Assembly: GCA_910575545.1 (NCBI GenBank)
Contig: CAJTFH010000003.1
Span: 1-64,000, forward strand
Source of the DNA: Bacteroidales bacterium
GTDB taxonomy: Bacteria > Bacteroidota > Bacteroidia > Bacteroidales > Muribaculaceae
DNA: 64,000 bases
Direction: 5' to 3'
Shown: positions 1 to 64,000 of the stretch, piece after piece
Position numbering within the stretch: position 1 is the stretch's first letter
Layout: each line of letters begins with the position of its first letter
Notes under the pieces: model-generated
Told to the model about the DNA's origin: nothing
Databases searched by the model: none
Seen by the model: the letters and a program-made list of their open reading frames with translations, nothing else
Program-made: the position numbers and the translations under genes

Positions 1-81
1 GATTCCCTGCTCTATGCAACCAACCGTGCGTTGGCAGCTCTTGGTTCTGAACTCAATATCAATTTTACCCATGCGGCTTAG
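1..81 (+). CDS. C-terminal fragment of an unidentified protein
   Basis: The first 81 bases are open in frame 1 and end in TAG at 79-81, giving 26 residues that finish ELNINFTHAA. The gene begins before the window, so no domain can be assigned. It is followed by about 90 bases without coding signal and then by a convergent minus-strand remnant. The reading is supported only by the open frame at the window edge. Confidence 0.4.
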   Translation, partial: DSLLYATNRALAALGSELNINFTHAA

Positions 82-170
82 TATAAATTAATTTTTACGA
101 CTTACTTATCAATTTAGTTTTAATGGTGAATATATCTGTTGCATATGGTGTGGCACGTTTCGAGGAGATT

Positions 171-554
171 CTATTTGGCTACAATCATTTGAGCGGAAGC
201 ACGTGTTACGCCCCTTGTAAGGATGCTGGCAATATAATTGCCGTCTGCTAAGGAACTGACATCAATGCTTACAGATGACTGGTCATTTGCTACAGAGATT
301 CGTCTGACGATATTTCCATTCCAGTCTTGAATCAGGAATTCTCTATCTAAATCGAAAGACGGAAGATTATGGCGTAGTTCTGTGACACTCCGAGCCGGAT
401 CAGGGGATATTGTAATTTCATAAATATAGGGCTGTATGCCTTCCCCCCAATTACCTTTTGGCGCGCGGATGATTTTAGGTATGCGGTTATGTCCTGGATT
501 GATTTGGCTGCAATATAAGTGTTTTTGTTTTCTTGTGCAATAAAAATTTAAAAT
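171..554 (-). pseudogene. Truncated secreted protein with T9SS type A-like C-terminal sorting domain
   Basis: An open minus-strand frame runs from a TAA at 555-557 down to a TAG at 171-173 without any ATG start. The last roughly 80 residues fit the Bacteroidota type A C-terminal sorting domain: a start like ITISPDPARSVTELRHN, a central LIQDWNGNIVRRISV strand, then VSSLADGNYIASIL and a Lys-rich end. Such domains direct outer-membrane translocation and cell-surface anchoring by the type IX secretion system. The large N-terminal passenger is missing, so this is probably the 3' remnant of a degraded gene. A non-ATG short gene is the alternative. The sorting-domain call is by pattern recognition only. 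Confidence 0.5.
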
Positions 555-560
555 TTAACA

Positions 561-578
561 AGATGTTTTTAAACATCT
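561..578. repeat. 18-bp palindrome AGATGTTT-TT-AAACATCT
   Basis: A perfect 8-bp inverted repeat with a 2-base centre lies just beyond the 5' end of the truncated sorting-domain frame and about 230 bases before feoAB. It could be an operator for a dimeric regulator of feoAB or the scar of the event that truncated the neighbouring gene. No nearby promoter matches TAnnTTTG exactly, so no function is claimed. Confidence 0.35.
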
Positions 579-808
579 ATTCGAGGCGTCATATTAGGTT
601 TCCAAAGGAAACTGTTGATTTCAGTCAACGCTATATGTTATTGGAAGTATCACATAGAGGTGTTAATTTGTGTTATTATTCAAAGTGGTTTCATATAAGT
701 GGTGTGTGGTGACGATAATTATTGCGATATTTGCATGGGTTTTGTTGGGAGTGCCCGGTGTTGCATTGCCATACGGGGGTTCTTAAATGGATAGTAGACC
801 TGCCAACT

Positions 809-3211
809 ATGAGGTTATCTGATTTGAAAAGCGGCGAATCTGCCGTGATATTAAAGGTGCTGGGGCATGGGGCGTTTCGCAAACGTGTCATGGAGATGGG
901 ATTTGTCAAAGGGCGTGTGATAACGTCGATACTTTCAGCCCCGTTGAAAGATCCGGTGAAATACCGCCTGATGGGTTATGAGGTTTCGCTTCGCCGCAGT
1001 GAGGCGTCGATGATTGAGATTCTACCCCTTGAAGAGAACCTTGAACCGGCCGGGTCTGATGCCGGTTCGAAACTGATTGAAGAGTTCGGCGGGGAGCAAA
1101 GAGAAAGATACGAAACTCATCGCCATGTGATAAATGTTGCCCTTATAGGTAACCCTAATTGTGGCAAGACGTCGCTTTTCAACATCGCTTCGGGATCTCA
1201 GGAGCATGTGGGGAACTACAGCGGTGTGACCGTGGATGCAAAAACCGGGACATTCCGTCACGGCGGCTATACATTCAATATCATAGACCTTCCGGGAACG
1301 TATTCCCTTTCGGCATATTCTCCAGAAGAGCTGTATGTGCGCCGGTATCTTCGCGACAATAATCCTGATGTGATTGTCAATGTTGTTGACGGTTCAAACC
1401 TGGAGCGTAACCTCTATCTCACAACCGAACTGATTGACATGGATCATCCGATGGTGATCGCGTTGAATATGTTCGATGAAATGCGTAATGCTGGCACTAT
1501 TTTCGATTATGAGGCTTTGGGCAGCATGATAGGTGTTCCAATAGTTCCGACTGTCAGCCGTAACGGAGAGGGTGTTGGCAGTTTGTTCGACACGATAATT
1601 GAGGTCTATGAACGGCGCAATACCGTGGTGCGTCATGTGCATGTGAGGTTAAGCCATGATCTTGAGAAGGCTGTGGCCGACGTGAAAGATGCCATTAAGG
1701 CCGACAAAACCGTCAATCCCCATTATTCACCAAGATATCTTGCCATTAAATTGCTTGAGGGGGATAACGAAGCGCAGGAAGCATTGGCTGATGCTGCTTC
1801 CCGGGATGTAATATTGGCTCTCCGCGACAGCAAACTGCGGGAACTCTCGAGGTTGCATCCTGATGAGGATATTTCTTCTATGATAGCAGGGGAGAAATAC
1901 GGTTTCATTGCCGGTGCTCTTGCCGAAACATTGCAGAAAAAAGAGCAGGAGAGGGCTGACACTACCCATATAATCGATGCGTTGGTAACCAACCGGTTGT
2001 TTGGGTTTCCCATCTTCCTGTTGATTATGTTTGTGATTTTCTGGATAACGTTTTTTGTGGGGAGTTACCCCCAGGAATGGATTGAAAGGGGAGTGGGGTG
2101 GCTGGCATCAGCGGTGAATGCAAATATGCCAGAAGGCCCTCTTAAAGACCTTCTTGCCAATGGCATCATCGGAGGTGTAGGAGGAGTGATTGTTTTCCTG
2201 CCTAATATCCTTATCCTGTTTTTCTTCATCTCTTTTATGGAAGATTCAGGCTATATGGCCAGGGCAGCGTTTATAATGGACCGGATAATGCACCGTATAG
2301 GGCTGCATGGTAAATCGTTTATTCCGTTGGTGATGGGATTCGGATGTAATGTTCCGGCGGTTATGGCGGCGCGTGCAATTGAGAGCCGCTCAAGCCGTGC
2401 GATAACGGTGCTTATAACCCCGTTTATGTCATGTTCGGCCCGATTGCCGATTTATGTGCTTCTTATCGGGACATTTTTCGAAGTTCATGCAGCGCTGGTT
2501 TTCCTTGGCATGTATGTGCTTGGTGTGGTTGTGGCTGCCCTAACAGCAAGACTGCTTAGGAGATTTTTCTTCAAAAAAGATGAAACTCCGTTTGTCATGG
2601 AGCTTCCTCCCTACCGTGTGCCGACAATGAAAACTTCCTTGAGGCATATGTGGGGGAAAGGGAAAGAGTATCTTAATAAGATGGGGGGCATTATTCTGCT
2701 GGCATCGGTAATCGTGTGGGCGCTTAACTTCTTCCCCTTGAGGGGCGAAGACCCTCGCAACGTGGAACGTGAGAATATTGAGGAGAGCAGCAGTATTGAT
2801 CCGGCCCGTGATTCTTATCTTGAGATGATGGGAAAAGCTGTTAATCCGGTTCTTGAACCTCTCGGTTTTTCATGGCGTGCAACGGTGGCTGCCATTGCAG
2901 GAATACCGGCCAAAGAGATTGTGGTTTCTACCATGGGGGTGCTTTATACCGGTAGCGACGAGGCAACCGAAAGCACACTTTCGGCAAGAATCTCCTCTCC
3001 GTTGCCTGGTGCCTCTGCATCTGATTTCAACCGGGCGAATGCATTGAGCTTTATGATTTTCATACTGCTGTATTGCCCTTGTGTGGCCACAATCGTTGCA
3101 ATAGTCAAGGAAACACGTTCTTGGCGTTATGGGCTTTTCACAGTAATATATAATACAGCTGTTGCGTGGTTGCTGTCGTTTATCGCCTATCGCATCGCAT
3201 TGTTGTTTTAA
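809..3211 (+). CDS. feoB: Fused FeoA-FeoB ferrous iron transporter
   Basis: The 800-residue protein imports Fe(II) across the inner membrane. Residues 1-75 are a FeoA-like SH3 domain (MRLSDLKSGESAVILKVLG...). A FeoB GTPase domain follows, with G1 GNPNCGKT near residue 114, G3 DLPG near 160 and G4 NMFD near 220. The C-terminal half holds two Gate-type membrane regions, including MGFGCNVPAVMAAR and AGIPAKEIVVSTMG. FeoA-FeoB fusions are common in Bacteroidales. The reading frame is open back to a TTG at 722, but ATG 809 is chosen because FeoA homology begins exactly there. A possible Cys-containing loop (LYCPCVAT) lies near the C-terminus. The gene stands close upstream of the 3241 gene. Confidence 0.95.
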   Translation: MRLSDLKSGESAVILKVLGHGAFRKRVMEMGFVKGRVITSILSAPLKDPVKYRLMGYEVSLRRSEASMIEILPLEENLEPAGSDAGSKLIEEFGGEQRERYETHRHVINVALIGNPNCGKTSLFNIASGSQEHVGNYSGVTVDAKTGTFRHGGYTFNIIDLPGTYSLSAYSPEELYVRRYLRDNNPDVIVNVVDGSNLERNLYLTTELIDMDHPMVIALNMFDEMRNAGTIFDYEALGSMIGVPIVPTVSRNGEGVGSLFDTIIEVYERRNTVVRHVHVRLSHDLEKAVADVKDAIKADKTVNPHYSPRYLAIKLLEGDNEAQEALADAASRDVILALRDSKLRELSRLHPDEDISSMIAGEKYGFIAGALAETLQKKEQERADTTHIIDALVTNRLFGFPIFLLIMFVIFWITFFVGSYPQEWIERGVGWLASAVNANMPEGPLKDLLANGIIGGVGGVIVFLPNILILFFFISFMEDSGYMARAAFIMDRIMHRIGLHGKSFIPLVMGFGCNVPAVMAARAIESRSSRAITVLITPFMSCSARLPIYVLLIGTFFEVHAALVFLGMYVLGVVVAALTARLLRRFFFKKDETPFVMELPPYRVPTMKTSLRHMWGKGKEYLNKMGGIILLASVIVWALNFFPLRGEDPRNVERENIEESSSIDPARDSYLEMMGKAVNPVLEPLGFSWRATVAAIAGIPAKEIVVSTMGVLYTGSDEATESTLSARISSPLPGASASDFNRANALSFMIFILLYCPCVATIVAIVKETRSWRYGLFTVIYNTAVAWLLSFIAYRIALLF

Positions 3212-3240
3212 TCTGACTTCAATCTCTAAATCTTTCTCTT

Positions 3241-4092
3241 ATGTCGTTTTGTAGAAGCGGAGTCACTGTTATTTTGCTATCGGCCGGGTTTGTGGCATTG
3301 GCGCAGAACGAACCTGTGGATTCGTGTGGTGTCATATCCGCTCCATTACCAATTAATCCAGTAGAAGAGATCCAGACTCCCGAATCACACCTTGATACAC
3401 ATACTCCGCACTTTCCGGTTACACCAGGTTTCGGAATTGGCCACGAAGGATTGCGCCAGGTTAATCCGTTAGCCACTTCGCTGCCTCCTTTAGGGTATGT
3501 TCCCGGACAGGCACCGATATATTCATGGGGTAGCGGTGGATTCTTTGCCACGGGTTCACGCCAGAATCTCCATGGCCTTATGGGAATTGAATCTGGCACT
3601 CTCGATTTCCGTCAGCGTGTCGGGGCATTAACTATATCATTGTTTGCATCTGCCACAAAGTATGGCTATTTCCGAGGGCTCTCCACTTCTTATGGGTTTG
3701 GCGGTTCTTTATCGTATGATTTCAATGATAAATTAGGAATGACCGTCTTCGGTTCTTATGCGTCATCGCCTGTGGGAATGAATCAGGCGGCCATGTTAGG
3801 TTATGTTTCCTCTCCGGTGATTGGCGGATATCTTGATTGGCGTTTTGCCGACCATTGGGGGGTGAAAGTAGGTGCACAGAGCTACCGCTCGATAGCCTAC
3901 GGACGATGGGAGACCCAGCCTATAGTAATGCCATACTACCGCACATCATCAGGCGCGGAAATCGGCATTGACGTAGGGGGCATTCTTTACCAGGTAATCC
4001 GTCAAGCGTCTGGCGGCAGCTGGGGAAATCCAGGCAATCCCACCATCGGTCGCCCCGACTTCGGACCTCCTCCGGTTGCCCCGCGTCGTTGA
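3241..4092 (+). CDS. Secreted or outer-membrane hypothetical protein
   Basis: The 283-residue protein begins with a signal-peptide-like hydrophobic stretch (VTVILLSAGFVALAQ) followed by a cleavage-like AQN. A Pro-rich linker leads to a region of alternating hydrophobic and aromatic residues (LTISLFASATKYGYFRG, FGGSLSYDFNDKLGMTVFG) that looks like outer-membrane beta strands. The C-terminus is Pro/Gly-rich. I do not recognise a named family. It starts 30 bases after feoAB on the same strand and may be co-transcribed with it, but no functional link can be shown. Confidence 0.7.
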   Translation: MSFCRSGVTVILLSAGFVALAQNEPVDSCGVISAPLPINPVEEIQTPESHLDTHTPHFPVTPGFGIGHEGLRQVNPLATSLPPLGYVPGQAPIYSWGSGGFFATGSRQNLHGLMGIESGTLDFRQRVGALTISLFASATKYGYFRGLSTSYGFGGSLSYDFNDKLGMTVFGSYASSPVGMNQAAMLGYVSSPVIGGYLDWRFADHWGVKVGAQSYRSIAYGRWETQPIVMPYYRTSSGAEIGIDVGGILYQVIRQASGGSWGNPGNPTIGRPDFGPPPVAPRR

Positions 4093-4101
4093 CGGTTTGA
4101 T

Positions 4102-6609
4102 TCAGGCCAAGGTTACAACGGTGATGCCTGCACCGCCGAATTGCACATGTTCATCGCGGTAGGACGCCACTCCGGCCACTGTGTCGAGATATTGGCGTAT
4201 GGCCTGGCGCAGGGCACCGGTGCCTGTTCCATGGAGAATACGCACTTCCCCTTGGTTGAATTGTATGGCATCGTCGATGAAATAGGTGACAGCCTGGATG
4301 GCTTCATCTGCACGCATTCCCCTTACGTCGATTTCGCGTTTGAATTGCAGTTGGCGCTCGCGGAGTGTGTCGGTTGTTGCGGCGCTTACAAATGAAGCTG
4401 CCGACGCCCCTGAGGCCGGTTGTGAAAGGGTGCGTTTCAACCGCGATAACTTGACTGTGGTTTTCAGCATCCCGAAGGCTACTATGGCATTCTTACCGTT
4501 GATTTCAAGGACTTTGCCCGGGGTGCCCTGCCCATCGAGTTTTACATTGTCTCCGACTGCGAGAGGTTGGCTGTTTTCTTTTGCTGCGTTATCATCTGCT
4601 GATGCTTTTTTTGTTTTCGGAGCTTTTTTCAATAGCTTGTGCTCTTCGTTTTTGCTTGATAGCATTTCCTGCTTATCATGAGCCATGCGTTGCCGGGCTT
4701 CACGAGTACGCTCCTTGTCGGCTTGTGTTTCGCGGATCTCGCGAATGGTTCGTTCTATCACGGCATTGCTTCCTTCAAGAATTCTCCGAGCCTCGTCTTT
4801 AGCCTCCGACAGTATTTCGCGCCGTTTGCTCCGCAGGTTCTCGGCATCTGACTCGTAGCGTTCAAGCACCTGCTCTATCTTTTTTTCTTTCATCCGGATG
4901 GCTTGCCGCTTGTTTTCCCAATAACGGCGGTCGCGGGCGATATCGAGCAGATATTTATCCATGTTTATATAATCACTGCCGACAATCCGGGATGCTTCGT
5001 CTATTATTGAAGCCGGCAAGCCTGTTTTTCGTGCGATTTCAATGGCGAAAGAGCTTCCGGCATTACCGATGGATAGTTTGAACATCGGTTTCATCTGCTG
5101 CCGGTCGTAGAGCATCGATCCGTTAATAAGGCCCTCTGTTTCTTCGGCAAACTGCTTCAGGTTTTGATAATGTGTGGTTATAACTCCCCACATCTCCTTT
5201 TCGTTGAATTCTTTAAGTATGGCCTGTGCTATGGCACCGCCAATCTGAGGTTCGGTGCCTCCGCCGAATTCATCTATGAGAATCAGCGAACAGCTGTTCC
5301 CGCAATTCAGGAAATGTTTCATGTTGCGTAGGTGGGAGCTGTAGGTCGACAGGTCATCCTCAATCGATTGGTCATCGCCTATGTCGATGAATATGTCGTT
5401 GAAAATGCCGATATGCGAGTTTTCGTAAACAGTCGGCAACATTCCGCATTGGGTCATGTATTGCACAATTCCCACAGTTTTCAGGCATACCGATTTTCCA
5501 CCGGCATTCGGGCCGGAAATAACCAGTATGCGTGACCGGGGAGTAAGAGTAATGTCGAGCGGCACTATTTCTTTACCGTGTCTTCGCAGCGATTCGAGTA
5601 AGACCGGATGGGTGGCATGATACCATTCAAGCTCGGTGTCGTTGCTAAGATGTGGCATAGTGGCGTCTGTGTCGCGTGCATAAAGGGCTTTGGCCATGAT
5701 GAAATCGAGCTGACCCATTATTGCATAGCTCCCAAGCATTTCGGGGATATATGGGCGCATGGTTGATGTGAGTTCTGCCAGGATGCGCAGAATCTCACGG
5801 CGCTCTTCCATCTCAAGCTCACGTGCCCTGTTATTGATTTCTACTATCTCAGCCGGTTCGATGAAGTAGGTTTTTCCTGTAGCGGATTCATCGTGCACGA
5901 TACCGTTGATTTTCCGTTTATGCATCGGTGCGACGGGTAATACCAGACGCCCGTCGCGCACGGTGGGTGTAACATCTTTTTCAAGATAACCTGCTGTTAC
6001 GGCTTGCGAAATCACACGCCGCATTATTGAATTGACAGAAGAGGATACTTTGGATAGTTCCGACCGGATTTCAGCAAGATAGGCAGAAGCATTGTCGCGC
6101 ACATTGCCGAGATGGTCGATAACGCGATCGATTTGCCGGGTGATTTCCGGAAACACAATCAGACCGGAACATAAGTTGCATAATTCGGGGCAGGCCGACG
6201 CCTTCTCTTCAGAAGAGTCTCCGCGATTGAAATAATCGTATATGTCTGATATGGTCTGTAGAGATTGCCGTATTCGCAACAGTTCGTCAAGCCCTACTGC
6301 CGCTCCCTCTACGCGGCAACGTTTTAATGCTCCGGTAACATCGTGGAGGTTGCGCAACGGCAACGGATCGCTACCATTGGCAATTGAAAGCATTTCTGCG
6401 GTGAGGCGGAGGCTTCCGGAAATCACTTCGAAATCGTTACCGAAAGCCATGGCATCAACGTTCTCCCGTCCAAGAACGGAACCACATAATTCCTTTAGCC
6501 GGATTCTTATTGCGTCGAATCCGATTTTCTTCTCAAAGTTGTCTGGATATATCAAACCTGTTGCAGTTTTATAATTTGCATATGACGGCAAAGATTGCCG
6601 CAGTGGCAT
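4102..6609 (-). CDS. mutS2: MutS2 family ATPase/endonuclease with C-terminal Smr domain
   Basis: The protein of up to 835 residues matches MutS2, a MutS-like clamp linked to suppression of recombination and rescue of collided ribosomes. Visible parts are the N-terminal core (YPDNFEKKIGFDAIRIRL), Walker A GPNAGGKS near residue 364, Walker B LILIDEFGGGTEP near 440, a long charged coiled coil near 520-620, and a C-terminal Smr domain (REIDVRGMRADEA, LHGTGTGALRQAI). Homologs usually begin with an IYPxNFExKIGFD motif, so the TTG codon at 6555 is a credible alternative start to ATG 6609. It is convergent with the 3241 gene, and the regulator at 6769 is divergent from it. Confidence 0.93.
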   Translation of the reverse strand: MPLRQSLPSYANYKTATGLIYPDNFEKKIGFDAIRIRLKELCGSVLGRENVDAMAFGNDFEVISGSLRLTAEMLSIANGSDPLPLRNLHDVTGALKRCRVEGAAVGLDELLRIRQSLQTISDIYDYFNRGDSSEEKASACPELCNLCSGLIVFPEITRQIDRVIDHLGNVRDNASAYLAEIRSELSKVSSSVNSIMRRVISQAVTAGYLEKDVTPTVRDGRLVLPVAPMHKRKINGIVHDESATGKTYFIEPAEIVEINNRARELEMEERREILRILAELTSTMRPYIPEMLGSYAIMGQLDFIMAKALYARDTDATMPHLSNDTELEWYHATHPVLLESLRRHGKEIVPLDITLTPRSRILVISGPNAGGKSVCLKTVGIVQYMTQCGMLPTVYENSHIGIFNDIFIDIGDDQSIEDDLSTYSSHLRNMKHFLNCGNSCSLILIDEFGGGTEPQIGGAIAQAILKEFNEKEMWGVITTHYQNLKQFAEETEGLINGSMLYDRQQMKPMFKLSIGNAGSSFAIEIARKTGLPASIIDEASRIVGSDYINMDKYLLDIARDRRYWENKRQAIRMKEKKIEQVLERYESDAENLRSKRREILSEAKDEARRILEGSNAVIERTIREIRETQADKERTREARQRMAHDKQEMLSSKNEEHKLLKKAPKTKKASADDNAAKENSQPLAVGDNVKLDGQGTPGKVLEINGKNAIVAFGMLKTTVKLSRLKRTLSQPASGASAASFVSAATTDTLRERQLQFKREIDVRGMRADEAIQAVTYFIDDAIQFNQGEVRILHGTGTGALRQAIRQYLDTVAGVASYRDEHVQFGGAGITVVTLA

Positions 6610-6731
6610 TGCAAAGTTGTTTATCTGTCTGGAAAAGGCAGATAGTTGCTATGCAGATACAAAGTTAGTGATTTCTTTTCGGTTGATAAATACCCCTATT
6701 CTTAGGTATGGCGGCATTGGTTTTTTTTGAA

Positions 6732-6739
6732 TAATTTTG
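6732..6739 (+). promoter_or_regulatory. -7 box TAATTTTG for the hemerythrin-LuxR regulator
   Basis: TAATTTTG matches the Bacteroidota -7 consensus TAnnTTTG and lies 30 bases before ATG 6769. Because transcription would start near 6745, this box argues against the upstream in-frame TTG at 6727 and for the ATG start. A convincing -33 TTTG at standard spacing is not visible. Confidence 0.5.
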
Positions 6740-6768
6740 CAGTGCCGTCCACAAATAGCGGCAAGATT

Positions 6769-7704
6769 ATGATAAAGTCGTCTATAAAATATCTGGCAAC
6801 CGATAAAGTCAGGGACTTAGTTGAGGATAATAACCAATTGTTACTGGTACTTAATCGTTTCCATATCCCTTTCGGCTTTGGAGAGCAAACAGTCTGTGAG
6901 ATTTGCGAGGAACGAGATATTGATTGTCCCACCTTTCTCGCAATTGCAAATCTTATCAGTGGCAAACGATTCACTATTAATGAAATTGAATTACCGACAC
7001 TATTGTCTTATCTAAGGGAGGCTCACTCTTATATTTTGGATTTCCGTCTGCCGGATATACGGGAAACTCTTGTCAGTGCCGTGCATCAGCAAAGACTTGA
7101 TGAGGTGGCTGTCCACATTATCAGATTTTTTGATGAATATGCCGATGAGGTATACAGTCACATGGATTATGAAAACCGTATAGTTTTTCCTTATGTTGAA
7201 GAGCTGTTAAAAGGCAATGCCACACAGGATTTCAAAATATCTCATTTCGCTTCAAAGCATGAGTCGGTTGTGTCTAAGCTCAATGAACTGAAAGATATAT
7301 TCCTGCAACATTATGCGATGCCGAATACAAGGATGCTAAACCGGGCCTTGTTTAACCTGTCGGCATGTGGTGAAGATCTGGTTTCCCATTGTGAGATTGA
7401 GAATCTAATCCTGGTACCTTCTGTGGAAGCTCTTGAGAAAGATGTTTATACGACAAATAGAAATCAACAGGAGCGCCCATCAGGTAATTATGAATTGACC
7501 CAAAGGGAGAAAGACATAATACGTCTGGTCGCTCATGGCTTGGCCAATAAAGAAATTGCCGATAGACTTTCTCTTTCATTCCATACAATAACAACTTATC
7601 GTAAAAACATCAGTGCCAAGCTAAACATCCATTCCACGGCGGCGCTAACAATTTATGCCATACTTCATGGGATTGTGAATCCTAAGGAGATAGAATTAAA
7701 GTAA
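6769..7704 (+). CDS. Hemerythrin-domain LuxR-type transcriptional regulator
   Basis: The 311-residue protein has three parts. The first about 70 residues resemble the short N-terminal domain of ScdA/YtfE-like iron-sulfur repair proteins (LLLVLNRFHIPFGFGEQTV). Residues of about 85-230 carry spaced His and Glu residues typical of a hemerythrin four-helix bundle (HIIRFFDEYADEVYSHMDYENR, shown in part; SHFASKHESVV; HCEIENLILVP). The end is a LuxR/GerE helix-turn-helix (LTQREKDIIRLVAHGLANKE, TITTYRKNISAKL). A di-iron sensory domain joined to a DNA-binding domain suggests direct sensing of oxygen, NO or iron. It sits immediately upstream of the xusABC-like operon, which it may regulate; this is inference. 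ATG 6769 is preferred over TTG 6727. Confidence 0.82.
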   Translation: MIKSSIKYLATDKVRDLVEDNNQLLLVLNRFHIPFGFGEQTVCEICEERDIDCPTFLAIANLISGKRFTINEIELPTLLSYLREAHSYILDFRLPDIRETLVSAVHQQRLDEVAVHIIRFFDEYADEVYSHMDYENRIVFPYVEELLKGNATQDFKISHFASKHESVVSKLNELKDIFLQHYAMPNTRMLNRALFNLSACGEDLVSHCEIENLILVPSVEALEKDVYTTNRNQQERPSGNYELTQREKDIIRLVAHGLANKEIADRLSLSFHTITTYRKNISAKLNIHSTAALTIYAILHGIVNPKEIELK

Positions 7705-7725
7705 GTCATAAAATAATTCCTTCAG

Positions 7726-7759
7726 CGAGGGTATACCAATATCGGGATGCCCTCGTTTT
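7726..7759 (+). terminator. Rho-independent terminator after the hemerythrin-LuxR gene
   Basis: CGAGGG at 7726-7731 pairs with CCCTCG at 7750-7755, followed by TTTT. It lies 22 bases after the regulator's stop codon and separates that gene from the xus-like operon, which has its own promoter. Confidence 0.65.
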
Positions 7760-7821
7760 CGTTATATACCCTCCTATAAATGGTATGCCTGTGGCCAATA
7801 AATAAATCCGACTTTTGGGAA

Positions 7822-7852
7822 TTGCGGGCTTATTAAAGGCGAGGTAATTTTG
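7822..7852 (+). promoter_or_regulatory. Bacteroidota promoter of the xusABC-like operon
   Basis: A TTG at 7822-7824 is separated by 20 bases from TAATTTTG at 7845-7852, a full match to the -7 consensus TAnnTTTG. The start codon at 7872 follows 19 bases after the box, giving a very short leader. No Fur-type palindrome was identified with confidence. Confidence 0.65.
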
Positions 7853-7871
7853 CAATCGATTTCAAATAGGA

Positions 7872-10268
7872 ATGAAAAAGATTGCAGATATGTGTGAAAG
7901 ATTCCGTTTTTATGTTTTAGTTGTATTGTTCCATACGCTTCCCATCCTAACTTCGGCAATGTCGCCTATGGGTATGATTTCAGGCAAAGTGCTATCTGCT
8001 TACGGGGAAGCGATAGACTATGCCACCATATTCCTGAAAGGTACGGAATATTCCTGTTTTACCAATGAGCGGGGATTATACCACCTGAAAGCCCCGGCAG
8101 GTAATTACACAATGGTGTTTTCTTCCGTTGGATTTGAGAAATCGGAACACAAGGTTGAAATCCCGGCTGATGGCAGGATTAAGCTGAATGTCAAATTGAA
8201 ATCGTCAACGCAGCTGGCTGAGGTGATAGTAGTGGGCAGTCAGGTCAGCAAAGTGAAAAATTCGGCATATAACGCCGTTGCGGTGAATACGCAGGATTTG
8301 GTCAATACCACAAAGACCCTCAGTGATGCCCTCGGCAAAGCTCCGGGAATGAAGATAAGGGAAAGTGGCGGTGTCGGCTCCGATATGGCTGTCACTATGG
8401 ATGGCTTCAGCGGGAAACATATCAAGGTCTTTATTGACGGGGTTCCGCAGGAGGGTGTGGGCGGTTCTTTCGGGCTTAACAATATCCCTGTCAACTTTGC
8501 CGAGCGCATAGAGGTTTACCGCGGGGTCGTTCCCGTGGGTTTCGGAACAGACGCAATAGGCGGCATAATCAACATCGTTACCCCGAAGCGCAGACGGCAA
8601 TGGTTTGTTGATGCCTCATATTCATACGGCTCGTTCAATACGCATAAATCTTATGTCAATGTAGGCCAGGCTTTGCAAAACGGGTTCAAATACGAGATAA
8701 ATGCCTTTCAGAATTATTCCGACAACGACTACTGGATTGATTCACCGGTAGAGGATTTTGTTACCGGGGCTATAAACCGCAAGAAAAAAGAACATGTACG
8801 CCGCTTCAATGACACATACCATAACGAGGCGGTTGTTGCCAAACTTGGATTTGCAAATAAGCCGTGGGCAGACCGAATGTTGGTGGGATTCACATACTCC
8901 CACATGTATAAGGAAATACAGACCGGTGTGCGTCAGGAGATAGTATATGGCCGTAAACACCGTCACGGTCATAATCTGATGCCCTCTGTCGAATATTTCA
9001 AACGTAACCTGTTTGTCAGGGGGCTTGATCTTTCATTCAATGCCAGCTACAATAGGAATGTGACGGTGAATGTCGATACAGCATCTGTAAAATATAACTG
9101 GAGAGGAGAAACTGACAGGCTTAATTCTCCCGGAGAACAGGCATATCAAAATGCCAAGGCGGATAACAACAACTGGTCAGCTGCCTTCACTGCCAACTAC
9201 AGGCTCGGACAAAACCATGTGTTCACACTTAACGATGTGTTCAATTCATTCCGCAGGTCAAACGAAAATCTGCTGACCTTCCCGACAACAAGGGATGAAA
9301 TTCCGAAAGTGACAAGCAAGAACATAGTCGGTATGTCTTACCGTTATATGCCGAATACAAAACTGAACCTCACCGTTTTTGGCAAGCATTATAACCAATA
9401 CGTTTCCGGCTCTATTGCGACATCCTCAGCGCAGGATAATTATGAACGGACTTCACGGTCTGTCAATTACTGGGGCTATGGTGCGGCGGGAACATTTTTC
9501 ATGCCATTGGGATTCCAGTTGAAGATGTCATACGAAAAGGCATTGCGTATGCCAACGATTGAGGAAATGTTCGGCGATGAAGATTTGGAGATGGGCGATA
9601 TGGCACTCAAACCTGAATCCAGTCATAATGTCAACCTCAATCTCAGCTACAATGCAATTTTCGGAAGCAACATATTATACGTCGAAGCCGGGTTTATTTA
9701 TCGTGATACCCGCGACTATATCCAACGCAACATCATGTCGCTAAGTGGTGGTAAGTTCGCAGCATCGTATGTGAACTATGGTAAAGTCAAGACCGATGGA
9801 TTCAGTGTATCGGCGAGATACAGCTTTTCCAAATGGTTGAGTATAGGTGGCAACTTTACACAAATGAATATCCGCGACAATATGCTGACGGCAATGAACA
9901 GCATGGTCTCTAACGTATCATACAGGGAGCGTATGCCTAACCAGCCATATATGTTCGCCGATTCAGATGTGAATTTTTACTGGGTAGGACTCGGCAACAA
10001 GGACAATACTCTCACTTTGACCTACGACAACCAATACACGCATAGTTTCTGCTATTATTCATCAAATCTTGGAGATAACAGCGATGACTATATGGTGCCT
10101 GACCAGTTCGCCCATAATATCACTATAAGTTATGGAATCAAGCGCGGACGTTACAATTTGTCATTAGAATGTCGCAATCTTACCGATTCAAGGCTCTACG
10201 ACAATTTCAGCCTTCAGAAAGCCGGACGGGCTTTTTATGGCAAGGTGAGAATTTATTTTGGGAACTAA
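7872..10268 (+). CDS. xusA: TonB-dependent outer-membrane receptor, XusA-like
   Basis: The 798-residue protein has a signal peptide, a carboxypeptidase-D regulatory-like domain ([38 protein letters not shown]), a plug domain with the [20 protein letters not shown] and IDGVPQEG segments (residues of about 150-260), and a 22-strand-type barrel ending in Phe-Gly-Asn. The next two genes encode a DUF4374 lipoprotein and a PepSY membrane protein. That trio matches the XusABC system of Bacteroides thetaiotaomicron, which imports enterobactin-type xenosiderophores. The receptor would carry the ferric siderophore through the outer membrane using TonB energy. The name rests on gene order and domain content, not on an alignment. 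Confidence 0.85.
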
Positions 10269-10290
10269 TCGTAATAATATAAGATATAGA

Positions 10291-11694
10291 ATGAAGAACT
10301 ATCTTTTCATGCGTGCCATGAGTGCGCTCGCATTTCCGGCAATGGTATTATCGGGATGCTCCGACAACGACGAACCAGGCGATGGACATAATCTGGAAGA
10401 AACGACAGGGAAGTTTGTAATTGCCACAACCGTGACAGATTCGAAGGGAACGACCAACATATTGCTTACGGCAGAGTCGCTCGACGATGGGAATATCTCT
10501 GTAGGTAGCAATATAGGATTGCTCAACGATGGTGCGAGCCAATGGGTATTCCACCCAGACAACTACCTCTACGCACTTACTTATAATCAAGGAAACGCCG
10601 GCACCACACGAAGCTATTTCATTAATTCAGGCGGTTCAATAACTCCTCGCGATATGGAGTATATGATAAGCCGTTTCACCTCATACGGCATATACAACAA
10701 CGAGATTATCACTACTTCCACCGGCAATGGGCTCTCCACTCAGGCCGATGAGAGAGGATATCTGCCCAAGACGTTGCTCGTCTCTTATCTTGATGTGGAT
10801 GCGGAGACATCAAGACGAAATGATACATCAACCGGCATATATTCAGTTGAAAATTATCTCGGCAATGGAGAATACGTAACTCTCGCTGGTATTGAGAAGA
10901 GAGGAACCCAAATCTTGTCAGGTGCAATCCCTATGGGATTGAGCCAGTATGGTGCAGCTATCGAAAACGGGAAATGGATCTGCCCGGGCAATGAAGACCT
11001 TGTAAAAACTTCCGACGGAGGCAGCAACAGCAGCAGCTATAAGAAAGGCGAACTCCAATGGACACAGTATCCTAATGAATGTTGGGTGGCTATCTTCAAT
11101 GACAATACTCTGACCAATCCTACATTTGCAAAAACCGATAGGATCAGTTATCCGTGCGGGCGTTTCAAATCACAATATTATCAGACAATCTGGGCAGCCG
11201 ACAACGGGGATATCTATGTGTTTTCGCCGTCCTACGCCAAAACTATGACCGATTCACGACAAAAAACGGTTTTGCCCGCAGGGGTTTGCCGCATCCCTGC
11301 CGGTTCGTCGCAGTTCGATTCATATTATTGTAATATTGAGGAACAATCCGAAGGGAGGTCTTTTATGCGCTGTTGGCCTGCCGGAGAGAGCAGTTTTCTG
11401 ATGCTGATGTATGATCGTCCGTTTTCTGAAAAAGGCTTCGCCGCCACAGATCTCGCCATATTTGATGCGGAAGCAAAGAAACTGACCTTTGTGAGTGGTC
11501 TGCCATCTAATATATCTTCCATAGGTAAAACTGCATATGCAAAAAATGGTAAAGTATATATCTCTATAAACATTACTGACGGATATCCTGCAATCTACGT
11601 AATAAATGTCGCAACAGCGCAGGCTGTGAAAGGTCTGACGATAGATAAAGCTACAGACATTACCGGATTCGGTTATCTTGAACCTGCAAAATAG
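10291..11694 (+). CDS. xusB: DUF4374 surface lipoprotein, XusB-like siderophore binder
   Basis: From ATG 10291 the protein is 467 residues. It has a lipoprotein signal with lipobox LSGC, the Cys being residue 23, followed by an acidic SDNDEPGDG stretch that resembles the Bacteroidota surface-export signal. The body repeats short aromatic strands ([36 protein letters not shown]), consistent with the beta-propeller-like DUF4374 fold. In B. thetaiotaomicron the equivalent lipoprotein captures siderophore at the cell surface and passes it to the TonB receptor. The open frame extends to TTG 10258 inside the receptor gene, but the signal peptide fixes the start at 10291. Confidence 0.85.
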
Positions 11695-11702
11695 CATAGG
11701 TT

Positions 11703-12932
11703 ATGAGAATCTTTCGTAAAATCCATCTCTGGCTCTCTGTGCCATTCGGTGTCATAATAACCCTTATCTGCTTTTCCGGAGCCATGCTCGTGTTCGAGCC
11801 GGAAATAACAAGAGGCCTGAAAGGCGATATATATTATGTCACTTCTGCTGAAGGTGAGCCTATTGACATGAAAGAGCTTATGGAAACCGTGAAGGCTACA
11901 TTGCCTGATTCGGTTTCCATAACCGGTGTCACCGTCTTTGATGATAAAGACCGAACATATCAGGTCAGCCTGTCGAAACCTCGTAGGGCATCACTTTTCA
12001 TCGACCAGTATTCCGGCAAAATCACTGGTAAATATGAACGGATTGGATTCTTCTCTGCAATGTTCAGGCTTCACCGATGGCTTTTGGACAGTGGTAATCC
12101 TCACGGAGGGGGGCTGAAAGTCGGGAAATTGCTCGTAGGCGTATCTACATTGGTATTTGTAATCGCATTGGTTACCGGTGTGGTGGTCTGGTATCCACGT
12201 GCAAAGAGAAATTTAGCCCATAGTCTGTCCATTTCGTTCAAAGACGGCTGGCGCGGACTTTGGAAAGGTTTTCATGTGGCCGGAGGAATGTATGCGTTGA
12301 TATTGCTGTTGGCGATGTCATTGACCGGGTTGACATGGTCTTTCAACTGGTATCGTACATTTTTCTATGCCGTTTGTGGAGTGGAACATACTCCCCGGAA
12401 TTTCAATATCGCGGAAAAAGACCATCATAAAGATAAATCGGAGGGGGGCACTCATGACAGTGTCCGACGAGGAGATGACGGTAATAATCGTCACGGAAGA
12501 GATTTCAGTGAACATCGCGGTGAGGGCAACTGGCGTTCAGAGTTCAGCCGTTGGCAGCAGATATATAATGAGCTGAAAGCCCAAAATCCAGGTGCCGCAC
12601 AAATAACTGTCGGAAATGAAACCGCAAATGTGACGCTTGGCACAGCCGGTAACAGCCGGTCAGCCGACCGTTACGGGTTCAACCGTCGTTCAGGCGAGAT
12701 TACACCCGTCATGAAATATGTCGATTCTGCTCCTGCCGACAAATTGCGTGGCTGGATCTATTCAATCCATACAGGCAGTCTTGGCGGCATAATTACCCGG
12801 ATTCTGTGGTTTCTCGGGGCATTGCTTGGCGCCAGCTTGCCGCTTACGGGTTACTATATCTGGTTAATACGAGGAAAATGCATGGGCAGCCTCTTCATAG
12901 GTAAGAAGATAGGTAATAAAACAGGCTGTTAG
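11703..12932 (+). CDS. xusC: PepSY-associated transmembrane protein, XusC-like
   Basis: The 409-residue inner-membrane protein begins with a membrane helix (LWLSVPFGVIITLICFSGAM), has an extracytoplasmic PepSY-type domain, and further helices (LLVGVSTLVFVIALVTGVVV, GGMYALILLLAMSLTGLTW, LGALLGASLPLTGYYIWL). A His/Asp/Arg-rich loop lies near residues 240-285. Members of this family accompany siderophore receptors and are thought to reduce ferric siderophores or help release iron. It starts 8 bases after xusB, so the three genes form one operon. The C-terminal KKIGNKTGC tail is short and basic. Confidence 0.85.
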   Translation: MRIFRKIHLWLSVPFGVIITLICFSGAMLVFEPEITRGLKGDIYYVTSAEGEPIDMKELMETVKATLPDSVSITGVTVFDDKDRTYQVSLSKPRRASLFIDQYSGKITGKYERIGFFSAMFRLHRWLLDSGNPHGGGLKVGKLLVGVSTLVFVIALVTGVVVWYPRAKRNLAHSLSISFKDGWRGLWKGFHVAGGMYALILLLAMSLTGLTWSFNWYRTFFYAVCGVEHTPRNFNIAEKDHHKDKSEGGTHDSVRRGDDGNNRHGRDFSEHRGEGNWRSEFSRWQQIYNELKAQNPGAAQITVGNETANVTLGTAGNSRSADRYGFNRRSGEITPVMKYVDSAPADKLRGWIYSIHTGSLGGIITRILWFLGALLGASLPLTGYYIWLIRGKCMGSLFIGKKIGNKTGC

Positions 12933-13171
12933 ACGGGGCGTAGAGCCTTTGCTGGTTGTCATGTTTCTTATCAGTTGTTTTCATAGGGCGGGAATATGGA
13001 ATATATTGTGATTTACGATTATGATATGCTACATCGCAGGAGACCTGAAAAACTCTTAAAATTTGATGAAAGATATGAACGGGTTCCGGCAACTATTTGT
13101 CGAGGGTCGGTGTTATAGTATCAAAACGATAAATAAATTTCACATATATAACTATTAACTATTTTGAGACT

Positions 13172-13726
13172 ATGAAAGCGTTTAATTTTTGGGGACAGAC
13201 CCGTTATTGGTGGGTTATCCTGCTTGTAGGGATTCTATTGGTGCTCGGTGGCTTCGCATATTGGTTCTGGCCTGAGGCCGGTTATGCTGTTGCGTCGCAG
13301 ATTTTCGGGTGGTTGCTTGTGCTTGCCGGAATTGTGCAGGTTTGCGTGTCGGCGGGTGTTAACCGTCCCAGGGGATGGGGATGGTGGCTTGCCGGAGGTG
13401 TCATTGACATGTTCATAGGCTTCATGCTTGTGCGTTCAATCATCCTCTCTGAAATGGTATTCCCCTATTTCCTTGCCATAATATTCATTTTCTGGGGTAT
13501 CGCGTCGATTATTTCATCTGTAACAACCCGTAGCCACCGCTACTGGTGGATGTATTTAATCAACGGCATCTTGTTGCTTATCATCGGATTCTTCTTCCTT
13601 GAAGCAGGTTGGGTTCAGAATATGATGATGGTCAGCTTCCTGACCGCTTTGGCATTCATCTATTGGGGCTTTACAATTGCAATGACGGCCTACGATATGA
13701 AACCGGCTGTTTATAACGACAAATAA
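13172..13726 (+). CDS. HdeD family (DUF308) membrane protein
   Basis: The 184-residue protein is almost entirely hydrophobic, with about six membrane helices (WWVILLVGILLVLGGFAYW, ASQIFGWLLVLAGIVQVCV, LAGGVIDMFIGFMLV, YFLAIIFIFWGIASII, YLINGILLLIIGFFFLEA, LTALAFIYWGFTIAM). The repeated W-G-I pattern between helices is characteristic of HdeD/DUF308 proteins, which in enterobacteria contribute to acid resistance. The function in Bacteroidales is not established. The gene is monocistronic, ending at a strong terminator. Confidence 0.82.
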   Translation: MKAFNFWGQTRYWWVILLVGILLVLGGFAYWFWPEAGYAVASQIFGWLLVLAGIVQVCVSAGVNRPRGWGWWLAGGVIDMFIGFMLVRSIILSEMVFPYFLAIIFIFWGIASIISSVTTRSHRYWWMYLINGILLLIIGFFFLEAGWVQNMMMVSFLTALAFIYWGFTIAMTAYDMKPAVYNDK

Positions 13727-13805
13727 TCTGTGGCAACGGTGGGCATCATGGCAATCAATAGATTGTGCATGGCTTAGCGTGTAGCCCGTGATTAACCGTA
13801 ATAGA

Positions 13806-13849
13806 CCGACCATTCGACAGCTGCAAAGGGCGTCGGATGGTCGGTTTTT
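13806..13849 (+). terminator. Strong rho-independent terminator after the HdeD-like gene
   Basis: CCGACCATTCGAC (13806-13818) pairs with GTCGGATGGTCGG (13832-13844), 13 pairs with a single G-T wobble, and is followed by TTTTT and another T-rich stretch. Confidence 0.85.
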
Positions 13850-13893
13850 GATTTTTTAGTAATATTGCGGAACGGTTATTCCATTAAGATTGT

Positions 13894-13901
13894 TATTTTT
13901 G
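13894..13901 (+). promoter_or_regulatory. Candidate -7 box TATTTTTG and structured leader before the WG-rich gene
   Basis: The 338-base gap between the HdeD-like gene and the 14065 gene holds the terminator at 13806 and then this TAnnTTTG match, which would give a leader of roughly 155 bases. The leader can fold: GCCC at 13937 with GGGC near 13955 followed by TTTTT, and AATCCGG near 13992 with CCGGATT near 14028. The first could act as an attenuator. A good -33 box at 19-21 bases is not visible, so the promoter is tentative. Confidence 0.35.
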
Positions 13902-14064
13902 TGAAAATTACCCGGTTGGGTTCTCTGTAGAGTATGCCGTCATTTGCCCCGTATTAAACTAATGGGCGTTTTTCGGGTCTAATATTAAAATTAATCCGGA
14001 AAATGGTGAAGTGCATTCCAGTGGTCACCGGATTTTAAACAGAAACTAATAGGAGACATTTGTC

Positions 14065-15303
14065 ATGGCAGTTAAATTTTTATTCTTCAGGCTTTCGGCT
14101 TTGTCGATATCCTTGCTTGTAGGAGCTTCGGCTCTTATGGCTCAGGATTATTACGATGATGACATTTACTATGATGCCTCCAAGGCTAAGAAAGAAACAA
14201 AAAGGCCTCAGAAGGCAAAAAATAACGAGTCGCGTTATTCTGCAGAGCCGGCTTCGCAATATTATTATGACGGGGCTTCATATGTGCCCTGGAATAATGT
14301 AGGTGAATATCAGTCGGCCGACAGCTATAATGTGGCCGGAACATCGACCCGCGATGTTGATGAGTATAACCGCCGCACTCAATCTGCGGCATCAGAGCAG
14401 GTTGACTCAATAACTTTGCAGCAGTTTGAGGAAATGTCTAATACCCGCAATCTTGCCAGGTTTCACGGATCCCAAACGGCCAAAGACGCATATGTTGAGA
14501 ACACCGGCGATTATGCAGATGGATATGATACATACGGATACCAGCAGCCGACATCAAATGTTACTATCAACCTTGTGGGCGGTTATCCCTATTATAATTC
14601 GTGGAACAGTCCATGGTATTGGAATTCATGGGGATATTACGATCCGTTCTGGGGATGGGGCTGGACCGGCCCGTCGTGGTCATGGGGCTGGGGGCCTTCT
14701 TGGGCATGGGGGCCGGCATGGGGCCCATCATGGAGCTGGGGTCCCTCCTGGGGGTGGGGGCCGTCGTGGGGATGGGGTGGCCCGGTATGGGGTGGCTCAG
14801 GCAGACCTCATTACACCTCTTCAGGAGCCTATGCACCTAACCGTCCACATACATCCTCCGGAACTTACCGCAATAATACCTACCGCAACGGTGCTGTGGG
14901 CGGCAACCGTGGGTCGATAGGCAACAGCCGTGGACGTCGCCCTTCCGCATCAGGCACGGTCAATTCCGGAAATATAAACGGGGCGGCATCAGGTTCGCGT
15001 CCGGGTTACCGGCAGCCTATTGGCCGACCGAATACATCTGGTAATGCAGGCACCGGCTCTTCATCAGGCGCCCATCGTGGTCGTGGCGGATATATCAATC
15101 GTCAGAGTGGTGTGAACCAAAATACCAATACCCAGCGTTATAACAACAGCTCGCCGAACCGCAGCAACAGTTATAATTCCGGCAGTTATAATCCAAGCCG
15201 TGGAAGAAGCGGCTCTATCGGTTCATCGTCGGGCTCGCGTGGCGGAGGGTTCTCAGGAGGAGGCTCATCGCGCGGCAGCAGCGGAGGACACCGCGGACGT
15301 TGA
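14065..15303 (+). CDS. Secreted low-complexity protein rich in Trp-Gly-Pro, Tyr, Ser and Gly
   Basis: The 412-residue protein has a signal peptide ending ASALMAQ. An acidic Tyr-rich segment follows (DYYDDDIYYD), then residues of about 190-250 with reiterated WGWGP/SWSWG units. The last 150 residues are Gly/Ser/Asn/Arg-rich (SRGRRPSASG, GSSSGSRGGGFSGGG). No enzymatic domain is visible. Composition suggests an exported, possibly surface or matrix protein; the Trp-Gly repeat is expected to be length-variable because its DNA is a run of near-identical GGGGCTGGGG-type units (about 14650-14800). A purine-rich AGGAG lies 15 bases before the ATG, unusual in this lineage. Confidence 0.6.
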   Translation: MAVKFLFFRLSALSISLLVGASALMAQDYYDDDIYYDASKAKKETKRPQKAKNNESRYSAEPASQYYYDGASYVPWNNVGEYQSADSYNVAGTSTRDVDEYNRRTQSAASEQVDSITLQQFEEMSNTRNLARFHGSQTAKDAYVENTGDYADGYDTYGYQQPTSNVTINLVGGYPYYNSWNSPWYWNSWGYYDPFWGWGWTGPSWSWGWGPSWAWGPAWGPSWSWGPSWGWGPSWGWGGPVWGGSGRPHYTSSGAYAPNRPHTSSGTYRNNTYRNGAVGGNRGSIGNSRGRRPSASGTVNSGNINGAASGSRPGYRQPIGRPNTSGNAGTGSSSGAHRGRGGYINRQSGVNQNTNTQRYNNSSPNRSNSYNSGSYNPSRGRSGSIGSSSGSRGGGFSGGGSSRGSSGGHRGR

Positions 15304-15388
15304 TATGGGATGGTATTGCGGTCGTAGAATTAAGCCGCACACTATCAGGCTCGATTTGTTCAACACAGAATTTATGGGATTTCAGATT

Positions 15389-17053
15389 ATGAAAAAGTCA
15401 ATATTGGTACCTGCAATGATGCTCGCATCCATGGCGGCAGTTGCCCAAAGCAGCATCGATGCATATACTCTGTCGCAGGGTGAGCTTCGGGGAACTGCCC
15501 GATTCATGTCGATGGCTGGAGCGTTTACGGCACTTGGTGGAGATATTTCCACACTCAACCAGAATCCGGCTGGAATAGGCGTCTATCGAGGAAGTGATGT
15601 CGGGCTGACTCTCGACATAAATATGATGAATTCCAAAACATCAGGTATCTCAGGTGCGCAATCATGGAGCAACACCCATGCAGATGTTAATAATTTCGGT
15701 TATATAGGAACGTTCAATATCGGGAATCCTGTTATGCAGACATTCTCATGGGGAGTATCATATGGCCGTCGGAATTCTTTTGAGCGCCATTACCGTGGCA
15801 GCGGGGCTGCATTGAATACCTCGTTGTCAAATTATGTTGCATATATTACCGATGGGGTGGATCCATGGGATATGGATTTTAATGAATCACAAGATTACAA
15901 CCCATATCGTGATACGGATATAAACTGGCTTAGTATTCTGTCGTATTCGGGGGGGATAGTCAATCCGTTATATACGATAAATCCTGATTTTAACCCTAAC
16001 AGGCCTGTCAATGCAGATAATCCTGAATATCTACCTACCAATAGCTATGAAGGATTGTTTGAATACGGCACTCTTGACGGGATAATAAAGCCGACCGTCG
16101 GCACTGCCGGTTTTTCGGTTAGCGAGAAAGGTTATGTTGATGAGTATTCCCTGAACTTCGGAGGTAACCTTGCCAACGTGGTTTATTGGGGCCTAGGTAT
16201 CGGAATCACTGATTTGAGTTTTGAACAGCAGACTTATTATGATGAATCGCTAAGGGGGGCAAATATTCCACGGCTTGATAATACCGGTATAGAAGAGGGC
16301 AATTGCGACTTCGAACTCGCTAATTACCGTAAAATCACCGGAACAGGTGTTAACGTTAAGTTCGGATTGATTTATAAGCCAATCAATGAATTACGCATAG
16401 GATTCGCAATCCATTCTCCAACATATTATTCTCTCAGAACTACATATCAGGCAGATTTGTCGTTTGGAGCTTCTAATGGATGCAAGGCAGACGAGTACAC
16501 TGACGTTGCCGATTATAACTGGAATCTGAAATCCCCGTGGCGCATGATGGTTGGTGTGGCCGGTGTTATTGGTGGACGAGGAATTCTCAGTGCCGATTAC
16601 GAATATCAGGCTTACCGCGACATGAAAACATCGGATAGCTATGGCGATTTCGACTTTTTCAACGAGGACATCCATGCCTATTTCCAATCGACCAACACGT
16701 TGAGGTTAGGTGCGGAATTCCGTGTGACACCAAGGTTCAGTATACGTGCGGGTTATAGCTACTCCTCGTCGGCGGTGAAAGATGATGTGCAGAACAATAA
16801 CCTTGAAGTATACACCTCTGGGTGTAACCCTTCATATACGCTAAATAATGCAACCAGCTATATAACCGCAGGGTTGGGATATCGTATAGGTGGGTTCTAC
16901 GCCGACCTGGCATATGCATATAAGCATCTCACTTCAGAATGGCATGGTTTTACATCATTTAAGGATTATGACGAATATTGGTACGACGGCCCACAAGCAA
17001 AAGTGACCACTAATTCAAACCATCTGGTGCTGACTCTCGGATATAAATTCTGA
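15389..17053 (+). CDS. FadL/TodX-like outer-membrane barrel protein
   Basis: From ATG 15389 the protein is 554 residues: a signal peptide (MKKSILVPAMMLASMAAVAQ), then the motif RGTARFMSMAGAFTALGGD and LNQNPAGIGVYRGSDVGLTLD, which is typical of the OmpP1/FadL/TodX family where the N-terminal region plugs the barrel. It ends in LVLTLGYKF with the C-terminal Phe expected for an outer-membrane barrel. Such proteins take up hydrophobic compounds, but the Bacteroidota versions have no defined substrate. The open frame extends upstream to 15200 inside the previous gene; the signal peptide fixes the start. ATG 15374 would add five residues and is possible. Confidence 0.85.
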   Translation: MKKSILVPAMMLASMAAVAQSSIDAYTLSQGELRGTARFMSMAGAFTALGGDISTLNQNPAGIGVYRGSDVGLTLDINMMNSKTSGISGAQSWSNTHADVNNFGYIGTFNIGNPVMQTFSWGVSYGRRNSFERHYRGSGAALNTSLSNYVAYITDGVDPWDMDFNESQDYNPYRDTDINWLSILSYSGGIVNPLYTINPDFNPNRPVNADNPEYLPTNSYEGLFEYGTLDGIIKPTVGTAGFSVSEKGYVDEYSLNFGGNLANVVYWGLGIGITDLSFEQQTYYDESLRGANIPRLDNTGIEEGNCDFELANYRKITGTGVNVKFGLIYKPINELRIGFAIHSPTYYSLRTTYQADLSFGASNGCKADEYTDVADYNWNLKSPWRMMVGVAGVIGGRGILSADYEYQAYRDMKTSDSYGDFDFFNEDIHAYFQSTNTLRLGAEFRVTPRFSIRAGYSYSSSAVKDDVQNNNLEVYTSGCNPSYTLNNATSYITAGLGYRIGGFYADLAYAYKHLTSEWHGFTSFKDYDEYWYDGPQAKVTTNSNHLVLTLGYKF

Positions 17054-17089
17054 CCGGCATACCCAAGTATAAGATACAACAAAAATATT

Positions 17090-17128
17090 CACCCGGAACG
17101 CGAACACTTTAAGCGTTCCGGGTGTTTC
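17090..17128 (+). terminator. Rho-independent terminator after the FadL-like gene
   Basis: CACCCGGAACGC (17090-17101) and GCGTTCCGGGTG (17113-17124) form a perfect 12-bp stem with an 11-base loop, followed by TTTCGT. It isolates the barrel gene from the superoxide dismutase gene. Confidence 0.8.
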
Positions 17129-17209
17129 GTATGTAGGGTTTTCATCTCGTTCCGAGATTCAAATCCATTTGAATAGTAATCAATAATTCAATAACAAAAC
17201 ACTACAGAA

Positions 17210-17785
17210 ATGAAATACACTCAGCCCGATCTTCCGTATGCTAATAATGCGCTTGAGCCAGCAATCAGCAAACAGACCGTTGAATTCCATTACGGCAAAC
17301 ATGAAAAGGCCTATATCGACAATCTCAACAACCTGATTGAGGGGACGGAGTTTGCCGACCTGCCGTTGGAAGAAGTAATACGTGATGCTAAAGGTGCACT
17401 TTTCAACAATGCATCCCAGGCCTGGAATCATATATTCTACTTCTTCTCATTTTCACCCGACGGGGGCGGGGAGCCCGACGGCGAGTTGCGTCATGCAATA
17501 GATCGCGATTTCGGTTCATTCGAGAATTTCAAACGGGAATTCGTTGATGCGGGGGTCAAGCTGTTCGGTTCAGGATGGGTATGGTTGTCGCGCGACAACG
17601 ACGGCAAACTATTCATAACCCAGGAATCAAATGCCGGTTCTCCGTTGACTAAAGGCCTGACCCCCATTCTGACCTTCGACGTATGGGAACATGCCTACTA
17701 CCTTGATTATCAGAACCGCCGTAAAGATGCCCTTGAACGTTTGTGGGATATTATCGACTGGCCTATCGTTCAGGGCCGTTATTAA
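17210..17785 (+). CDS. sodB: Fe/Mn superoxide dismutase
   Basis: The 191-residue protein converts superoxide to hydrogen peroxide and oxygen in the cytoplasm. It starts with the family N-terminus (MKYTQPDLPYANNALEPAIS). Metal ligands are visible as His in VEFHYGKHEKAY, His in QAWNHIFYF, and Asp/His in FDVWEHAYYLDYQNRR. Length and the AWNHxFYF form fit iron or cambialistic SODs of Bacteroidales. It is the last clear host gene before the prophage integrase, so the integration site probably lies just downstream. Confidence 0.95.
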   Translation: MKYTQPDLPYANNALEPAISKQTVEFHYGKHEKAYIDNLNNLIEGTEFADLPLEEVIRDAKGALFNNASQAWNHIFYFFSFSPDGGGEPDGELRHAIDRDFGSFENFKREFVDAGVKLFGSGWVWLSRDNDGKLFITQESNAGSPLTKGLTPILTFDVWEHAYYLDYQNRRKDALERLWDIIDWPIVQGRY

Positions 17786-17986
17786 GCATCTGTTCGTTAA
17801 CGTATAGACGTTTAAATTCAGATTAATATCTAAATACGTATGCAGTATAAAATAGGTTTTAATCTACGCATTTTAGAATATAGAGGATGTTGCCCCCGTT
17901 ATTTGCCACTAAATTGTAGGGATGCAACACCCACGAAGATATGATTACAAGAGCACTTAATTGTAAGCATAATGTGATGAATGGAG

Positions 17987-18017
17987 AGAGAGGCACTCGT
18001 GAGAGCCCCTCTCTTTT
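17987..18017 (+). terminator. Terminator-like hairpin AGAGAGG...CCTCTCT-TTTT
   Basis: AGAGAGG (17987-17993) can pair with CCTCTCT (18008-18014), followed by T residues. The CCCCTCTCTTTT end is nearly the same as the terminator at 19507-19534, 1.5 kb away, so the two may be related copies flanking the integrase. Confidence 0.5.
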
Positions 18018-18103
18018 CTTGTGTATCAGGGTGAATAATAAATGGTTACGTTGGTAATATAAGACGATGAATCTGCGCACTGAGAACGAGATTTCGTGAA
18101 AAT

Positions 18104-18125
18104 AAGCTCAGATTTGAGCTTTTTC
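18104..18125 (+). repeat. Palindrome AAGCTCA-GATT-TGAGCTT followed by TTT
   Basis: A 7-bp perfect inverted repeat with a 4-base loop and a T-rich tail lies about 145 bases before the integrase start. It could be a weak terminator or an operator. Downstream, CCGTTTTT at 18151 and GCGTTTTTT at 18162 are 11 bases apart; similar phased repeats occur upstream of the small terminase gene. Confidence 0.4.
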
Positions 18126-18265
18126 CGTTGTCCGAAAAGTCGAAAACGACCCGTTTTTAAGGCGTTTTTTGCGTTAAATTGTCTTAAACGTTGTCTGAAA
18201 AACGACCGGATGACGGATGTGTAATCAAGAATTTCCGATACATCAGTGCTTAATATAGTCGCCTT

Positions 18266-19444
18266 ATGCCTAAAATCACGCCAAGGATATTGGCTAATAG
18301 AAAGAAGAAAGACGGAAAACTCGAAATCATGCTCGCTTTGGCTCATAACGGAACTACCCGTTACATAAAATCGGGCATATTCATCGATTCTGCTGATGAA
18401 CTTGCAGAAGGTGTCGTGGTCGGACGTAAAGACGCTCGGATGTTGAATCTGAATTTGAAGCGGATTGTATCTGACCTGCATGGACGCATCGCTGATATTG
18501 AGTATGCCCATGCCCTTACATGCAGCGAACTTGCCCTCAAACTACGGACACATGGGATTGAAGATAACCCGACGCTATCAGTGGTGTTCGCGGAATACAT
18601 GGAAGTATCTTCAATGAAACCGGCCTCCAAAGAACTTTCAATGCAGTTGATTAAGTCCGCAACCGATTTTTTGGGGGCCGACTTCAATCTGCAAAGATTG
18701 TCGTTGAGAGATATAATGCGATATGACGCATATCTGAGACAAAGGAAGAATAAGCCGGCGACAATAGCAAGTAAAGTGTCATTAGTCTCAAAATTGTTCA
18801 CCTATGCGCACAAGCTCGGCTATATACAATGCGATATCTCACCATTTTCCGGCTACAGACCACCGGAGATTATGGTCAGGGAATCATGGCTTTCTACTGA
18901 TGAAATAATCAGATTGCGTGACTTGGAATTACCCAAAGGTATGGCATCTACCATCAGGGATTATATCATCCTTTCATATTACCTCGGAGGCATAAACATG
19001 GTTGACCTGCTTAAGGTGGATTTTGCCGCGTGTCGTCAAACTAAAATGCTCAAATACAGGCGCACTAAAACGGAAGGGCAGAGGAAAGTTAATAAATATG
19101 TCGAGTTTGGGATCCCCGACGAAGCATGGCCGATTATAGACCGTCTTGTCACTTCTGATGGATACTTTGGAACGTCATACCAACGTCAGAATAATATGCA
19201 TTATTATTTTGCACAAGGGATAGGCGCGTTGCGTAAGGCGTCAGGATTGCCGCAGCTGGTGTATTATTCAGCCCGTAAGAGCTTTGCCCAACATGCATTC
19301 CAATTGGGGATCAGCACCGGAATCATAGATTATATTTTGGGTCATAAACTTAACCGTGGCGGTAATACTCTTTACACATATATAATTGTTACACCGGATA
19401 TGGCGACAAATGCAGTTAGGCGAGTGTTGGATAATTTGAAATAA
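18266..19444 (+). CDS. int: Tyrosine recombinase, prophage integrase
   Basis: The 392-residue protein has an N-terminal Arm-binding region (MPKITPRILANRKKKDGKLE), a SAM-like core-binding domain (residues of about 100-195, LRQRKNKPATIASKVSLVSK) and a catalytic domain with YYSARKSFAQHAF, YILGH and the likely nucleophile Tyr in TLYTYI. The usual box I Arg seems absent (LGGINMVDLLKVD), as is known for IntDOT of CTnDOT, and the second Arg motif is ARK rather than ARH. It is the only plus-strand gene besides the 19559 gene in the prophage and marks its left end. Confidence 0.9.
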   Translation: MPKITPRILANRKKKDGKLEIMLALAHNGTTRYIKSGIFIDSADELAEGVVVGRKDARMLNLNLKRIVSDLHGRIADIEYAHALTCSELALKLRTHGIEDNPTLSVVFAEYMEVSSMKPASKELSMQLIKSATDFLGADFNLQRLSLRDIMRYDAYLRQRKNKPATIASKVSLVSKLFTYAHKLGYIQCDISPFSGYRPPEIMVRESWLSTDEIIRLRDLELPKGMASTIRDYIILSYYLGGINMVDLLKVDFAACRQTKMLKYRRTKTEGQRKVNKYVEFGIPDEAWPIIDRLVTSDGYFGTSYQRQNNMHYYFAQGIGALRKASGLPQLVYYSARKSFAQHAFQLGISTGIIDYILGHKLNRGGNTLYTYIIVTPDMATNAVRRVLDNLK

Positions 19445-19457
19445 TGTACTATCTTTG
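19427..19457 (+). promoter_or_regulatory. Promoter of a short plus-strand RNA between int and the alpha-CTD-like gene
   Basis: TTG (19427-19429) is followed by a 20-base spacer and TATCTTTG (19450-19457), a full match to TAnnTTTG. Transcription should start near 19462. It overlaps the last codons of the integrase. Confidence 0.65.
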
Positions 19458-19461
19458 CATT

Positions 19462-19534
19462 AACAATAAGTCCTCTCATTTTAGGTGGCTTATTGGTTTG
19501 ACTTGTGAGAGGGGGTGGTTCCCCTCTCTTTTTT
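19462..19534 (+). ncRNA. Candidate antisense small RNA against phage mRNA leaders
   Basis: A transcript of about 70 bases is predicted between the promoter box at 19450-19457 and a strong terminator ending at 19534. It contains TTATTGGTTTGACTTGT (19490-19506), which occurs in the same plus-strand orientation at 52246-52262 and 61185-61201, as a 16-base copy at 51832-51847, and with one mismatch at 27572-27588. At each of those places a minus-strand gene starts 10-13 bases further on, so the RNA is perfectly complementary to the ribosome-binding region of these mRNAs. Translational repression in trans is the simplest idea. It might instead be only an attenuated leader of the 19559 gene. Confidence 0.5.
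19507..19534 (+). terminator. Strong terminator with a competing antiterminator pairing
   Basis: GAGAGGGG (19507-19514) pairs with CCCCTCTC (19521-19528), followed by TTTTTT. It lies before, not after, the 19559 gene. CCTCTCA at 19472-19478 can instead pair with TGAGAGG at 19506-19512, which would break the terminator stem, and AATAAG (19465-19470) can pair with CTTATT (19489-19494). This allows regulated read-through into the alpha-CTD-like gene. Confidence 0.75.
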
Positions 19535-19558
19535 ATTCTGTTCTAATTTTTATCCAAG

Positions 19559-19831
19559 ATGTATATCACATCAGAACCTGAAGCCCCGTTTGATAAATAC
19601 GATGAGATGCGACTACATATGGAGCAGCTACTCTCGGCATCAATTACTGACTTTGACATTCCCATGAGGATTGCTATCCCTCTTGACGGCGCCGGTGTGA
19701 GGCGTGTTCGGGATCTGGTGCGAATGACGCGTGATGACATTTTCAAGGTTAACAGACTTGGCGAGAAGGCTGCCAACGAGATAGAGAGCATACTTGACAG
19801 ATTCGGTCTTTCTCTCGGAATGGACGTATGA
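19559..19831 (+). CDS. RNA polymerase alpha subunit C-terminal-domain-like protein
   Basis: The 90-residue protein matches the helix-hairpin-helix alpha-CTD of bacterial RpoA over residues of about 30-88: DIPMRIAIPLDGAGVRRVRD corresponds to the IPVRAxNxLKxAxIxTxxDL region, and RLGEKAANEIESILDRFGLS to the GKKSLNEIxxxLxxxGLxLG region. There is no alpha-NTD, so it cannot assemble polymerase. It could bind promoter DNA, a sigma factor or activators and thereby compete with or substitute for host alpha-CTD. It sits on the plus strand next to the integrase behind an attenuator-like terminator, in the position expected of a lysogeny or early regulator. Domain recognition is firm; role is inferred. 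Confidence 0.75.
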   Translation: MYITSEPEAPFDKYDEMRLHMEQLLSASITDFDIPMRIAIPLDGAGVRRVRDLVRMTRDDIFKVNRLGEKAANEIESILDRFGLSLGMDV

Positions 19832-19835
19832 CAAA

Positions 19836-19900
19836 GGGCTGCCATCACGACAGCCCGGCGGAACGCCCACACATCATCACTTACATCATCAGAGGCGTTC
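19836..19900 (+). repeat. Two inverted repeats in the 3' region of the alpha-CTD-like gene
   Basis: GGGCTG (19836-19841) pairs with CAGCCC (19851-19856), and GGAACGCC (19860-19867) with GGCGTTCC (19893-19900). Neither has a T-run, so they look like 3'UTR structure protecting or regulating the transcript rather than terminators. Confidence 0.4.
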
Positions 19901-19951
19901 CAAAATAGGATTACAAACACTTTTCCCAAATATTCACTCGAAGAAAAATAA

Positions 19952-19979
19952 AATAGCCGCGTTTCCCAACGTGGCTATT
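19952..19979. terminator. Bidirectional terminator between the alpha-CTD-like gene and the lysis operon
   Basis: AATAGCCGCGTT (19952-19963) and AACGTGGCTATT (19968-19979) form a 12-bp stem with a TCCC loop and one G-T wobble. A-rich sequence precedes and T-rich sequence follows it, so it can stop transcription from both convergent operons. Confidence 0.8.
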
Positions 19980-20001
19980 CTTGTAATCAGTAGATGTCAA
20001 T

Positions 20002-20532
20002 TTACAACCTTAAAATCTTGCGTAAAGTAGTAAGTATTGGTTTGCGGAAAATGTATATTGTGCTTATTAACGACACGCCGACAAGATACCAGAACGCCTC
20101 AAGCCGAATCTTTTCCCATTTGGTAAAATTACGCTCGATATACACAGGCTTAGGGTACGGAACAGGCATCTCTCTCACGCTCACCTCTGAATTGTTTGTC
20201 TGAGTATCCTTTACAGGCACCATAACATCCGCTTTAAGATTCTGCTCCTTATTCTTGATTGAATGGCCGAGAGTTCCATCCGGATTTAACCAGGCGTCGG
20301 ACTCGGCAAGCGATGTTTCAAGATGGCTTGTGCTGTCTGGCACTACTTGTTTTGCGGACTCTTTCGGCACCGGAATCTCAACTATTACAGTGTCAATCCT
20401 GACAGTCTCAATATATTCAGTCTTTACGCTATCCGTATTGTTGACAATGATGGGCGTTGAGGGTAACATCTGTTTAGATGAGTGGCATCCGGAGAGCATG
20501 AGAGCCGCCACTATTATTACAAGGTTCTTCAT
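20002..20532 (-). CDS. Probable unimolecular spanin (lipoprotein with C-terminal membrane helix)
   Basis: From the ATG at 20532 the product is 176 residues. It starts with a lipoprotein signal (MKNLVIIVAALMLSGC, lipobox LSGC, Cys at residue 16), continues with a periplasmic Val/Thr-rich and charged region, and ends with a membrane helix (LEAFWYLVGVSLISTIYIF) and a short basic tail. A lipid anchor in the outer membrane plus a C-terminal inner-membrane helix is the architecture of u-spanins such as T1 gp11, which fuse the two membranes in the last step of lysis. It directly follows the endolysin gene, whose 3' end lies 5 bases away. The frame stays open to 20613 but the signal peptide fixes the start. 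Confidence 0.7.
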   Translation of the reverse strand: MKNLVIIVAALMLSGCHSSKQMLPSTPIIVNNTDSVKTEYIETVRIDTVIVEIPVPKESAKQVVPDSTSHLETSLAESDAWLNPDGTLGHSIKNKEQNLKADVMVPVKDTQTNNSEVSVREMPVPYPKPVYIERNFTKWEKIRLEAFWYLVGVSLISTIYIFRKPILTTLRKILRL

Positions 20533-20536
20533 CGGC

Positions 20537-21265
20537 TTATCCTTTGATAAGATGTTTGTATTCGGTAATCGCGTCAAAGCACGGACACCCTTTGATGAAC
20601 TCAAACGGTTCAATCACTCCATTACCATTGAGGTCTGGAGAGGTATCGCGGTGGCCTATGATGCGCTTGATGGTCGGGTACTCGGTTAGGAGTCGTTTGC
20701 AGAGTGTAAGGATAGCTTCCTTTTGAGCAGTCGTCCGTGTGTCCTTAATCTTTGTTCCGTTGGTGTCTGTCTTGTCAAGGCCGCCTGCATAGCAGATGCC
20801 GATGGAGTTTGCATTGTGGTTTACAGCATGGCATCCGCGCACGTTGATAGGCCGACACTCTTCTATCGTTCCATCAAGGCGTATATAGAAATGGTAGCCG
20901 ATGTATTTCACCTCTCCGTTTTTGGGGTCAACGTAAGTCGAAAACTTCCGGGCCTTGTGTGCAGCGTTGATTGAATTGCTTGTGTAATCAACGCCATCTT
21001 TTGTAGCGGTGCAGTGGAGAATAATCTCTTCGATACGGCGGGGCTTGGCTACTTCCGACGTGGAATAACCCAGCTTGCTCCATGTCTTGGCCCCGGCTAT
21101 CCCGTCGGGAGTCAGTCCGTATTTCTTCTGATAGTCTTTTAGGGCAACTTCTGTCTTAAGGCCGAATATGCCATCCTCACGAAGTCCGTAGTTACCCACT
21201 TTGTTCAAAGCCTGCTGGAGCGTCTTCACATCAGCTCCGTTAATTCCTTTTTTGATTGTAGTCAT
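20537..21265 (-). CDS. Endolysin: N-acetylmuramoyl-L-alanine amidase with peptidoglycan-binding domain
   Basis: The 242-residue protein has an N-terminal PG_binding_1 domain (residues of about 5-66, GADVKTLQQALNKVG, LREDGIFGLKTEVALKDYQK, YGLTPDGIAGAKTWSKLG). An Amidase_2 domain follows, with zinc-ligand and catalytic candidates in IILHCTATKDG, YHFYIRLDGTI and IGHRDTSPDLNGNG. It cleaves the bond between MurNAc and the stem peptide. No signal peptide is present, so export depends on the holin encoded just upstream (21267-21743). The same three-gene lysis order continues with the probable spanin. Confidence 0.92.
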   Translation of the reverse strand: MTTIKKGINGADVKTLQQALNKVGNYGLREDGIFGLKTEVALKDYQKKYGLTPDGIAGAKTWSKLGYSTSEVAKPRRIEEIILHCTATKDGVDYTSNSINAAHKARKFSTYVDPKNGEVKYIGYHFYIRLDGTIEECRPINVRGCHAVNHNANSIGICYAGGLDKTDTNGTKIKDTRTTAQKEAILTLCKRLLTEYPTIKRIIGHRDTSPDLNGNGVIEPFEFIKGCPCFDAITEYKHLIKG

Positions 21266-21266
21266 A

Positions 21267-21743
21267 TTATTCGTTTTTAGGTTTTATTTCTGACAGGTCT
21301 ATGTCAAAGTGCCGCTCGGTCTTATCGACAACAATACGCTGAAGAAGTTTCGCCCACTTTGCGCCATTACAACTTGACTCGTTTTCAAGAATGGACCAGA
21401 GTTGCCAGAAGCAGATTGCGCCAGCCGCCACTTTGGTAAGGTCTATAGGCAGGCCGTCAGTGATATGTTTCTGAATCAAGAAAGCCATAATGATGAGTGC
21501 ATAGGCTTTCAGCAGAGTAACGATGACTCTTCCAAAGTTGTGACTCTTGAACTTTTTGCCATCTTTGCTGACCTTGTCGGGATGCGATTTCCGCGCCCTC
21601 TTGGATAATGACCATGCTGTGTAACAGTCAGCCAGAATCATAATGGTGCAGATGAAAAGATATGGGAATGTTGGCTCAATGATTGCGACAATAGCACCAA
21701 TGGCCGTGAATACCCAGCGGAGGATTTCGGATAAATTATTCAT
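21267..21743 (-). CDS. Phage holin family protein
   Basis: The 158-residue protein has N-terminal hydrophobic helices (WVFTAIGAIVAIIEPTFPYL, FICTIMILADCYTAWSLS), a basic loop (KRARKSHPDKVSKDGKKFK), further helices (LLKAYALIIMAFLIQKHI, VAAGAICFWQLWSILEN) and a charged C-terminal tail. This fits the Bacteroidota phage holins related to Holin_4_1. It would form the inner-membrane lesions that release the amidase encoded immediately downstream. Confidence 0.8.
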   Translation of the reverse strand: MNNLSEILRWVFTAIGAIVAIIEPTFPYLFICTIMILADCYTAWSLSKRARKSHPDKVSKDGKKFKSHNFGRVIVTLLKAYALIIMAFLIQKHITDGLPIDLTKVAAGAICFWQLWSILENESSCNGAKWAKLLQRIVVDKTERHFDIDLSEIKPKNE

Positions 21744-21847
21744 GTCTATATTATGTTAATGATTGATAAGCGAGAACAACTATCCAATAATAGAACCGAC
21801 AATGGAGCCGACAATATCAGCGGCGGTGTCGCTACAATCAATCCCAT

Positions 21848-21940
21848 TTATTTCCGAGAGAACCGCCAACGGGCTACTTGTATCAAGTCTTCGATACCGC
21901 CGACGCCACCTATTATTGTCAATAAATCCGTTGTTTTCAT
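21848..21940 (-). CDS. Possible 30-residue phage peptide
   Basis: An ATG at 21938-21940 opens MKTTDLLTIIGGVGGIEDLI and ends in TAA at 21848. It lies in the roughly 210-base gap between the fibre gene and the holin gene and runs in the same direction. Small hydrophobic proteins are common at this place in Bacteroidales phages, but there is no family match here. A second frame downstream encodes a Gly/Ile-rich tail (DIVGSIVGSIIG) without its own start, so a frameshifted longer gene is possible. Confidence 0.25.
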   Translation of the reverse strand: MKTTDLLTIIGGVGGIEDLIQVARWRFSRK

Positions 21941-21954
21941 TGGTAGGATATTAA

Positions 21955-22482
21955 TCATATCACCGGCTGAAAGTCCTCAAAGGCGGGGCACCAGTCGGTC
22001 GATATGCCGCCGCGCTCGAACTTGGCCTTGGTGATGGTGGATTTGCTTGTGCCGGTGTTTGGCATCTGGTAGATGCGCAGGTACTTATTGGAGGGGGTGG
22101 GCTGGCCGGAGCTTACCTTCTTAGTCCATTTGAACGTTGTCTTCGACACCATGCGCCCGTAACCGTCGGCTTTGAACTCGGCCAAGCGGCTGAGGGCTGC
22201 ATAACCGCCGGAGTTGAAAGCCTGAAAGCGGGTGCGGTCTGAACCGAGCGACCCGTAGAGGGTGAGCGTCACTGTCTCACCCTCCTGCAAATCGTCGGCC
22301 AGGTCGTAATTTGCTATTTCGTAGTTGGCGTTAACGTGGGATACCGCCGACTTCTTCAGCAGGTTGCGTCCGCAACAATGTGCCATTTTATCCTCCGCCG
22401 AGGTTATTTCCGCCTGAAGGGCTTCCAGCACCAGCGTGACAGCGCGTTTGAGGGCATCGAACCCTATGAATTTCTTTGCCAT
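21955..22482 (-). CDS. Tail fibre or receptor-binding associated protein
   Basis: The 175-residue protein starts MAKKFIGFDALKRAVTLVLE, nearly the same opening as the next gene upstream (MAKKFMGEAAAKAI), suggesting a shared N-terminal attachment helix. The remainder is beta-rich with many Ser, Thr, Gly and aromatic residues (GETVTLTLYGSLGSDRTRF, NKYLRIYQMPNTGTSKSTI). Its place between the tail-tip genes and the lysis genes supports a role at the tail fibre. No exact family is recognised. Confidence 0.55.
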   Translation of the reverse strand: MAKKFIGFDALKRAVTLVLEALQAEITSAEDKMAHCCGRNLLKKSAVSHVNANYEIANYDLADDLQEGETVTLTLYGSLGSDRTRFQAFNSGGYAALSRLAEFKADGYGRMVSKTTFKWTKKVSSGQPTPSNKYLRIYQMPNTGTSKSTITKAKFERGGISTDWCPAFEDFQPVI

Positions 22483-22501
22483 CTGTGATATGGATTAGCG
22501 G

Positions 22502-23230
22502 TTATTCTTCAGATGCAGCCGCGACCGAGGCAAACCATGTGTCAACTTCCGCAGCGGTGATCTCGGATATGTTCAGGTTGGCGTCGGGTACTTTTTTATC
22601 GGAGTTGAGCGGGCAGAGGCCGTTGACGGCATTTTTGGAGTTTTTGAATGTGTTGAGTTCCGTGACCTCCGAGCGCAGCGTAGCGCCCGCCCCTCCATCG
22701 TAAGCTGTGCCTGCGGTTGTGCCGATGACGAGAGATTTCGGGAGTTCGACCAGCGCCGACCCGCTCCAGCGATAGCACTTGTTGGTGGTGGTATCGACGT
22801 ATATCTTGCCTTTTTGCGGGGGATAGCCGTTGATAGGATCCTGGTCGGTCACTTCTCCCCAGGATGAAGCCCCGCCCCAGTTGGCATAGTAGGTCGTGCC
22901 CACTTTTATGATGAACTTCTTGGTCGGGGAGCAGTAATACACTTCCCCGCTCAGGGTGGTTGATGTCGTCGATATGGCCGGCTTGGTCGACAGGAATCCG
23001 GCGAACTCCAGCACGTCGTCGACGAAAGAGGGCAGCTGGGAGGTCGGGATTTTCATGTTTGCGTCGAGCGAAGCCACGCCGTTTGGCACCCCTTTGCCGT
23101 TGCCGACCTTGGCCTTGATCATTTCGGCAACTTCGTCGGTTGTGGGAAGCTCGCCCACTACGCTGTTCGTCTGTTTGATTTTCGCGAGTATCGCCTTTGC
23201 GGCCGCCTCGCCCATGAATTTCTTTGCCAT
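22502..23230 (-). CDS. Tail fibre-like structural protein
   Basis: The 242-residue protein has a helical N-terminus (AKAILAKIKQTNSVVGELPT), then VPNGVASLDANMKIPTSQLP, a repeat style typical of phage fibres, then GKIYVDTTTNKCYRWSGSAL, a motif widespread in Bacteroidales phage head or tail fibres. A final NAVNGLCPLNSDKKVPDANL segment precedes a SEITAAEVDTWFASV tail that recurs in the next protein. It probably forms a trimeric adhesion fibre. The N-terminal MAKKFxG and C-terminal EITxxxxDTWF modules are shared with its neighbours. Confidence 0.65.
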   Translation of the reverse strand: MAKKFMGEAAAKAILAKIKQTNSVVGELPTTDEVAEMIKAKVGNGKGVPNGVASLDANMKIPTSQLPSFVDDVLEFAGFLSTKPAISTTSTTLSGEVYYCSPTKKFIIKVGTTYYANWGGASSWGEVTDQDPINGYPPQKGKIYVDTTTNKCYRWSGSALVELPKSLVIGTTAGTAYDGGAGATLRSEVTELNTFKNSKNAVNGLCPLNSDKKVPDANLNISEITAAEVDTWFASVAAASEE

Positions 23231-23251
23231 TGTTATGTCGGTTTTATGTGT

Positions 23252-23860
23252 TTATGAATCTTTGCCGGAACCGGCGATGTTATCAAACCATGTGTCGATG
23301 TCGGAGGGGGTTATTTCGTCTGCCGGGAAAAAATCATTCCATGGCGTCCATTGCCCACGTGAGACCGGGGGAGACCCCGTCCCTGATGCCGAAATATTGA
23401 AATGCCTGACATAAACATGCGCGTCCCAGTCCGAATGGTCGCTGTAGAAAACCCCTCCGTCGCGCAATATAGGATTGGTTACGAAAATCTGTGTTATCGT
23501 GCAGTACCCGGGTGTTGAGAACATTTCAAGTAACCCGACATTGCGCACTGCACCTAAGTGGCCGCTTGTGACCGTGTATCGTGTGTGATGCGGTTCCAGC
23601 ATGGCCTTAAAAAAAGCATCGGCGTCTGAATAGCCCATGTTGTCCAACTCTTCTACCGGTATCGACTTGTGGTTTACAGCTTGGGCAATATGACTTTCAA
23701 GCGTGAGGTAGGCAATCTTCCTACCTCCGCTGAGTTCTATGCAGTCGCCATTCAACGGGGTTGACGTAGGAGTAAGCTGGTCGATAGTCCGTGAATTTGT
23801 CCGGACGGCTGAAAGCACCGTATTGACGATTTCCTGTAGTTCATCTTCTTGTAATACCAT
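23252..23860 (-). CDS. Tail fibre or baseplate protein with DTWF tail module
   Basis: The 202-residue protein has a helical start (DELQEIVNTVLSAVRTN), a Pro/Thr linker, LESHIAQAVNHKSIPVEELD and a beta-rich second half with WDAHVYVRHFN and SRGQWTPWND, the last being common in phage tail-spike linkers. It ends in DEITPSDIDTWFDNIAGSG, matching the end of the 22502-23230 product. It lies within the fibre cluster and is separated from both neighbours by only a few bases. Confidence 0.55.
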   Translation of the reverse strand: MVLQEDELQEIVNTVLSAVRTNSRTIDQLTPTSTPLNGDCIELSGGRKIAYLTLESHIAQAVNHKSIPVEELDNMGYSDADAFFKAMLEPHHTRYTVTSGHLGAVRNVGLLEMFSTPGYCTITQIFVTNPILRDGGVFYSDHSDWDAHVYVRHFNISASGTGSPPVSRGQWTPWNDFFPADEITPSDIDTWFDNIAGSGKDS

Positions 23861-23863
23861 GGT

Positions 23864-24691
23864 CTATTCTGCTATGCGGTTAATATCGGGAATCGCCAGC
23901 CTGTATGTGTCGGAGGTTCTGCGCATCGCTATCTGATGGCTCAGGTTAATGGCGGGATCAATATTCACGACTTTCTGGAGACTTTGATTGAAAACGAAAC
24001 TGTTGATGCCGTCCTGAAGCAAAGTCACCTCAGGCACGCTTGAATCCTTCCGGCAATAACGGATTCCATCGAAATAGACGAAACTACAGCATAGGATGCG
24101 GTTGAGCATTTCCCCGAACCATATGGGGCATCCCATTGAGTTGCCTAATGTGAATTTCTGCTGGGTGGATTCTTTGGCATACAATTCGATGATGTCGGAA
24201 TCAGCCGTGACGAACTGCTCGTTATCAACTGAGAATGTCCAGTTTGAATCTTTAAAGCCGCCAGGAACCCGGAAATCGAAGAACCTCTGCATCCCGTCGA
24301 TAAAAAACACACCGTCCATGCGCGATTTATTGTCTTTCATCGAGTACTGGATCAAAGTTGTGGTGGCAAGTTCAAGTTCTGAATTTGTGACTTTGAAAGT
24401 CTCTGACACACCTATCCCGCTTATGCCGACAGAATATGTTCCGGGTGTAAGGGCAAGTACGGTGAAGCGGAGCATAGTGGTTCTGTTGATTTCCCATGTG
24501 TTGAACTGGATGACAAACAAAGGTTCGTGAGACGGTTCCGCATATACGGTCGCTTGCCCGTGCCAATCCTTCTCCCCGATGAGTTCAATGAGAATCCTGT
24601 CAGACGTGGCAAACGTCTGAATGTAGGGGCATCCGATGCCGTATGATTTTATAGGCCGGAAAAACAGGGGCGAGAACGGCGAGATCAGCAT
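23864..24691 (-). CDS. Phage tail or baseplate protein
   Basis: The 275-residue protein is beta-rich and without signal peptide. Its start (MLISPFSPLFFRPIKSYGIG) and the mid region (TVLALTPGTYSVGISGIGV) look like a carbohydrate-binding or baseplate accessory fold, followed by FFIDGMQRFFDFRVPGGF. It overlaps the end of the large tail protein gene by 7 bases, so the two are translationally coupled. No family is recognised with certainty. Confidence 0.5.
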   Translation of the reverse strand: MLISPFSPLFFRPIKSYGIGCPYIQTFATSDRILIELIGEKDWHGQATVYAEPSHEPLFVIQFNTWEINRTTMLRFTVLALTPGTYSVGISGIGVSETFKVTNSELELATTTLIQYSMKDNKSRMDGVFFIDGMQRFFDFRVPGGFKDSNWTFSVDNEQFVTADSDIIELYAKESTQQKFTLGNSMGCPIWFGEMLNRILCCSFVYFDGIRYCRKDSSVPEVTLLQDGINSFVFNQSLQKVVNIDPAINLSHQIAMRRTSDTYRLAIPDINRIAE

Positions 24692-26787
24692 GGCGTTATT
24701 GATGTTATAATCAGTTTATATGTTTCTGGCTCGTTTTTGGCGAGGCTGCACCTAAGCTCCCGCAGGATTCCTGTATATGACATGCCGTTGCTTTGGAATA
24801 TATACTCCGCATCGGGATTCATCGCCAGCAGTCCGGCCCCGGGGGTTGACACTGATGCTTCCAACAGCTGGAAAAGGCTGCCGGGAAGTTCTATATCGTC
24901 GGTGATGCTTATGCCGTTTATGGTCACATCCGTATTTCCATTAGATGAAGTGAATGACAGCATATCGGCGAAAGAACCTATATACCGTGCGTTTGCGTGT
25001 ATCATGGACATTGGCGAGTACATGCTGTTATACATCGTTTCAGGAGAAACGACGCCGTTGATTTTATACCCGTCTCTGACAAATTCATATGATTTTGCCA
25101 CTGGGTTCTTCTTTGCGCAGACAAAAAACACATCCTTATCGCTGCGTGTGTCTGAGGTCTTATCACCGCGTTCCAATATCATAAACTCTATGCCATAGCT
25201 GTCGGCACGGTAGGGGCTTATGAGTTCGAGACGCTTGTCAGACAGGATGATTCCGGTGGTGTATTCTGCGGAAAAACGGAACTCATACCGCCCGTTAGCC
25301 TGCGAATACTCCTGTTTGTCATAACCGGCTTTTACCGATGAATACAACGCGGATGAATCAACATGCAGGCTGATATCGCTCAAAGCGGCATCAAGCCTTA
25401 CCGTGCGGCTGGTGTTGAAAAGCCCGTTGCGGTGCATGAAAACCAATGATTCTCCGTTTGTGGGTATTACGGGGACATACCCGAATACAGCTTCCATCCA
25501 CTGGCAGAATTTCTCATAGGACGTGTATAGCTTCGCACCGTTAATGTCTCGGATGCTTTCAGCCGCCATCAGCATGGCATTGTCCATCCTTGGTGTTCCG
25601 GACGGTTCTATTGAGCACGGTACTTCGCGGCCTGTCATCGACCGTAGCAGCATCCGGAGCACGGATTGCGGTTTTATGATGTCGATCCTGATATTGTCGC
25701 CCGTACTTGCCGCAGTCTGTGTCGTTATGCGGAAGATTTCTGCGGATGAAAATGAAATTTCCCCTTTATCGGGAGTCAAGTCTTTATAGACGCCAAGCTC
25801 CCACTTCTCCCATCTCATCACATAAGGATCCTGTTCGCATCTTAGGTAAGGTAATACGAAATACGCGATGATGCAATCGTTCTCTTTCAAATCGGATGTT
25901 ACGGTTTCTGTCAGGGCTGTAGTTTGGCCAGATTCGGCATTAATGGTGCCGAGTATGTGTTCGGCTCCATCTGATAATCTTGACACCCTGACCTGCGGGG
26001 TTGCAAGCGTCCGCCAGGTGTATCCTTTGTCATCGTTTGTCCCTTCGTGAAAATACCGGGACAAAGAGATTTTGAGGTTGAACTTGATGCGGGCCTGTGA
26101 CACGTCTTTGAGAACCCGGCATACAGGGATGCCGTCAGAAACGTGGTCGACGGTTTGTTTCACGGTGTCATTGCCTGACAGTGAATAGTTGTCGCCGTCC
26201 TCGATATAGAAGCATGGAAGAAAAACGAAACGGCATAAGTCCCGGTTGTTTACCTTACATTCAGTAATGCCCAAGTTGACGATATCTAAGATTTGGGTCT
26301 CATAGTTGACGTCGCTGACATTCTCGCCGTTGATTTTGAATGCCATGGTTGATTCAAGGTCGATGTGCCGGTAATCGAGCGGCTCGTTTTCTTTTATTTC
26401 AGAGACCGGGAATTCATATGTCGTTTTCCCCTTGGCTTTAAGCTGCGCGGCCAGTGTCTGGTCTATGCCGCTGATGCTTAATATTTCGGGGGTGTATGAC
26501 ATTGTGGAGAAATCGAGAGGGCAACGGAAAAACTCGGAATACTCCCATCGGTTGTTTATCGTCGAGATTTCAACCGTCACACTGGCGTCAAGCCCTCTTT
26601 TCAGCCATTGCTCCAGTATTAGGTCGTAGGCCGCGCCCACAAACTCGAACTTGCTGCTTATTGAGCGTGTCACCCCCTCATAATTTTTTCGTGTAAGCAC
26701 GCATTTCACCTCATCCCAATTCTTGATGTTGTCATCGGGAAGTTCCGTTGCGTCTCCATTTATGACAAGGCGGTATTTTATGCGCAT
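24685..26787 (-). CDS. Large tail tip/baseplate protein
   Basis: From ATG 26787 the protein is 700 residues and begins MRIKYRLVINGDATELPDDN. It has many long beta segments, with a region near the middle (YEKFCQWMEAVFGYVPVIP) and later (LRELRCSLAKNEPETYKLII) that fit a large distal tail or hub-like protein of Bacteroidales siphoviruses. The start is chosen because a -7 box at 26805-26812 lies only 18 bases upstream, so the extra 17 residues of the longer open frame would not be transcribed. It heads the fibre operon. Confidence 0.6.
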   Translation of the reverse strand: MRIKYRLVINGDATELPDDNIKNWDEVKCVLTRKNYEGVTRSISSKFEFVGAAYDLILEQWLKRGLDASVTVEISTINNRWEYSEFFRCPLDFSTMSYTPEILSISGIDQTLAAQLKAKGKTTYEFPVSEIKENEPLDYRHIDLESTMAFKINGENVSDVNYETQILDIVNLGITECKVNNRDLCRFVFLPCFYIEDGDNYSLSGNDTVKQTVDHVSDGIPVCRVLKDVSQARIKFNLKISLSRYFHEGTNDDKGYTWRTLATPQVRVSRLSDGAEHILGTINAESGQTTALTETVTSDLKENDCIIAYFVLPYLRCEQDPYVMRWEKWELGVYKDLTPDKGEISFSSAEIFRITTQTAASTGDNIRIDIIKPQSVLRMLLRSMTGREVPCSIEPSGTPRMDNAMLMAAESIRDINGAKLYTSYEKFCQWMEAVFGYVPVIPTNGESLVFMHRNGLFNTSRTVRLDAALSDISLHVDSSALYSSVKAGYDKQEYSQANGRYEFRFSAEYTTGIILSDKRLELISPYRADSYGIEFMILERGDKTSDTRSDKDVFFVCAKKNPVAKSYEFVRDGYKINGVVSPETMYNSMYSPMSMIHANARYIGSFADMLSFTSSNGNTDVTINGISITDDIELPGSLFQLLEASVSTPGAGLLAMNPDAEYIFQSNGMSYTGILRELRCSLAKNEPETYKLIITSITPC

Positions 26788-26804
26788 CGCTGTTACCTTT
26801 TCTG

Positions 26805-26860
26805 CAAAAGTAAGGTAAAACCACACCCGTTCAGCCAAATGCCGAAAAAACCGATTTTTT
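26805..26860 (-). promoter_or_regulatory. Late-class promoter of the tail-tip operon
   Basis: On the minus strand, AAAAAATCGGTTTTTT (26845-26860) stands 5 bases upstream of TTTG (26836-26839). A 23-base spacer and TACTTTTG (26805-26812) follow, and ATG 26787 is 18 bases beyond the box. The portal gene has the same arrangement with identical distances, so this is a promoter class and not chance. Confidence 0.7.
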
Positions 26861-26934
26861 GAAAAGGCGCAAAATGCCGCCTAACTCTTTGAGCTATTAC
26901 ATTTTGCACCCGAACTCACTCCAAAACTGAACTT

Positions 26935-27228
26935 TTATGAGAGCATCTTTGAGGGGCATATAACGGCATCTCTGGCGATATAGTCACGCTGGCCGATGGC
27001 CCGGTGCAGATGTGCAATCGCCGTGGCTATCTGATTGCACCCTTTGGTAAATTTGCCCTCTCCATTGACAATTATTATCTGATCATCAGTGAGCCGTACA
27101 ACCTCAATATAGCCGCCGACATACCGCTGTATCTCTTCAAGCTGGAACTCTCTGCCGCTCTTGGGGGCCACTTGGCTTACCCCACACTTTTCAGTGATGA
27201 GGTAAGCATTGGTAGGTAGCAGCTCCAT
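26935..27228 (-). CDS. DUF3846-like protein
   Basis: The 97-residue protein carries REFQLEEIQRYVGGYIEVVR and the IIIVNGEGKFTKGCNQIATA segment and ends with a RDAVICPSKML strand, all matching the DUF3846 pattern of phage and conjugative-element proteins of unknown function. It overlaps the stop of the SH3-fold gene (TGATG), so the two are coupled and both are driven by the phased-repeat promoter at 27606-27686. Confidence 0.65.
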   Translation of the reverse strand: MELLPTNAYLITEKCGVSQVAPKSGREFQLEEIQRYVGGYIEVVRLTDDQIIIVNGEGKFTKGCNQIATAIAHLHRAIGQRDYIARDAVICPSKMLS

Positions 27229-27560
27229 CAGATTGTGCAGATAAGGTTCTCGACTTTGAAACAGCGGAAAGAGTTCTTCTCGGTGTCGAAGTAAGCCATA
27301 GTCTTGTAGGAGGGCTTGGTCACTTTCTTGCCGCCGAGGGTGGCACCGGCGGGCACATTTTTGAGAGTGCCCATGGCCTTGCGGATAGAGCCGTCAGCTT
27401 TGGTGTAGTAGAATGTTACCACACCCTCGCGCATGGCTTTCGCGAGGCGGTAGAGCTGCCACGCTTTTATCATGCAGATGCGCCATGTCTGCTTGGTGGC
27501 TTTCCAGAGTTGCCATGCATACTTCATCACTCTCACGCGGAAATTGTTCTTCTTTTCCAT
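27228..27560 (-). CDS. SH3 beta-barrel fold protein (DUF2693-like)
   Basis: The 110-residue protein has a basic, Trp-rich N-terminus (RVMKYAWQLWKATKQTWRIC) followed by VTFYYTKADGSIRKAMGTLK and AYFDTEKNSFRCFKVENLI, the signature of SH3 beta-barrel fold (DUF2693) proteins frequent in Bacteroidales mobile elements. The role is unknown; the basic face suggests nucleic acid contact. It is the first gene after one of the four repeated phage promoters and carries the shared leader 11 bases before its ATG. Confidence 0.7.
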   Translation of the reverse strand: MEKKNNFRVRVMKYAWQLWKATKQTWRICMIKAWQLYRLAKAMREGVVTFYYTKADGSIRKAMGTLKNVPAGATLGGKKVTKPSYKTMAYFDTEKNSFRCFKVENLICTI

Positions 27561-27571
27561 AATTAAGGGGT

Positions 27572-27686
27572 TTAATGGTTTGACTTGTAGTTTTTTATTA
27601 TGTTGTAAAGTTAGCCGTTATTTACGATAGACACAAACAGAATGACCACCATTTTACGTCTGATTACCACCATTTTACCACCTTAA
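27572..27686 (-). promoter_or_regulatory. Phage regulon promoter A with leader and phased operators
   Basis: On the minus strand TTTG (27634-27637), a 20-base spacer and TAACTTTA (27606-27613) form the promoter. Upstream are ACCACCATTTTA copies (plus-strand orientation) at 27645-27656 and 27666-27677, 21 bases apart, and a related ACCACCTTAA at 27677-27686. The downstream leader contains TTAATGGTTTGACTTGT (plus strand, 27572-27588). Three other promoters in the prophage have the same plan. The -7 box ends in TTTA rather than the host TTTG, as expected for an activator-dependent promoter. Confidence 0.75.
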
Positions 27687-27700
27687 CATTTACTGACATT

Positions 27701-28177
27701 TTAGCCGTCGAGAGCCTCACGCAACATCTTCCGGCCATTGCTGATTCTACTCATCACGGTTCCTTTCGGTATTCCGAGCATCTTAGAAATCTCATCATAG
27801 TTGTACCCCTTGGCATAAAGTATCACACACTCTATGGCTACTGACTTTCTCGCACATTCCCGGACTGTGGCGAGAATGTGTGATATTGCCATATCCTGTT
27901 CGGCTGTTAAAGGCGAGGCATAGGAATAGTCATCGTCCATTCCTGTAAACGGCACGCACTTTCGCCGGTTATACTGGGTGATGTAGGTATTGTGCATGAC
28001 TGTAAATGCCCACGGGCGGAAGCTCTTCCGTGAGTCAAACTTGTCTTTGCTCCTCAATATTTTCTCTATGGTTTCGCTGGCGAGGTCGTCAGCATCGAAG
28101 TCATCTGAATAATACCAGTGTGCCTTTCTTCTAAGCCAAGTCAGGTTTTCTACAACAAGACTTTCGATTTTCATCAT
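27701..28177 (-). CDS. Phage-encoded sigma-70 family (ECF-like) sigma factor
   Basis: The 158-residue protein has region 2 (DDFDADDLASETIEKILRSK, KSFRPWAFTVMHNTYITQYN) and region 4 with a helix-turn-helix (AKGYNYDEISKMLGIPKGTV, SRISNGRKMLREAL). This is the two-domain plan of an extracytoplasmic-function sigma factor, which recruits RNA polymerase to special promoters. No anti-sigma gene adjoins it. Its start overlaps the stop of the 28174 gene by 4 bases. It lies immediately upstream of regulon promoter A, which makes the repeated phage promoters its natural candidate targets, although no experiment or motif match proves this. Confidence 0.85.
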   Translation of the reverse strand: MMKIESLVVENLTWLRRKAHWYYSDDFDADDLASETIEKILRSKDKFDSRKSFRPWAFTVMHNTYITQYNRRKCVPFTGMDDDYSYASPLTAEQDMAISHILATVRECARKSVAIECVILYAKGYNYDEISKMLGIPKGTVMSRISNGRKMLREALDG

Positions 28178-28410
28178 TCCAGCGTTTTGGAATGGAACAC
28201 CTTATGTAAAAATCTTGCATTCCTGTGCGCCTCGGCTCTCATTCGCCTGGCATTACTATGCATACGCTCAATGGCTCCGTCTATGTCATCAGTACAGTAT
28301 GTTAACTGCTGTCGGATAACAGCCAGTTCGGAGATGATGCGGTCGCATTTTCTCTCTATACGGTCAAGCCTTGTCTGCCTGCGCCCGTTGTTATATTTGC
28401 GATTGTTCAT
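28174..28410 (-). CDS. Small basic hypothetical protein
   Basis: The 78-residue protein is strongly charged and probably all helical (RQTRLDRIERKCDRIISELA, RMRAEAHRNARFLHKVF). It overlaps the sigma factor gene by 4 bases, so it might be a cofactor or antagonist of that sigma; this is inference from coupling only. An imperfect hairpin AACTCCTGC/GCAAGAGTT directly abuts its ATG and could limit ribosome access. Confidence 0.5.
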   Translation of the reverse strand: MNNRKYNNGRRQTRLDRIERKCDRIISELAVIRQQLTYCTDDIDGAIERMHSNARRMRAEAHRNARFLHKVFHSKTLE

Positions 28411-28466
28411 AACTCTTGCGTTTTGCAGGAGTTACCAACGGGCCGTCGATTTATTCAGTCGGGTAT

Positions 28467-28495
28467 AAAAAAAGCCGTGCCACAAAGGACACGGC
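28467..28495 (-). terminator. Strong terminator between the HicB-like genes and the sigma operon
   Basis: Read on the minus strand, GCCGTG pairs with CACGGC around a 10-base loop (28474-28495 in plus coordinates) and is followed by seven T residues. It ends transcription of the hicAB transcript, so the sigma operon needs a separate promoter, which I cannot identify. Confidence 0.8.
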
Positions 28496-28546
28496 GGGGT
28501 TCTTTAATTTAATGAAGCCTACCCTCACGGGCAGTTGTTTCGATTA

Positions 28547-28777
28547 TCAATACTCGAACTCAATCTCATAGTCATTGCTGACAAGATAGGGAGGCAATTC
28601 ATCGCCATCCGCGATACAACCATCAATATGAAGTTTCAAGGATTCATCAAATTTCTCTTTCAATGATTCAATGGTATCGCTTGTAACAACTACTGTCCCG
28701 GCTGTATTATCATGCCATGAGCAGCCGTAGTTGTCGCCAGACTTGATTATATTAACATAAATCTTTTGCATTTCCAT
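28547..28777 (-). CDS. Short HicB-like antitoxin-domain protein
   Basis: The 76-residue protein has the HicB N-terminal fold (KIYVNIIKSGDNYGCSWHDN, ESLKEKFDESLKLHI, ending DYEIEFEY). It lacks the C-terminal DNA-binding domain that the 28841 product has. It is the second HicB-like gene in a row, separated from the full-length hicB by a weak hairpin (28790-28811). It may be an additional antitoxin or a decoy. Confidence 0.6.
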   Translation of the reverse strand: MEMQKIYVNIIKSGDNYGCSWHDNTAGTVVVTSDTIESLKEKFDESLKLHIDGCIADGDELPPYLVSNDYEIEFEY

Positions 28778-28789
28778 TTTTTAAAACCA

Positions 28790-28811
28790 GGCGCGCCCAA
28801 AAGGACACGCC
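28790..28811 (-). terminator. Weak hairpin between the two HicB-like genes
   Basis: GGCGTG/CGCGCC type pairing (plus coordinates 28790-28795 with 28806-28811) is followed on the minus strand by TTTT. One G-T wobble and a short stem suggest partial termination, which would lower expression of the short HicB-like gene. Confidence 0.4.
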
Positions 28812-28840
28812 CGGAGAATTGTAATTAAAGCACATCGAAA

Positions 28841-29248
28841 CTATAAAGTAACGGCACTCATCGCCGCACCCATAGTTCTAATGGTCGATAGGATTTTTGC
28901 GAGTGTATTTTCCGATGCTGTGGCAAGTCCGGATTTATATGCTCGCATTTTCGACTCGTTGATTCCGGCTTGCTTAGCAAATGCCGATATATTTATCCAG
29001 TCGAAATAATTGAAGAATGAGGGGAGGTCGTAGCGGAACTCAACCTCAATTTCTTCTGGAGAAACAGGCACATCCTTGCCCATTTCTTTCGCAGTTTCAA
29101 GGGATTCCTTAATTCCCTCCATAAAGTCGGTTTTGGCTTCCTGTGCTGAGTAGCCATAGCCGCCAAAATGACAACCGGCAATCACATCTTCGCAAGTGAT
29201 TGCATAAAAGTTGTTGTCATTTCTTTCAACGATTGCCTTTATCTTCAT
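28841..29248 (-). CDS. hicB: HicB-type antitoxin with C-terminal helix-turn-helix
   Basis: The 135-residue protein has the HicB RNase-H-like fold (KAIVERNDNNFYAITCEDVI, GYGYSAQEAKTDFMEGIKES) and a C-terminal DNA-binding segment (DWINISAFAKQAGINESKMR, YKSGLATASENTLAKIL). It would neutralise HicA and repress its own promoter at 29541-29572. The adjacent hicA is broken by a nonsense codon, so the antitoxin may be maintained as a regulator or to protect against related toxins. Confidence 0.8.
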   Translation of the reverse strand: MKIKAIVERNDNNFYAITCEDVIAGCHFGGYGYSAQEAKTDFMEGIKESLETAKEMGKDVPVSPEEIEVEFRYDLPSFFNYFDWINISAFAKQAGINESKMRAYKSGLATASENTLAKILSTIRTMGAAMSAVTL

Positions 29249-29326
29249 CTTAATTCAAAATTTATGTAATCTTAAAACACATTGAATTAATCAATCCCCA
29301 AGTATCGGAGAGAGAAATGAGAGGGG

Positions 29327-29512
29327 TTATTCAACCCCTGCCCATTTCTTTGCTGCTTTCTCAAGTCCTTTCGGAACTTCTTCTGATTGGTGACGCGGGA
29401 TGAGGAATGTTTCACCTGTTACCGGGTTAATCCAAAGGTCATGCCTTGTCTTGTGTTTCAGAAGATAACATCCGGCTCTTGAGATGAGTCACGTTAACTC
29501 TGAGATTTTCAT
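29327..29512 (-). pseudogene. hicA: hicA toxin gene with in-frame TGA at codon 8
   Basis: Translating from ATG 29512 gives MKISELT, a TGA at 29489-29491, then LISRAGCYLLKHKTRHDLW and PVTGETFLIPRHQSEEVPKG before TAA at 29327. This is a complete HicA mRNA interferase, with the expected His in the LLKHKTRHDLW strand, except for the premature stop where other HicA proteins commonly have a basic or polar residue. A CGA to TGA change would explain it. No alternative start follows closely. Since TGA is a normal stop elsewhere in this prophage, loss of toxin is the likeliest outcome; sequencing error or readthrough are alternatives. Confidence 0.75.
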
Positions 29513-29540
29513 AATTTCAATGTGCTTTAGAATTACAACA

Positions 29541-29572
29541 CAAAGGTAACGATTTCGTTGCTCATGTGCAAA
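29541..29572 (-). promoter_or_regulatory. Consensus host-type promoter of hicAB
   Basis: On the minus strand TTTG (29569-29572) is followed by exactly 20 bases and TACCTTTG (29541-29548), matching the Bacteroidota TTTG/TAnnTTTG consensus. It transcribes hicA and hicB and is readable by the host sigma factor, unlike the phage promoters that end in TTTA. Confidence 0.75.
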
Positions 29573-29601
29573 TTTTTCGGAGAAAAAATGCACGTCAACC
29601 C

Positions 29602-30180
29602 TCATTTTTTTCTCATCGCGGCCATTTGAGCCTTGATTTCACGGTTATGCCGGGCTACGAGATTGGCATACAAAGTGGCCTTGATGGTGTCCGGGTCTAT
29701 CTGGAACTTGAAATGAGCCATCATCGTTGCCGTCTGTGCGTCAAAATGGCCGCGTATCTTTTCTCGCTCTGCGTTGACTTTCTCGTTCTCGGCCTCCAGA
29801 TCCTGAAGTTCACGCTGTGACTGTGCGAGTTTTGCCTGAATGGTGCCGTCCACCCTGCTGTCGGGCCAGCCGGAGGCAGACAGGCCGTAGTCCACAAGCA
29901 CCTCACGCGCTCTGCCGTATTGTTTGAGTGATACCAGATTGCCGCACATAGTGAAGATTATGACATTCATCTTGGCTTTAATCCAGTCCTCAACGTGCTT
30001 GAAATAGGAGCCTGTGCCCCCGGGGTCGGCGATAGCACGATATTCCAGCACTATGCTCCGAGTGGCCGCGGCCAGCTTATTCGGATTGCCTATCTCATGG
30101 TTGCCGAGCAATACGCTTGTATCGCCGCAGACGAGGTCAACGAATTGCGATAGTGTCAGTTGTTCGAGTCTCTCTTTCAT
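29602..30180 (-). CDS. Hypothetical tail-region protein
   Basis: The 192-residue protein starts MKERLEQLTLSQFVDLVCGD, has a helical middle and a long coiled coil near residues 120-150 (SQRELQDLEAENEKVNAERE), and ends in a basic tail (HNREIKAQMAAMRKK). Its start overlaps the tape measure gene stop by 4 bases, so it is coupled to the tail genes. It could be a tail-assembly helper or distal tail component; no family is recognised. Confidence 0.5.
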   Translation of the reverse strand: MKERLEQLTLSQFVDLVCGDTSVLLGNHEIGNPNKLAAATRSIVLEYRAIADPGGTGSYFKHVEDWIKAKMNVIIFTMCGNLVSLKQYGRAREVLVDYGLSASGWPDSRVDGTIQAKLAQSQRELQDLEAENEKVNAEREKIRGHFDAQTATMMAHFKFQIDPDTIKATLYANLVARHNREIKAQMAAMRKK

Positions 30181-33100
30181 ATACGGTCTGCGATATATCG
30201 GTTTAACGTGTTGTCAATTGAGCTTTGGTACTGTCGGTTGGAGTGGCGCCGCATGATGAAAATGAAAGCATCCATTTTCTCTTCAAGCCGTCTGTAATCG
30301 TTATTGATGATAACAGGAGTGGCGTTGCTTTCACCGGCCATAGGCAGGGGAACAAGTCCGGGAGTGTTGTTGTCTATGCCGTCGATATTGGGCTTGACAA
30401 TGGCTCCTGCGGGCAGATCTACAACTGTCGGGGTGTCGGGTGTTATCCATGACTGACCGCCGAAGATGACCAACTCGGGAACACCGCCATCACCGACAAT
30501 CGCCGGGCCGCCTTTGTGTCGGTCGGTACCTTTAGCATACTTGGGTATCGGTGTCGCAAGGATTGTGGCAACTTGCACGGCACCCATGGCCCCGGCGATA
30601 GCGGCCATAGCAATACCGACCGGGAATGGCTCCATCTGCAACGCGTTCATGATGGCGAGTGCTGTTGCGATTCCAGCCTGTGCCACGCCGTTGGCCTTAT
30701 CCCACACTGCCTGTTTGTGTTTGAGCTGCTGTTTCTTCTTCTCCAGCTCTTCATTCTTTTTGGCAGTCTGGGCTTCGGCCGCCCTCTTTCGAGCCTCGCC
30801 CTCCTCTTCAGTAATCACTTTTTTCTCCACAAGTTCGGTTATCCTCTCCTGTTCCGCCTCTCCGGCAGCGGTGTTAGCCTCCTGTTCTTCCTCGATTTTG
30901 GTAATCTTGGCGTCATAAACCGTGGCAACGAGTTCGGATATGGTGTTGAGGGAATCAGCGGCTATCTGTAACCACTGTTGGGCATTGGCCTTGCGTTTTT
31001 CGGTGGCCTTATTGTCTGCATCAGTGGCCTTTTCAATTTCAGCAATGGTAGCATCTGTAACCGATTTCGCCAGAGATATTTTCGCAGCTGCGAGTTCACG
31101 CTCCATACGTTCTCGTTCATCGACAGTCAGGTTATCGGTTTTAAGCATCTCCTCAAACATCTTGACAGTTGCATCTGCGGATTGAATGGCATATCTCTCC
31201 GTGATGTCTGCCGATGCGGCTTCATACTGTTCTTTTAGCTCGGCACGTTTTGATTCATTGTTTCCGGCGAGTTTGAGTTCTTCCGCATATTTCTTCTTAA
31301 GGGTATTCAACTCGGACATCATGGCGTTGTCGCGCTCTGATTGCTCATCTGCGTAACGTTCCTGAATTTTCTGCACACAGCGGTCGGCATACTCGTTTTC
31401 AAGATTTTCACGTTCCTTGTTGAATTTGGCGTTAATTAGGTTAATATCGGCGCCGGTCTTCTCGGCGGCTTTCAGTTCGGCGGCACGGGATGCTTCCAAC
31501 TGCTCCAATTTCAAATCTAGTTCCTCCTTGCTGCCTTTTTCCACAGCGGCAAGACGGTTCTCAAGATTTATTTTGGAGAGTTCCTGCTGGTATTCCATCT
31601 CGCAGGCGGCCAATTCATTCTGCATCTGCTCGGTTAATGAAATCCTGAGCTGCCGTTCTTTTTCGGAATCGCCGGTGACCGCGTCGAGTTTTTTCTTATA
31701 TTTAAGCCGGATGAGCGAAAGGTCTTTTTCATGACCGTCTTTCATTATTGCAATTTTGGATTCTTCGAGTTGGTGCAGCAGTTTCAGCTCCTCTTTGGCT
31801 CGTTTCTCGACCTCCTCTTTGGCTTTTAAACGCGCCGCTTTCTCTTCCGGCGATTCAGGCGTATTATTACCGCTGGGATTGGTGTCTTCATCAGTTTCAA
31901 CGTGCTTCTTCAATGTTACTGGGCTTAGTTTGCCGTCAATTGTCTTGTTGAACTCCGTGGCGAAATCATCGGCGATTTCTTTACCCGCCGTTTTGAACTG
32001 AGATACCACGCCTTTTACACCTTCCGTGACGGCTGTCTTCATTTTATTGATACCTTCGGATAATTTGCCGCTGAGGATGAGGGAGAACCCTTCGGCAGCC
32101 TCTCCTACTGCTTTGAATCCGTTAAGTATCAGGCCGAACACGGTTTTAACGATGTCCCAAAGGGCTTTCCATGCAAAGCTGATGGCACTCACCGCAAGGC
32201 GTACCTGTGAAGCATTGTTATATAATTCAATAAACCAATTCACAATATCTACACAACCCTTGATGATTGAAATGATACCGTCATTAACAAAAATCTTAGC
32301 TTTGGTTGTCATCGACTCAAAAGAGCCGCCGGTGGCATCAAAAACGGATGCAATCACATTCTCCAACTCAACCTGACTTCTCAACTGCTCCTCCTGAAGT
32401 TTGCCGAGTTCCCCGGCACGGTCTTTCACATTGTCGAGATTGGTGTCAATATCTTTGAGGGTAAGAATATATTGCAGACCAGCATCTTCTCCGGGACCGC
32501 CGAAGATGTCAGCCAAAGCGGTGCCGACTTCAGATGATGATTCCGGGAACTCGGCCAGCTTTTCTGACACTTGTTGCATTATGTCAAATGTTGTCTTGCT
32601 GCCATCTGCCAAATCCTGTTGCACTTGTTTAGATGAGATGCCTATGCCTTCCAACGCCTCGGCAGTCGCTTTTGTCATCTCACGAATACGCAAATTGCCC
32701 TCTTTTATGACATCAATGCCTTTGTCGGAATATATACCGGCCTGATTGGCTTGTGTGGTTATGGCGATAAACTCACTTGCCGAGAGTCCTGCCTCGCGGA
32801 AATATGCAGGATATTCCTTTATGTTTTCCAAAAACTCTCCGTTGACATCGGCCCCGGCTGCAAATCCGTCCTCTATTAGTTTGAGTGATTCCTGAACGGA
32901 AATGCCGAATTGCTTTGACATCGCATTGGCCGCCTCAACAACCTCTTTGAAGTCTTTGTCATAGGAATCCGCGACTGCCTGAACCTCATTCCGCACGGCT
33001 TTCAATTCGGAACCTGACAAGTCGGTAAAGTCTTTGGTCAGTTTGGTGGCCTCTACAAGGCCTTTGTTATAGTCATACCACCATTTTACACCGGCGGCCA

Positions 33101-34466
33101 CACCTGCGATACCTAATAGCGTAAGCACCCAGGGATTGGCAATCAGCCCAATCAATGTTTTGCCGAATGCCTTGACTTTTGTGTTGAGGCCGTCGATAAA
33201 ACTATGTCCGCCCGAGTTGGCGAGTGATTGAAATGACTGACCGAAGTTGCTGTTCATGCCAATAATCGACAATAAAGAGTCTGCGTATTCCTCGTTTGAC
33301 CCCGTAACCCTTTCAATCATCTCATTATTGGCTTCAATGCGCTCTCGATACTGTTGGATTGTTTCAGACGCGCCCTCGGCATTCACATCTACCATTTTGA
33401 GAGCTGCCGCAAGTCGTTTGTTCTGTTTCTCGGCTTCCTCTACGGTAGAGGGCATTTTCTCCATGACGTCTGACACATCCATAATGCGAGCCATGTTCTC
33501 CTTAATTTTGGCATTGATTTTATCAAGGGTCTCTGCATAGTTTTCATCAGATTGGTCAAGTTGGTTCTTCGCTTTTTCCAAAGACTTGTTCTGCTCTATA
33601 CACCCATCAATGGTCGCGGCGTTGAGCTGCAATACACGATTGAGATCTTCGGTGGACGCCACTCCATTCTGGCAAGCAATAGCATAATTACCGACATTGC
33701 GCTGGTGCTCGCCTTGGTCGGCTGCAAGGTCTTTGAGATGGGCATCAAGATTCTGTATTGTTTCCTCAAGCTCTTTGCCATATTCCGAATCTCGCCCCTC
33801 TTCGGATAATTGCTTATACGCTTTCTTCAGTAGTTCGAGCTGTTGCGACATGTTGGCATAACTTGACTCAACGCTGAGATTGGCTTTTTCCTCGGCTGTG
33901 AGAAGTTGGTTGAGCACAGACTTCTCCTGACGCATTTGTCGGGCCAGAGCAATGAGTGCTGATTGTTTCTGCTGATACTCTGTCGCTGACATGGTTCCGG
34001 CTTTCAATGCCTTTTCATTGGCCTTTTGGGCTTCATTGTTTCTCTTCAATGCGGCCTCAACCTGCATGAGTCGTTGTATCTGACCCTCGTAGGTGTCATG
34101 GAACTGGTCAAGCAGACGCTTTACCCGTTCATGTTCTTTATATGAATCACGCTGGGTTTTGTTGACGCGCTCTTGCTCCATGAGCTGTCGGGAGATGGTG
34201 TTGGTGGTATTGGCTATCACCTTGCCATGCTCCTCTATAACTTGCGTGAGCTGCTGTTGCACGTTGGAAGCCTCCTTGCCTTTATCGACAAGAATCTTCT
34301 CCAGTCTGTCAATGTCGCCCACGACACTGACGCTTATTTCAAGACCTTTGGCGAGATCCTTTGCTACTTTGGTGTAAGTATCGAGAACCTTTGACAACTC
34401 GGCGTCAAGTTGTTTCAGTTTCTCAATCTCATTAGGGTCTACAAGGTCGGTAATCTTTATTGCCAT
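30177..34466 (-). CDS. Tail tape measure protein
   Basis: The 1429-residue protein has long coiled coils (residues of about 40-270 and 890-1260), a central hydrophobic part with a membrane-like helix (LTLLGIAGVAAGVKWWYDYN near 440) followed by a TP901-type TMP core (GLSASEFIAITTQANQAGIY, GTALADIFGGPGEDAGL), and a late hydrophobic Ala/Gly segment near 1310-1340. It would set tail length and take part in DNA ejection. The size predicts a long siphovirus tail. It heads the distal tail genes and overlaps the next gene by 4 bases. Confidence 0.9.
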   Translation of the reverse strand: MAIKITDLVDPNEIEKLKQLDAELSKVLDTYTKVAKDLAKGLEISVSVVGDIDRLEKILVDKGKEASNVQQQLTQVIEEHGKVIANTTNTISRQLMEQERVNKTQRDSYKEHERVKRLLDQFHDTYEGQIQRLMQVEAALKRNNEAQKANEKALKAGTMSATEYQQKQSALIALARQMRQEKSVLNQLLTAEEKANLSVESSYANMSQQLELLKKAYKQLSEEGRDSEYGKELEETIQNLDAHLKDLAADQGEHQRNVGNYAIACQNGVASTEDLNRVLQLNAATIDGCIEQNKSLEKAKNQLDQSDENYAETLDKINAKIKENMARIMDVSDVMEKMPSTVEEAEKQNKRLAAALKMVDVNAEGASETIQQYRERIEANNEMIERVTGSNEEYADSLLSIIGMNSNFGQSFQSLANSGGHSFIDGLNTKVKAFGKTLIGLIANPWVLTLLGIAGVAAGVKWWYDYNKGLVEATKLTKDFTDLSGSELKAVRNEVQAVADSYDKDFKEVVEAANAMSKQFGISVQESLKLIEDGFAAGADVNGEFLENIKEYPAYFREAGLSASEFIAITTQANQAGIYSDKGIDVIKEGNLRIREMTKATAEALEGIGISSKQVQQDLADGSKTTFDIMQQVSEKLAEFPESSSEVGTALADIFGGPGEDAGLQYILTLKDIDTNLDNVKDRAGELGKLQEEQLRSQVELENVIASVFDATGGSFESMTTKAKIFVNDGIISIIKGCVDIVNWFIELYNNASQVRLAVSAISFAWKALWDIVKTVFGLILNGFKAVGEAAEGFSLILSGKLSEGINKMKTAVTEGVKGVVSQFKTAGKEIADDFATEFNKTIDGKLSPVTLKKHVETDEDTNPSGNNTPESPEEKAARLKAKEEVEKRAKEELKLLHQLEESKIAIMKDGHEKDLSLIRLKYKKKLDAVTGDSEKERQLRISLTEQMQNELAACEMEYQQELSKINLENRLAAVEKGSKEELDLKLEQLEASRAAELKAAEKTGADINLINAKFNKERENLENEYADRCVQKIQERYADEQSERDNAMMSELNTLKKKYAEELKLAGNNESKRAELKEQYEAASADITERYAIQSADATVKMFEEMLKTDNLTVDERERMERELAAAKISLAKSVTDATIAEIEKATDADNKATEKRKANAQQWLQIAADSLNTISELVATVYDAKITKIEEEQEANTAAGEAEQERITELVEKKVITEEEGEARKRAAEAQTAKKNEELEKKKQQLKHKQAVWDKANGVAQAGIATALAIMNALQMEPFPVGIAMAAIAGAMGAVQVATILATPIPKYAKGTDRHKGGPAIVGDGGVPELVIFGGQSWITPDTPTVVDLPAGAIVKPNIDGIDNNTPGLVPLPMAGESNATPVIINNDYRRLEEKMDAFIFIMRRHSNRQYQSSIDNTLNRYIADRI

Positions 34467-34468
34467 CG

Positions 34469-34654
34469 CTAATATGGGGAAATGTATTCTATAATCGGTT
34501 TATCTGTCTCTGTGTCGGTGGTAAATCCATATGTGCCGTCATCGTTCTTATAGAGAGCCACTGTCTTGTCATGCAGTTTGGCGGTCATCTTGGCAAGGCG
34601 GTACATACGCTCATACTCACTGGCCATCTTCTTATGTTCACACGCGCAACTCAT
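34469..34654 (-). CDS. Small Cys-containing tail-region protein
   Basis: From ATG 34654 the protein is 61 residues: MSCACEHKKMASEYERMYRL, a helical stretch, then a beta-like VALYKNDDGTYGFTTDTETD. The start is chosen because it overlaps the upstream stop as ATGA. It lies where tail assembly chaperones are usually encoded before the tape measure gene, but similarity to those is not evident. Confidence 0.5.
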   Translation of the reverse strand: MSCACEHKKMASEYERMYRLAKMTAKLHDKTVALYKNDDGTYGFTTDTETDKPIIEYISPY

Positions 34655-35166
34655 CGGTATCCGCAATCGTTAAAGAATTTCTCTATTGCCGGCCACATAT
34701 ATTCGAGGTTGAACCATTCAACGGCGTCTTCCCCAAGCATAAACAGTCTATCTCCGTACTTCTTCTTGATTTCAGGCCCGTTTCCATTGCCTGGAGATAC
34801 TTCAAGAAACGTACCCTTCATTATTGCTGAAATCTGACCGAAAAACGTTCCATCAATAAACAGGTTAGGCACTTCTATAGGCCGGGGCGAAAGACATAAA
34901 TTTGGGCTTGCAACCGGTGGTGTTATCTCATATTTCCATTTAATGTAATCGTCTGCACGGCCATGCCAACGGCCGGGTTCGTCAAAGAACGGGTCTTCGT
35001 CATATGTAGGTGACAGATATTCGCCATCGCCATCCTGACCGTTGTAAATCTGTTCTTGGATTAAATCGACCACATCAGATGAATGGTTGCCCAGGCATTG
35101 TAATGCATTGTCCTCGAACCCCTCGGCTATCTTGTGGATAATGTCATGGACTCCTATTATATCCAT
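34651..35166 (-). CDS. Hypothetical phage protein upstream of the tape measure gene
   Basis: The 171-residue protein (MDIIGVHDIIHKIAEGFEDN, NGQDGDGEYLSPTYDEDPFF, FNLEYMWPAIEKFFNDCGY) contains a YLSPTY-type strand common in tail-completion or adaptor-like proteins of Bacteroidales phages. It lies between the tail tube and tape measure genes. Function cannot be assigned. Confidence 0.5.
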   Translation of the reverse strand: MDIIGVHDIIHKIAEGFEDNALQCLGNHSSDVVDLIQEQIYNGQDGDGEYLSPTYDEDPFFDEPGRWHGRADDYIKWKYEITPPVASPNLCLSPRPIEVPNLFIDGTFFGQISAIMKGTFLEVSPGNGNGPEIKKKYGDRLFMLGEDAVEWFNLEYMWPAIEKFFNDCGYR

Positions 35167-35179
35167 ACTGAAAGATTAA

Positions 35180-35205
35180 GGGGCGGAGATTTACACCACC
35201 GCCCC
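35180..35205 (-). terminator. GC-rich hairpin after the 58-residue gene, possible attenuator
   Basis: GGGGCGG (35180-35186) and CCGCCCC (35199-35205) form a 7-bp GC stem in the 45-base gap between two tail genes. On the minus strand it is followed by TTAATCTTT, not a pure T-run, so partial termination that sets the tail tube to tape measure ratio is plausible. Confidence 0.45.
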
Positions 35206-35211
35206 GGATTA

Positions 35212-35388
35212 TTACTTCTTGTATTTTGACGCCCCCGTGATGAGGTCATGGACGGCCCCGAGCATTTTACGTCTGGTCGCCTCCTTTCGGTCCTGCCAAA
35301 AGACGTTCAAGTGCTGGGCGATGAACTCATCTCTTGTCAGCCTTTTGGCAGGTTCCTTGAGGAATGTTACATTCTCATACTTTACCAT
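35212..35388 (-). CDS. 58-residue basic phage protein
   Basis: ATG at 35386-35388 opens a frame reading MVKYENVTFLKEPAKRLTRD, then FIAQHLNVFWQDRKEATRRK, and ends with SKYKK and TAA at 35212. It sits 5 bases after the tail tube gene in the same direction and fills the space almost completely. Basic and helical, it may be a tail assembly chaperone or scaffold, but this rests on position. Confidence 0.6.
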   Translation of the reverse strand: MVKYENVTFLKEPAKRLTRDEFIAQHLNVFWQDRKEATRRKMLGAVHDLITGASKYKK

Positions 35389-35393
35389 AGCGG

Positions 35394-36236
35394 TCAGACT
35401 TCTTCGATACCTTCGATTCCGGCTTCAAGGAGCGTCTTGGGCGCTTTGAGCTTGGGAACGGCCGAGCCTGACACCGTGAGCGTGAGAGTCTTTTTCTCGG
35501 CATCGTAGGTGGCGGCAGTCGCCCCGGCGATAGCGGTGGCACTGTCTGCGATCAGAGCACCGAAAGTAGGTGTGAGGTCATAGCCGCCGATGCTCTCCAG
35601 CAGCTTGAAGTCGTTGCCTGTGTCGCCGGTCTTGACGAGCTTGACGGCGGTCAGGCCGAGAGTGGCGCGCTGGGGGTTGAAATCGAGCTTCACATAGTCG
35701 GCACGCTCGATAGCGGCGCGGGCATCTTCATGACAGAACTTAACGGTCATCGTGGACTTGGCGGAGCTGGTCGAGTACGGCGTTGCGTTGGAGTGGATAG
35801 TCGACATGGGGAACGGCGCGAGTACGTCGGTGTCGTCTTTGAGGCCGTAGAGGTAGTTTTTCTCGTCGAAGAAGTACGCACCCCATGCCATGCCGGAGCA
35901 TTTGGTGAGCGAGGCATGAAGTTCAGGATAGTTCTTGTCGAGGGTGAACGTGTCGGCACGGTCGCTGTAACCGGTCACCTGAAGACCGCCATAGCCGACG
36001 GCGCCTGTCTGGGCTTCACCGCCCTCCGGGGCATACTCGCAGAAACCTTTGATGCCGTAGATGCGTTCATGCTCGTCAGCGTGGGCCAACCTGGTCAGTT
36101 CTTCGATTGTAAGTTTGGCCGGCAGCTTGGTGCCATAGGGTACGATGATTGCGCCTTTCATGCGGGCGAAATCGACAGGACACTTGGAGAGTCCGGTGTT
36201 GAGGTGTGAGTCGTCACACGATCTGATGGGTCTCAT
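35394..36236 (-). CDS. Major tail (tube) protein
   Basis: The 280-residue protein begins MRPIRSCDDSHLNTGLSKCP and has the beta-rich composition of a siphovirus tail tube subunit, including GYSDRADTFTLDKNYPELHA and SGMAWGAYFFDEKNYLYGL. The last about 60 residues (TPTFGALIADSATAIAGATA, KKTLTLTVSGSAVPKLKAP) look like an Ig-like or repeat domain on the tube surface. Its position between head-tail adaptors and the tape measure gene supports the call. Confidence 0.7.
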   Translation of the reverse strand: MRPIRSCDDSHLNTGLSKCPVDFARMKGAIIVPYGTKLPAKLTIEELTRLAHADEHERIYGIKGFCEYAPEGGEAQTGAVGYGGLQVTGYSDRADTFTLDKNYPELHASLTKCSGMAWGAYFFDEKNYLYGLKDDTDVLAPFPMSTIHSNATPYSTSSAKSTMTVKFCHEDARAAIERADYVKLDFNPQRATLGLTAVKLVKTGDTGNDFKLLESIGGYDLTPTFGALIADSATAIAGATAATYDAEKKTLTLTVSGSAVPKLKAPKTLLEAGIEGIEEV

Positions 36237-36239
36237 AAT

Positions 36240-36812
36240 TTATCTACACGTTTGATTTGTTATTGTTAATTCAAGATTTGTAATATTTATGGCATCAATG
36301 GGTTCACTGACCGCATCCCCGGTGCCGTCGTGAGCGCCATATCTGCCATAAGAGTAGTTTTCAGAGTAGCGGTGTTTCACCACCTCATCATAACCGAAAT
36401 CTAATCTCCCGTCCTCTTTCAGAGCTTCCAACAGCCTATTATAAATAGGCCGTAGAATGTTCTGAAATGACAACTCTAATCTTTGCTCGTTGCTCCATTC
36501 TTTTGAGGTGGAGCAGGCTATGATTATATTGACAGTAGCCTTACTGAAATAATCCGGGGAATTGCGCTGCTCTTGGAACGGGCAGAACAGGGCGATGAGG
36601 GGAAATTTCTGCTCATTGCCTTTGGGTGTTTTGCTCAATTCGTCGAGGCTGTCTTTGACATACCGGGAGTTGCCGAAAGTATAGTTTATCTCCGGGCAGG
36701 CGATTTCCATACTCTCGCCACTATGGAACTGCGTAACGACAATGTTGCAGTTCCTGGCGGTAGCCTCTACCACATCACGGAAAATCTCTATTATTTCGCG
36801 GCTACGGTTCAT
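36240..36812 (-). CDS. Head-tail joining or tail completion protein
   Basis: From ATG 36812 the protein is 190 residues (MNRSREIIEIFRDVVEATAR, IYNRLLEALKEDGRLDFGYD, TNLELTITNQTC). Size and position just before the tail tube gene fit a tail-terminator/neck role. The open frame extends to 36977 inside the upstream gene, but the ATG at 36812 overlaps the upstream stop by 4 bases, as at most junctions here. Confidence 0.5.
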   Translation of the reverse strand: MNRSREIIEIFRDVVEATARNCNIVVTQFHSGESMEIACPEINYTFGNSRYVKDSLDELSKTPKGNEQKFPLIALFCPFQEQRNSPDYFSKATVNIIIACSTSKEWSNEQRLELSFQNILRPIYNRLLEALKEDGRLDFGYDEVVKHRYSENYSYGRYGAHDGTGDAVSEPIDAINITNLELTITNQTCR

Positions 36813-37333
36813 AGATTGAGAGAATTGATTTTGGTAAGCAGGTTTGAATCTGTTGTTATGCCGGGAACGTGGCAGTCTGATGTCCTGGCCCATTCCGCAA
36901 AGTCTGCCATCATCTCCACCATGTCGTTCCATGCAGATACCTGACGTCGTATGGGCGCAACGTAATCGTTGGCACATTTGAGGCGTACAAGCCCGGTCAT
37001 TGTGGCCTGACTGTTGCTATCACGCAGAATCTTATAGAACACATAGTTTGCAAAAGGCTCACGGAGCTGCTCTATGACCATATCAAGTGCCACATCCCTT
37101 TCCTCGTCCTCGTCTTGTTCAATGAGTTTAAGATAAGAGATAACGGCACTGGCGATGGGAGCGCCAAGAGCCTCTTTCAAAAACGGTCGCTGGAACATTC
37201 GGACATACGCCATGATTGCGGCGTTGACTTCCTCGGAATTTGCATTAGGCATCTTGCCCGGCGGAATCTTGCCGAGAGTCGCGTTCTGAATGTGACGTGG
37301 GCCGTCGATGAAGTATGAGCAGTCTATCAGCAT
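36809..37333 (-). CDS. Head-tail connector protein (DUF6712-like)
   Basis: The 174-residue, mainly helical protein (SEEVNAAIMAYVRMFQRPFL, ALGAPIASAVISYLKLIEQD, RRQVSAWNDMVEMMADFAEW) resembles the Bacteroidales phage family DUF6712, found after the capsid gene and likely a head completion protein. It is coupled to the next gene by a 4-base overlap. Confidence 0.55.
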   Translation of the reverse strand: MLIDCSYFIDGPRHIQNATLGKIPPGKMPNANSEEVNAAIMAYVRMFQRPFLKEALGAPIASAVISYLKLIEQDEDEERDVALDMVIEQLREPFANYVFYKILRDSNSQATMTGLVRLKCANDYVAPIRRQVSAWNDMVEMMADFAEWARTSDCHVPGITTDSNLLTKINSLNL

Positions 37334-37336
37334 TGC

Positions 37337-37789
37337 TTACTCTGATTTTTTTGAGCGGGTTTTCTTGGGAGTGGGAGCCGGAGCTTCTTTGGTATCAACC
37401 TCGGGAGTGTCTTTGACATCATCGAGGTTGACCTCTGTCATGTCTTCGACCTCCACGGTCTTGCTGTCATCCACGGGTTTGGGGTTATTGGGAACGGTTT
37501 CGGGTACGTTTTCAACGATGTTTGCAACGTTTTCGGTACTTTCGGGAACGGTTTCGGGACTATTGAGAACAGTCGGTAACGATTTCTGTTCTTCAAGCTC
37601 CATTATGCGGGCATCTTTTTCCCGCAACTGTTTGATTATTTCGTCACGCTCATTCTTGAGACGGACTACTTCATCACAAGCCGGACTTGTGGCCGGGAGA
37701 ATTGCAAGCAATCCCCGGCGCACTTTGTCGCGGCATAAACGGCGGACGAAATCGAGTTCTTGGGGTTCACCCCTTACGATTATGTCCAT
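37337..37789 (-). CDS. Coiled-coil hypothetical protein after the capsid gene
   Basis: From ATG 37789 the protein is 150 residues. It has a basic N-terminal domain (MDIIVRGEPQELDFVRRLCR), a coiled coil (VVRLKNERDEIIKQLREKDA), then a low-complexity acidic region with repeated VPETVP/NVPE units and a Lys-rich C-terminus (PTPKKTRSKKSE). It overlaps the capsid stop (TAATG). It could be a head decoration or scaffold-like protein; the repeats encode a disordered tail. Confidence 0.5.
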   Translation of the reverse strand: MDIIVRGEPQELDFVRRLCRDKVRRGLLAILPATSPACDEVVRLKNERDEIIKQLREKDARIMELEEQKSLPTVLNSPETVPESTENVANIVENVPETVPNNPKPVDDSKTVEVEDMTEVNLDDVKDTPEVDTKEAPAPTPKKTRSKKSE

Positions 37790-39405
37790 TATCCTTCTGT
37801 TGTGATGGTTGTAGTTGTTGAAACAGGTTTGGTGATAGCCAGCTTGAGCTGGTTCATGTCTCCATAAGCGAAAGTCCACGGCATATATACCGGGAAGATT
37901 ACCTCTTCCTGGACGATGAGTACCACCTCGTTTGTGAGTTTCGTTTCCACATCTTCGGCCCATTCGAGGGACAGGGATGTGTAATCGACGAGGTGGGCGC
38001 CGGCCTTGAGGTCGCCGAGCAGATACTTGCCGGCAGGGATGCCTGCGTATTCCACCACGGGGCGGGACGCGATATATTTGATGCCGTTTACGACCTTGAC
38101 GAGTCCGAGATTGCGGCCGAGAGCGTCCTTTTCGCTGTCGATGGCGTTGACGGTAATCGGATTCAGCACGAGGAAGTTCGGGAAATATTGGCCGAATGTC
38201 ATCACGGCGAAAGCGGTCTTGATTGCGTCCTCGGAGTTGGGAGCCTCGATGCTCTTGAAAGCTGCGTTGTTCACCTTGAAAGTCATCTTGGCGGCAGAGG
38301 CCTCTTCCTCGGTGATGGCCACACCGAGCAGGAGAACCTGACGGTCGGTGACTTTGACAACGTTGTGGGTGGCGTTCAGATTGGCGTTGGAGGTGGCCCC
38401 GGTGAAAGTAATCGCCATGCCGTCGAGAACGAGGGGCTGAGGATTAGTGAACTCTACGAGAGCGTCGGCACCGCCGTTGTAGGCAGTCACGCTTTGGACG
38501 CTTCCGGCCTTGCCCTCGACGATGTTGTCGGTGATGATTTTCTCGACAGGGAGAACGCCCTTGTGGTTGGCGATGCCGAGCAGATTCTCTCCGTTGCCGT
38601 CACCGAAAAGGATATTCCAGTCCTCGGCCATATACACGGCCTCGGGCATCATAGCGAGGATATAGGAGCGCAGATAGGCGCGGCTCTTGAGCATACGCTT
38701 GGAGATTCGCATATGCGTACCGAGGCGCTTGGTGCCGGTCTGTACTTCTTTTGTCTTGATGCTCGATTCCGGCAGACGGCCGTTTTCTGTGACGTATCGT
38801 GCGTTGCGGTCCATGGAGTCCACCTGTGTGAACGCAAGGTTCGGGAACGCCGGATCGCCGGACAGCACCTGAAGAATCTCTCGCATATGCAAAGGTTTGT
38901 TGGCGATGGGCGATACAACGCGGCTCTGCTGCTGGGTGATAAGGTGCGTACCCTCGTAGTTGTCGGTCATTGACACGACTTCTTTGAGAGAGAACCCGTC
39001 GAACTGGCCCGACTTGCGAGTGTTTCCGGCGGCGAAGTCCTGGAACTTCTCGCTGTCGAACATGGCCTGAAGCTTTTCGTCGAACTTGTTGATGGTGTGC
39101 ATCGAGATGCCTCTCTGCTTGAGCTTCTCAACGGCCTCGGCTGTCGATTTGAGCTGTTTGATGAGGTCGTCATTCTCCTTGCGGAGTTCGGCGAGGGCAT
39201 CTGTATTGCTCTTTGACATCTGACTGCTGAGTTCAGTCAGTCGTTTGGTGAGATCCTCGTCGGAAATCAGGCCATTGTTTGACTTGTTGATTGCATCGGT
39301 GAAAGCACCGACCATTGCGTTGATGAACGTGCGCTGCTCATCGGGGAGTCCGGCAGTCTTGATGCCGAAAATCTCCTGTACTTCTTTTTCTGTTAATTTT
39401 GCCAT
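37789..39405 (-). CDS. Major capsid protein, HK97 fold, with N-terminal scaffolding delta domain
   Basis: The 538-residue protein has a coiled-coil N-terminal region (residues of about 50-105, LAELRKENDDLIKQLKSTAE) expected to act as scaffold and be cleaved by the protease encoded upstream. The HK97-type shell domain follows: SQQ-like TQQQSRVVSPIANKPLHMRE, KTKEVQTGTKRLGTHMRISK, MPEAVYMAEDWNILFGDGNG and the C-terminal SLEWAEDVETKLTNEVVLIV. Order protease-capsid-connector is standard for HK97-like siphoviruses. Confidence 0.88.
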   Translation of the reverse strand: MAKLTEKEVQEIFGIKTAGLPDEQRTFINAMVGAFTDAINKSNNGLISDEDLTKRLTELSSQMSKSNTDALAELRKENDDLIKQLKSTAEAVEKLKQRGISMHTINKFDEKLQAMFDSEKFQDFAAGNTRKSGQFDGFSLKEVVSMTDNYEGTHLITQQQSRVVSPIANKPLHMREILQVLSGDPAFPNLAFTQVDSMDRNARYVTENGRLPESSIKTKEVQTGTKRLGTHMRISKRMLKSRAYLRSYILAMMPEAVYMAEDWNILFGDGNGENLLGIANHKGVLPVEKIITDNIVEGKAGSVQSVTAYNGGADALVEFTNPQPLVLDGMAITFTGATSNANLNATHNVVKVTDRQVLLLGVAITEEEASAAKMTFKVNNAAFKSIEAPNSEDAIKTAFAVMTFGQYFPNFLVLNPITVNAIDSEKDALGRNLGLVKVVNGIKYIASRPVVEYAGIPAGKYLLGDLKAGAHLVDYTSLSLEWAEDVETKLTNEVVLIVQEEVIFPVYMPWTFAYGDMNQLKLAITKPVSTTTTITTEG

Positions 39406-39433
39406 AATGCACTATGAAATTAATGGTGATTGT

Positions 39434-40516
39434 TTACTTTTTTGTTGCGGCGTTGAGGGTGGCCCAGAACGAGGCAGAAGGTGATGGTTCAGTATGTGAT
39501 TTTTCCTTTTTACCTTCCGGCTTCTCTTCTTCATCTCCTGGTTTGGTGCCGGAGTTCGGTTTCTTGCCCTCCTCATCTTCGGGTTTCTTCTCCTTAGTCT
39601 CGGTAGATTCGGGAATGAGGAGGCTATTGTTACGGAAGACACGGGACCAACAATAGGGGCAGCGCACATATGCGAAAGCATCGGCGATACTCTTTGTGGT
39701 CAGTTCTTTCTTGGTTGCCGCCATGCCGTCGATAATCGAGGACACGGCCGCCTGAATCTCCGGACGGTAACGGTCTATCTGGCGACGTGCCTCATTACGG
39801 GCAATAGACGATACGAACTCTAATGCCGCGTCTTGTACTTCCTGCGAGAAAGTATGCTCCGGCTCGTTGTCGTAATCGAACTGATGACCGCAACACGGAC
39901 ACGTCACTATCAAGCCGCCGCTGAGTGATTTGAGTAGCAGATTGAGTTCCATATCGTAGTTTTTAAGTCGCTCGTCGGAATATCCGTGCTGCTTGAACGC
40001 CATACGGATAAGTTCAACGGCATCTCTGATCTGGTTCTCGGTGGCACTCTTCAGTCCTACAAGGAAAGTCTGAGGATTTGCTCCCCAGCCTGTCAGCGTG
40101 GAGTATTCGAGCATTTTCCACCTCACAACTTTGCGGCGGTCTTCCTCATCACGGGCAAGAGCCTTTACACCGATAGAGTGTTCAAGGGTTCGGCCACAAT
40201 CCCGGAAGAGTTTATAATCTTCCAGAATGTCACGGCCAATCTGCTTCTTGAGGTTGAGCTGGCCAGTCATTATGAGGTTGTTGTCCTTTTCCTCGCCTGA
40301 CAGGGGCACGCCCAAGAGCTGGCGCGTGTCGTGGTTCAGATACCATCGCATTTTGTGCATGTCATCGCGGAGGGTGTCCGTGAATGAGCCGGGCATCGAG
40401 ATGTCGTGCTGTGCGTCCTCGATGCCTATACCGTTCACCCCTACGGTGACGATACCTTTCTCAGTGACGTCCAGTGCTTTTGTTTCGTACTGGAGGTTAA
40501 TCATCTGTTCTTTCAT
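39434..40516 (-). CDS. HK97 family prohead protease with zinc-ribbon C-terminal extension
   Basis: The first about 180 residues are a prohead serine protease: MPGSFTDTLRDD, the His motif RWYLNHDTRQLLG and the Ser motif RTLEHSIGVKALARDEEDRR. Unusually, residues of about 205-300 hold two CxxC pairs (CPCCGHQFDYDNE and RCPYCWSRVFRNN) that can form a zinc ribbon, and the end is a charged Lys/Glu/Pro tail. The gene overlaps the portal gene by 20 bases. The protease trims the capsid delta domain during head maturation; the zinc module may bind scaffold or DNA. Confidence 0.82.
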   Translation of the reverse strand: MKEQMINLQYETKALDVTEKGIVTVGVNGIGIEDAQHDISMPGSFTDTLRDDMHKMRWYLNHDTRQLLGVPLSGEEKDNNLIMTGQLNLKKQIGRDILEDYKLFRDCGRTLEHSIGVKALARDEEDRRKVVRWKMLEYSTLTGWGANPQTFLVGLKSATENQIRDAVELIRMAFKQHGYSDERLKNYDMELNLLLKSLSGGLIVTCPCCGHQFDYDNEPEHTFSQEVQDAALEFVSSIARNEARRQIDRYRPEIQAAVSSIIDGMAATKKELTTKSIADAFAYVRCPYCWSRVFRNNSLLIPESTETKEKKPEDEEGKKPNSGTKPGDEEEKPEGKKEKSHTEPSPSASFWATLNAATKK

Positions 40517-42020
40517 TGTTTTCTCCTTTCGAGGGTTTATTATTAAGTTGATTGTTGTCTGGATTCTTTCCTCCGGTCTGGCCGGTATTTATCTGAATCG
40601 GTGAGGACTGCGCCTTTATCACGCTATCCACTTTGGCTATCTCTTCAGGTGTCATCTCAAACTTGGTCTTGTCGAAAATGTCGCCCTCGAGTGCGTCTTC
40701 ATGGATTTGTGAGCGCCAGTCGTTGATGGATATAAGGCCGTTGTTGAATTGCGACAGGCAGCGTTCATTAACCAGCTTCTTGACTTCCTCACCCTCTTTG
40801 AGGCCAATTTGTAGACAGGCCACATCGCTGAAATCGCAATCGAGATACAAACCTTTCTGTTCAAGGCCGAGGAATGTTGTGATAGCCTCACAGAATCGCT
40901 TGGCGGCAGGTATGATGACTGATGTATAGACGCTCTTCTCGGCCGTGTCCTGATTACTGAAAGTCGATTGGTCTTTGCGAGGCACCAGAACGGACGGAAT
41001 GCCGAACACGGATGCAATCTTGATGGCATCCTCCAGCGTTTCCTCAAATGGCTGCATCTCGGATATGGATGAACTTGTCTTAATGAAGTTCACCGGAATA
41101 TCCGTGATGACATACGGTGACTTTCCTTCTCCGAATCCGTATTTGCTGTTGAACTCTTTACGGAGTTCTTCTTTCTCTTTTGGCTCAAGAGCAACAGTCC
41201 CGGTCGGGTCTTCTTTTTGTGCCACGATAAAGCCGAGGGCGCCACGTTTCAAATAAATCACATTGCGGGCCTCATATACCGCGATGAGGTTTGCAATGGG
41301 CTTTTTGACTGACAACAGACGACTTTCTGCTTTCAAGTATCCATTGCCTCTAATCAGTTCGGGTATGCCGTCACGGTCATGCCATATCTGCCAATAAGGG
41401 ATAGTCAGGCCGGAGTATGCTCCCAAATCGAGAGTATAGCCTTTAATCAGCTCTTCAATGTTGGCTATGCCGAACATGGGAACGCCATAGCTATACTCCA
41501 TCGGTTTGACTTCGACAAGATGGGCGGGCAGACTCCAATAGTTGTCACACCATTGGAATTTGACGGCATCGGGAGTTACTGTTTCTGGCATTGATGCTCT
41601 GAAAAAGGCATTCCCGGTGGCCAGCTTATAGACAAAATGCTGATACACGATTTCCCGCCATGTCATTATGGGATTAGGTTGTTTGAGGATTGTGTCAGCT
41701 CCGAGTCGGTTGCACCACACAATACTGTCATCCCTTACTCTCTTCAAGTCAAAATGAGCCTCCGATATACGTTTGGCGATGAAATCTATCGGCCAGAATA
41801 CCTCCGGGATAGTCTTGAACATTTGTATGAAGTTATTGCCGACTACCGATGGATGAATCAGCCTGTCGAGCATTGACAGGATATTCTGGTATCTGAAAGC
41901 GTCCTCGACAACGACATCCCGATGGTTGGTTTGGTTGTCGGCCAGCGGTGCATCGGCCGCTTTGACAACAACTGCCTCCGCCTTTTCTTTGGGTCCGAAT
42001 ATGCGTTGTAAGAATCTCAT
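40497..42020 (-). CDS. Phage portal protein
   Basis: From ATG 42020 the protein is 507 residues (MRFLQRIFGPKEKAEAVVVK) and belongs to the HK97-type portal family: PNPIMTWREIVYQHFVYKLA, GNAFFRASM, LRKEFNSKYGFGEGKSPYVI and IASVFGIPSVLVPRKDQSTF. It forms the dodecameric DNA gate of the head. The start is chosen because a -7 box at 42038-42045 lies 18 bases upstream, exactly as for the tail-tip gene. The C-terminus is Gln/Asn-rich. Confidence 0.88.
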   Translation of the reverse strand: MRFLQRIFGPKEKAEAVVVKAADAPLADNQTNHRDVVVEDAFRYQNILSMLDRLIHPSVVGNNFIQMFKTIPEVFWPIDFIAKRISEAHFDLKRVRDDSIVWCNRLGADTILKQPNPIMTWREIVYQHFVYKLATGNAFFRASMPETVTPDAVKFQWCDNYWSLPAHLVEVKPMEYSYGVPMFGIANIEELIKGYTLDLGAYSGLTIPYWQIWHDRDGIPELIRGNGYLKAESRLLSVKKPIANLIAVYEARNVIYLKRGALGFIVAQKEDPTGTVALEPKEKEELRKEFNSKYGFGEGKSPYVITDIPVNFIKTSSSISEMQPFEETLEDAIKIASVFGIPSVLVPRKDQSTFSNQDTAEKSVYTSVIIPAAKRFCEAITTFLGLEQKGLYLDCDFSDVACLQIGLKEGEEVKKLVNERCLSQFNNGLISINDWRSQIHEDALEGDIFDKTKFEMTPEEIAKVDSVIKAQSSPIQINTGQTGGKNPDNNQLNNKPSKGENNERTDD

Positions 42021-42037
42021 GCTTTTCTCTTTTGTGG

Positions 42038-42092
42038 CAAAGAAAAGCACAAATACAGTCGGTTGCTCCAAATTCTTAAAAAACCGATTTTT
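42038..42092 (-). promoter_or_regulatory. Late-class promoter of the portal operon
   Basis: On the minus strand AAAAATCGGTTTTTT (42078-42092) is 5 bases upstream of TTTG (42069-42072). A 23-base spacer and TTTCTTTG (42038-42045) follow, with ATG 42020 18 bases on. All distances equal those at 26805-26860. The first two bases of the -7 box deviate from TAnnTTTG. Confidence 0.65.
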
Positions 42093-42153
42093 GCCGATGC
42101 CGGAAATCGGGTGCTAATCCACTGTATTTTCAAGTGTTATATCAATGTCGCTT

Positions 42154-44169
42154 TCAAAACTGAAATTTAATAACGAACTGGATAAAGCCACTTAACACAG
42201 CACTTGCCTCAATATTTTCGCCGGTTGCCCGGTTGTAGTCGAGCAGGTTTGTCATAAACAAAGAATACTCTGCGTCATCATTCAGCTTCGTTTCATTAAA
42301 CAGCAGATGATTTTTCACAAAGTCCGATGTAGCCGCTATGCGCCGATAGACATCTGCGACCTCGTTCATTGCCCGTACATTGGGGATGTCTTTTCGCAAA
42401 TCACGTACAAAACGGAAGTATGCCGGAGCGCACTCGATAATGGTTTGCGGACTGTTGGCATTTGTAAGTATCCCGGCTATCTCATCGGTAGAGGACGTTT
42501 CTCTCAACATCAGATTAACGATGTGCCATTTCTCGCCACACAGCTTGCCATGGACCAGGGCGAATTTGCCATTGACATTCGGCATGGCATAGACAATCTC
42601 ACGATTGTACTTGCAGTCGGTGTCGGGATTGTAGAAATGTATCACCCCGTCACGGGCATATAGATTACGTTTGCGGCGGTTAGAGAATAACAGGAACTGC
42701 TCTCGCACAAGATCAGCGACGACATAGCGGAACGTGTCGGAAAGGTGGCCGTGTTCCTCGTATGTCTGCATGGTGATTTTATTCTTGACCTTTGTTTTGA
42801 GGATTGCCCCGTTCTCATCTTTCTGCACGCTCATGTAGTCCTCAATCGAGATGGTACAATGTTCACCGATGATGATACGGATATCGGGGATAATCTCATC
42901 GAATATGGCGTTGATAAACTCACCGGTCATCGGCACACTCGGATTCTGCTTGCCTACGCAGTCAATAACCTCTATGCCCTCGGCTTGTAGTGTTGAGATT
43001 ACAAGATCGAGGAATGAACGCTTTTGGTCGTCAATGGTATTGGCGTGGCGTGTTGAGGCATCACCATGCAGATATATGCGGTCAACGCCCATCTCTCTCA
43101 ATCTGGCCGCTACAAGCAGCGCACTCTTGCGGGCTGTATTGTGCGGACTCTCGGCCGCAATCTCATCAACTTGCCGGATTGTAATGCCATCAAAATAGTC
43201 AATCTGCCAGAATGTGTAAGAGATATAGGGCAGCACGTTGTTATCGACGCTTACATGGAGCGCGAGGTCGGGATTGTATTTGCACTCGCCAGTGTGCTTG
43301 CCTCGGTTGAACGAGCCGAAGAACTCGGAACCGGTGCGGATAACGCCCCATTCGCCCAGAGCGTACACGTTATAATAGTCGGGGTCGTTGATGCGATCTT
43401 TCTCAAAGTCGGCGATACACTGTTCATCATAGTATCCGTAGGTACCGTCAGGCGAACCTACAACCCAAAAGTTATTGAGGTAAGTGGATTGGATAACAAC
43501 AGTGTCGGGGGCGTGTTCCTCTATCTCCTTTGTGCGAGGGTTCAGTATCATCTTGGCCTCGTTCATCCGTATTGATTTCACGGCAGTAAGTTGAGAGGGT
43601 ATTTCCCGCCCTGCTATCTCTATCTCCATCGGAACATCATGCCACTTCTCTACGTCAAAGACTTCTTTCTTTATCCAGTGCGTTTCCTTGATAGGGTTGA
43701 ATGTGGTGATGATCTGCTGGCCCTCTTTGCCGCGCAGACGCTTACGAACTTGCTTGTAGTCTTCGCTCTCAAATTCCGACCATTCATCAAGTACCACACG
43801 CTTGTAGTTGGAGATACCCTTTATTTTTTCCGGGTCATCGAGGCCGCCGAAATCAATCTTGGCTCCATTGGGTATGCAAACAATCTGCCTTACTCCGTCT
43901 TTGAACTTGAACAGGCTGAAGATGCCGAGTTGCTTGGCCGCTACCTTGAAATCCTCATAGATGGTCTTGCTGATGGATGCTCCGACCTTACGCATGACAA
44001 GGGTGTTCCCACCATCCCATAAGGTCATAATGAGAATAAGCTGGGCCACACTGTATGATTTGCCGGACGATGAACCGCCGAACAGAATAATCAGTCGAAT
44101 GGCTGTGTCTTGGAGCAGTTTCAGTAAATGAAAGCCAAGAGGGTTGAGCTTCTTGAAATTGATTTGCAT
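42154..44169 (-). CDS. Terminase large subunit
   Basis: From ATG 44169 the protein is 671 residues. The ATPase has Walker A LFGGSSSGKSYSVAQ near residue 30, Walker B-like VVLDEWSEF near 120 and a coupling motif ITTFNPIKETHW. The C-terminal nuclease domain has Asp candidates in LHVSVDNNVLPYISY and HGDASTRH. It packages DNA into the prohead, driven by ATP. Residues beyond about 500 form an extra C-terminal domain of unknown role. The open frame begins at a TTG at 44262, but homologs start near the FKKLNPLGFHLL segment, so the ATG is preferred. Confidence 0.9.
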   Translation of the reverse strand: MQINFKKLNPLGFHLLKLLQDTAIRLIILFGGSSSGKSYSVAQLILIMTLWDGGNTLVMRKVGASISKTIYEDFKVAAKQLGIFSLFKFKDGVRQIVCIPNGAKIDFGGLDDPEKIKGISNYKRVVLDEWSEFESEDYKQVRKRLRGKEGQQIITTFNPIKETHWIKKEVFDVEKWHDVPMEIEIAGREIPSQLTAVKSIRMNEAKMILNPRTKEIEEHAPDTVVIQSTYLNNFWVVGSPDGTYGYYDEQCIADFEKDRINDPDYYNVYALGEWGVIRTGSEFFGSFNRGKHTGECKYNPDLALHVSVDNNVLPYISYTFWQIDYFDGITIRQVDEIAAESPHNTARKSALLVAARLREMGVDRIYLHGDASTRHANTIDDQKRSFLDLVISTLQAEGIEVIDCVGKQNPSVPMTGEFINAIFDEIIPDIRIIIGEHCTISIEDYMSVQKDENGAILKTKVKNKITMQTYEEHGHLSDTFRYVVADLVREQFLLFSNRRKRNLYARDGVIHFYNPDTDCKYNREIVYAMPNVNGKFALVHGKLCGEKWHIVNLMLRETSSTDEIAGILTNANSPQTIIECAPAYFRFVRDLRKDIPNVRAMNEVADVYRRIAATSDFVKNHLLFNETKLNDDAEYSLFMTNLLDYNRATGENIEASAVLSGFIQFVIKFQF

Positions 44170-44292
44170 TGATTTTGACAGTTTGAAAGGATTACGGGGC
44201 GTTATGCTTACACGATTTTGTATTTTGCCGAGAATTTTTCTAACAGCATTGACAATATGCAATGGAATTATGCGGTTTTGCTTACACTCGCA

Positions 44293-44844
44293 TTATTCCT
44301 GATCATCATCAAAACCGATGCGCAACTCGCCGGACACGGTATTGTTCGTGGTTATGTTGAGGTCTTTGGCAGAGGCATAGCCGAGTACATCTATAAGCCT
44401 TTTCTTAGCCGCGTCCTTATCTACATCTGGAACGAGCCTTTTGCCGTTGCGTGTAAACTTCAGCAGGCTGCGTATCTCTTTGGGTATCTCGTGGAGGTAG
44501 CGCATTCGCCATTGGTGCGTCTTTTCATCTTCTATCCAGAGTGTTAATGGGTCGAGATCGAGTATCTTCACATCATCGGATATGATGCGTTCACGACTGA
44601 TTGTAGCGAGTCTCGCGCGCTCCTCTTGCAGTTGCTCAACCCTTTGGGCTATCTTTGGGTCACTCATCAGCAAAGATGCCGATGTGTAATGGGTGCTTGC
44701 CTTAGCGTCATTCTTGCAGTTATAGGCCTTGCGGTATGCCGTAACAAGAACGCCTCTTGTATCGGTACCGTAGGCATCGACTACGTACTGACAGAACAGC
44801 TCCTGTTGTGCGGTAAGGCCATGTTTATTCTTCTTTCGTGCCAT
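44293..44844 (-). CDS. Terminase small subunit
   Basis: The 183-residue protein has the helix-turn-helix region LTAQQELFCQYVVDAYGTDT, AYRKAYNCK and ASLLMSDPKIAQRVEQLQEE, matching the Terminase_2 family. It would recognise the packaging site. The later region (ISDDVKILDLDPLTLWIEDE, DKDAAKKRLIDVLGYASAKD) fits the oligomerisation part. It lies directly before the large subunit gene. Confidence 0.85.
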   Translation of the reverse strand: MARKKNKHGLTAQQELFCQYVVDAYGTDTRGVLVTAYRKAYNCKNDAKASTHYTSASLLMSDPKIAQRVEQLQEERARLATISRERIISDDVKILDLDPLTLWIEDEKTHQWRMRYLHEIPKEIRSLLKFTRNGKRLVPDVDKDAAKKRLIDVLGYASAKDLNITTNNTVSGELRIGFDDDQE

Positions 44845-45114
44845 TGTGATGATGTATGAGAGGTTTTATATAATTCGGGAATAAAATTGGATATAATCAG
44901 AGACTGGAATTGTAGTCTGATAACAGCCAAAGAAAAAATAGATAGAATGGGTTGCTGTTGTTCATATTCATGCTTTATCTTTCTCCCGCCCTTGAAAAAT
45001 TTCCGGATATACTCCGAAAATTACCGTTTTTAGCCGTTTTACTTCCGTTTTTTGGACTTTTATTTCCAAAATATGGTGGGGATTGGGTCAAATTCATGGC
45101 CGGGAGAGTGGATT
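44845..45114 (-). other. Non-coding gap with three phased CCGTTTT repeats upstream of the terminase genes
   Basis: Plus-strand CCGTTTTT at 45024, CCGTTTT at 45034 and CCGTTTTTT at 45045 are spaced 10 and 11 bases apart. They resemble the CCGTTTTT/GCGTTTTTT pair before the integrase and the CCGATTTTT core of the late promoters, so they may bind one phage regulator. A 24-residue frame starting MNMNNSNPFYLFFLW is present but not convincing. This region may also include the pac or cos site. Confidence 0.4.
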
Positions 45115-45672
45115 TTAGCGGTTATTGATGCCGATAATGTTTAGAATGAAATCACGATCATCAAGTAATGCCCGTGTTGCGGTCAGTGTGGTGCCGGTGG
45201 TTATGATGTCATCATAAACTATCACCCGCCGCTCGGCGATGGGCCGGAGCAGATGAAAGTCAAGCTCCAGACGGTTGCGGTTGATACACTGAACGGCATC
45301 GGCATAGAACGGAATCCCGAGGCGCGCTGCTGTGCGCTCACATACCGCCGTGGCGAAGTGGAACCCGTCTGCATGACGGCGCCGGGGCGTGGTGATAATA
45401 CACCAATCTTCCGTATTGTTGACAAGTCGCTGAATGAAGTTGGAGGCAGTGTCGGCAAAGAGAGCCGCAATGTCGGCCGACTGCTTAATCTCGCTGAATG
45501 ATGTGCCGTGCTTGGATCGCTTGAACTGGGCGAAATAGACTAGGGAGCCGAGCTGGTGTAGAACAGTCCGGGGCGACAAATCACAAAGAGGGATATTCCC
45601 ACCTTTCAGCCGCGGCCGAGAGGTGGGAACATCCCATTTGTCCATGCGTGTTATCTTACTGCGCCGTGCCAT
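45115..45672 (-). CDS. Phosphoribosyltransferase-like protein
   Basis: From ATG 45672 the protein is 185 residues. The C-terminal part has the PRPP-binding signature RRVIVYDDIITTGTTLTATR of type I phosphoribosyltransferases, while the N-terminal part (TRMDKWDVPTSRPRLKGGNI, LVYFAQFKRSKHGTSF) is characteristic of mobile-element members whose substrate is unknown. It overlaps the epimerase gene by 17 bases. Possible roles are nucleotide salvage, base modification or ComF-like activity. Which one cannot be decided from sequence. Confidence 0.7.
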   Translation of the reverse strand: MARRSKITRMDKWDVPTSRPRLKGGNIPLCDLSPRTVLHQLGSLVYFAQFKRSKHGTSFSEIKQSADIAALFADTASNFIQRLVNNTEDWCIITTPRRRHADGFHFATAVCERTAARLGIPFYADAVQCINRNRLELDFHLLRPIAERRVIVYDDIITTGTTLTATRALLDDRDFILNIIGINNR

Positions 45673-46441
45673 TGTCGATTGTTTCAAATACACGCCTTAT
45701 GCCTTCTTCAACCGACGTGTATGGCAAAGGTACAGTAAATATGTTCTCGTCAACTGTTTGCGCGATTTTGTCAAAATTACGCTTTTCTGTAAGTAGCGAG
45801 ATTTCAGCGGTATTATGCTCCTGAACGGACAAAGCGAAATCATATATGCTGGTCTGTTCGGGGTTCGCGATATTGATGAGAGTGTGGTTACAGCCCCATG
45901 CGTAGATGAGTCCTTCTACCACGTCATCAATATATGTGAAGTGGCGCACGTTGCGGCCGCCGTTTACGAGCCTAACCGGGTTGTCATTGAGTAAATGCCA
46001 AAGAAGAGTACCTTGACGCGGGTTAGGGCCATAAACATTGTGCAGGCGCACGCCGGTGGCTTGTGGGTTGTAGCATCTGGCATATTCCTCGTCGAAACGT
46101 TTGGATATGCCATAGAGCGATGTGGTGTTAGGACTGTTGGCTGTGGAAGATGAGGCATACACCAACTTTACGCCGGCACGCTTGCAGGCATCACACACGG
46201 CCATGAATGTTTCGATGTTATCGTGCATGATTTGCGCATGGTCAGTATTGAATACCGATGTCTGGGCGGACAGATGATACACACAGTCGGCCTCGTTGAG
46301 ATTCGGAACGGTATCGAAAAAATCTTTGGCCTCGATGCCTTTCTTACGGTCAATGATTATGACCTCGGCCCCTCGCTTGGAGAGAGCAGCGGCGAGAGCC
46401 TTGCCAATAAAGCCCTCGCCGCCGGTGATTACTACTTTCAT
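45656..46441 (-). CDS. NAD-dependent sugar epimerase/dehydratase (extended SDR)
   Basis: The 261-residue protein has the Rossmann start KVVITGGEGFIGKALAAAL (GxxGxxG), the SDR segment YHLSAQTS, the Ser-x-Tyr-x3-Lys-type site ASSSTAN/LYGISKRFDEE, and the substrate-binding segment VYGPNPRQGTLLW. It probably modifies a nucleotide sugar. A phage-borne enzyme of this kind may work with the prophage's own glycosyltransferase (54138-54890) in decorating DNA, capsid or host surface. It is coupled to the phosphoribosyltransferase gene. Confidence 0.82.
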   Translation of the reverse strand: MKVVITGGEGFIGKALAAALSKRGAEVIIIDRKKGIEAKDFFDTVPNLNEADCVYHLSAQTSVFNTDHAQIMHDNIETFMAVCDACKRAGVKLVYASSSTANSPNTTSLYGISKRFDEEYARCYNPQATGVRLHNVYGPNPRQGTLLWHLLNDNPVRLVNGGRNVRHFTYIDDVVEGLIYAWGCNHTLINIANPEQTSIYDFALSVQEHNTAEISLLTEKRNFDKIAQTVDENIFTVPLPYTSVEEGIRRVFETIDNGTAQ

Positions 46442-46444
46442 GTC

Positions 46445-46642
46445 TTACTTTTCGTTGAGTTTCTCGAACAGTTCCTCTGCCTCACGCCGGGCAAAGTCGG
46501 GATCGTCGGGGTCTGTGAACGATTTTATTGTGAGCCACACCCCGAAGATGATGAACACCTGGACTGCGAATGTAGGGCAAAACAAATGCTTGCCGGGAAA
46601 GTGAACCCATTTACAGGTTCTTTTGATACGATACTTTTTCAT
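46445..46642 (-). CDS. Small single-pass membrane protein
   Basis: From ATG 46642 the protein is 65 residues with a basic start (MKKYRIKRTCKWVHFPGKHL), one membrane helix (FAVQVFIIFGVWLTIKSF) and an acidic, helical C-terminus. It ends 4 bases before the epimerase gene. The region upstream is occupied by the divergent small RNA promoter, so ATG 46642 is preferred over the longer open frame. A superinfection or membrane-modulating role is conceivable but unproven. Confidence 0.55.
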   Translation of the reverse strand: MKKYRIKRTCKWVHFPGKHLFCPTFAVQVFIIFGVWLTIKSFTDPDDPDFARREAEELFEKLNEK

Positions 46643-46664
46643 TTGATGGATATTTATAGATTCA

Positions 46665-46698
46665 TTGCAAATTATGTGAGACAATTGTTGTATCTTTG
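46665..46698 (+). promoter_or_regulatory. Plus-strand promoter of the 46705 small RNA
   Basis: TTG (46665-46667), a 23-base spacer and TATCTTTG (46691-46698) face away from all neighbouring genes, which lie on the minus strand. The -7 box is a full TAnnTTTG match; the 23-base spacer equals that of the late promoters. Confidence 0.6.
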
Positions 46699-46704
46699 TA
46701 AGTG

Positions 46705-46860
46705 ACTCGGAGATGTGGGATTGGAACGGGCCGCCACCCACCTTGTGAGGAATCTGCCATCGGCATACTTTGTGGCCGGGAGAAATTCCCGTGTAGGAAA
46801 CCGAGAGTGTTGGTAAGTCTGTGATTCCAACAGTTAGCCGTCCTTTGGGGCGGCTTTTTT
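46705..46860 (+). ncRNA. Structured plus-strand small RNA of unknown family
   Basis: About 155 bases lie between a consensus promoter and an intrinsic terminator, antisense in orientation to the surrounding operon but not overlapping a real gene body. No start-stop frame of use exists. The sequence can fold: ACTCGG near 46705 with CCGAG at 46801, a GGGA-GAAA-TTCCC hairpin near 46778-46790, TTGGAA (46721) with TTCCAA near 46824, and the terminator stem. The pairing of its two ends suggests a closed, multi-branched RNA. I do not recognise it as tmRNA, 6S, RNase P or a known ribozyme. Confidence 0.55.
46836..46860 (+). terminator. Terminator of the 46705 small RNA
   Basis: AGCCGTCC (46836-46843) pairs with GGGCGGCT (46848-46855) across a TTTG loop, with one G-T wobble, and is followed by a T-run ending at 46860. 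Confidence 0.85.
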
Positions 46861-47374
46861 ATTCATGTGTATTCCAACGGTGTATTCTGCCGTCTTTGGT
46901 AACTACATAGACTCGAAGCGGCTTGCTGTTATGTTGCCGATATTTTGCTATTCCTGCCTTGACGGTTGCTTTAGTGTGCCCCGCGTCTCTCATATACACG
47001 ACTGCGGCAGACGCTCCTGGCTTATCTCTTGCGTGTTCCAGACAGTTCTTGAAATTATTGACGCTATCTCCTTTTGGGGACGATTGCTCAAACCCGGCAG
47101 AAAACACATAACCATCTGGTGTCCGAACATCACCAGCTTCATCTTTGAGCGTTATTTTGTAACCCTTATCAGCCATGAATCGAGCAGCCTCTATCTCTTC
47201 CGGTTTATGGCTTGTGGAACTCTTCTCAACGAGATAATAACCGCCTCCCTTACCGCTAAAATATCCATTTGAGTATCGGCCGGAGTTCATCAGTTGGTGG
47301 AACTCAACCTCTCGACGGCTATATTCTCGGCTCCCGCCTGTAAGGGTGCGTGATCCGCCGGACAGCTTAACCAT
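46859..47374 (-). CDS. CdiA C-terminal tRNase-like toxin domain protein
   Basis: The 171-residue protein has the pattern EEIEAARFMADKGYKITLKD, then a TPDG segment, AGFEQSSPKGDSVNNFKNC, GASAAVVYMRD and a final RVYVVTKDGRIHRW. This resembles the CdiA-C type nuclease fold of contact-dependent inhibition toxins, in which conserved Asp/Glu/Lys residues form the active site. Here it is a free-standing phage gene without secretion or delivery domain. The call is by pattern only. It overlaps the DUF4417 gene by 8 bases; no immunity gene is recognised. It might act on tRNA or DNA during infection or be a virion-delivered toxin. Confidence 0.45.
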   Translation of the reverse strand: MVKLSGGSRTLTGGSREYSRREVEFHQLMNSGRYSNGYFSGKGGGYYLVEKSSTSHKPEEIEAARFMADKGYKITLKDEAGDVRTPDGYVFSAGFEQSSPKGDSVNNFKNCLEHARDKPGASAAVVYMRDAGHTKATVKAGIAKYRQHNSKPLRVYVVTKDGRIHRWNTHE

Positions 47375-47984
47375 TCCTGCCCCCTTTCTCCGTCATGAAG
47401 TCATGGATATAGACCAGAGAGTTGCGGTTGCAAAATTCGTGTATCTCCTGGCCGCCGCCATAAACGATAAGATTTGGGATAGATTGGCCGGAGATTTCGC
47501 GGGCGATCATCAGTTCTGCTTCTAACTCGGCAAGATGCCCGCGTGTTCCTCGTGTAGCGAAAGCGTTATAGCCAATAGGTATGCCAAGACGATTGACTTC
47601 ATAGAATTTACTGCTTACATTCAAATCAGCATAGACGTTTATCCCACATTCCTGAAAGTAGCGGGCAAGCCATCTCTTTTTGTAGATGAGGTCAAGGCCT
47701 TGTGCAAGCGGTGTAGTGTCAAAAAGAGAAAAGTTTGGCTCCACAATGGCACGGGCGCAAGTGTTCAACACTTTTGCAGGATTTTTCCATACGCTTGCAA
47801 AACGATAATCATCCACATAAAAATGAATCGTTTGAGCCGATTTTGTCTTTCTTCCGGCTCCATACGGCGCGAATGGGAGCAACAAGTGTCCTCCATGCCT
47901 GTCACTCCGCAAACACGGAATGTCATACTTGTTGTCGCTTGGATATAGGCAGTCCTCGGCGACATTCAATTCAGTTGCGTTCAT
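47367..47984 (-). CDS. DUF4417 protein
   Basis: The 205-residue protein matches DUF4417, a family of phage and element proteins of unknown function: IHFYVDDYRFASVWKNPAKV, VEPNFSLFDTTPLAQGLDLI, YKKRWLARYFQECGINVYAD and GHLAELEAELMIAREISGQ. It is part of the operon headed by promoter B and overlaps the CdiA-C-like gene. Confidence 0.75.
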   Translation of the reverse strand: MNATELNVAEDCLYPSDNKYDIPCLRSDRHGGHLLLPFAPYGAGRKTKSAQTIHFYVDDYRFASVWKNPAKVLNTCARAIVEPNFSLFDTTPLAQGLDLIYKKRWLARYFQECGINVYADLNVSSKFYEVNRLGIPIGYNAFATRGTRGHLAELEAELMIAREISGQSIPNLIVYGGGQEIHEFCNRNSLVYIHDFMTEKGGRNG

Positions 47985-48015
47985 ATTGTGATGATGTGAT
48001 GATTTATGAACTTTA

Positions 48016-48249
48016 CTATTGATTTGCCACTATTGCCAACTTGCTACCATCGGGGTAAGTCAGAGCTTTCTTGAATAGCTTATGGCATCTTGCCGGAATG
48101 TTGCGGTACCTCAAATGCCACTCATTCCATATCAAGCAGTGTCCACGCTTGGCACCGGGAGAGCGGTGGGTTGCTCCTGTGTTCAAACAGGGGCAACTCC
48201 CACAACTCCTCGGCTCATCGTAGAATTTAAACCCGTTTATCTCAATCAT
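48016..48249 (-). CDS. Small Cys-rich phage protein
   Basis: The 77-residue protein has a Cys cluster (SCGSCPCLNTG) and further Cys in GHCLIWNEW and ARCHKLFKK, suggesting a structural zinc or iron-sulfur site. Its ATG overlaps the methyltransferase stop as ATGA, so it is translated with that gene. Function unknown. Confidence 0.6.
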   Translation of the reverse strand: MIEINGFKFYDEPRSCGSCPCLNTGATHRSPGAKRGHCLIWNEWHLRYRNIPARCHKLFKKALTYPDGSKLAIVANQ

Positions 48250-49937
48250 ACTGCTACTGTTTGACGTGAGAGTTCATTGATTGCCTGGCATAGAGTCGGA
48301 CACCATGCTTTGGGGATGCTGGTATGAACGGCGTTGCCAATAAACTTCTTCTGCTCACTCTGATTGCCAAGTAGCACATAGTCATCTGGGAACCCTTGAA
48401 TACGTTTCAGCTCTACAACTTTTAGCATACGCATATAAATATCGGCTATCCCATACATTGCCATAAATTCCTTTATCTTAACCGTCATGGGAGAGTCATT
48501 TTCATATACTTCAATGCCTATGCTACCGTCCTCTACGCATACAAGGTAAGGAGGCCGCTTATCCATTCGTGCTATGAGAGTGAAACAAGGCTCATCTATG
48601 GAGCTGCCGGAAGAGCAGAATTGTGGATTCATCAAGTAGAACTGATGCCGGTCGGCTGTGATTACCCTGCATGGCTCATCCAAGCTGCTTCCAACATTGT
48701 TGTAGTTGGTATCCATAATCCACGGCTTGGCGGTGATGAGGCAGTGCTTGGGGTTAGCGGTGATACACCCGGCTGGTTCATCAATAGATGTCGGACGGCC
48801 CATGCCATATCTCATGTCGATAAATTGAGGATTGACAAAAGCGAACTTGTCTTTGGTGAGTATGGTGGGCGCAGGGTTGTCTATATCATGACAACCGCCA
48901 TTGCCGTAGAATGAGGTTAAGAACCGGGCATCGACAAGCGCATGATGATCTACGCAGGTTATTGTTCCGGCCGGCTCGTCGAGAGATATATTCTTATCGT
49001 ATGGAGAGCCACTGAACTGTTTGGAAAGAAACGAGACATGGGCCACGCCGAGGCGGTTTTGGACGGCGACTGTCGGACATGGCTCATCAATGGACGGCGG
49101 CACATACTTTCCTCGCTGGCTCATGCTGTTGAACTTGACCAGAAATGCGTCTTTGCCACCAGCGACAAACCTTATCAGTCCGGCATAGATACGTTTGAGC
49201 GTATTTTCTGCCAGAGGTTTCTCTCTTGCGAAAATCGACCGGCCTATCTCTTCGAGGTTGAGGACGTGGCGCACAGGTTGCCATCTCTTCAGATTGCCGG
49301 TGGGCCGTCGGCTGTGTGTCGGCTCCGGGAACACTATGGGCAGACCTTTCTTGGCAAACATTCCGAAATACCGCTTGCGTGTGGTCCTGGCTCCATAGTC
49401 GGCCGAGTTGAGCAGGCGGTAATCGTAATTGTAACCATATTTCTTGACGTTCTTAACCCATCGGACATAATCACGGCCTTTATCCTTTGACATCGGTCGT
49501 CCATGCTCGTCGAGTGGCCCCCAAGACATGAACTCCTCGACATTCTCAATTTGGATAAAGTCGGGGTTGATTGTTTCGATGTAGCGGTAGAGATGTTCGG
49601 CAAGTGTCCTGCTGTCGGGGTCGCGAGGCTGCCCCCCTTTCGCCTTACTGAAATTGGTACACTCCAAAGAGGCCCATAAAACAATCAAGGCTTGCGGATT
49701 CTCTTTTCTGCAAGCCTTGATGTGTCTCTTTAGCGGTGTTAGGTTGAGCGTTCTGATGTCCTCTATGAAGTGGAGTGCGTCGGGGTGGTTGGCGGCGTGA
49801 GAGGCTATTGCGTTTGGATCGTGGTTGACACACGCTATAACCTTTGCACACTGCTCTCCATGTAGCCGGGCCTCGTTGACCCCCGTAGAGGTACCGCCGG
49901 CCCCGCAAAAGAGGTCAATGTATAGCAGATTTATCAT
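48246..49937 (-). CDS. DNA (cytosine-5) methyltransferase family protein
   Basis: The 563-residue protein has motif I (LYIDLFCGAGGTSTGV), motif IV with the catalytic Cys in ASLECTNFSKAKGG, motif VI (FIQIENVEEF), motif VIII (YGARTTRKRYFGMF), repeated target-recognition segments (SIDEPCPTVAVQNR, SLDEPAGTITCVDHH, NPAPTILTKDKF) and motif X near the end. In place of the usual PPCQ the motif IV reads LECT, leaving the Cys but not the Pro pair. It may protect phage DNA from host restriction or modify host DNA. It lacks a cognate nuclease gene nearby. Confidence 0.85.
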   Translation of the reverse strand: MINLLYIDLFCGAGGTSTGVNEARLHGEQCAKVIACVNHDPNAIASHAANHPDALHFIEDIRTLNLTPLKRHIKACRKENPQALIVLWASLECTNFSKAKGGQPRDPDSRTLAEHLYRYIETINPDFIQIENVEEFMSWGPLDEHGRPMSKDKGRDYVRWVKNVKKYGYNYDYRLLNSADYGARTTRKRYFGMFAKKGLPIVFPEPTHSRRPTGNLKRWQPVRHVLNLEEIGRSIFAREKPLAENTLKRIYAGLIRFVAGGKDAFLVKFNSMSQRGKYVPPSIDEPCPTVAVQNRLGVAHVSFLSKQFSGSPYDKNISLDEPAGTITCVDHHALVDARFLTSFYGNGGCHDIDNPAPTILTKDKFAFVNPQFIDMRYGMGRPTSIDEPAGCITANPKHCLITAKPWIMDTNYNNVGSSLDEPCRVITADRHQFYLMNPQFCSSGSSIDEPCFTLIARMDKRPPYLVCVEDGSIGIEVYENDSPMTVKIKEFMAMYGIADIYMRMLKVVELKRIQGFPDDYVLLGNQSEQKKFIGNAVHTSIPKAWCPTLCQAINELSRQTVAV

Positions 49938-50094
49938 TGTCTTGTGATTGATTGGTTTTGACCCCGATTTTTATTCTTGGCGATCTGCTGGCCGCTCCGT
50001 CTTGATACCCCTTGCGGTAGCCTATATCCTCTATCTTGCCGATAAGAAGATATGCCAGTAATATTAAAACAACATTGATAAGGTAACCAGTCAT
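49915..50094 (-). CDS. 59-residue single-pass membrane protein
   Basis: ATG at 50092-50094 overlaps the upstream stop as ATGA and opens MTGYLINVVLILLAYLLIGK followed by IEDIGYRKGYQDGAASRSPR, ending in TGA at 49915, 23 bases inside the methyltransferase gene. One N-terminal membrane helix and a polar tail are visible. The coupling at both ends supports a real gene despite its size. Confidence 0.6.
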   Translation of the reverse strand: MTGYLINVVLILLAYLLIGKIEDIGYRKGYQDGAASRSPRIKIGVKTNQSQDNDKSAIH

Positions 50095-50741
50095 AGTTTG
50101 GAGATTTTTACGCGAGAGATTCCTTTGTTTCTTTTGTTGTTAAGGATATATGGCATTATGATTATGTCTATGCCGTCAGCGATTGTGAACAGAATTTGCT
50201 GCATGTCAATGATTGTCACCTCTGCTCTGTCTATGCCAAGCTCAATCATAGTCTGATAGAGAATAAGCATAAAGTGAGCGTTAACCGTGCGCTCTTTTAT
50301 TTCTATATAGTGGCTTATTCCATTGGGAATAAATCCGGTGCCGTTACAGCATGGACATTCCGCCCACATTGTATGTGTGTCGCCGTCGTTATCCTCAAAC
50401 TTCCATTCGACTTCGCATTCATCATCACAATACGGACAGTCAACGGTCAGCTCATCATAGTTAATGCCTCGCTGAACAAATGCACTGCGGAGATTATCGA
50501 TGGTTATTGCAAATTGTGGATTGTGTTCAGGCACGACTCTCGACACATTGGGTGTTGTTTTGTCGGTGGAATAGTCGTTTGTGATATATCTTTTTGCTAC
50601 GCGGATAAGTATATGAGTGTCCGAGGCGCACACATAGCCATCTTGTTCAAACGGCTTCATCATTACCGGGCGCATGGCCTCGGCATCTGCGACATATCTG
50701 TTAAGTAGTTTATGCCACTCGTTAGGGGTTAATTCTTTCAT
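50091..50741 (-). CDS. Zinc-finger phage protein with DnaJ-like CxxC motifs
   Basis: The 216-residue protein has an N-terminal segment (GYVCASDTHILIRV) that recalls sliding-clamp-like subunits, then two CxxC pairs (DCPYCDDECEVEW and ECPCCNGTGFIP) as in DnaJ zinc fingers, and a C-terminal domain with ELGIDRAEVTIIDMQQILFT. It might be a DNA-processivity or recombination accessory protein. The likeness is suggestive only. It overlaps neighbours on both sides by 4 bases. Confidence 0.5.
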   Translation of the reverse strand: MKELTPNEWHKLLNRYVADAEAMRPVMMKPFEQDGYVCASDTHILIRVAKRYITNDYSTDKTTPNVSRVVPEHNPQFAITIDNLRSAFVQRGINYDELTVDCPYCDDECEVEWKFEDNDGDTHTMWAECPCCNGTGFIPNGISHYIEIKERTVNAHFMLILYQTMIELGIDRAEVTIIDMQQILFTIADGIDIIIMPYILNNKRNKGISRVKISKL

Positions 50742-51088
50742 ATTTTTTCTCCTTTTGTCAGTACCTCTATAAGATTATTCAAGGCAGCAATAATCTCATT
50801 GGCTCGGCGGATTTTTTCTATTTCTTCTTTATTTAATCCTCTGCGGAGGTCAGCATAGCCGATAGTCATTTTAATGTCATCTTCAACCATCTCTTGTTTA
50901 TGGAGCATGCATGCCAATAGAGGCAGTATATCACCAGGCTCACTAAATCCGTCCATACAGGTTTTATAACCTGCAACGAAACAGTCTACGTTGGTATCAC
51001 TGAGTTTTTTGACACCTCGGAGTTTTGCCATAGCCAACATGGTGATTTCGTCGGCATCCATCGAGAAAGGTGTATTTTTTACATTCAT
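50738..51088 (-). CDS. Hypothetical helical phage protein
   Basis: The 116-residue protein (DADEITMLAMAKLRGVKKLS, NKEEIEKIRRANEIIAALNN) is mostly helical and has three Cys residues. It is part of the promoter B operon and coupled by 4 bases to the zinc-finger gene. No family recognised. Confidence 0.5.
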   Translation of the reverse strand: MNVKNTPFSMDADEITMLAMAKLRGVKKLSDTNVDCFVAGYKTCMDGFSEPGDILPLLACMLHKQEMVEDDIKMTIGYADLRRGLNKEEIEKIRRANEIIAALNNLIEVLTKGEKI

Positions 51089-51091
51089 TTT

Positions 51092-51301
51092 TCACTGTAC
51101 TTTTACAAAATAGACGTGTGTTTTATCTTCTCTGCTTCCCCCATTACATTTATTGAATGGGCAGGGAAGATTATAACCTGCATTAAGGCTAAAGCAACAG
51201 TCATCGCAAGTGTTCTCTGGCAAATACTTCTGTGCAATTACCCTTTGACCGGCAATTACACCAATCCCACCGATTGGAATTTCTTTATATTGTTTCTTCA
51301 T
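51092..51301 (-). CDS. Small Cys-rich phage protein
   Basis: The 69-residue protein has a CDDCCFSLNAGYNLPCPFNK cluster and another Cys soon after (CNGGSREDK), a spacing that suggests metal binding. It overlaps the next upstream gene by 4 bases. Function unknown. Confidence 0.55.
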   Translation of the reverse strand: MKKQYKEIPIGGIGVIAGQRVIAQKYLPENTCDDCCFSLNAGYNLPCPFNKCNGGSREDKTHVYFVKVQ

Positions 51302-51489
51302 TTACTTGGTTCTTTGGTATCATTCAGAGGGCATGTACCCGTTTTCTCATCATACTGCGGCGCAACCCATATCAGGGTGTCCTCAACTGGTTCTGACCAC
51401 GGAATGTATCGCTTGCAGTTCTTGCAGATGGCCGGAGCCTTCTCCTTAAAGAAGTTGACTCCGACACAATAGGCATAGTCTCGATTCAT
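51298..51489 (-). CDS. Small Cys-containing phage protein
   Basis: The 63-residue protein has a CKNCKRYIPW knuckle and a second Cys in KTGTCPLNDT, resembling its neighbour at 51092. The two may be diverged copies of a small zinc-binding module. Confidence 0.5.
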   Translation of the reverse strand: MNRDYAYCVGVNFFKEKAPAICKNCKRYIPWSEPVEDTLIWVAPQYDEKTGTCPLNDTKEPSK

Positions 51490-51490
51490 A

Positions 51491-51820
51491 TTAAAACCAC
51501 CTTAGTACGATGTAACTATTGGATTGGTCACTCTTGGCAATCAGCTCATTGAAGATTTCAACAAAATCCTCCAGAGTGTAATCCCAGCCTTTCGAGGTAA
51601 GATAATCTTCGTACTCCTTAGGATTGTTCTTTATCTCCTGGACCAATTTGACGAGGTCTTCACGTTCAATCTCTAACCGGTCCGAGCACTCGGGCGTTAT
51701 CTCATTGTAAGAGGCGTCACATTTGTCAACCAGCAACTCATTTATTTCAGTTTTGTGGTTGAAATAGCCGCCATCGTATTTGACACGATAGGTGGTGGCG
51801 TAATGTAATCTGTATCCCAT
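51491..51820 (-). CDS. Hypothetical phage protein with regulon leader
   Basis: From ATG 51820 the protein is 109 residues (MGYRLHYATTYRVKYDGGYF, YEDYLTSKGWDYTLEDFVEI). The start is fixed by the shared leader TTATTGGTTTGACTTG at 51832-51847, 11 bases upstream, as in the other regulon genes; the longer open frame would run through the leader. It follows the acidic gene by 28 bases. Confidence 0.6.
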   Translation of the reverse strand: MGYRLHYATTYRVKYDGGYFNHKTEINELLVDKCDASYNEITPECSDRLEIEREDLVKLVQEIKNNPKEYEDYLTSKGWDYTLEDFVEIFNELIAKSDQSNSYIVLRWF

Positions 51821-51831
51821 ATATTTACGGT

Positions 51832-51847
51832 TTATTGGTTTGACTTG
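51832..51847 (-). repeat. Internal copy of the shared mRNA leader
   Basis: The plus-strand text TTATTGGTTTGACTTG repeats the leader of promoters B and C, here inside the operon without its own -7/-33 boxes. It points to a translational rather than transcriptional role for the leader, and it is one target of the candidate small RNA at 19462-19534. Confidence 0.65.
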
Positions 51848-51848
51848 G

Positions 51849-52232
51849 TTATGCAATATCTTCGAGTTCCTTATCAATAGCGCTCCAAAGGTCTTTGAGG
51901 TCATCTTCCTCAAACTCGGACTCTTCGTCGGTGTCATCATCGTAGTGAGATACGAGGATTTCTGTTACCTCACCCCATGCTTTCCGGAGATCGCTGCTCG
52001 GTGGTGTCCAGTAATCGCCGGGGTCATTGTCCCACTCTCCACAGCACTCATACGTTACTTCGATGAGCCAACCATCTTCCTCATAGCAGAAGTAGTTAGT
52101 GGCAGATTCATGGCAAACACCCCAACCATCTTCACCTTGCTCATAGTAGGAGGCGCCGATTTCGTGGTCTTGGCTTGTGAGCAGGTCCACGAGGGTGGGA
52201 ATAAGGGCGTCGAGGTCAGCTTTCGTTTTCAT
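51849..52232 (-). CDS. Acidic hypothetical protein heading the promoter B operon
   Basis: The 127-residue protein is very acidic at its end (YDDDTDEESEFEEDDLKDLW) and has aromatic beta segments (GWLIEVTYECCGEWDNDPGD). Such acidic phage proteins sometimes mimic DNA, but no family is recognised. It is the first gene after promoter B, and the leader lies 13 bases before its ATG. Confidence 0.55.
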   Translation of the reverse strand: MKTKADLDALIPTLVDLLTSQDHEIGASYYEQGEDGWGVCHESATNYFCYEEDGWLIEVTYECCGEWDNDPGDYWTPPSSDLRKAWGEVTEILVSHYDDDTDEESEFEEDDLKDLWSAIDKELEDIA

Positions 52233-52245
52233 ATCTCTTGGTGGT

Positions 52246-52336
52246 TTATTGGTTTGACTTGTAGTTTGTTATACTGTAAAGTTAGCCATAAAAAGCAGAT
52301 TTTGCAATCAGAATAGCCACCATTTTACCACCTTAA
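52246..52336 (-). promoter_or_regulatory. Phage regulon promoter B with leader and phased operators
   Basis: Minus-strand TTG (52305-52307), a 20-base spacer and TAACTTTA (52277-52284). Operator copies on the plus strand: CCACCATTTTA at 52317-52327 and ACCACCTTAA at 52327-52336, 10 bases apart. Leader TTATTGGTTTGACTTGT at 52246-52262. It drives the long operon ending near 46859. Confidence 0.75.
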
Positions 52337-52379
52337 CGTTTGTCAATTAGTGTCAAGACTTGGAGCCCTCGGCGGCATC

Positions 52380-53126
52380 TTACTCGGCCATGATAGCATC
52401 GACAACAGCGTGGCACCGGTTGGCGAGAACCTTTACACAGAGTGTCATTGTGTCCGTGATCTGCATCTGCTGACCGAATGTTTCTGCAATATCCATGCAC
52501 AACACCGAAATGAGAAAACAATACGGGTTCTGCTTGCGGCTGCATGGGGCGTTTATTCTTTCGGCTATGACCTTATCCATATTCTTGTCGAAGTCCTCAA
52601 CGAAAGTGAGAATCATTCGGACAAAGGCCACACGCGCCGGAATCTCTTTATGAGGGTGCCCTACATACTGCCGGGCCGCCTCGTTGGTAAAAGTACACCA
52701 GCACTGAAATAGGTCAAACTCTACGGTCTTGCGCAAGCGTTCCAGATATTTTTGATAAGCGAACCATGAGCGGCCATAACTTGTGCGCAGCTCATAATTA
52801 TACTCATCAATGCACTTGCGCATCTCCCGGTTGTGGCGCTTATACTCGCAGAGCCGATTATCCCGGCAATACTTGATGAAACCCTCGGCCTGCTCCAATG
52901 CCAGAGCTGTTAGCATTTGAGGGATGAAGTTCATTAGCACAGCCTCCCGCGCTCCGAACAGCTTTACACACTCATCTGAAGTGAGAGCCTTTGGAGGCTC
53001 GGGCTTTGGCTTGTTAATCTCTATGCCGAAATCTATAACGGGCGCCGTTATGATAGGAGCCGTTGTCGGTGCAACAGCGGCTCCTATCTTTGCCAGCAGA
53101 CCCTTGTCTATGGGTGGAATCTGCAT
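52380..53126 (-). CDS. Hypothetical phage protein
   Basis: The 248-residue protein has a Pro/Ala-rich N-terminal linker (AAVAPTTAPIITAPVIDFGI) and a helical body (EQAEGFIKYCRDNRLCEYKR, FLISVLCMDIAETFGQQMQI). It overlaps the Tad2-like gene by 19 bases and is the last gene of the promoter D operon. No function can be assigned. Confidence 0.5.
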   Translation of the reverse strand: MQIPPIDKGLLAKIGAAVAPTTAPIITAPVIDFGIEINKPKPEPPKALTSDECVKLFGAREAVLMNFIPQMLTALALEQAEGFIKYCRDNRLCEYKRHNREMRKCIDEYNYELRTSYGRSWFAYQKYLERLRKTVEFDLFQCWCTFTNEAARQYVGHPHKEIPARVAFVRMILTFVEDFDKNMDKVIAERINAPCSRKQNPYCFLISVLCMDIAETFGQQMQITDTMTLCVKVLANRCHAVVDAIMAE

Positions 53127-53419
53127 ATTGAGATAATTACGCCGGTCACTTCTTCCCAGTCCTCAGAGAGCATATCAGTCTGTGAGGCCAGCCAGCCCGA
53201 AAGAATCTCTCTTTGAGCTGTAAACATACAAATGGTACCGAGCGCAGGAATCTCACCACCGTTTTTCTCCGCGATTGCTCGGAGCATGGGGTCTTTGCAC
53301 CACTCGGCCTTGACGGTGGCAGCGGGTTTGAGCCAAAGGAACATTCCTTTGCCGTTCCAGCCCTTACGGGCGACTTTCTTGCCCTCTTTGAGAGCTTCGA
53401 TTGCTTGTCCGAAATTCAT
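53108..53419 (-). CDS. tad2: Tad2-like (DUF2829) anti-Thoeris protein
   Basis: From ATG 53419 the protein is 103 residues and reads MNFGQAIEALKEGKKVARKG, WNGKGMFLWL, ALGTICMFTAQ and WLASQTDMLSEDWEEV, the hallmark pattern of DUF2829. Members called Tad2 bind and sequester the signalling molecule 1''-3' gcADPR made by the ThsB sensor of Thoeris, blocking this anti-phage defence. Conservation of the W-N-G-K and S-Q-T-D-M-L motifs supports an intact pocket. The open frame extends to 53512, but family homology starts at the ATG. It is second in the promoter D operon. Confidence 0.82.
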   Translation of the reverse strand: MNFGQAIEALKEGKKVARKGWNGKGMFLWLKPAATVKAEWCKDPMLRAIAEKNGGEIPALGTICMFTAQREILSGWLASQTDMLSEDWEEVTGVIISICRFHP

Positions 53420-53444
53420 TTTGATATTTGTTAAACGGTTAAAA

Positions 53445-54029
53445 TTAAAGCGGCCCGGACTCATTGCCCGAACCGCCGAATAGGTTGCTTGGATAAGGTG
53501 GTACAAGTTCATCGAACAGGCCGGGAACCCTCGGCCGCAACGCCTCGTACTCTTCTCGGAAGAACTCTTCTTTTGTCCTCCCGTATTTTTTCCCCTTTCG
53601 GGTATGAATGTCGTATGTATAGAGTGGAATCTCGATGGGGAACGCTCTCACATCATCTATCCACCGCTCTACATCTACATCGTTGCGGTCATAGACCAAA
53701 TTTTGCAGATGATCCGCATCGCGACTCTTGCGACACTCGCACAGGAGCAGCACCGCTTTGCTCACGAAGATTCTGCCTTTCGGCTCGGCCTTGTTCTTGT
53801 TGACTAACTCATGGCCCTGCCAAAGAGCCTCAATCTCTTTCGTGATGAGTCCGTAGCAATCCTCTGCCGATATGGTAAAGAGCCGTTTCCAGACATAATC
53901 ACGATACTTACTGTGCCACAGTTCCAGGGCGAAAAATCCGGCTACTCTGGCATCACCTCGCCGGATTGCTTTCTGCATTGCAGAACTGACCTCAAAGAAG
54001 TCATATCCATGTATTGTTCTTATTATCAT
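53445..54029 (-). CDS. RarA/MgsA C-terminal-domain-like protein without ATPase
   Basis: The 194-residue protein resembles the helical C-terminal tetramerisation part of the replication-fork ATPase RarA (MgsA): EVSSAMQKAIRRGDARVAGF, LFTISAEDCYGLITKEIEAL and SKAVLLLCECRKSRDADHLQ. The AAA+ Walker motifs are absent. It could bind host RarA, single-strand binding protein or clamp loader partners at the fork. It is the first gene after promoter D, paired with the tad2-like gene. The homology call is moderate. Confidence 0.55.
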   Translation of the reverse strand: MIIRTIHGYDFFEVSSAMQKAIRRGDARVAGFFALELWHSKYRDYVWKRLFTISAEDCYGLITKEIEALWQGHELVNKNKAEPKGRIFVSKAVLLLCECRKSRDADHLQNLVYDRNDVDVERWIDDVRAFPIEIPLYTYDIHTRKGKKYGRTKEEFFREEYEALRPRVPGLFDELVPPYPSNLFGGSGNESGPL

Positions 54030-54059
54030 AACTCGCTATTATGGTTTGTTTTACATCAG

Positions 54060-54121
54060 TAAATTTAGCCAAAAATGACGAATTACACAAACAGATTGAA
54101 CACCATTTTAACGCCATTTTA
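54060..54121 (-). promoter_or_regulatory. Phage regulon promoter D with phased operators
   Basis: Minus-strand TTTG (54088-54091), a 20-base spacer and TAAATTTA (54060-54067). Operator copies on the plus strand: AACACCATTTTA at 54099-54110 and ACGCCATTTTA at 54111-54121, about one helical turn apart. The shared leader is only partly present (ATGGTTTG). It drives the RarA-C-like and tad2-like genes. Confidence 0.7.
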
Positions 54122-54137
54122 TCGGCTAATCAGCAGG

Positions 54138-54557
54138 TTAGAATTTGAACTTACAGGATATGTTGTACTCCACAAGCTGCTTTGTTTTGTCTTTGCCGTT
54201 ATTGGTGGCTCCCTTGATATTGATGCTGTCACCAAAATGCTTTTTCATGAACAGTATCGAGCGTCGTTCCTCTTCCTGATTTCGGAACGCAGCCAGGCCT
54301 CCGGCATTGACAAACGTGCCTTTTTGGGCGAAGTTGTAGCGGAGGTCGGTGAGGATTCTGCGCTCCTTGTACTTCATGTAGCACGAAATCCAAAAGTCCT
54401 CTTTGAGCCTGATTTCCTCGTTCCACCACACGTTTTTGTTGTATCTCACGCCGTAGGAACAGCCGGTGATCATCTTTGAGAGGGAGTAATATCCCCATTC
54501 GTTATACATCACCGGCGAGATGGCCGACGTGAACCCGAATACATGAACATCGAGCAT
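54138..54557 (-). CDS. C-terminal half of a split phage glycosyltransferase
   Basis: This 139-residue frame (MLDVHVFGFTSAISPVMYNE, EIRLKEDFWISCYMKYKERR, RYNFAQKGTFVNAGGLAAFR) continues the glycosyltransferase fold of the 54558-54890 frame in the same reading frame, separated only by a TGA immediately before its ATG. KEDFW and the Gly-Gly near the end resemble acceptor-site segments of GT-A phage glycosyltransferases. It may be translated by restart at the ATG, or the gene is broken. Confidence 0.6.
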   Translation of the reverse strand: MLDVHVFGFTSAISPVMYNEWGYYSLSKMITGCSYGVRYNKNVWWNEEIRLKEDFWISCYMKYKERRILTDLRYNFAQKGTFVNAGGLAAFRNQEEERRSILFMKKHFGDSINIKGATNNGKDKTKQLVEYNISCKFKF

Positions 54558-54890
54558 TCACGCCAGCTCATAGAGGGAGTTGATGATGAGGGTTATCGTT
54601 TCGGGATCGCGGATAACACCAGTCTCACCTTTCTCACAAAACAGAGTCTTGACAACGTGAACGTCATCATCGAGCATCATCAGTTCTCCGAAGTGCTTTG
54701 CCATCCAATTCCGTTTGGGTATCAACCCTATCACGTCATCGGGGTGTGTGACAATCTCACACTCTGGATTATACTGACGGTAGAGGTCTGCCTGGCTCTC
54801 GGCCACACAGATGATGGGGTCCATAACGAGCTTCTTGGCAAACACTCTATCATGTCGCTTATGTGAGGGAATGACTATCTTGAGGTTCAT
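54558..54890 (-). CDS. N-terminal half of a split phage glycosyltransferase
   Basis: The 110-residue frame starts MNLKIVIPSHKRHDRVFAKK, has the nucleotide-binding segment and the DxD-type metal site MMLDDDVHVVK near residue 73, and ends YELA followed by TGA at 54558-54560. The downstream frame continues without shift. Related enzymes in phages modify DNA bases or virion proteins with sugar. The ATG overlaps the ParB-like stop as ATGA. Because TGA is used here as a true stop in that overlap, a nonsense mutation is more likely than recoding. Confidence 0.65.
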   Translation of the reverse strand: MNLKIVIPSHKRHDRVFAKKLVMDPIICVAESQADLYRQYNPECEIVTHPDDVIGLIPKRNWMAKHFGELMMLDDDVHVVKTLFCEKGETGVIRDPETITLIINSLYELA

Positions 54891-55543
54891 TTACTCTCGC
54901 CCTCCAGCGCGACACGGACATCTTTTATGTCAATCACATTGCTCTTGCTCACTTTGCCTGTCTTATAGGACTTCATGCGCTGCATACCCAACCTCTCACG
55001 GAGCCAGTTGCTGTCAACCTCGTTGCCGGACTGTATGATGAACAGCTCGTGCTTTTCGTCGAATTTAGGCACCAGCGGATAGATTGCAGTTTCATCGGTT
55101 ATAGAATCAAACCGCTCCTTGAACTCATCGACCGACTTTTCCGGGGCAAATTCTACACCCCAGTCGGCCAACTCGGTTTTATCCCACTCGTTGTTCATAA
55201 CATCGAGGTCGTTTTCTCCGAAGTTCACGTTGTCTTTTGTGGCATACTCCCTCAACTTCTTTACGTCAGTATCGGGGTTGAGGATTTTACAAGGCAGCTC
55301 GGTGTAGCCAAGCTCCTTGCAAGCCCTCAGACGGAGATTACCGCAAACGACAATGTAGCGTCCTTCTGGATATGGAAAAACGATGAGTTCACGCAGTTCA
55401 AGCATCTCGGGCGATTCCTTGATGCTCTTTTTCATCGCCTCATAGCGATAATCCCGAAAGAACCGGGGATTCTTCGGGAGTCCTTTGAGTTGCCCCTTGT
55501 TGAAATCAAGCAGGCTTATTGGTAATATTGTTATTTCTGCCAT
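54887..55543 (-). CDS. ParB/sulfiredoxin-fold nuclease-like protein
   Basis: The 218-residue protein carries the ParB-like N-terminal pattern: NPRFFRDYRYEAMKKSIKES, LRELIVFPYPEGRYIVVCGN and LRLRACKELGYTELPCKIL, with the GNLRL/R segment that binds phosphate. It lacks the DNA-binding helices of true ParB. Such proteins in phages commonly accompany DNA modification genes, here the methyltransferase and glycosyltransferase next to it. Enzymatic activity, possibly CTP or nucleic acid phosphodiester cleavage, is inferred. Confidence 0.7.
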   Translation of the reverse strand: MAEITILPISLLDFNKGQLKGLPKNPRFFRDYRYEAMKKSIKESPEMLELRELIVFPYPEGRYIVVCGNLRLRACKELGYTELPCKILNPDTDVKKLREYATKDNVNFGENDLDVMNNEWDKTELADWGVEFAPEKSVDEFKERFDSITDETAIYPLVPKFDEKHELFIIQSGNEVDSNWLRERLGMQRMKSYKTGKVSKSNVIDIKDVRVALEGESK

Positions 55544-55554
55544 AGCTATTACTT

Positions 55555-55682
55555 CAATAGTTCGGTAAAATTTGCATATTCAATTGAATATCAATAAGAT
55601 ACAACAACAATTCAATATCGATGCAAACTATTGTGTATCAGTGCGATACAGCTATGCCTGCTCAAAAATTACCGAACTATTG
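55555..55682. repeat. Nested inverted repeats in a non-coding AT-rich region
   Basis: CAATAGTTCGGTAA (55555-55568) and TTACCGAACTATTG (55669-55682) are perfect 14-base inverted copies about 100 bases apart. Inside them are TTTGCAT near 55571 and ATGCAAA near 55621, plus GAATATC and GATATTG-type arms. No gene lies between 55544 and 55731. A regulatory site, partition centromere or secondary replication origin is possible; a ParB-like gene begins directly beside it. Confidence 0.55.
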
Positions 55683-55731
55683 TTACTTACTTCATCACAA
55701 AAACTTCATCACGAATAGTCATTGACGGAAC

Positions 55732-56028
55732 CTACAACGTTTGCCGGCGATGATGCTCCAGAGTGGACCGGAGCAGTTGTTCTATATCCTTGCAACCAAT
55801 GCGCTGAAGATAGGTAAGCGCGGCAATTATCACCTCGGCCGCTCCCTCTTCCTTTTCGCTACAATCGGTGAGATTGTCGCTTTTGAAAGCAGTAGCTTTG
55901 CACAACTCACGCCACCGGCGGGATATGTCGTACATTGATACCGTGGGAGAGGACAACGGTGTTATCTTGCCATTGGCGAGTGCTACCTCTTCGCATTGCT
56001 CCGCAAATTTTTTGAGAGGTATTGCCAT
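55732..56028 (-). CDS. MazG-like nucleotide pyrophosphohydrolase candidate
   Basis: The 98-residue protein has helices with the acidic motif EKEEGAAEVIIAALTYLQRI and a final GCKDIEQLLRSTLEHHRRQ, similar to short MazG-like proteins in which Glu/Asp residues bind magnesium and nucleoside triphosphates. The N-terminal WRELCKATAF segment fits less well. The family assignment is tentative; phage MazG proteins are thought to manage (p)ppGpp or dUTP pools. Confidence 0.4.
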   Translation of the reverse strand: MAIPLKKFAEQCEEVALANGKITPLSSPTVSMYDISRRWRELCKATAFKSDNLTDCSEKEEGAAEVIIAALTYLQRIGCKDIEQLLRSTLEHHRRQTL

Positions 56029-56138
56029 TGGTAAAGATTGGGGTTAAGTGAATGACTGGTTTTAGGCCCGTAGCCTTGTATCATTGTGGCCGGGGGGAGA
56101 TTTGTTACAAGTATTCATACTCTGTGAATAATTCGGGG

Positions 56139-57815
56139 TTATTTAAGTTTGTCTGGCAGATCATCTTCATCTGCTTTTGGTTCATCGTCGAGGAGGTCGA
56201 ACAGTGAGGGTGCCTGCTTATTGTTGGCGGCCTGTGCGCAGTATTGTGCGCCGTCGAGGAAATATACCGGCGAGAGTTCTATGCCCCAGCCTTTGCGCCC
56301 TTTGTTCAAGGCACAATAGAGAACAGTCATCAGACCGCCGAATGGGTCAAGGACTATATCTCCGGGGTTGCTCATCTGCTCAATGACACGGTTCACAATG
56401 TCAAATTGCAGGGGGCAGAGGTGTTGTTCCTTGCCTTTTACCGACTGAATAGTGTTGAGGGTGCGCATACGGGCAACATCCGACCAGACTTCATCAGTCC
56501 AGCTTCCGGGCTGGAGCAGCATAAAGCCCGTCGGGAGTTTCCCATGCAGTTCAAGTTCTTCAGCGATTTTCACCACATAGTCGTAATCCCATACCTCGTT
56601 GAGAGAGTATTTTTTGAAAAAACGGAAGATTGACTTGTGGTCCATCTTGGCAATCTCGGCCGGTGTCATCAGTCTGTCGCCTGATGAGCGAGTGTAGCTA
56701 TGTGCGTCCATTTGCCAGCGGGCGCGGCTATACCCATCGGGGTTATCCCATGTCCGTGTCTGCTCGTTCCACCACTTTTTATCCTTGACTACCGGAATGT
56801 CGGCATAGGCATTGGTGCGGTCTGTGGCAGGCTTACGGAAGATGAGAAGATATTCAGGCATACCGACACCCATTTTTGTGCCGTCCTTACACTGTTCGGT
56901 CCAGCCAAGGCGGTAGGTCTGATTGTTCTCCCGGACCACATCTGTTACGATGGTTTTCATGCCCATGTAGGCAAAGCCGTGCTTAGTATAATGCCCGATA
57001 CAGTCGCAGTGGAACGGATAGACCGTCTGACAGCCCATGCCGCTCAATCCCATAGGCACTATGCGGTCTTTGACGTGGATAATCGCCATGCGCCCAGGCT
57101 GGAGCACTCGGTAAAGATTTGGAGTGAGGAAATCCATCTGCTGAAAGAACTCCTCATTGCTTTCTGAGTGGCCGAAGTCAGCGTAGTTTGGGGAATATTC
57201 GTATTGGGTCGCAAACGGAATGGAAGTGACTATGAGGCCCACGGAATTATCCGGGTAGAGGTCGGTGTTCTGCAATTCCAGAACATTGTCATTGTTGGCT
57301 ATGCGGTAGCCGTCGCCGGACACCTCTACACGCTCAACACCCATCTTGCGGGCGAGGTGTGCTGACATCTCCTTGTGAGAGAGTCCGTATTTCTTTATAA
57401 TTTCGGTCATATTATGGACGAGTTTTTTGTGATTCTGCCACTTGGTTTCAAGTGCTTTTCTTACACCCCGCTCGGCCTCGGTGTAGATGAGGTCAACACG
57501 GACTTTCTTTGTCTGGAGAAATCGTTGCAGGCGGTGGATTGATTGGATAAAGTCATTGAACTTATAGCCTATACCCAGGTATATGGCCCATGAGCAATGA
57601 CGTTGGAAGTTGCAGCCCGAACCGGCGATAACAGGCTTGGCCGCAAGTTCCTGAATCCGGCCATAGGAGAAGTCGAGGATATTGCGTTCACGTTTCTCAT
57701 AGTCTTGTGAACCAAAGATGGATTTGACTGTAGGTATGGCCTTTTCTATCGCATGACGTTCACTCTCGAGGTCGTGCCAGATGATGCGGTGCGCGTCGGG
57801 ATCTTCGGCGCGCAC
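56139..57815 (-). CDS. Helicase C-terminal part fused to an N6/N4 DNA methyltransferase
   Basis: The frame of 558 residues starts at GTG 57815. Its first about 130 residues finish the SNF2/DEAD-type helicase begun in the 57746-58774 frame (RIIWHDLESERHAIEKAIPT, FNDFIQSIHRLQRFLQTKKV). From about residue 180 it is an adenine/cytosine-N4 methyltransferase with motif IV VTSIPF, ending with LDPFGGLMTVLYCALNKGRK and WGIELSPVYF as the SAM-binding motif. The junction needs a -1 shift at a perfect hairpin, so the natural product was probably one protein of about 900 residues. As it stands, GTG initiation may make the second part separately. Confidence 0.75.
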   Translation of the reverse strand: MRAEDPDAHRIIWHDLESERHAIEKAIPTVKSIFGSQDYEKRERNILDFSYGRIQELAAKPVIAGSGCNFQRHCSWAIYLGIGYKFNDFIQSIHRLQRFLQTKKVRVDLIYTEAERGVRKALETKWQNHKKLVHNMTEIIKKYGLSHKEMSAHLARKMGVERVEVSGDGYRIANNDNVLELQNTDLYPDNSVGLIVTSIPFATQYEYSPNYADFGHSESNEEFFQQMDFLTPNLYRVLQPGRMAIIHVKDRIVPMGLSGMGCQTVYPFHCDCIGHYTKHGFAYMGMKTIVTDVVRENNQTYRLGWTEQCKDGTKMGVGMPEYLLIFRKPATDRTNAYADIPVVKDKKWWNEQTRTWDNPDGYSRARWQMDAHSYTRSSGDRLMTPAEIAKMDHKSIFRFFKKYSLNEVWDYDYVVKIAEELELHGKLPTGFMLLQPGSWTDEVWSDVARMRTLNTIQSVKGKEQHLCPLQFDIVNRVIEQMSNPGDIVLDPFGGLMTVLYCALNKGRKGWGIELSPVYFLDGAQYCAQAANNKQAPSLFDLLDDEPKADEDDLPDKLK

Positions 57816-58774
57816 CGCATCATCTTCGCTATTCGGTCAGGCAAGCTGTCACGTTTTTCTTTGGCAGAGGCTTGCAGGCCGAGAGCTTCAGTAGCGAACA
57901 GTACAGGATTGCCGTATTTGTCAATACTTGTCTTGGAGTAGTCTGTCGGTATCTCGTGCCATCGCAGGTCGAGGTCTGGAAGAATATAACCCTCATCATC
58001 GACCTCGTCGCCGGTGATGTCGGACGGTCTGCTGACAAATAGAGCCCATGAGGAAACCCACAGCCAGAACTCTTCCTCTTTGTGTGGGTGGAGTGTGAGA
58101 TTGTCGGCGTGCGTTGAATCTCGCTTAAAGAAACGTGTTTTGGCTTGCGACACGTCCATAATGCCGAGAAAGTCGGCATAAGCCAGTAGCTCAATGTAGT
58201 CGTTTGGTGAGGGGGTAGCTGTGGCGACATAGCGGAACTTGATACGCTCTGCCTGGCGGCGAACTTGCATGGGGCCACCGTCACCGGTGAACAGTCGCAT
58301 AAACTCCCGGAATGTCTTGGAACCACCGAGACCTCGCAGGACTGACGCCTCATCAAGACTGGCAACAACAAATAGTTCCGGGTCTAACTTGCCGTCTCGT
58401 ATGCTTTCGTAATTGGTGAGGTAGATACCGTCACCATCCATCTCTTCGGGGCGGCGTATGAATTTGGGTGGAGTGTTCCAGCCGAGAATGTTTTTGGCAT
58501 CCTCTACAAACTCCTGACGTACGGATAGAGGACACACTATGAGTCCGGCGCCGTGGCCGACTTTTGCGAGAGTGAGCCGGACTGCTTCTAACTGCGTCAC
58601 AGTCTTGTGTAGTCCGAATGACGCGAAACACGCTCTCTTACCACCCTCGACAAGCCATTTTACCATCAGCTTGTTATGTGGTTTGAGTTTCGGGTTGATT
58701 TCGCTCATATCCACCTTAAAGCCGTAGTTCTCGGAGATTTTTATTTTTGATTTCAGAAACTCTTGATACTCCAT
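57746..58774 (-). CDS. SNF2-like helicase N-terminal part, frameshifted
   Basis: The 342-residue frame has LKPHNKLMVKWLVEGGKRAC, a Walker-like region ASFGLHKTVTQLEAV, VCPLSVRQEFVEDAKNILGW, a DEAD-box equivalent in VVASLDEASVLRG and motif III-like VATATPSPNDYIELLAYADF. After AKMMR it leaves homology and ends 28 residues later, while the sister frame continues the helicase. It probably threads DNA for the linked methyltransferase. The overlap of the two frames is 57746-57815. Confidence 0.75.
   Translation of the reverse strand: MEYQEFLKSKIKISENYGFKVDMSEINPKLKPHNKLMVKWLVEGGKRACFASFGLHKTVTQLEAVRLTLAKVGHGAGLIVCPLSVRQEFVEDAKNILGWNTPPKFIRRPEEMDGDGIYLTNYESIRDGKLDPELFVVASLDEASVLRGLGGSKTFREFMRLFTGDGGPMQVRRQAERIKFRYVATATPSPNDYIELLAYADFLGIMDVSQAKTRFFKRDSTHADNLTLHPHKEEEFWLWVSSWALFVSRPSDITGDEVDDEGYILPDLDLRWHEIPTDYSKTSIDKYGNPVLFATEALGLQASAKEKRDSLPDRIAKMMRCAPKIPTRTASSGTTSRVNVMR
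57780..57824. repeat. Perfect 16-bp hairpin at the helicase frameshift
   Basis: GATGATGCGGTGCGCG (57780-57795) and CGCGCACCGCATCATC (57809-57824) are exact inverted copies with a 13-base loop, inside coding sequence and exactly where the two helicase frames meet. Such a stem may have promoted a templated indel or act on ribosomes. Confidence 0.8.
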
Positions 58775-58784
58775 AGTAAAGCGA

Positions 58785-58814
58785 GCGGCGCCACTCGGTT
58801 GTGAGCGGTGCCGC
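58785..58814 (-). repeat. GC-rich hairpin before the helicase gene
   Basis: GCGGCGCCACTC (58785-58796) and GAGCGGTGCCGC (58803-58814) can form a 12-position stem with one mismatch and one wobble, in the 65-base gap just upstream of the helicase ATG at 58774. It has no T-run, so control of translation or RNA processing is more likely than termination. Confidence 0.5.
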
Positions 58815-58839
58815 GTTTATGGTTGATGATGTGATTTTA

Positions 58840-59421
58840 TTACTCGATTACCCGGATTCCGTATTTCCGGACATTGGCTTCTACTTTGGGAGAGCGTTGG
58901 GTGTGGGCGACAACATAGGCCTCACTGCCGCCTCTGGCGATTTGATAGCCATGCTGCCGGAGTTCGTAACGGTATTGGCATTTCTTGGGATTGCCATACA
59001 ACTTCAACTTCGTGCGCTGCTCAAACCCCCACAATATCCGGGAGCGTTCTCTCTTGATGGTGGCGCGTCTGGACTCGGCAGACTTTCGCAGCCTCTCTGC
59101 GTCTTTCTTGGCTCCGAGCCGTTGACGGCATGAAACTCCGGGCTTGAATTGCCCTGCCTCGCTATTGGGGATTTTGAAACCTTTAGGCGGATAGGTGCCG
59201 TTACGTTGGTGGGAGATTTTCGCAGCCTCGGCGGTTTCGTGTTGACACTTGGCCATGAACTGACGGCTTTTTGTAAGCCCCATCGCTCGTGCAAGCCTGA
59301 CCACTGAACGAGGAGAGATACCTAACCTCTCGGCACACTCGCTGTTTTGGGTGTGCTTGAAATGATTGGTCAGCCATCTCTCCTGTTTAGGTGTAAGGAC
59401 AATTTTTTCAGTCTTGCCCAT
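58840..59421 (-). CDS. Helix-turn-helix phage protein, possibly HNH-related
   Basis: From ATG 59421 the protein is 193 residues: TPKQERWLTNHFKHTQNSEC then AERLGISPRSVVRLARAMGL form a helix-turn-helix. The middle is basic with KGFKIPNSEAGQFKPGVSCR and RLRKSAESRRATIKRERSRI, and the end is also basic (NPKKCQYRYELRQHGYQIAR). No HNH catalytic set is complete. The ATG overlaps the ParB stop, so both are co-translated. A DNA-binding regulator is likely. Confidence 0.6.
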   Translation of the reverse strand: MGKTEKIVLTPKQERWLTNHFKHTQNSECAERLGISPRSVVRLARAMGLTKSRQFMAKCQHETAEAAKISHQRNGTYPPKGFKIPNSEAGQFKPGVSCRQRLGAKKDAERLRKSAESRRATIKRERSRILWGFEQRTKLKLYGNPKKCQYRYELRQHGYQIARGGSEAYVVAHTQRSPKVEANVRKYGIRVIE

Positions 59422-61174
59422 TGCTTGCTGGGAGTTTATTGCCCTCAAGGTCGTAGCCAAGTTTCTTCAGTTGGTTGGCAATCTTTTTAACCGCCTTTTC
59501 GTGTTTCTCCTTGACTTTATCCATAGCCTCATGGTACTCGGTAGGACACCATAGCTCGCCGATTCGTTCAACGTAAGGCTCGGCGACACTTCTTGCCTCG
59601 TTGAGTGTGATTATTTGGGTGCCTGTATAGAGAGCCTTTTTTATCCATGCCCGCAAAATGAATGGGGCTTTGTCAAGATTGTTGGCAACATACTGCCGAA
59701 TCTCTTCATGCTTTGGAGCGGCACCAAGACCTAAGGCCAAGCAAAGCTCTTGGTTGTTTTTTACCATTAGAGAATAGGCAACTATGAACTCGGCATTATC
59801 AAGGCCGGTGCGATTCTTGAACTCGCCATGCTCGGCAATAGCTTTGCAGCCGCCTACGGTATAGCTTGTCGGAAGTGTTGTGTTGAGGTACTTATACTCT
59901 CGGAGCAGTTCGTTTACTTTCATCGGTCGGCCACTCTCATCGCTGTTGGTTGAGGTGTCATCTTTTCTTGGATAGTAGAACGATTCCGTCAGTGTTGGCA
60001 TATCATAGCCGTCGAGAACAAGAACCCGATAGATTTCTCCAGCAGTGAGCATATTGGCAATGCGCTCATCGTCGGCCGTATACCAGCACTTGCGGTCAAA
60101 GGCTCTTGCCGGATTTACAATTTCATAGCCTCTGCGCTCTATCTCGGCGATGAATGATTGCTTTACAGCCTTTGCCGCCTCGGAGCAGTATGGGTCCGGT
60201 TCTGCTCCTATCACAATCTTGCCGAATGTGAGAGGTGAGCCTTTGGGGACAAGGTCGGCGGCGTAGCCATCAACCGTTTTGATCATGTAGGCCAGCAGCT
60301 TTGACTGGAATTTGGCGCGGTTGGTACAGCGGCCTGCGTCTTGGCTCTTCATTTCCCAGAACAGGCAACCATGATTGGCGGTGTTGAGTTGACATTCGGA
60401 GCATTTGCTTTCACAGCCACCCTCAAAATCCTCGTCTGATTGGTCGTCGCTCTGATACCAGGGAGATTTGGAGAGAGTCATGAACAGGCCATTGACAAAA
60501 CTCTCTGCCGTTGCTTTGGTCAGCCCTTGATAGTTGTTGCTATACTGCGAGTGATATTTTTTCTGCATATCCTCGTCAAGTTTGCAGATAATCATCGCGG
60601 CGGCTATGCTCATTTTGTCCTCTTTGACAGCTACGACAAGTTCGGGAATGAGGGTGTTGAGTTTGCATCGGTCTTGGATAAAACGAATGCTCTTGCCGAA
60701 TTTGAGCGCCACTTCTTCGGCGGTCTTACCCTTCTCGATAAGCTGGCCGAAAGCGAAAGCCTCTTCCATCGGGTCCACGTCTTGACGCTGGAGGTTCTCG
60801 GTAATCATGGCCTCGAAAGCCTCATCATCGTTCATCTCTCGTACCATTGCTGGAATGGACTGGAAACGGTCACTCTTTATGCGATGGGCTGCCACCTGCT
60901 CTACGTTGAGTGCGTCTTCCTTAGCTTTGAGCAGACAGTAAGCGCGATAGCGACGCTCACCGCAAACGATTTCGTAGCCGATGGGTATGCTGACAATCTC
61001 GCCGGAATTGTCGAGCTGATCATCATACTCACAGGGGCGCACCGTGATGGGCTGAATTAGACCCTGCTTTTCGATGTTGGCGGCAAGTTCCCTGACCGCC
61101 TCCTCATCGAATGTCTTTCGGGGATTCATCGGTGATGGTTTCACCGAGTCTAATGGAATTTTCTGAAAGTCCAT
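59408..61174 (-). CDS. ParB family DNA-binding protein
   Basis: The 588-residue protein has a classical ParB N-terminal domain: PLDSVKPSPMNPRKTFDEEA, GYEIVCGERRYRAYCLLKAK (GERRxRA CTP-binding motif) and MITENLQRQDVDPMEEAFAF, followed by a helix-turn-helix (GKTAEEVALKFGKSIRFIQD). Residues of about 240-290 hold a Cys cluster (CESKCSECQLNTANHGCLFW). The C-terminal 250 residues are of unknown fold. It probably binds phage DNA for replication, transcription or partition. It is the first gene after promoter C with the leader 10 bases before its ATG. Confidence 0.82.
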   Translation of the reverse strand: MDFQKIPLDSVKPSPMNPRKTFDEEAVRELAANIEKQGLIQPITVRPCEYDDQLDNSGEIVSIPIGYEIVCGERRYRAYCLLKAKEDALNVEQVAAHRIKSDRFQSIPAMVREMNDDEAFEAMITENLQRQDVDPMEEAFAFGQLIEKGKTAEEVALKFGKSIRFIQDRCKLNTLIPELVVAVKEDKMSIAAAMIICKLDEDMQKKYHSQYSNNYQGLTKATAESFVNGLFMTLSKSPWYQSDDQSDEDFEGGCESKCSECQLNTANHGCLFWEMKSQDAGRCTNRAKFQSKLLAYMIKTVDGYAADLVPKGSPLTFGKIVIGAEPDPYCSEAAKAVKQSFIAEIERRGYEIVNPARAFDRKCWYTADDERIANMLTAGEIYRVLVLDGYDMPTLTESFYYPRKDDTSTNSDESGRPMKVNELLREYKYLNTTLPTSYTVGGCKAIAEHGEFKNRTGLDNAEFIVAYSLMVKNNQELCLALGLGAAPKHEEIRQYVANNLDKAPFILRAWIKKALYTGTQIITLNEARSVAEPYVERIGELWCPTEYHEAMDKVKEKHEKAVKKIANQLKKLGYDLEGNKLPASNGQD

Positions 61175-61184
61175 AAATAAGGGT

Positions 61185-61276
61185 TTATTGGTTTGACTTG
61201 TAGTTTGTTATACTGTAAAGTTAGTCGTATTTTACGGAAGTTGCAAACAGAATGACCACCATTTTTACACCATTTT
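61185..61276 (-). promoter_or_regulatory. Phage regulon promoter C with leader and phased operators
   Basis: Minus-strand TTTG (61244-61247), a 20-base spacer and TAACTTTA (61216-61223). Operator copies on the plus strand: ACCACCATTTTTA at 61255-61267 and ACACCATTTT at 61267-61276. Leader TTATTGGTTTGACTTGT at 61185-61201. It overlaps the stop of the upstream 61276 gene. Confidence 0.75.
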
Positions 61277-61509
61277 CACCATGAATATGTGGCTCCGTTG
61301 TAAGTCCATTCAACACACATAAAAGAGAAGTATCCACGTCTGGCCGTCTCCTCAAACATTTCTCTATCCTCAGATTTCAACACGCCCGGACTATAGCCGT
61401 TTACAGTTGTGTACTTCGGGATGCCAAAACGCTCACGGATAAGCCTGATAGCTTCCTCATCTTTCGTATGCCAATGAATTATAACCTTTGTTTCATTCGA
61501 TATATCCAT
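61276..61509 (-). CDS. Small hypothetical phage protein
   Basis: From ATG 61509 the protein is 77 residues (MDISNETKVIIHWHTKDEEA, IRLIRERFGIPKYTTVNGYS, YFSFMCVEWTYNGATYSW). The mix of strands and helices suggests a compact single domain. It overlaps the DUF6633-like gene by 17 bases. Function unknown. Confidence 0.55.
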   Translation of the reverse strand: MDISNETKVIIHWHTKDEEAIRLIRERFGIPKYTTVNGYSPGVLKSEDREMFEETARRGYFSFMCVEWTYNGATYSW

Positions 61510-62227
61510 GGTCACTCCTTTCGTAGCCAAGATTAAACAACCACCAGATTTCATTAAATTCTTCAAAAGAGAAATCTTTTGAACGAAAATTGAAAGAGTA
61601 GAAGCGTGTCTTGCGTTCATATGCGGCATATTGTCGCAAGTAACGGATATGCTCCGGATCGTTTATCTCTCGCTCTTTTTTCTCGGCATACTCAAGACGA
61701 CTCAATATAGCGCGTCTATCATCGCAAAATTCTTTTAGAGCGCAAGTTATCGTAATGGGGTCAACAGTACCATAAAACTTGCCATACTCTCCAGCCTTGA
61801 ATTTCCGAAAGAAATACATCAGCTCGGTCACTTTGAGATAGCAGTATTCTTCGGCTATGATATCGATAAGCCCCTGCACCTGATGGTCGGTCAACTTATC
61901 TTTACAGCCGGAAAAAGCGGCAAGTTCGGTCAACTGAATGTCAATCCATGTGTCACGGGCACCATTGCCGAAAGCCTTTGCGATTAGACCAAGGCTCGGA
62001 GCATTACCACGAAACGCCCTGTCAATATCGCGAGTATAGGCTACTTGCTTTGACGGATTGAACAATGTTAAGAAATTATCCTCCGAATGGTAGGTCTGTA
62101 TCACCATCTGCACAGCCGGGGGGAGTCTGGCGATTGCGCCGGGCGAAGATTCTCCTGGCGAGTTTATCTTGCTCATCTGCGAGGGTGTCCTCGGCAGTAG
62201 GTCGCCTAAAAGTTGTTCTTTGCTCAT
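61493..62227 (-). CDS. DUF6633-like phage protein
   Basis: From ATG 62227 the protein is 244 residues (MSKEQLLGDLLPRTPSQMSK). It matches the Bacteroidales phage family DUF6633: FGNGARDTWIDIQLTELAAF, KLTDHQVQGLIDIIAEEYCY, LKVTELMYFFRKFKAGEYGK and FYGTVDPITITCALKEFCDD. It lies next to the initiator and overlaps it by about 150 bases in another frame if this start is right; residues 1-50 therefore share DNA with the initiator's end. A replication-accessory role is inferred from position. Confidence 0.65.
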   Translation of the reverse strand: MSKEQLLGDLLPRTPSQMSKINSPGESSPGAIARLPPAVQMVIQTYHSEDNFLTLFNPSKQVAYTRDIDRAFRGNAPSLGLIAKAFGNGARDTWIDIQLTELAAFSGCKDKLTDHQVQGLIDIIAEEYCYLKVTELMYFFRKFKAGEYGKFYGTVDPITITCALKEFCDDRRAILSRLEYAEKKEREINDPEHIRYLRQYAAYERKTRFYSFNFRSKDFSFEEFNEIWWLFNLGYERSDHGYIE

Positions 62228-62996
62228 TCTGTATGATTTGTTTTTGTTCTCGCTCCTTTCGGAGTATCCAGTCATTGACAAGGCTTTCCCAATTCGCAAC
62301 CTTACGGCCATTACTCTTTACCCAGCCTTGACTGTCGTAGTAGTTGAAAAATGATATTGCTTCAGTTTCCCAATCGGGCAGCCGTATGTTGGCTCGTTGT
62401 TGAAGAAAATAGACTTTGACATCTTCGACCGACGGCGGAGAGAACTCAACGAGCTTGGCTGCTTTTACTCCTTTCGTCTCCATTCTCGACAATTCTCTAT
62501 CCGAAAACAAACCATCGGGAACAGGTGCTCTCGCACGCGCACGCTCTCCGGCAGGAGAGTTATTATTTTCTGTTTCTGTTTTAGTTTTATTATATGCCGC
62601 AGGTTTTGCCCTGCTTTTTGCCGCAGGTTTTACCCCGCATTTTGCCGCAGGTTTTGGCTCAATATTTGAGGTAAAACCTGCGGCAAAACCATTTGGAAAC
62701 ACCCATTCGCCATCTATCTTCTCCGGAAAACAATACATTGGAGTATCTTTCCTCCGGGAGCCACGTTTGAACCCGATTAAACCTTTCATCACGAGCTTGT
62801 CTCTACCAGCAGCCAGCGTGTTTTCTGTGACCGCCATTAGCGCGACTGCCCGTGGATTGGAGAGGGAAAAGGGGTTTTCCCAGCCGAGCCGATTGCAAAT
62901 GTCGAGCAATCGAAAATAGATGTTTGTCTCGGTCGGCGTGAAACCCTTGACATCAACCTCCTGCCAATATCGGTTAATCAATTCAATATAGTTCAT
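62076..62996 (-). CDS. O-like phage replication initiator
   Basis: The 306-residue protein has an N-terminal winged-helix part (FTPTETNIYFRLLDICNRLG, LMAVTENTLAAGRDKLVMKG), a linker with KPAAK repeats of eight residues, and a C-terminal helical domain (PDWETEAISFFNYYDSQGWV, KVANWESLVNDWILRKEREQ) as in replication proteins that recruit a helicase. The linker DNA contains three direct iterons and one inverted copy, as the lambda O gene does for the lambda origin. The gene lies downstream of the VRR-NUC gene with a 4-base overlap. Confidence 0.7.
   Translation of the reverse strand: MNYIELINRYWQEVDVKGFTPTETNIYFRLLDICNRLGWENPFSLSNPRAVALMAVTENTLAAGRDKLVMKGLIGFKRGSRRKDTPMYCFPEKIDGEWVFPNGFAAGFTSNIEPKPAAKCGVKPAAKSRAKPAAYNKTKTETENNNSPAGERARARAPVPDGLFSDRELSRMETKGVKAAKLVEFSPPSVEDVKVYFLQQRANIRLPDWETEAISFFNYYDSQGWVKSNGRKVANWESLVNDWILRKEREQKQIIQNEQRTTFRRPTAEDTLADEQDKLARRIFARRNRQTPPGCADGDTDLPFGG
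62550..62685. other. Candidate phage replication origin with iterons
   Basis: TGCCGCAGGTTTT occurs at 62595-62607, 62619-62631 and 62643-62655, exactly 24 bases apart, and inverted as AAAACCTGCGGCA at 62673-62685. An AT-rich stretch (about 62560-62594) adjoins the first copy and could be the unwinding element. All of it lies inside the initiator gene's linker, the arrangement known from lambdoid O-gene origins. Confidence 0.6.
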
Positions 62997-63442
62997 TGAT
63001 ATGTGGGGTATAGATTCAGAGCCTTGTCTATATAAGGCTGTGGATTGGTTTGAAGATAAATGCAGACAGCTCTAACAAACTCCACTAAACCATGGCACAC
63101 TACATAAGTGCTGCCATTACTCTCCACAAGCGTCTGCCATGCTTTTTGCGCCTCTGATTGAGTTCCGGCGCTACTGCCTTTTCGTTTCGGAACTTTCATC
63201 TCAATGCAGAGGCTCGACTTTCCACCTTTGGGAAACAAGAGAATGAGGTCGGCAACTCCTTTGACTTGCCCCTCATAGACCATCTGTGCGCCGGCGCGGG
63301 CGCCTCGCCAGCCGCCATTGGGAACGGCAAAGAGCAGATTTGCCACTTGGGGGAATGTCCGCCGGAACCAATTCACGCAAAAATGCTGAATCTTGGATTC
63401 CGAGTAGGTCTGTTCCAATTTGAGAATATCTTCTTCAGTCAT
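62993..63442 (-). CDS. VRR-NUC nuclease domain protein
   Basis: From ATG 63442 the protein is 149 residues with the VRR-NUC signature: LLFAVPNGGWRGARAGAQMV, GVADLILLFPKGGKSSLCIE and MKVPKRKGSSAGTQSEAQKA, where the Asp and Glu-x-Lys residues bind metal. It is a PD-(D/E)XK-type structure-specific nuclease used in phage replication or recombination. The longer frame to 63472 is possible. It overlaps the initiator gene by 4 bases. Confidence 0.82.
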   Translation of the reverse strand: MTEEDILKLEQTYSESKIQHFCVNWFRRTFPQVANLLFAVPNGGWRGARAGAQMVYEGQVKGVADLILLFPKGGKSSLCIEMKVPKRKGSSAGTQSEAQKAWQTLVESNGSTYVVCHGLVEFVRAVCIYLQTNPQPYIDKALNLYPTYQ

Positions 63443-63632
63443 GTTCATTAAAGTTTTCCGTATGCCTGGCACACTGGTTAAGTTGTTTGATTATTAGCTT
63501 ACCTCGTGCGGCGTTACCGTCCTTGTTATCAAAATTACCAAAGCACTCCCACTGCTCTCCAAAGAGGCCGACGGTGCGACGTAGCAACATAACGCGGCCA
63601 TTCTTCACAAGCCATTTGAAATTCTTTTTCAT
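63435..63632 (-). CDS. Small basic hypothetical protein
   Basis: The 65-residue protein (MKKNFKWLVKNGRVMLLRRT, VGLFGEQWECFGNFDNKDGN) is basic and overlaps the helicase stop as ATGA. Beta segments suggest a compact fold. Function unknown. Confidence 0.5.
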   Translation of the reverse strand: MKKNFKWLVKNGRVMLLRRTVGLFGEQWECFGNFDNKDGNAARGKLIIKQLNQCARHTENFNEHD

Positions 63633-64000
63633 AGGCGGCTGCTGAATAGATTCATCACATTGCTTACTACGTCCTCATCAATCTGTGTAGTGGTACCCGT
63701 AACCTCATTGGCAATGTCTTTCTTGGTCTGAATGACTTTATACATATACTCGTCGATGGTCTTGTCTCCAAGAAAGTAATAGCAGTTGACAGCGTTTTTT
63801 TGGCTGTTGCGGTGTGCGCGGTCCTCGGCTTGTTCGCAATCAGAATAGGTCCAGGGGAACTCGATAAACCCAACTCGGCTTGATGCTGTAAGGGTGAGGC
63901 CGGTGCCTCCGGACTTGTAGTTGAGGATTATGAGCTTGCACTCGGGGTCGTTCTGGAAACGGTCGACGGCGTTTTGCTTTTGGGTGATGTTGTCTGACCC
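63629..64000 (-). CDS. SNF2-type helicase, C-terminal part (gene continues beyond the window)
   Basis: The frame is open from the window edge (64000) to TGA at 63629, giving 123 residues. It contains helicase motifs V and VI: KLIILNYKSGGTGLTLTASS, GFIEFPWTYSDCEQAEDRAH and RNSQKNAVNCYYF, then the typical DKTIDEYMYKVIQTKKD tail of SNF2-family DNA translocases. It would be the second such helicase in the prophage and probably acts in replication or recombination. Confidence 0.85.
   Translation of the reverse strand, partial: GSDNITQKQNAVDRFQNDPECKLIILNYKSGGTGLTLTASSRVGFIEFPWTYSDCEQAEDRAHRNSQKNAVNCYYFLGDKTIDEYMYKVIQTKKDIANEVTGTTTQIDEDVVSNVMNLFSSRL

Follow-up and report, generated by a model that had tools for sequence, protein, structure and literature searches.

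Recurrence of a small RNA and its matching leader motifs suggests an RNA lock in Bacteroidales prophages

A prophage with a predicted small RNA beside its integrase

The window analysed here is a stretch of 64,000 nucleotides at the start of a Muribaculaceae contig; positions beyond its end are given as contig positions. A prophage of ~62.9 kb is enclosed by 64-nt att repeats, with attL at 17962–18025 and the second copy, attR, at contig 80839–80902. A tyrosine integrase gene (18266–19444, plus strand; phrog_1, E 1.4e-19) ends 48 nt before the seed of a predicted small RNA of 74 nt (19462–19535, plus strand). No phage record was similar to the integrase region of the window. The RNA comprises a 5' hairpin, the unpaired GUUUGACUUGU and then a terminator. 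Upstream, the sequence TATCTTTG (19450–19457, plus strand) is what we take to be the −7 box of a Bacteroidales-type promoter. The 12-nt seed, TTGGTTTGACTT (19493–19504, plus strand), is complementary to a leader motif of several phage genes. The unpaired UUUGACUU is part of this seed; the motif that the seed complements is AAGTCAAACCAA. The terminator stem (19507–19528, plus strand) is directly followed by T6, and its 5' arm covaries across phages with a further site, D, described below. Folding of the window RNA gave −28 kcal/mol (z −3.9). Judged by sequence and predicted folds, the RNA has its own promoter, an intrinsic terminator and an accessible seed, as expected of a trans-encoded base-pairing sRNA.

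We rejected a known Rfam family as the identity of the RNA. No family reached the cut-off in the window; the c4 model was not matched, and L20_leader gave a sub-threshold match at the small RNA. The terminator loop contains GGTGGTTCC (~19513–19521), which recurs in very different stems and could possibly be a protein site or a second seed.

Downstream of the RNA is an ORF resembling the RNA polymerase αCTD (19559–19831, plus strand; PF03118, E 1.7e-10). By our reading of the sequence, it starts ~24 nt past the terminator T-run with no space for a separate promoter. Hence, it is probably expressed by read-through. The search with the αCTD returned four loci. Further along the prophage, a repressor-like ORF (contig 73192–73545, plus strand) has an HTH match below the Pfam cut-off. 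The small RNA gene is on the strand of the integrase and this repressor-like gene. Between the latter and attR is a block of plus-strand ORFs (contig 73551–80631; L009:9551–16631). Four of these ORFs were compared with Pfam, and two of the four with PHROGs, with no match.

A pattern combining the seed with the terminator loop was found in 39 stretches of viral contigs and 36 of genome contigs. Homologues of the small RNA occur in Bacteroides, Phocaeicola, Muribaculaceae, Prevotellaceae and other genomes. Most of the RNAs came from search patterns that demanded both the seed and GGTGGTTCC, so the invariance of these two elements in 38 aligned RNAs follows from the search (for the seed, partly by construction). 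In the alignment, both sides have changed in 9 of the 15 consensus pairs. The predicted folds of the 38 RNAs leave UUUGACUU mostly unpaired; exceptions are, for example, L074, L140 and part of L113, L118 and L126. A seed-free pattern of promoter and loop matched 13 stretches, all of which keep the seed and all of which had previously been found via the seed. With a covariance model, matches came from 23 of 297 family genomes, and the strong loci had nearly all been found already by the seed pattern. The window RNA scores 75.7 bits against this model, which was built with the window RNA included. One new locus, L315, keeps the seed and has a terminator loop that differs from GGTGGTTCC. The match L306 shows no seed owing to its position close to a contig end; this RNA was also found as L132, where the seed is present. 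Two weak matches to the model (L312 and L313) look like chance, as does L146, from a Chloroflexi bin.

The surroundings of the RNA also recur. A Bacteroidales-type promoter box lies upstream of 43 of the 45 homologues listed. At 32 of the 40 loci examined, an ORF of at least 150 aa ends 20–400 nt upstream of the RNA, and the phrog_1 integrase was matched by 30 of 32 ORFs upstream of homologous RNAs. A domain scan took in 27 of 29 downstream ORFs and found an αCTD domain in 14 of the 27. The RNA and the leader motifs are both present in Phocaeicola vulgatus ATCC 8482 and Bacteroides xylanisolvens XB1A. In the former, where the RNA lies near 3582038 of NC_009614, an integrase ends ~860 nt upstream, and the prophage is presumably BV01, given the host and position. 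BS-TP3, a phage in culture, is similar to the P. vulgatus prophage over 155 bases at the integrase; its 57.5 kb hold no copy of the motif at up to one mismatch.

A leader motif shared by phage genes

The 17-mer TTATTGGTTTGACTTGT is found exactly at 19490, 52246 and 61185, and with one mismatch (16/17) at 27572 and 51832. With up to three mismatches, the window contains five matches against 0.31 expected, and none of 100 shuffles reached five. Start codons lie 10–13 nt beyond the copies. These copies, the minus-strand genes starting just past them and the promoter box and terminator of the RNA had all been listed in a first-pass annotation. Each was recovered, the 17-mer in numbers beyond chance. 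A sixth copy is at contig 68800, beyond the window. Allowing two mismatches, the 3.27-Mb genome has eight matches, six of them within the prophage (the RNA itself included); a reversed control gave three.

Each leader copy is on the minus strand. The copy at 27575–27586, with one mismatch, precedes the gene for a 110-aa WYL_2/Sm-like SH3 barrel protein (27228–27560, minus strand; PF10902, E 1.2e-25). That at 51835–51846 is located between two genes, without a promoter, and precedes the gene at 51491–51820. The copy at 52249–52260 precedes the gene at 51849–52232 and has a TAACTTTA promoter box upstream. The copy at 61188–61199 is before the gene for a 588-aa ParB-like protein (59408–61174, minus strand), and here we read the TAACTTTA box at 61216–61223 on the minus strand. 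Searches by tblastn with the ParB-like and Sm-like proteins gave matches that were all below 60% identity. A long block, AAAATGGTGG..ATTCTG, upstream of the −33 region is common to several phage-gene promoters (27594–27691, 52265–52341, 54048–54109 and 61204–61271, minus strand) and is probably an operator or activator site. At 54048 the block is present and the leader motif is absent.

In cofolding, the five window leaders paired with the RNA at −17.4 to −23.8 kcal/mol; shuffled sequences gave about −5. We ranked 1068 ATG contexts, from the window and the next 20 kb, and the five leaders were among the top six. The other, fourth best of the 1068, is a one-mismatch motif before a 65-aa ORF at contig 74955 (L009:10955, minus strand), perhaps a further target within the prophage. 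The small RNA is complementary to the start regions of at least two unlinked mRNAs, another property of a trans-encoded sRNA.

We also counted the motif in related phages. Across 22 phage sets there were 107 exact 12-mers outside the RNA against 0.26 expected, an excess inflated because the sets were partly chosen after motif positions were known (12 of the 22 virus records among them). The 22 sets are 25 minus near copies, namely G104 (of G109) and G132 and G146 (of G128); G119 and the G122 stretch were chosen for the motif and contain no RNA. A less selected sample is provided by 22 whole virus records, 20 chosen for the RNA and two for the motif. These have 90 exact 12-mers, the RNA's own included, against one for the reversed pattern. 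Further exact motifs were present in 15 of the 20 RNA-bearing records and absent from five, including G112, which is 60 kb long. In G141 (B. fragilis) there was no motif in the 60 kb fetched. We do not rely on a count of 24 of 30 genomes with the motif and an ATG; part of its entries are the complement of the RNA itself, and two pairs, G020/G131 and G054/G137, each stand for one contig.

An ORF of at least 40 aa starts with ATG 4–29 nt downstream of 92 of the 107 motifs, compared with 8382 of 54000 random positions (15.5%). Could the motif be a DNA site, such as an operator, packaging or recombination signal, that the RNA gene simply overlaps in one copy? A strand bias would suit such a site, and 92 of 95 copies, in sets containing an RNA, are on the strand opposite the RNA. 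So would the TAnnTTTN box found 10–45 nt upstream of 50 of the 92 start-linked copies. Against this, the distance to the ATG is 9–18 nt in 89 of these 92 copies, and 42 have no such box; the motif is found inside operons as well as behind promoters. The copy in the RNA is also antisense and placed between the 5' hairpin and a terminator with compensating changes, and D follows its own terminator arm. We consider a DNA site very improbable. A promoter-cassette repeat was ruled out by the 42 sites without a box together with the copy at 51832, which has no promoter and is intergenic; hence the repeat is not merely part of such a cassette. An att site or integrase core was ruled out as well, the att repeat being a different sequence.

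The genes behind the motif are diverse. With one-mismatch sites included, and with G141 and G122 left out in addition, 111 target ORFs fell into ParB-like, Sm-like and annealase groups plus many small groups and singletons. Targets belong to the ParB-like group in 17 phage sets, and to the WYL_2/Sm-like group and an ERF/Rad52-type annealase group in 16 each. Among scanned members of the annealase group, four matched ERF and one Rad52_Rad22 in Pfam; the window's own member had no Pfam match. As so many different groups carry the motif, unrelated genes have gained the same sequence. By these family matches, the predicted functions of the targets are replication and recombination.

Bases flanking the motif follow the RNA of the same phage. 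At ordinary leaders, position +1 agrees with the phage's own RNA at 0.60 against 0.33 (4 of 50000 permutations), or 0.54 with exact cores only (39 of 50000). Positions −5 and −6 likewise follow their own RNA; positions +2 and +3 do not. In relatives, then, the motif is kept before start codons and its flanks track the RNA; the loss of complementarity that the first-pass annotation had named as refuting its reading was not seen. An alternative is that the phage uses the motif to enhance translation initiation, with the ribosome or a phage protein recognising it and the RNA a later antagonist. The leaders are A-rich with a nearly fixed distance to the AUG, and Bacteroidota rarely use Shine-Dalgarno pairing, all of which would fit. 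An enhancer leaves the tracking flanks and the existence of D unexplained, and we regard it as improbable, though less so than a DNA site.

We also considered that the RNA pairs with the leaders and activates or stabilises phage mRNAs, as a lytic helper. The same pairing evidence applies to this reading. Its difficulties are that the leaders have no predicted strong inhibitory structure, that the RNA gene is on the strand of the integrase and repressor-like gene, and that the motif falls within the expected ribosome footprint. Across 91 leaders the motif core is 0.70 unpaired, compared with 0.60 in shuffled sequences. Such fairly open leaders, as modelled, would be the sole pointer to repression rather than activation. 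A lytic helper thus seems unlikely to us, and only slightly less so than an enhancer.

Site D beside the repressor-like gene

In the window's phage, site D is at contig 72336 (minus strand), and its core match is of a different kind from those of the leaders. A second small RNA at this position was ruled out; the sequence shows a site that follows a stop codon and has the same strand as the leaders. An early promoter box, TACCTTTG, at contig 73107 (minus strand) is divergent from the repressor-like ORF and leads into two small ORFs and D. The promoter box for the D transcript was sought in this phage only. In 15 phages, D starts within ~30 nt past an ORF stop (coordinates compared by eye), after the first lytic-strand ORFs and beside a divergent repressor-like gene. 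The repressor-like ORFs, one BLAST group, are on the strand opposite D in all 15. All 10 that were scanned had an HTH match at E ≤ 0.05, four of them above the Pfam cut-off. Because of the divergent repressor-like gene and early promoter beside it, D appears to be within an immediate-early lytic transcript. Seven further phage sets, with incomplete stretches, gave no convincing D.

An array of short G+C hairpins follows D at contig 72180–72340 (L009:8180–8340, minus strand), as it does in several relatives. ARAGORN found tRNA genes in six of the 12 D stretches scanned: in G103 and G108 they come immediately behind D, and in four more they are within ~2 kb of it. The D stretch of the window's phage gave none. 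Several of the tRNAs after D have anticodons that ARAGORN cannot name.

The 5' flank of D approximates the complement of its own RNA's terminator 5' arm, despite differences between the arms of different phages (GGCGG, GGTGAG, CGGAG, CGGCG, GGCC, GGCAAG and TCGAGG). We scored all sites of each phage against the arm, with no preselected list of cores. With up to one mismatch (18 phages, 135 sites), the best own site scored 11.42 against 7.37 (sd 0.64) in permutations. With exact cores (18 phages, 94 sites), the values were 10.36 and 6.12 (sd 0.59). None of 100000 permutations reached the observed value in either case; the phages are related, so these are not true probabilities. In the one-mismatch comparison, the best site scored at least 10.5 in 14 of the 18 phages and was D in 13 of the 14; that of G108 was a neighbouring leader. 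Own D–RNA pairs also outscored those with the three nearest relatives, by ParB-like protein, in 11 of 14 cases (Wilcoxon p 0.0017). For this comparison and for cofolding, D sites were picked by eye, and that of G136 has two mismatches.

In cofolds for 15 phages, D made at least six pairs with the terminator arm in 11 and just one in the other four, the window's phage included. The mean was 6.8 pairs for D and 1.0 for leaders, which pair into the 5' hairpin of the RNA rather than the terminator arm. Mean energies were −13.6 kcal/mol for D and −16.9 kcal/mol for leaders (15 phages; 79 leaders). D thus has no advantage in net energy, an argument against a simple decoy. D has the seed complementarity and covariation expected of a sponge, weakly so for the window's own D in the pairing model. 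A comparable sponge is the 3'ETS of leuZ, a fragment of a tRNA transcript by which an sRNA is titrated. D would likewise titrate an sRNA from a tRNA-bearing transcript; unlike the 3'ETS, it is phage-borne and reaches into the terminator in most phages modelled.

This reach raises the possibility that D is no decoy. It could be an antiterminator, opening the terminator into the αCTD-like gene, or the target of the RNA on the early transcript. The arm pairing in 11 of 15 modelled phages, with the leaders at a mean of 1.0, and the start of the αCTD-like ORF so soon after the T-run are both in keeping with such roles. Conversely, the four phages with a single arm pair, the window's among them, do not fit, the αCTD ORF is present in only 14 of 27 cases, and action in trans on a nascent RNA would be kinetically hard. 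We hold this alternative to be unlikely, and well ahead of a DNA site, an enhancer or a lytic helper.

A proposed RNA lock and its relation to known phage RNAs

Sequence comparison gives strong support to a trans-acting RNA that pairs with multiple phage leaders. It shows the architecture of the RNA, its complementarity and recurrence, the position of the motifs ahead of start codons, the covariation of D and the place of D beside the repressor-like gene. The first-pass annotation had proposed a lysogeny switch in which an RNA silences the lytic regulon. Of this, the trans-acting pairing is the part with strong sequence support. Expression of the RNA, repression, ribosome blocking and a role in lysogeny are suggested by anatomy, as is the decoy role of D.

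We propose the following. Next to the integrase, a dedicated promoter of constitutive type would give the prophage a short antisense RNA that acts in trans. Open between the 5' hairpin and the terminator, UUUGACUU would form the first pairs with AAGUCAAACCAA, 9–18 nt before the AUG in the leaders of genes for replication and recombination. Pairing would extend into the 5' hairpin and block ribosome entry, so that leaky or read-through lytic mRNAs would stay untranslated in the lysogen. Upon induction, the repressor-controlled early transcript would bring D, a complement of the seed and, in the majority of phages examined, also of the terminator 5' arm. D would take up the RNA and free the leaders. 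The phage would thus have a double lock, with a protein repressor on the early promoter and the RNA on translation of replication and recombination genes.

The recurrence of the RNA and motifs in related prophages suggests that dormancy of the phage is maintained by an RNA lock. We consider it probable that the RNA locks the replication genes and that the early transcript captures it through D on induction. More tentative, and less likely than not in our judgement, is a two-RNA lysogeny switch across Bacteroidales temperate phages in which the antisense RNA holds the entire replication regulon untranslated until D captures it and also opens its terminator, so that the αCTD-like gene is read through. 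If so, opening of the terminator would end production of the short RNA. Since the homologues found share one seed, a prophage with such a switch could also silence incoming relatives. Changes to a seed on which multiple targets depend should be difficult.

Phage antisense RNAs (c4, sar and OOP) and trans-acting phage RNAs (VpdS, PreS and 24B_1) have been described, according to the parts of the review consulted (PMC12197685). The c4 RNA is RF01695 (PMC2864571). In P1/P7 and P22, respectively, c4 and sar act on the ant gene; the likeness is an antisense block of a lytic-side translation start that aids lysogeny or immunity, a feature of c4 and sar and proposed here. The differences are the several unlinked leaders, the gene beside the integrase and the covarying early site (PMC12197685). 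VpdS (phage VP882), PreS (lambda) and 24B_1 are described as Hfq-linked. Their targets are phage and host mRNAs for VpdS, host dnaN for PreS and one antirepressor gene for 24B_1. The RNA described here resembles them as a small trans-acting phage RNA tied to replication or the lysis–lysogeny choice and differs from those accounts in that one leader motif is common to several lytic genes (PMC12197685). The svsR RNA of prophage NC-SV lowers host maltodextrin transport genes, including a phage receptor, and its authors' BLAST gave no base-pairing match in the account consulted. It too is a widely conserved small RNA encoded by a prophage at a lysogeny gene (PMC12803456).

The main text of the review does not contain the word Bacteroides (PMC12197685). 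Elsewhere, 28 candidate RNAs close to integrase, sortase or phage domains are reported, and our small RNA could be among them (PMC8040213). Phage antisense RNAs are known; in the literature searched, much of it as excerpts, we found no description of one that has multiple targets and an early partner covarying with it.

Lysogeny control in Bacteroidales gut phages is poorly known. Here, sequence yields an RNA regulon whose target families can be named and whose partner covaries, and cultured hosts allow it to be tested. Bacteroidales hosts are not known to have Hfq. The Sm-like phage protein belongs to the most frequent targets and is a natural candidate for a partner of the RNA.
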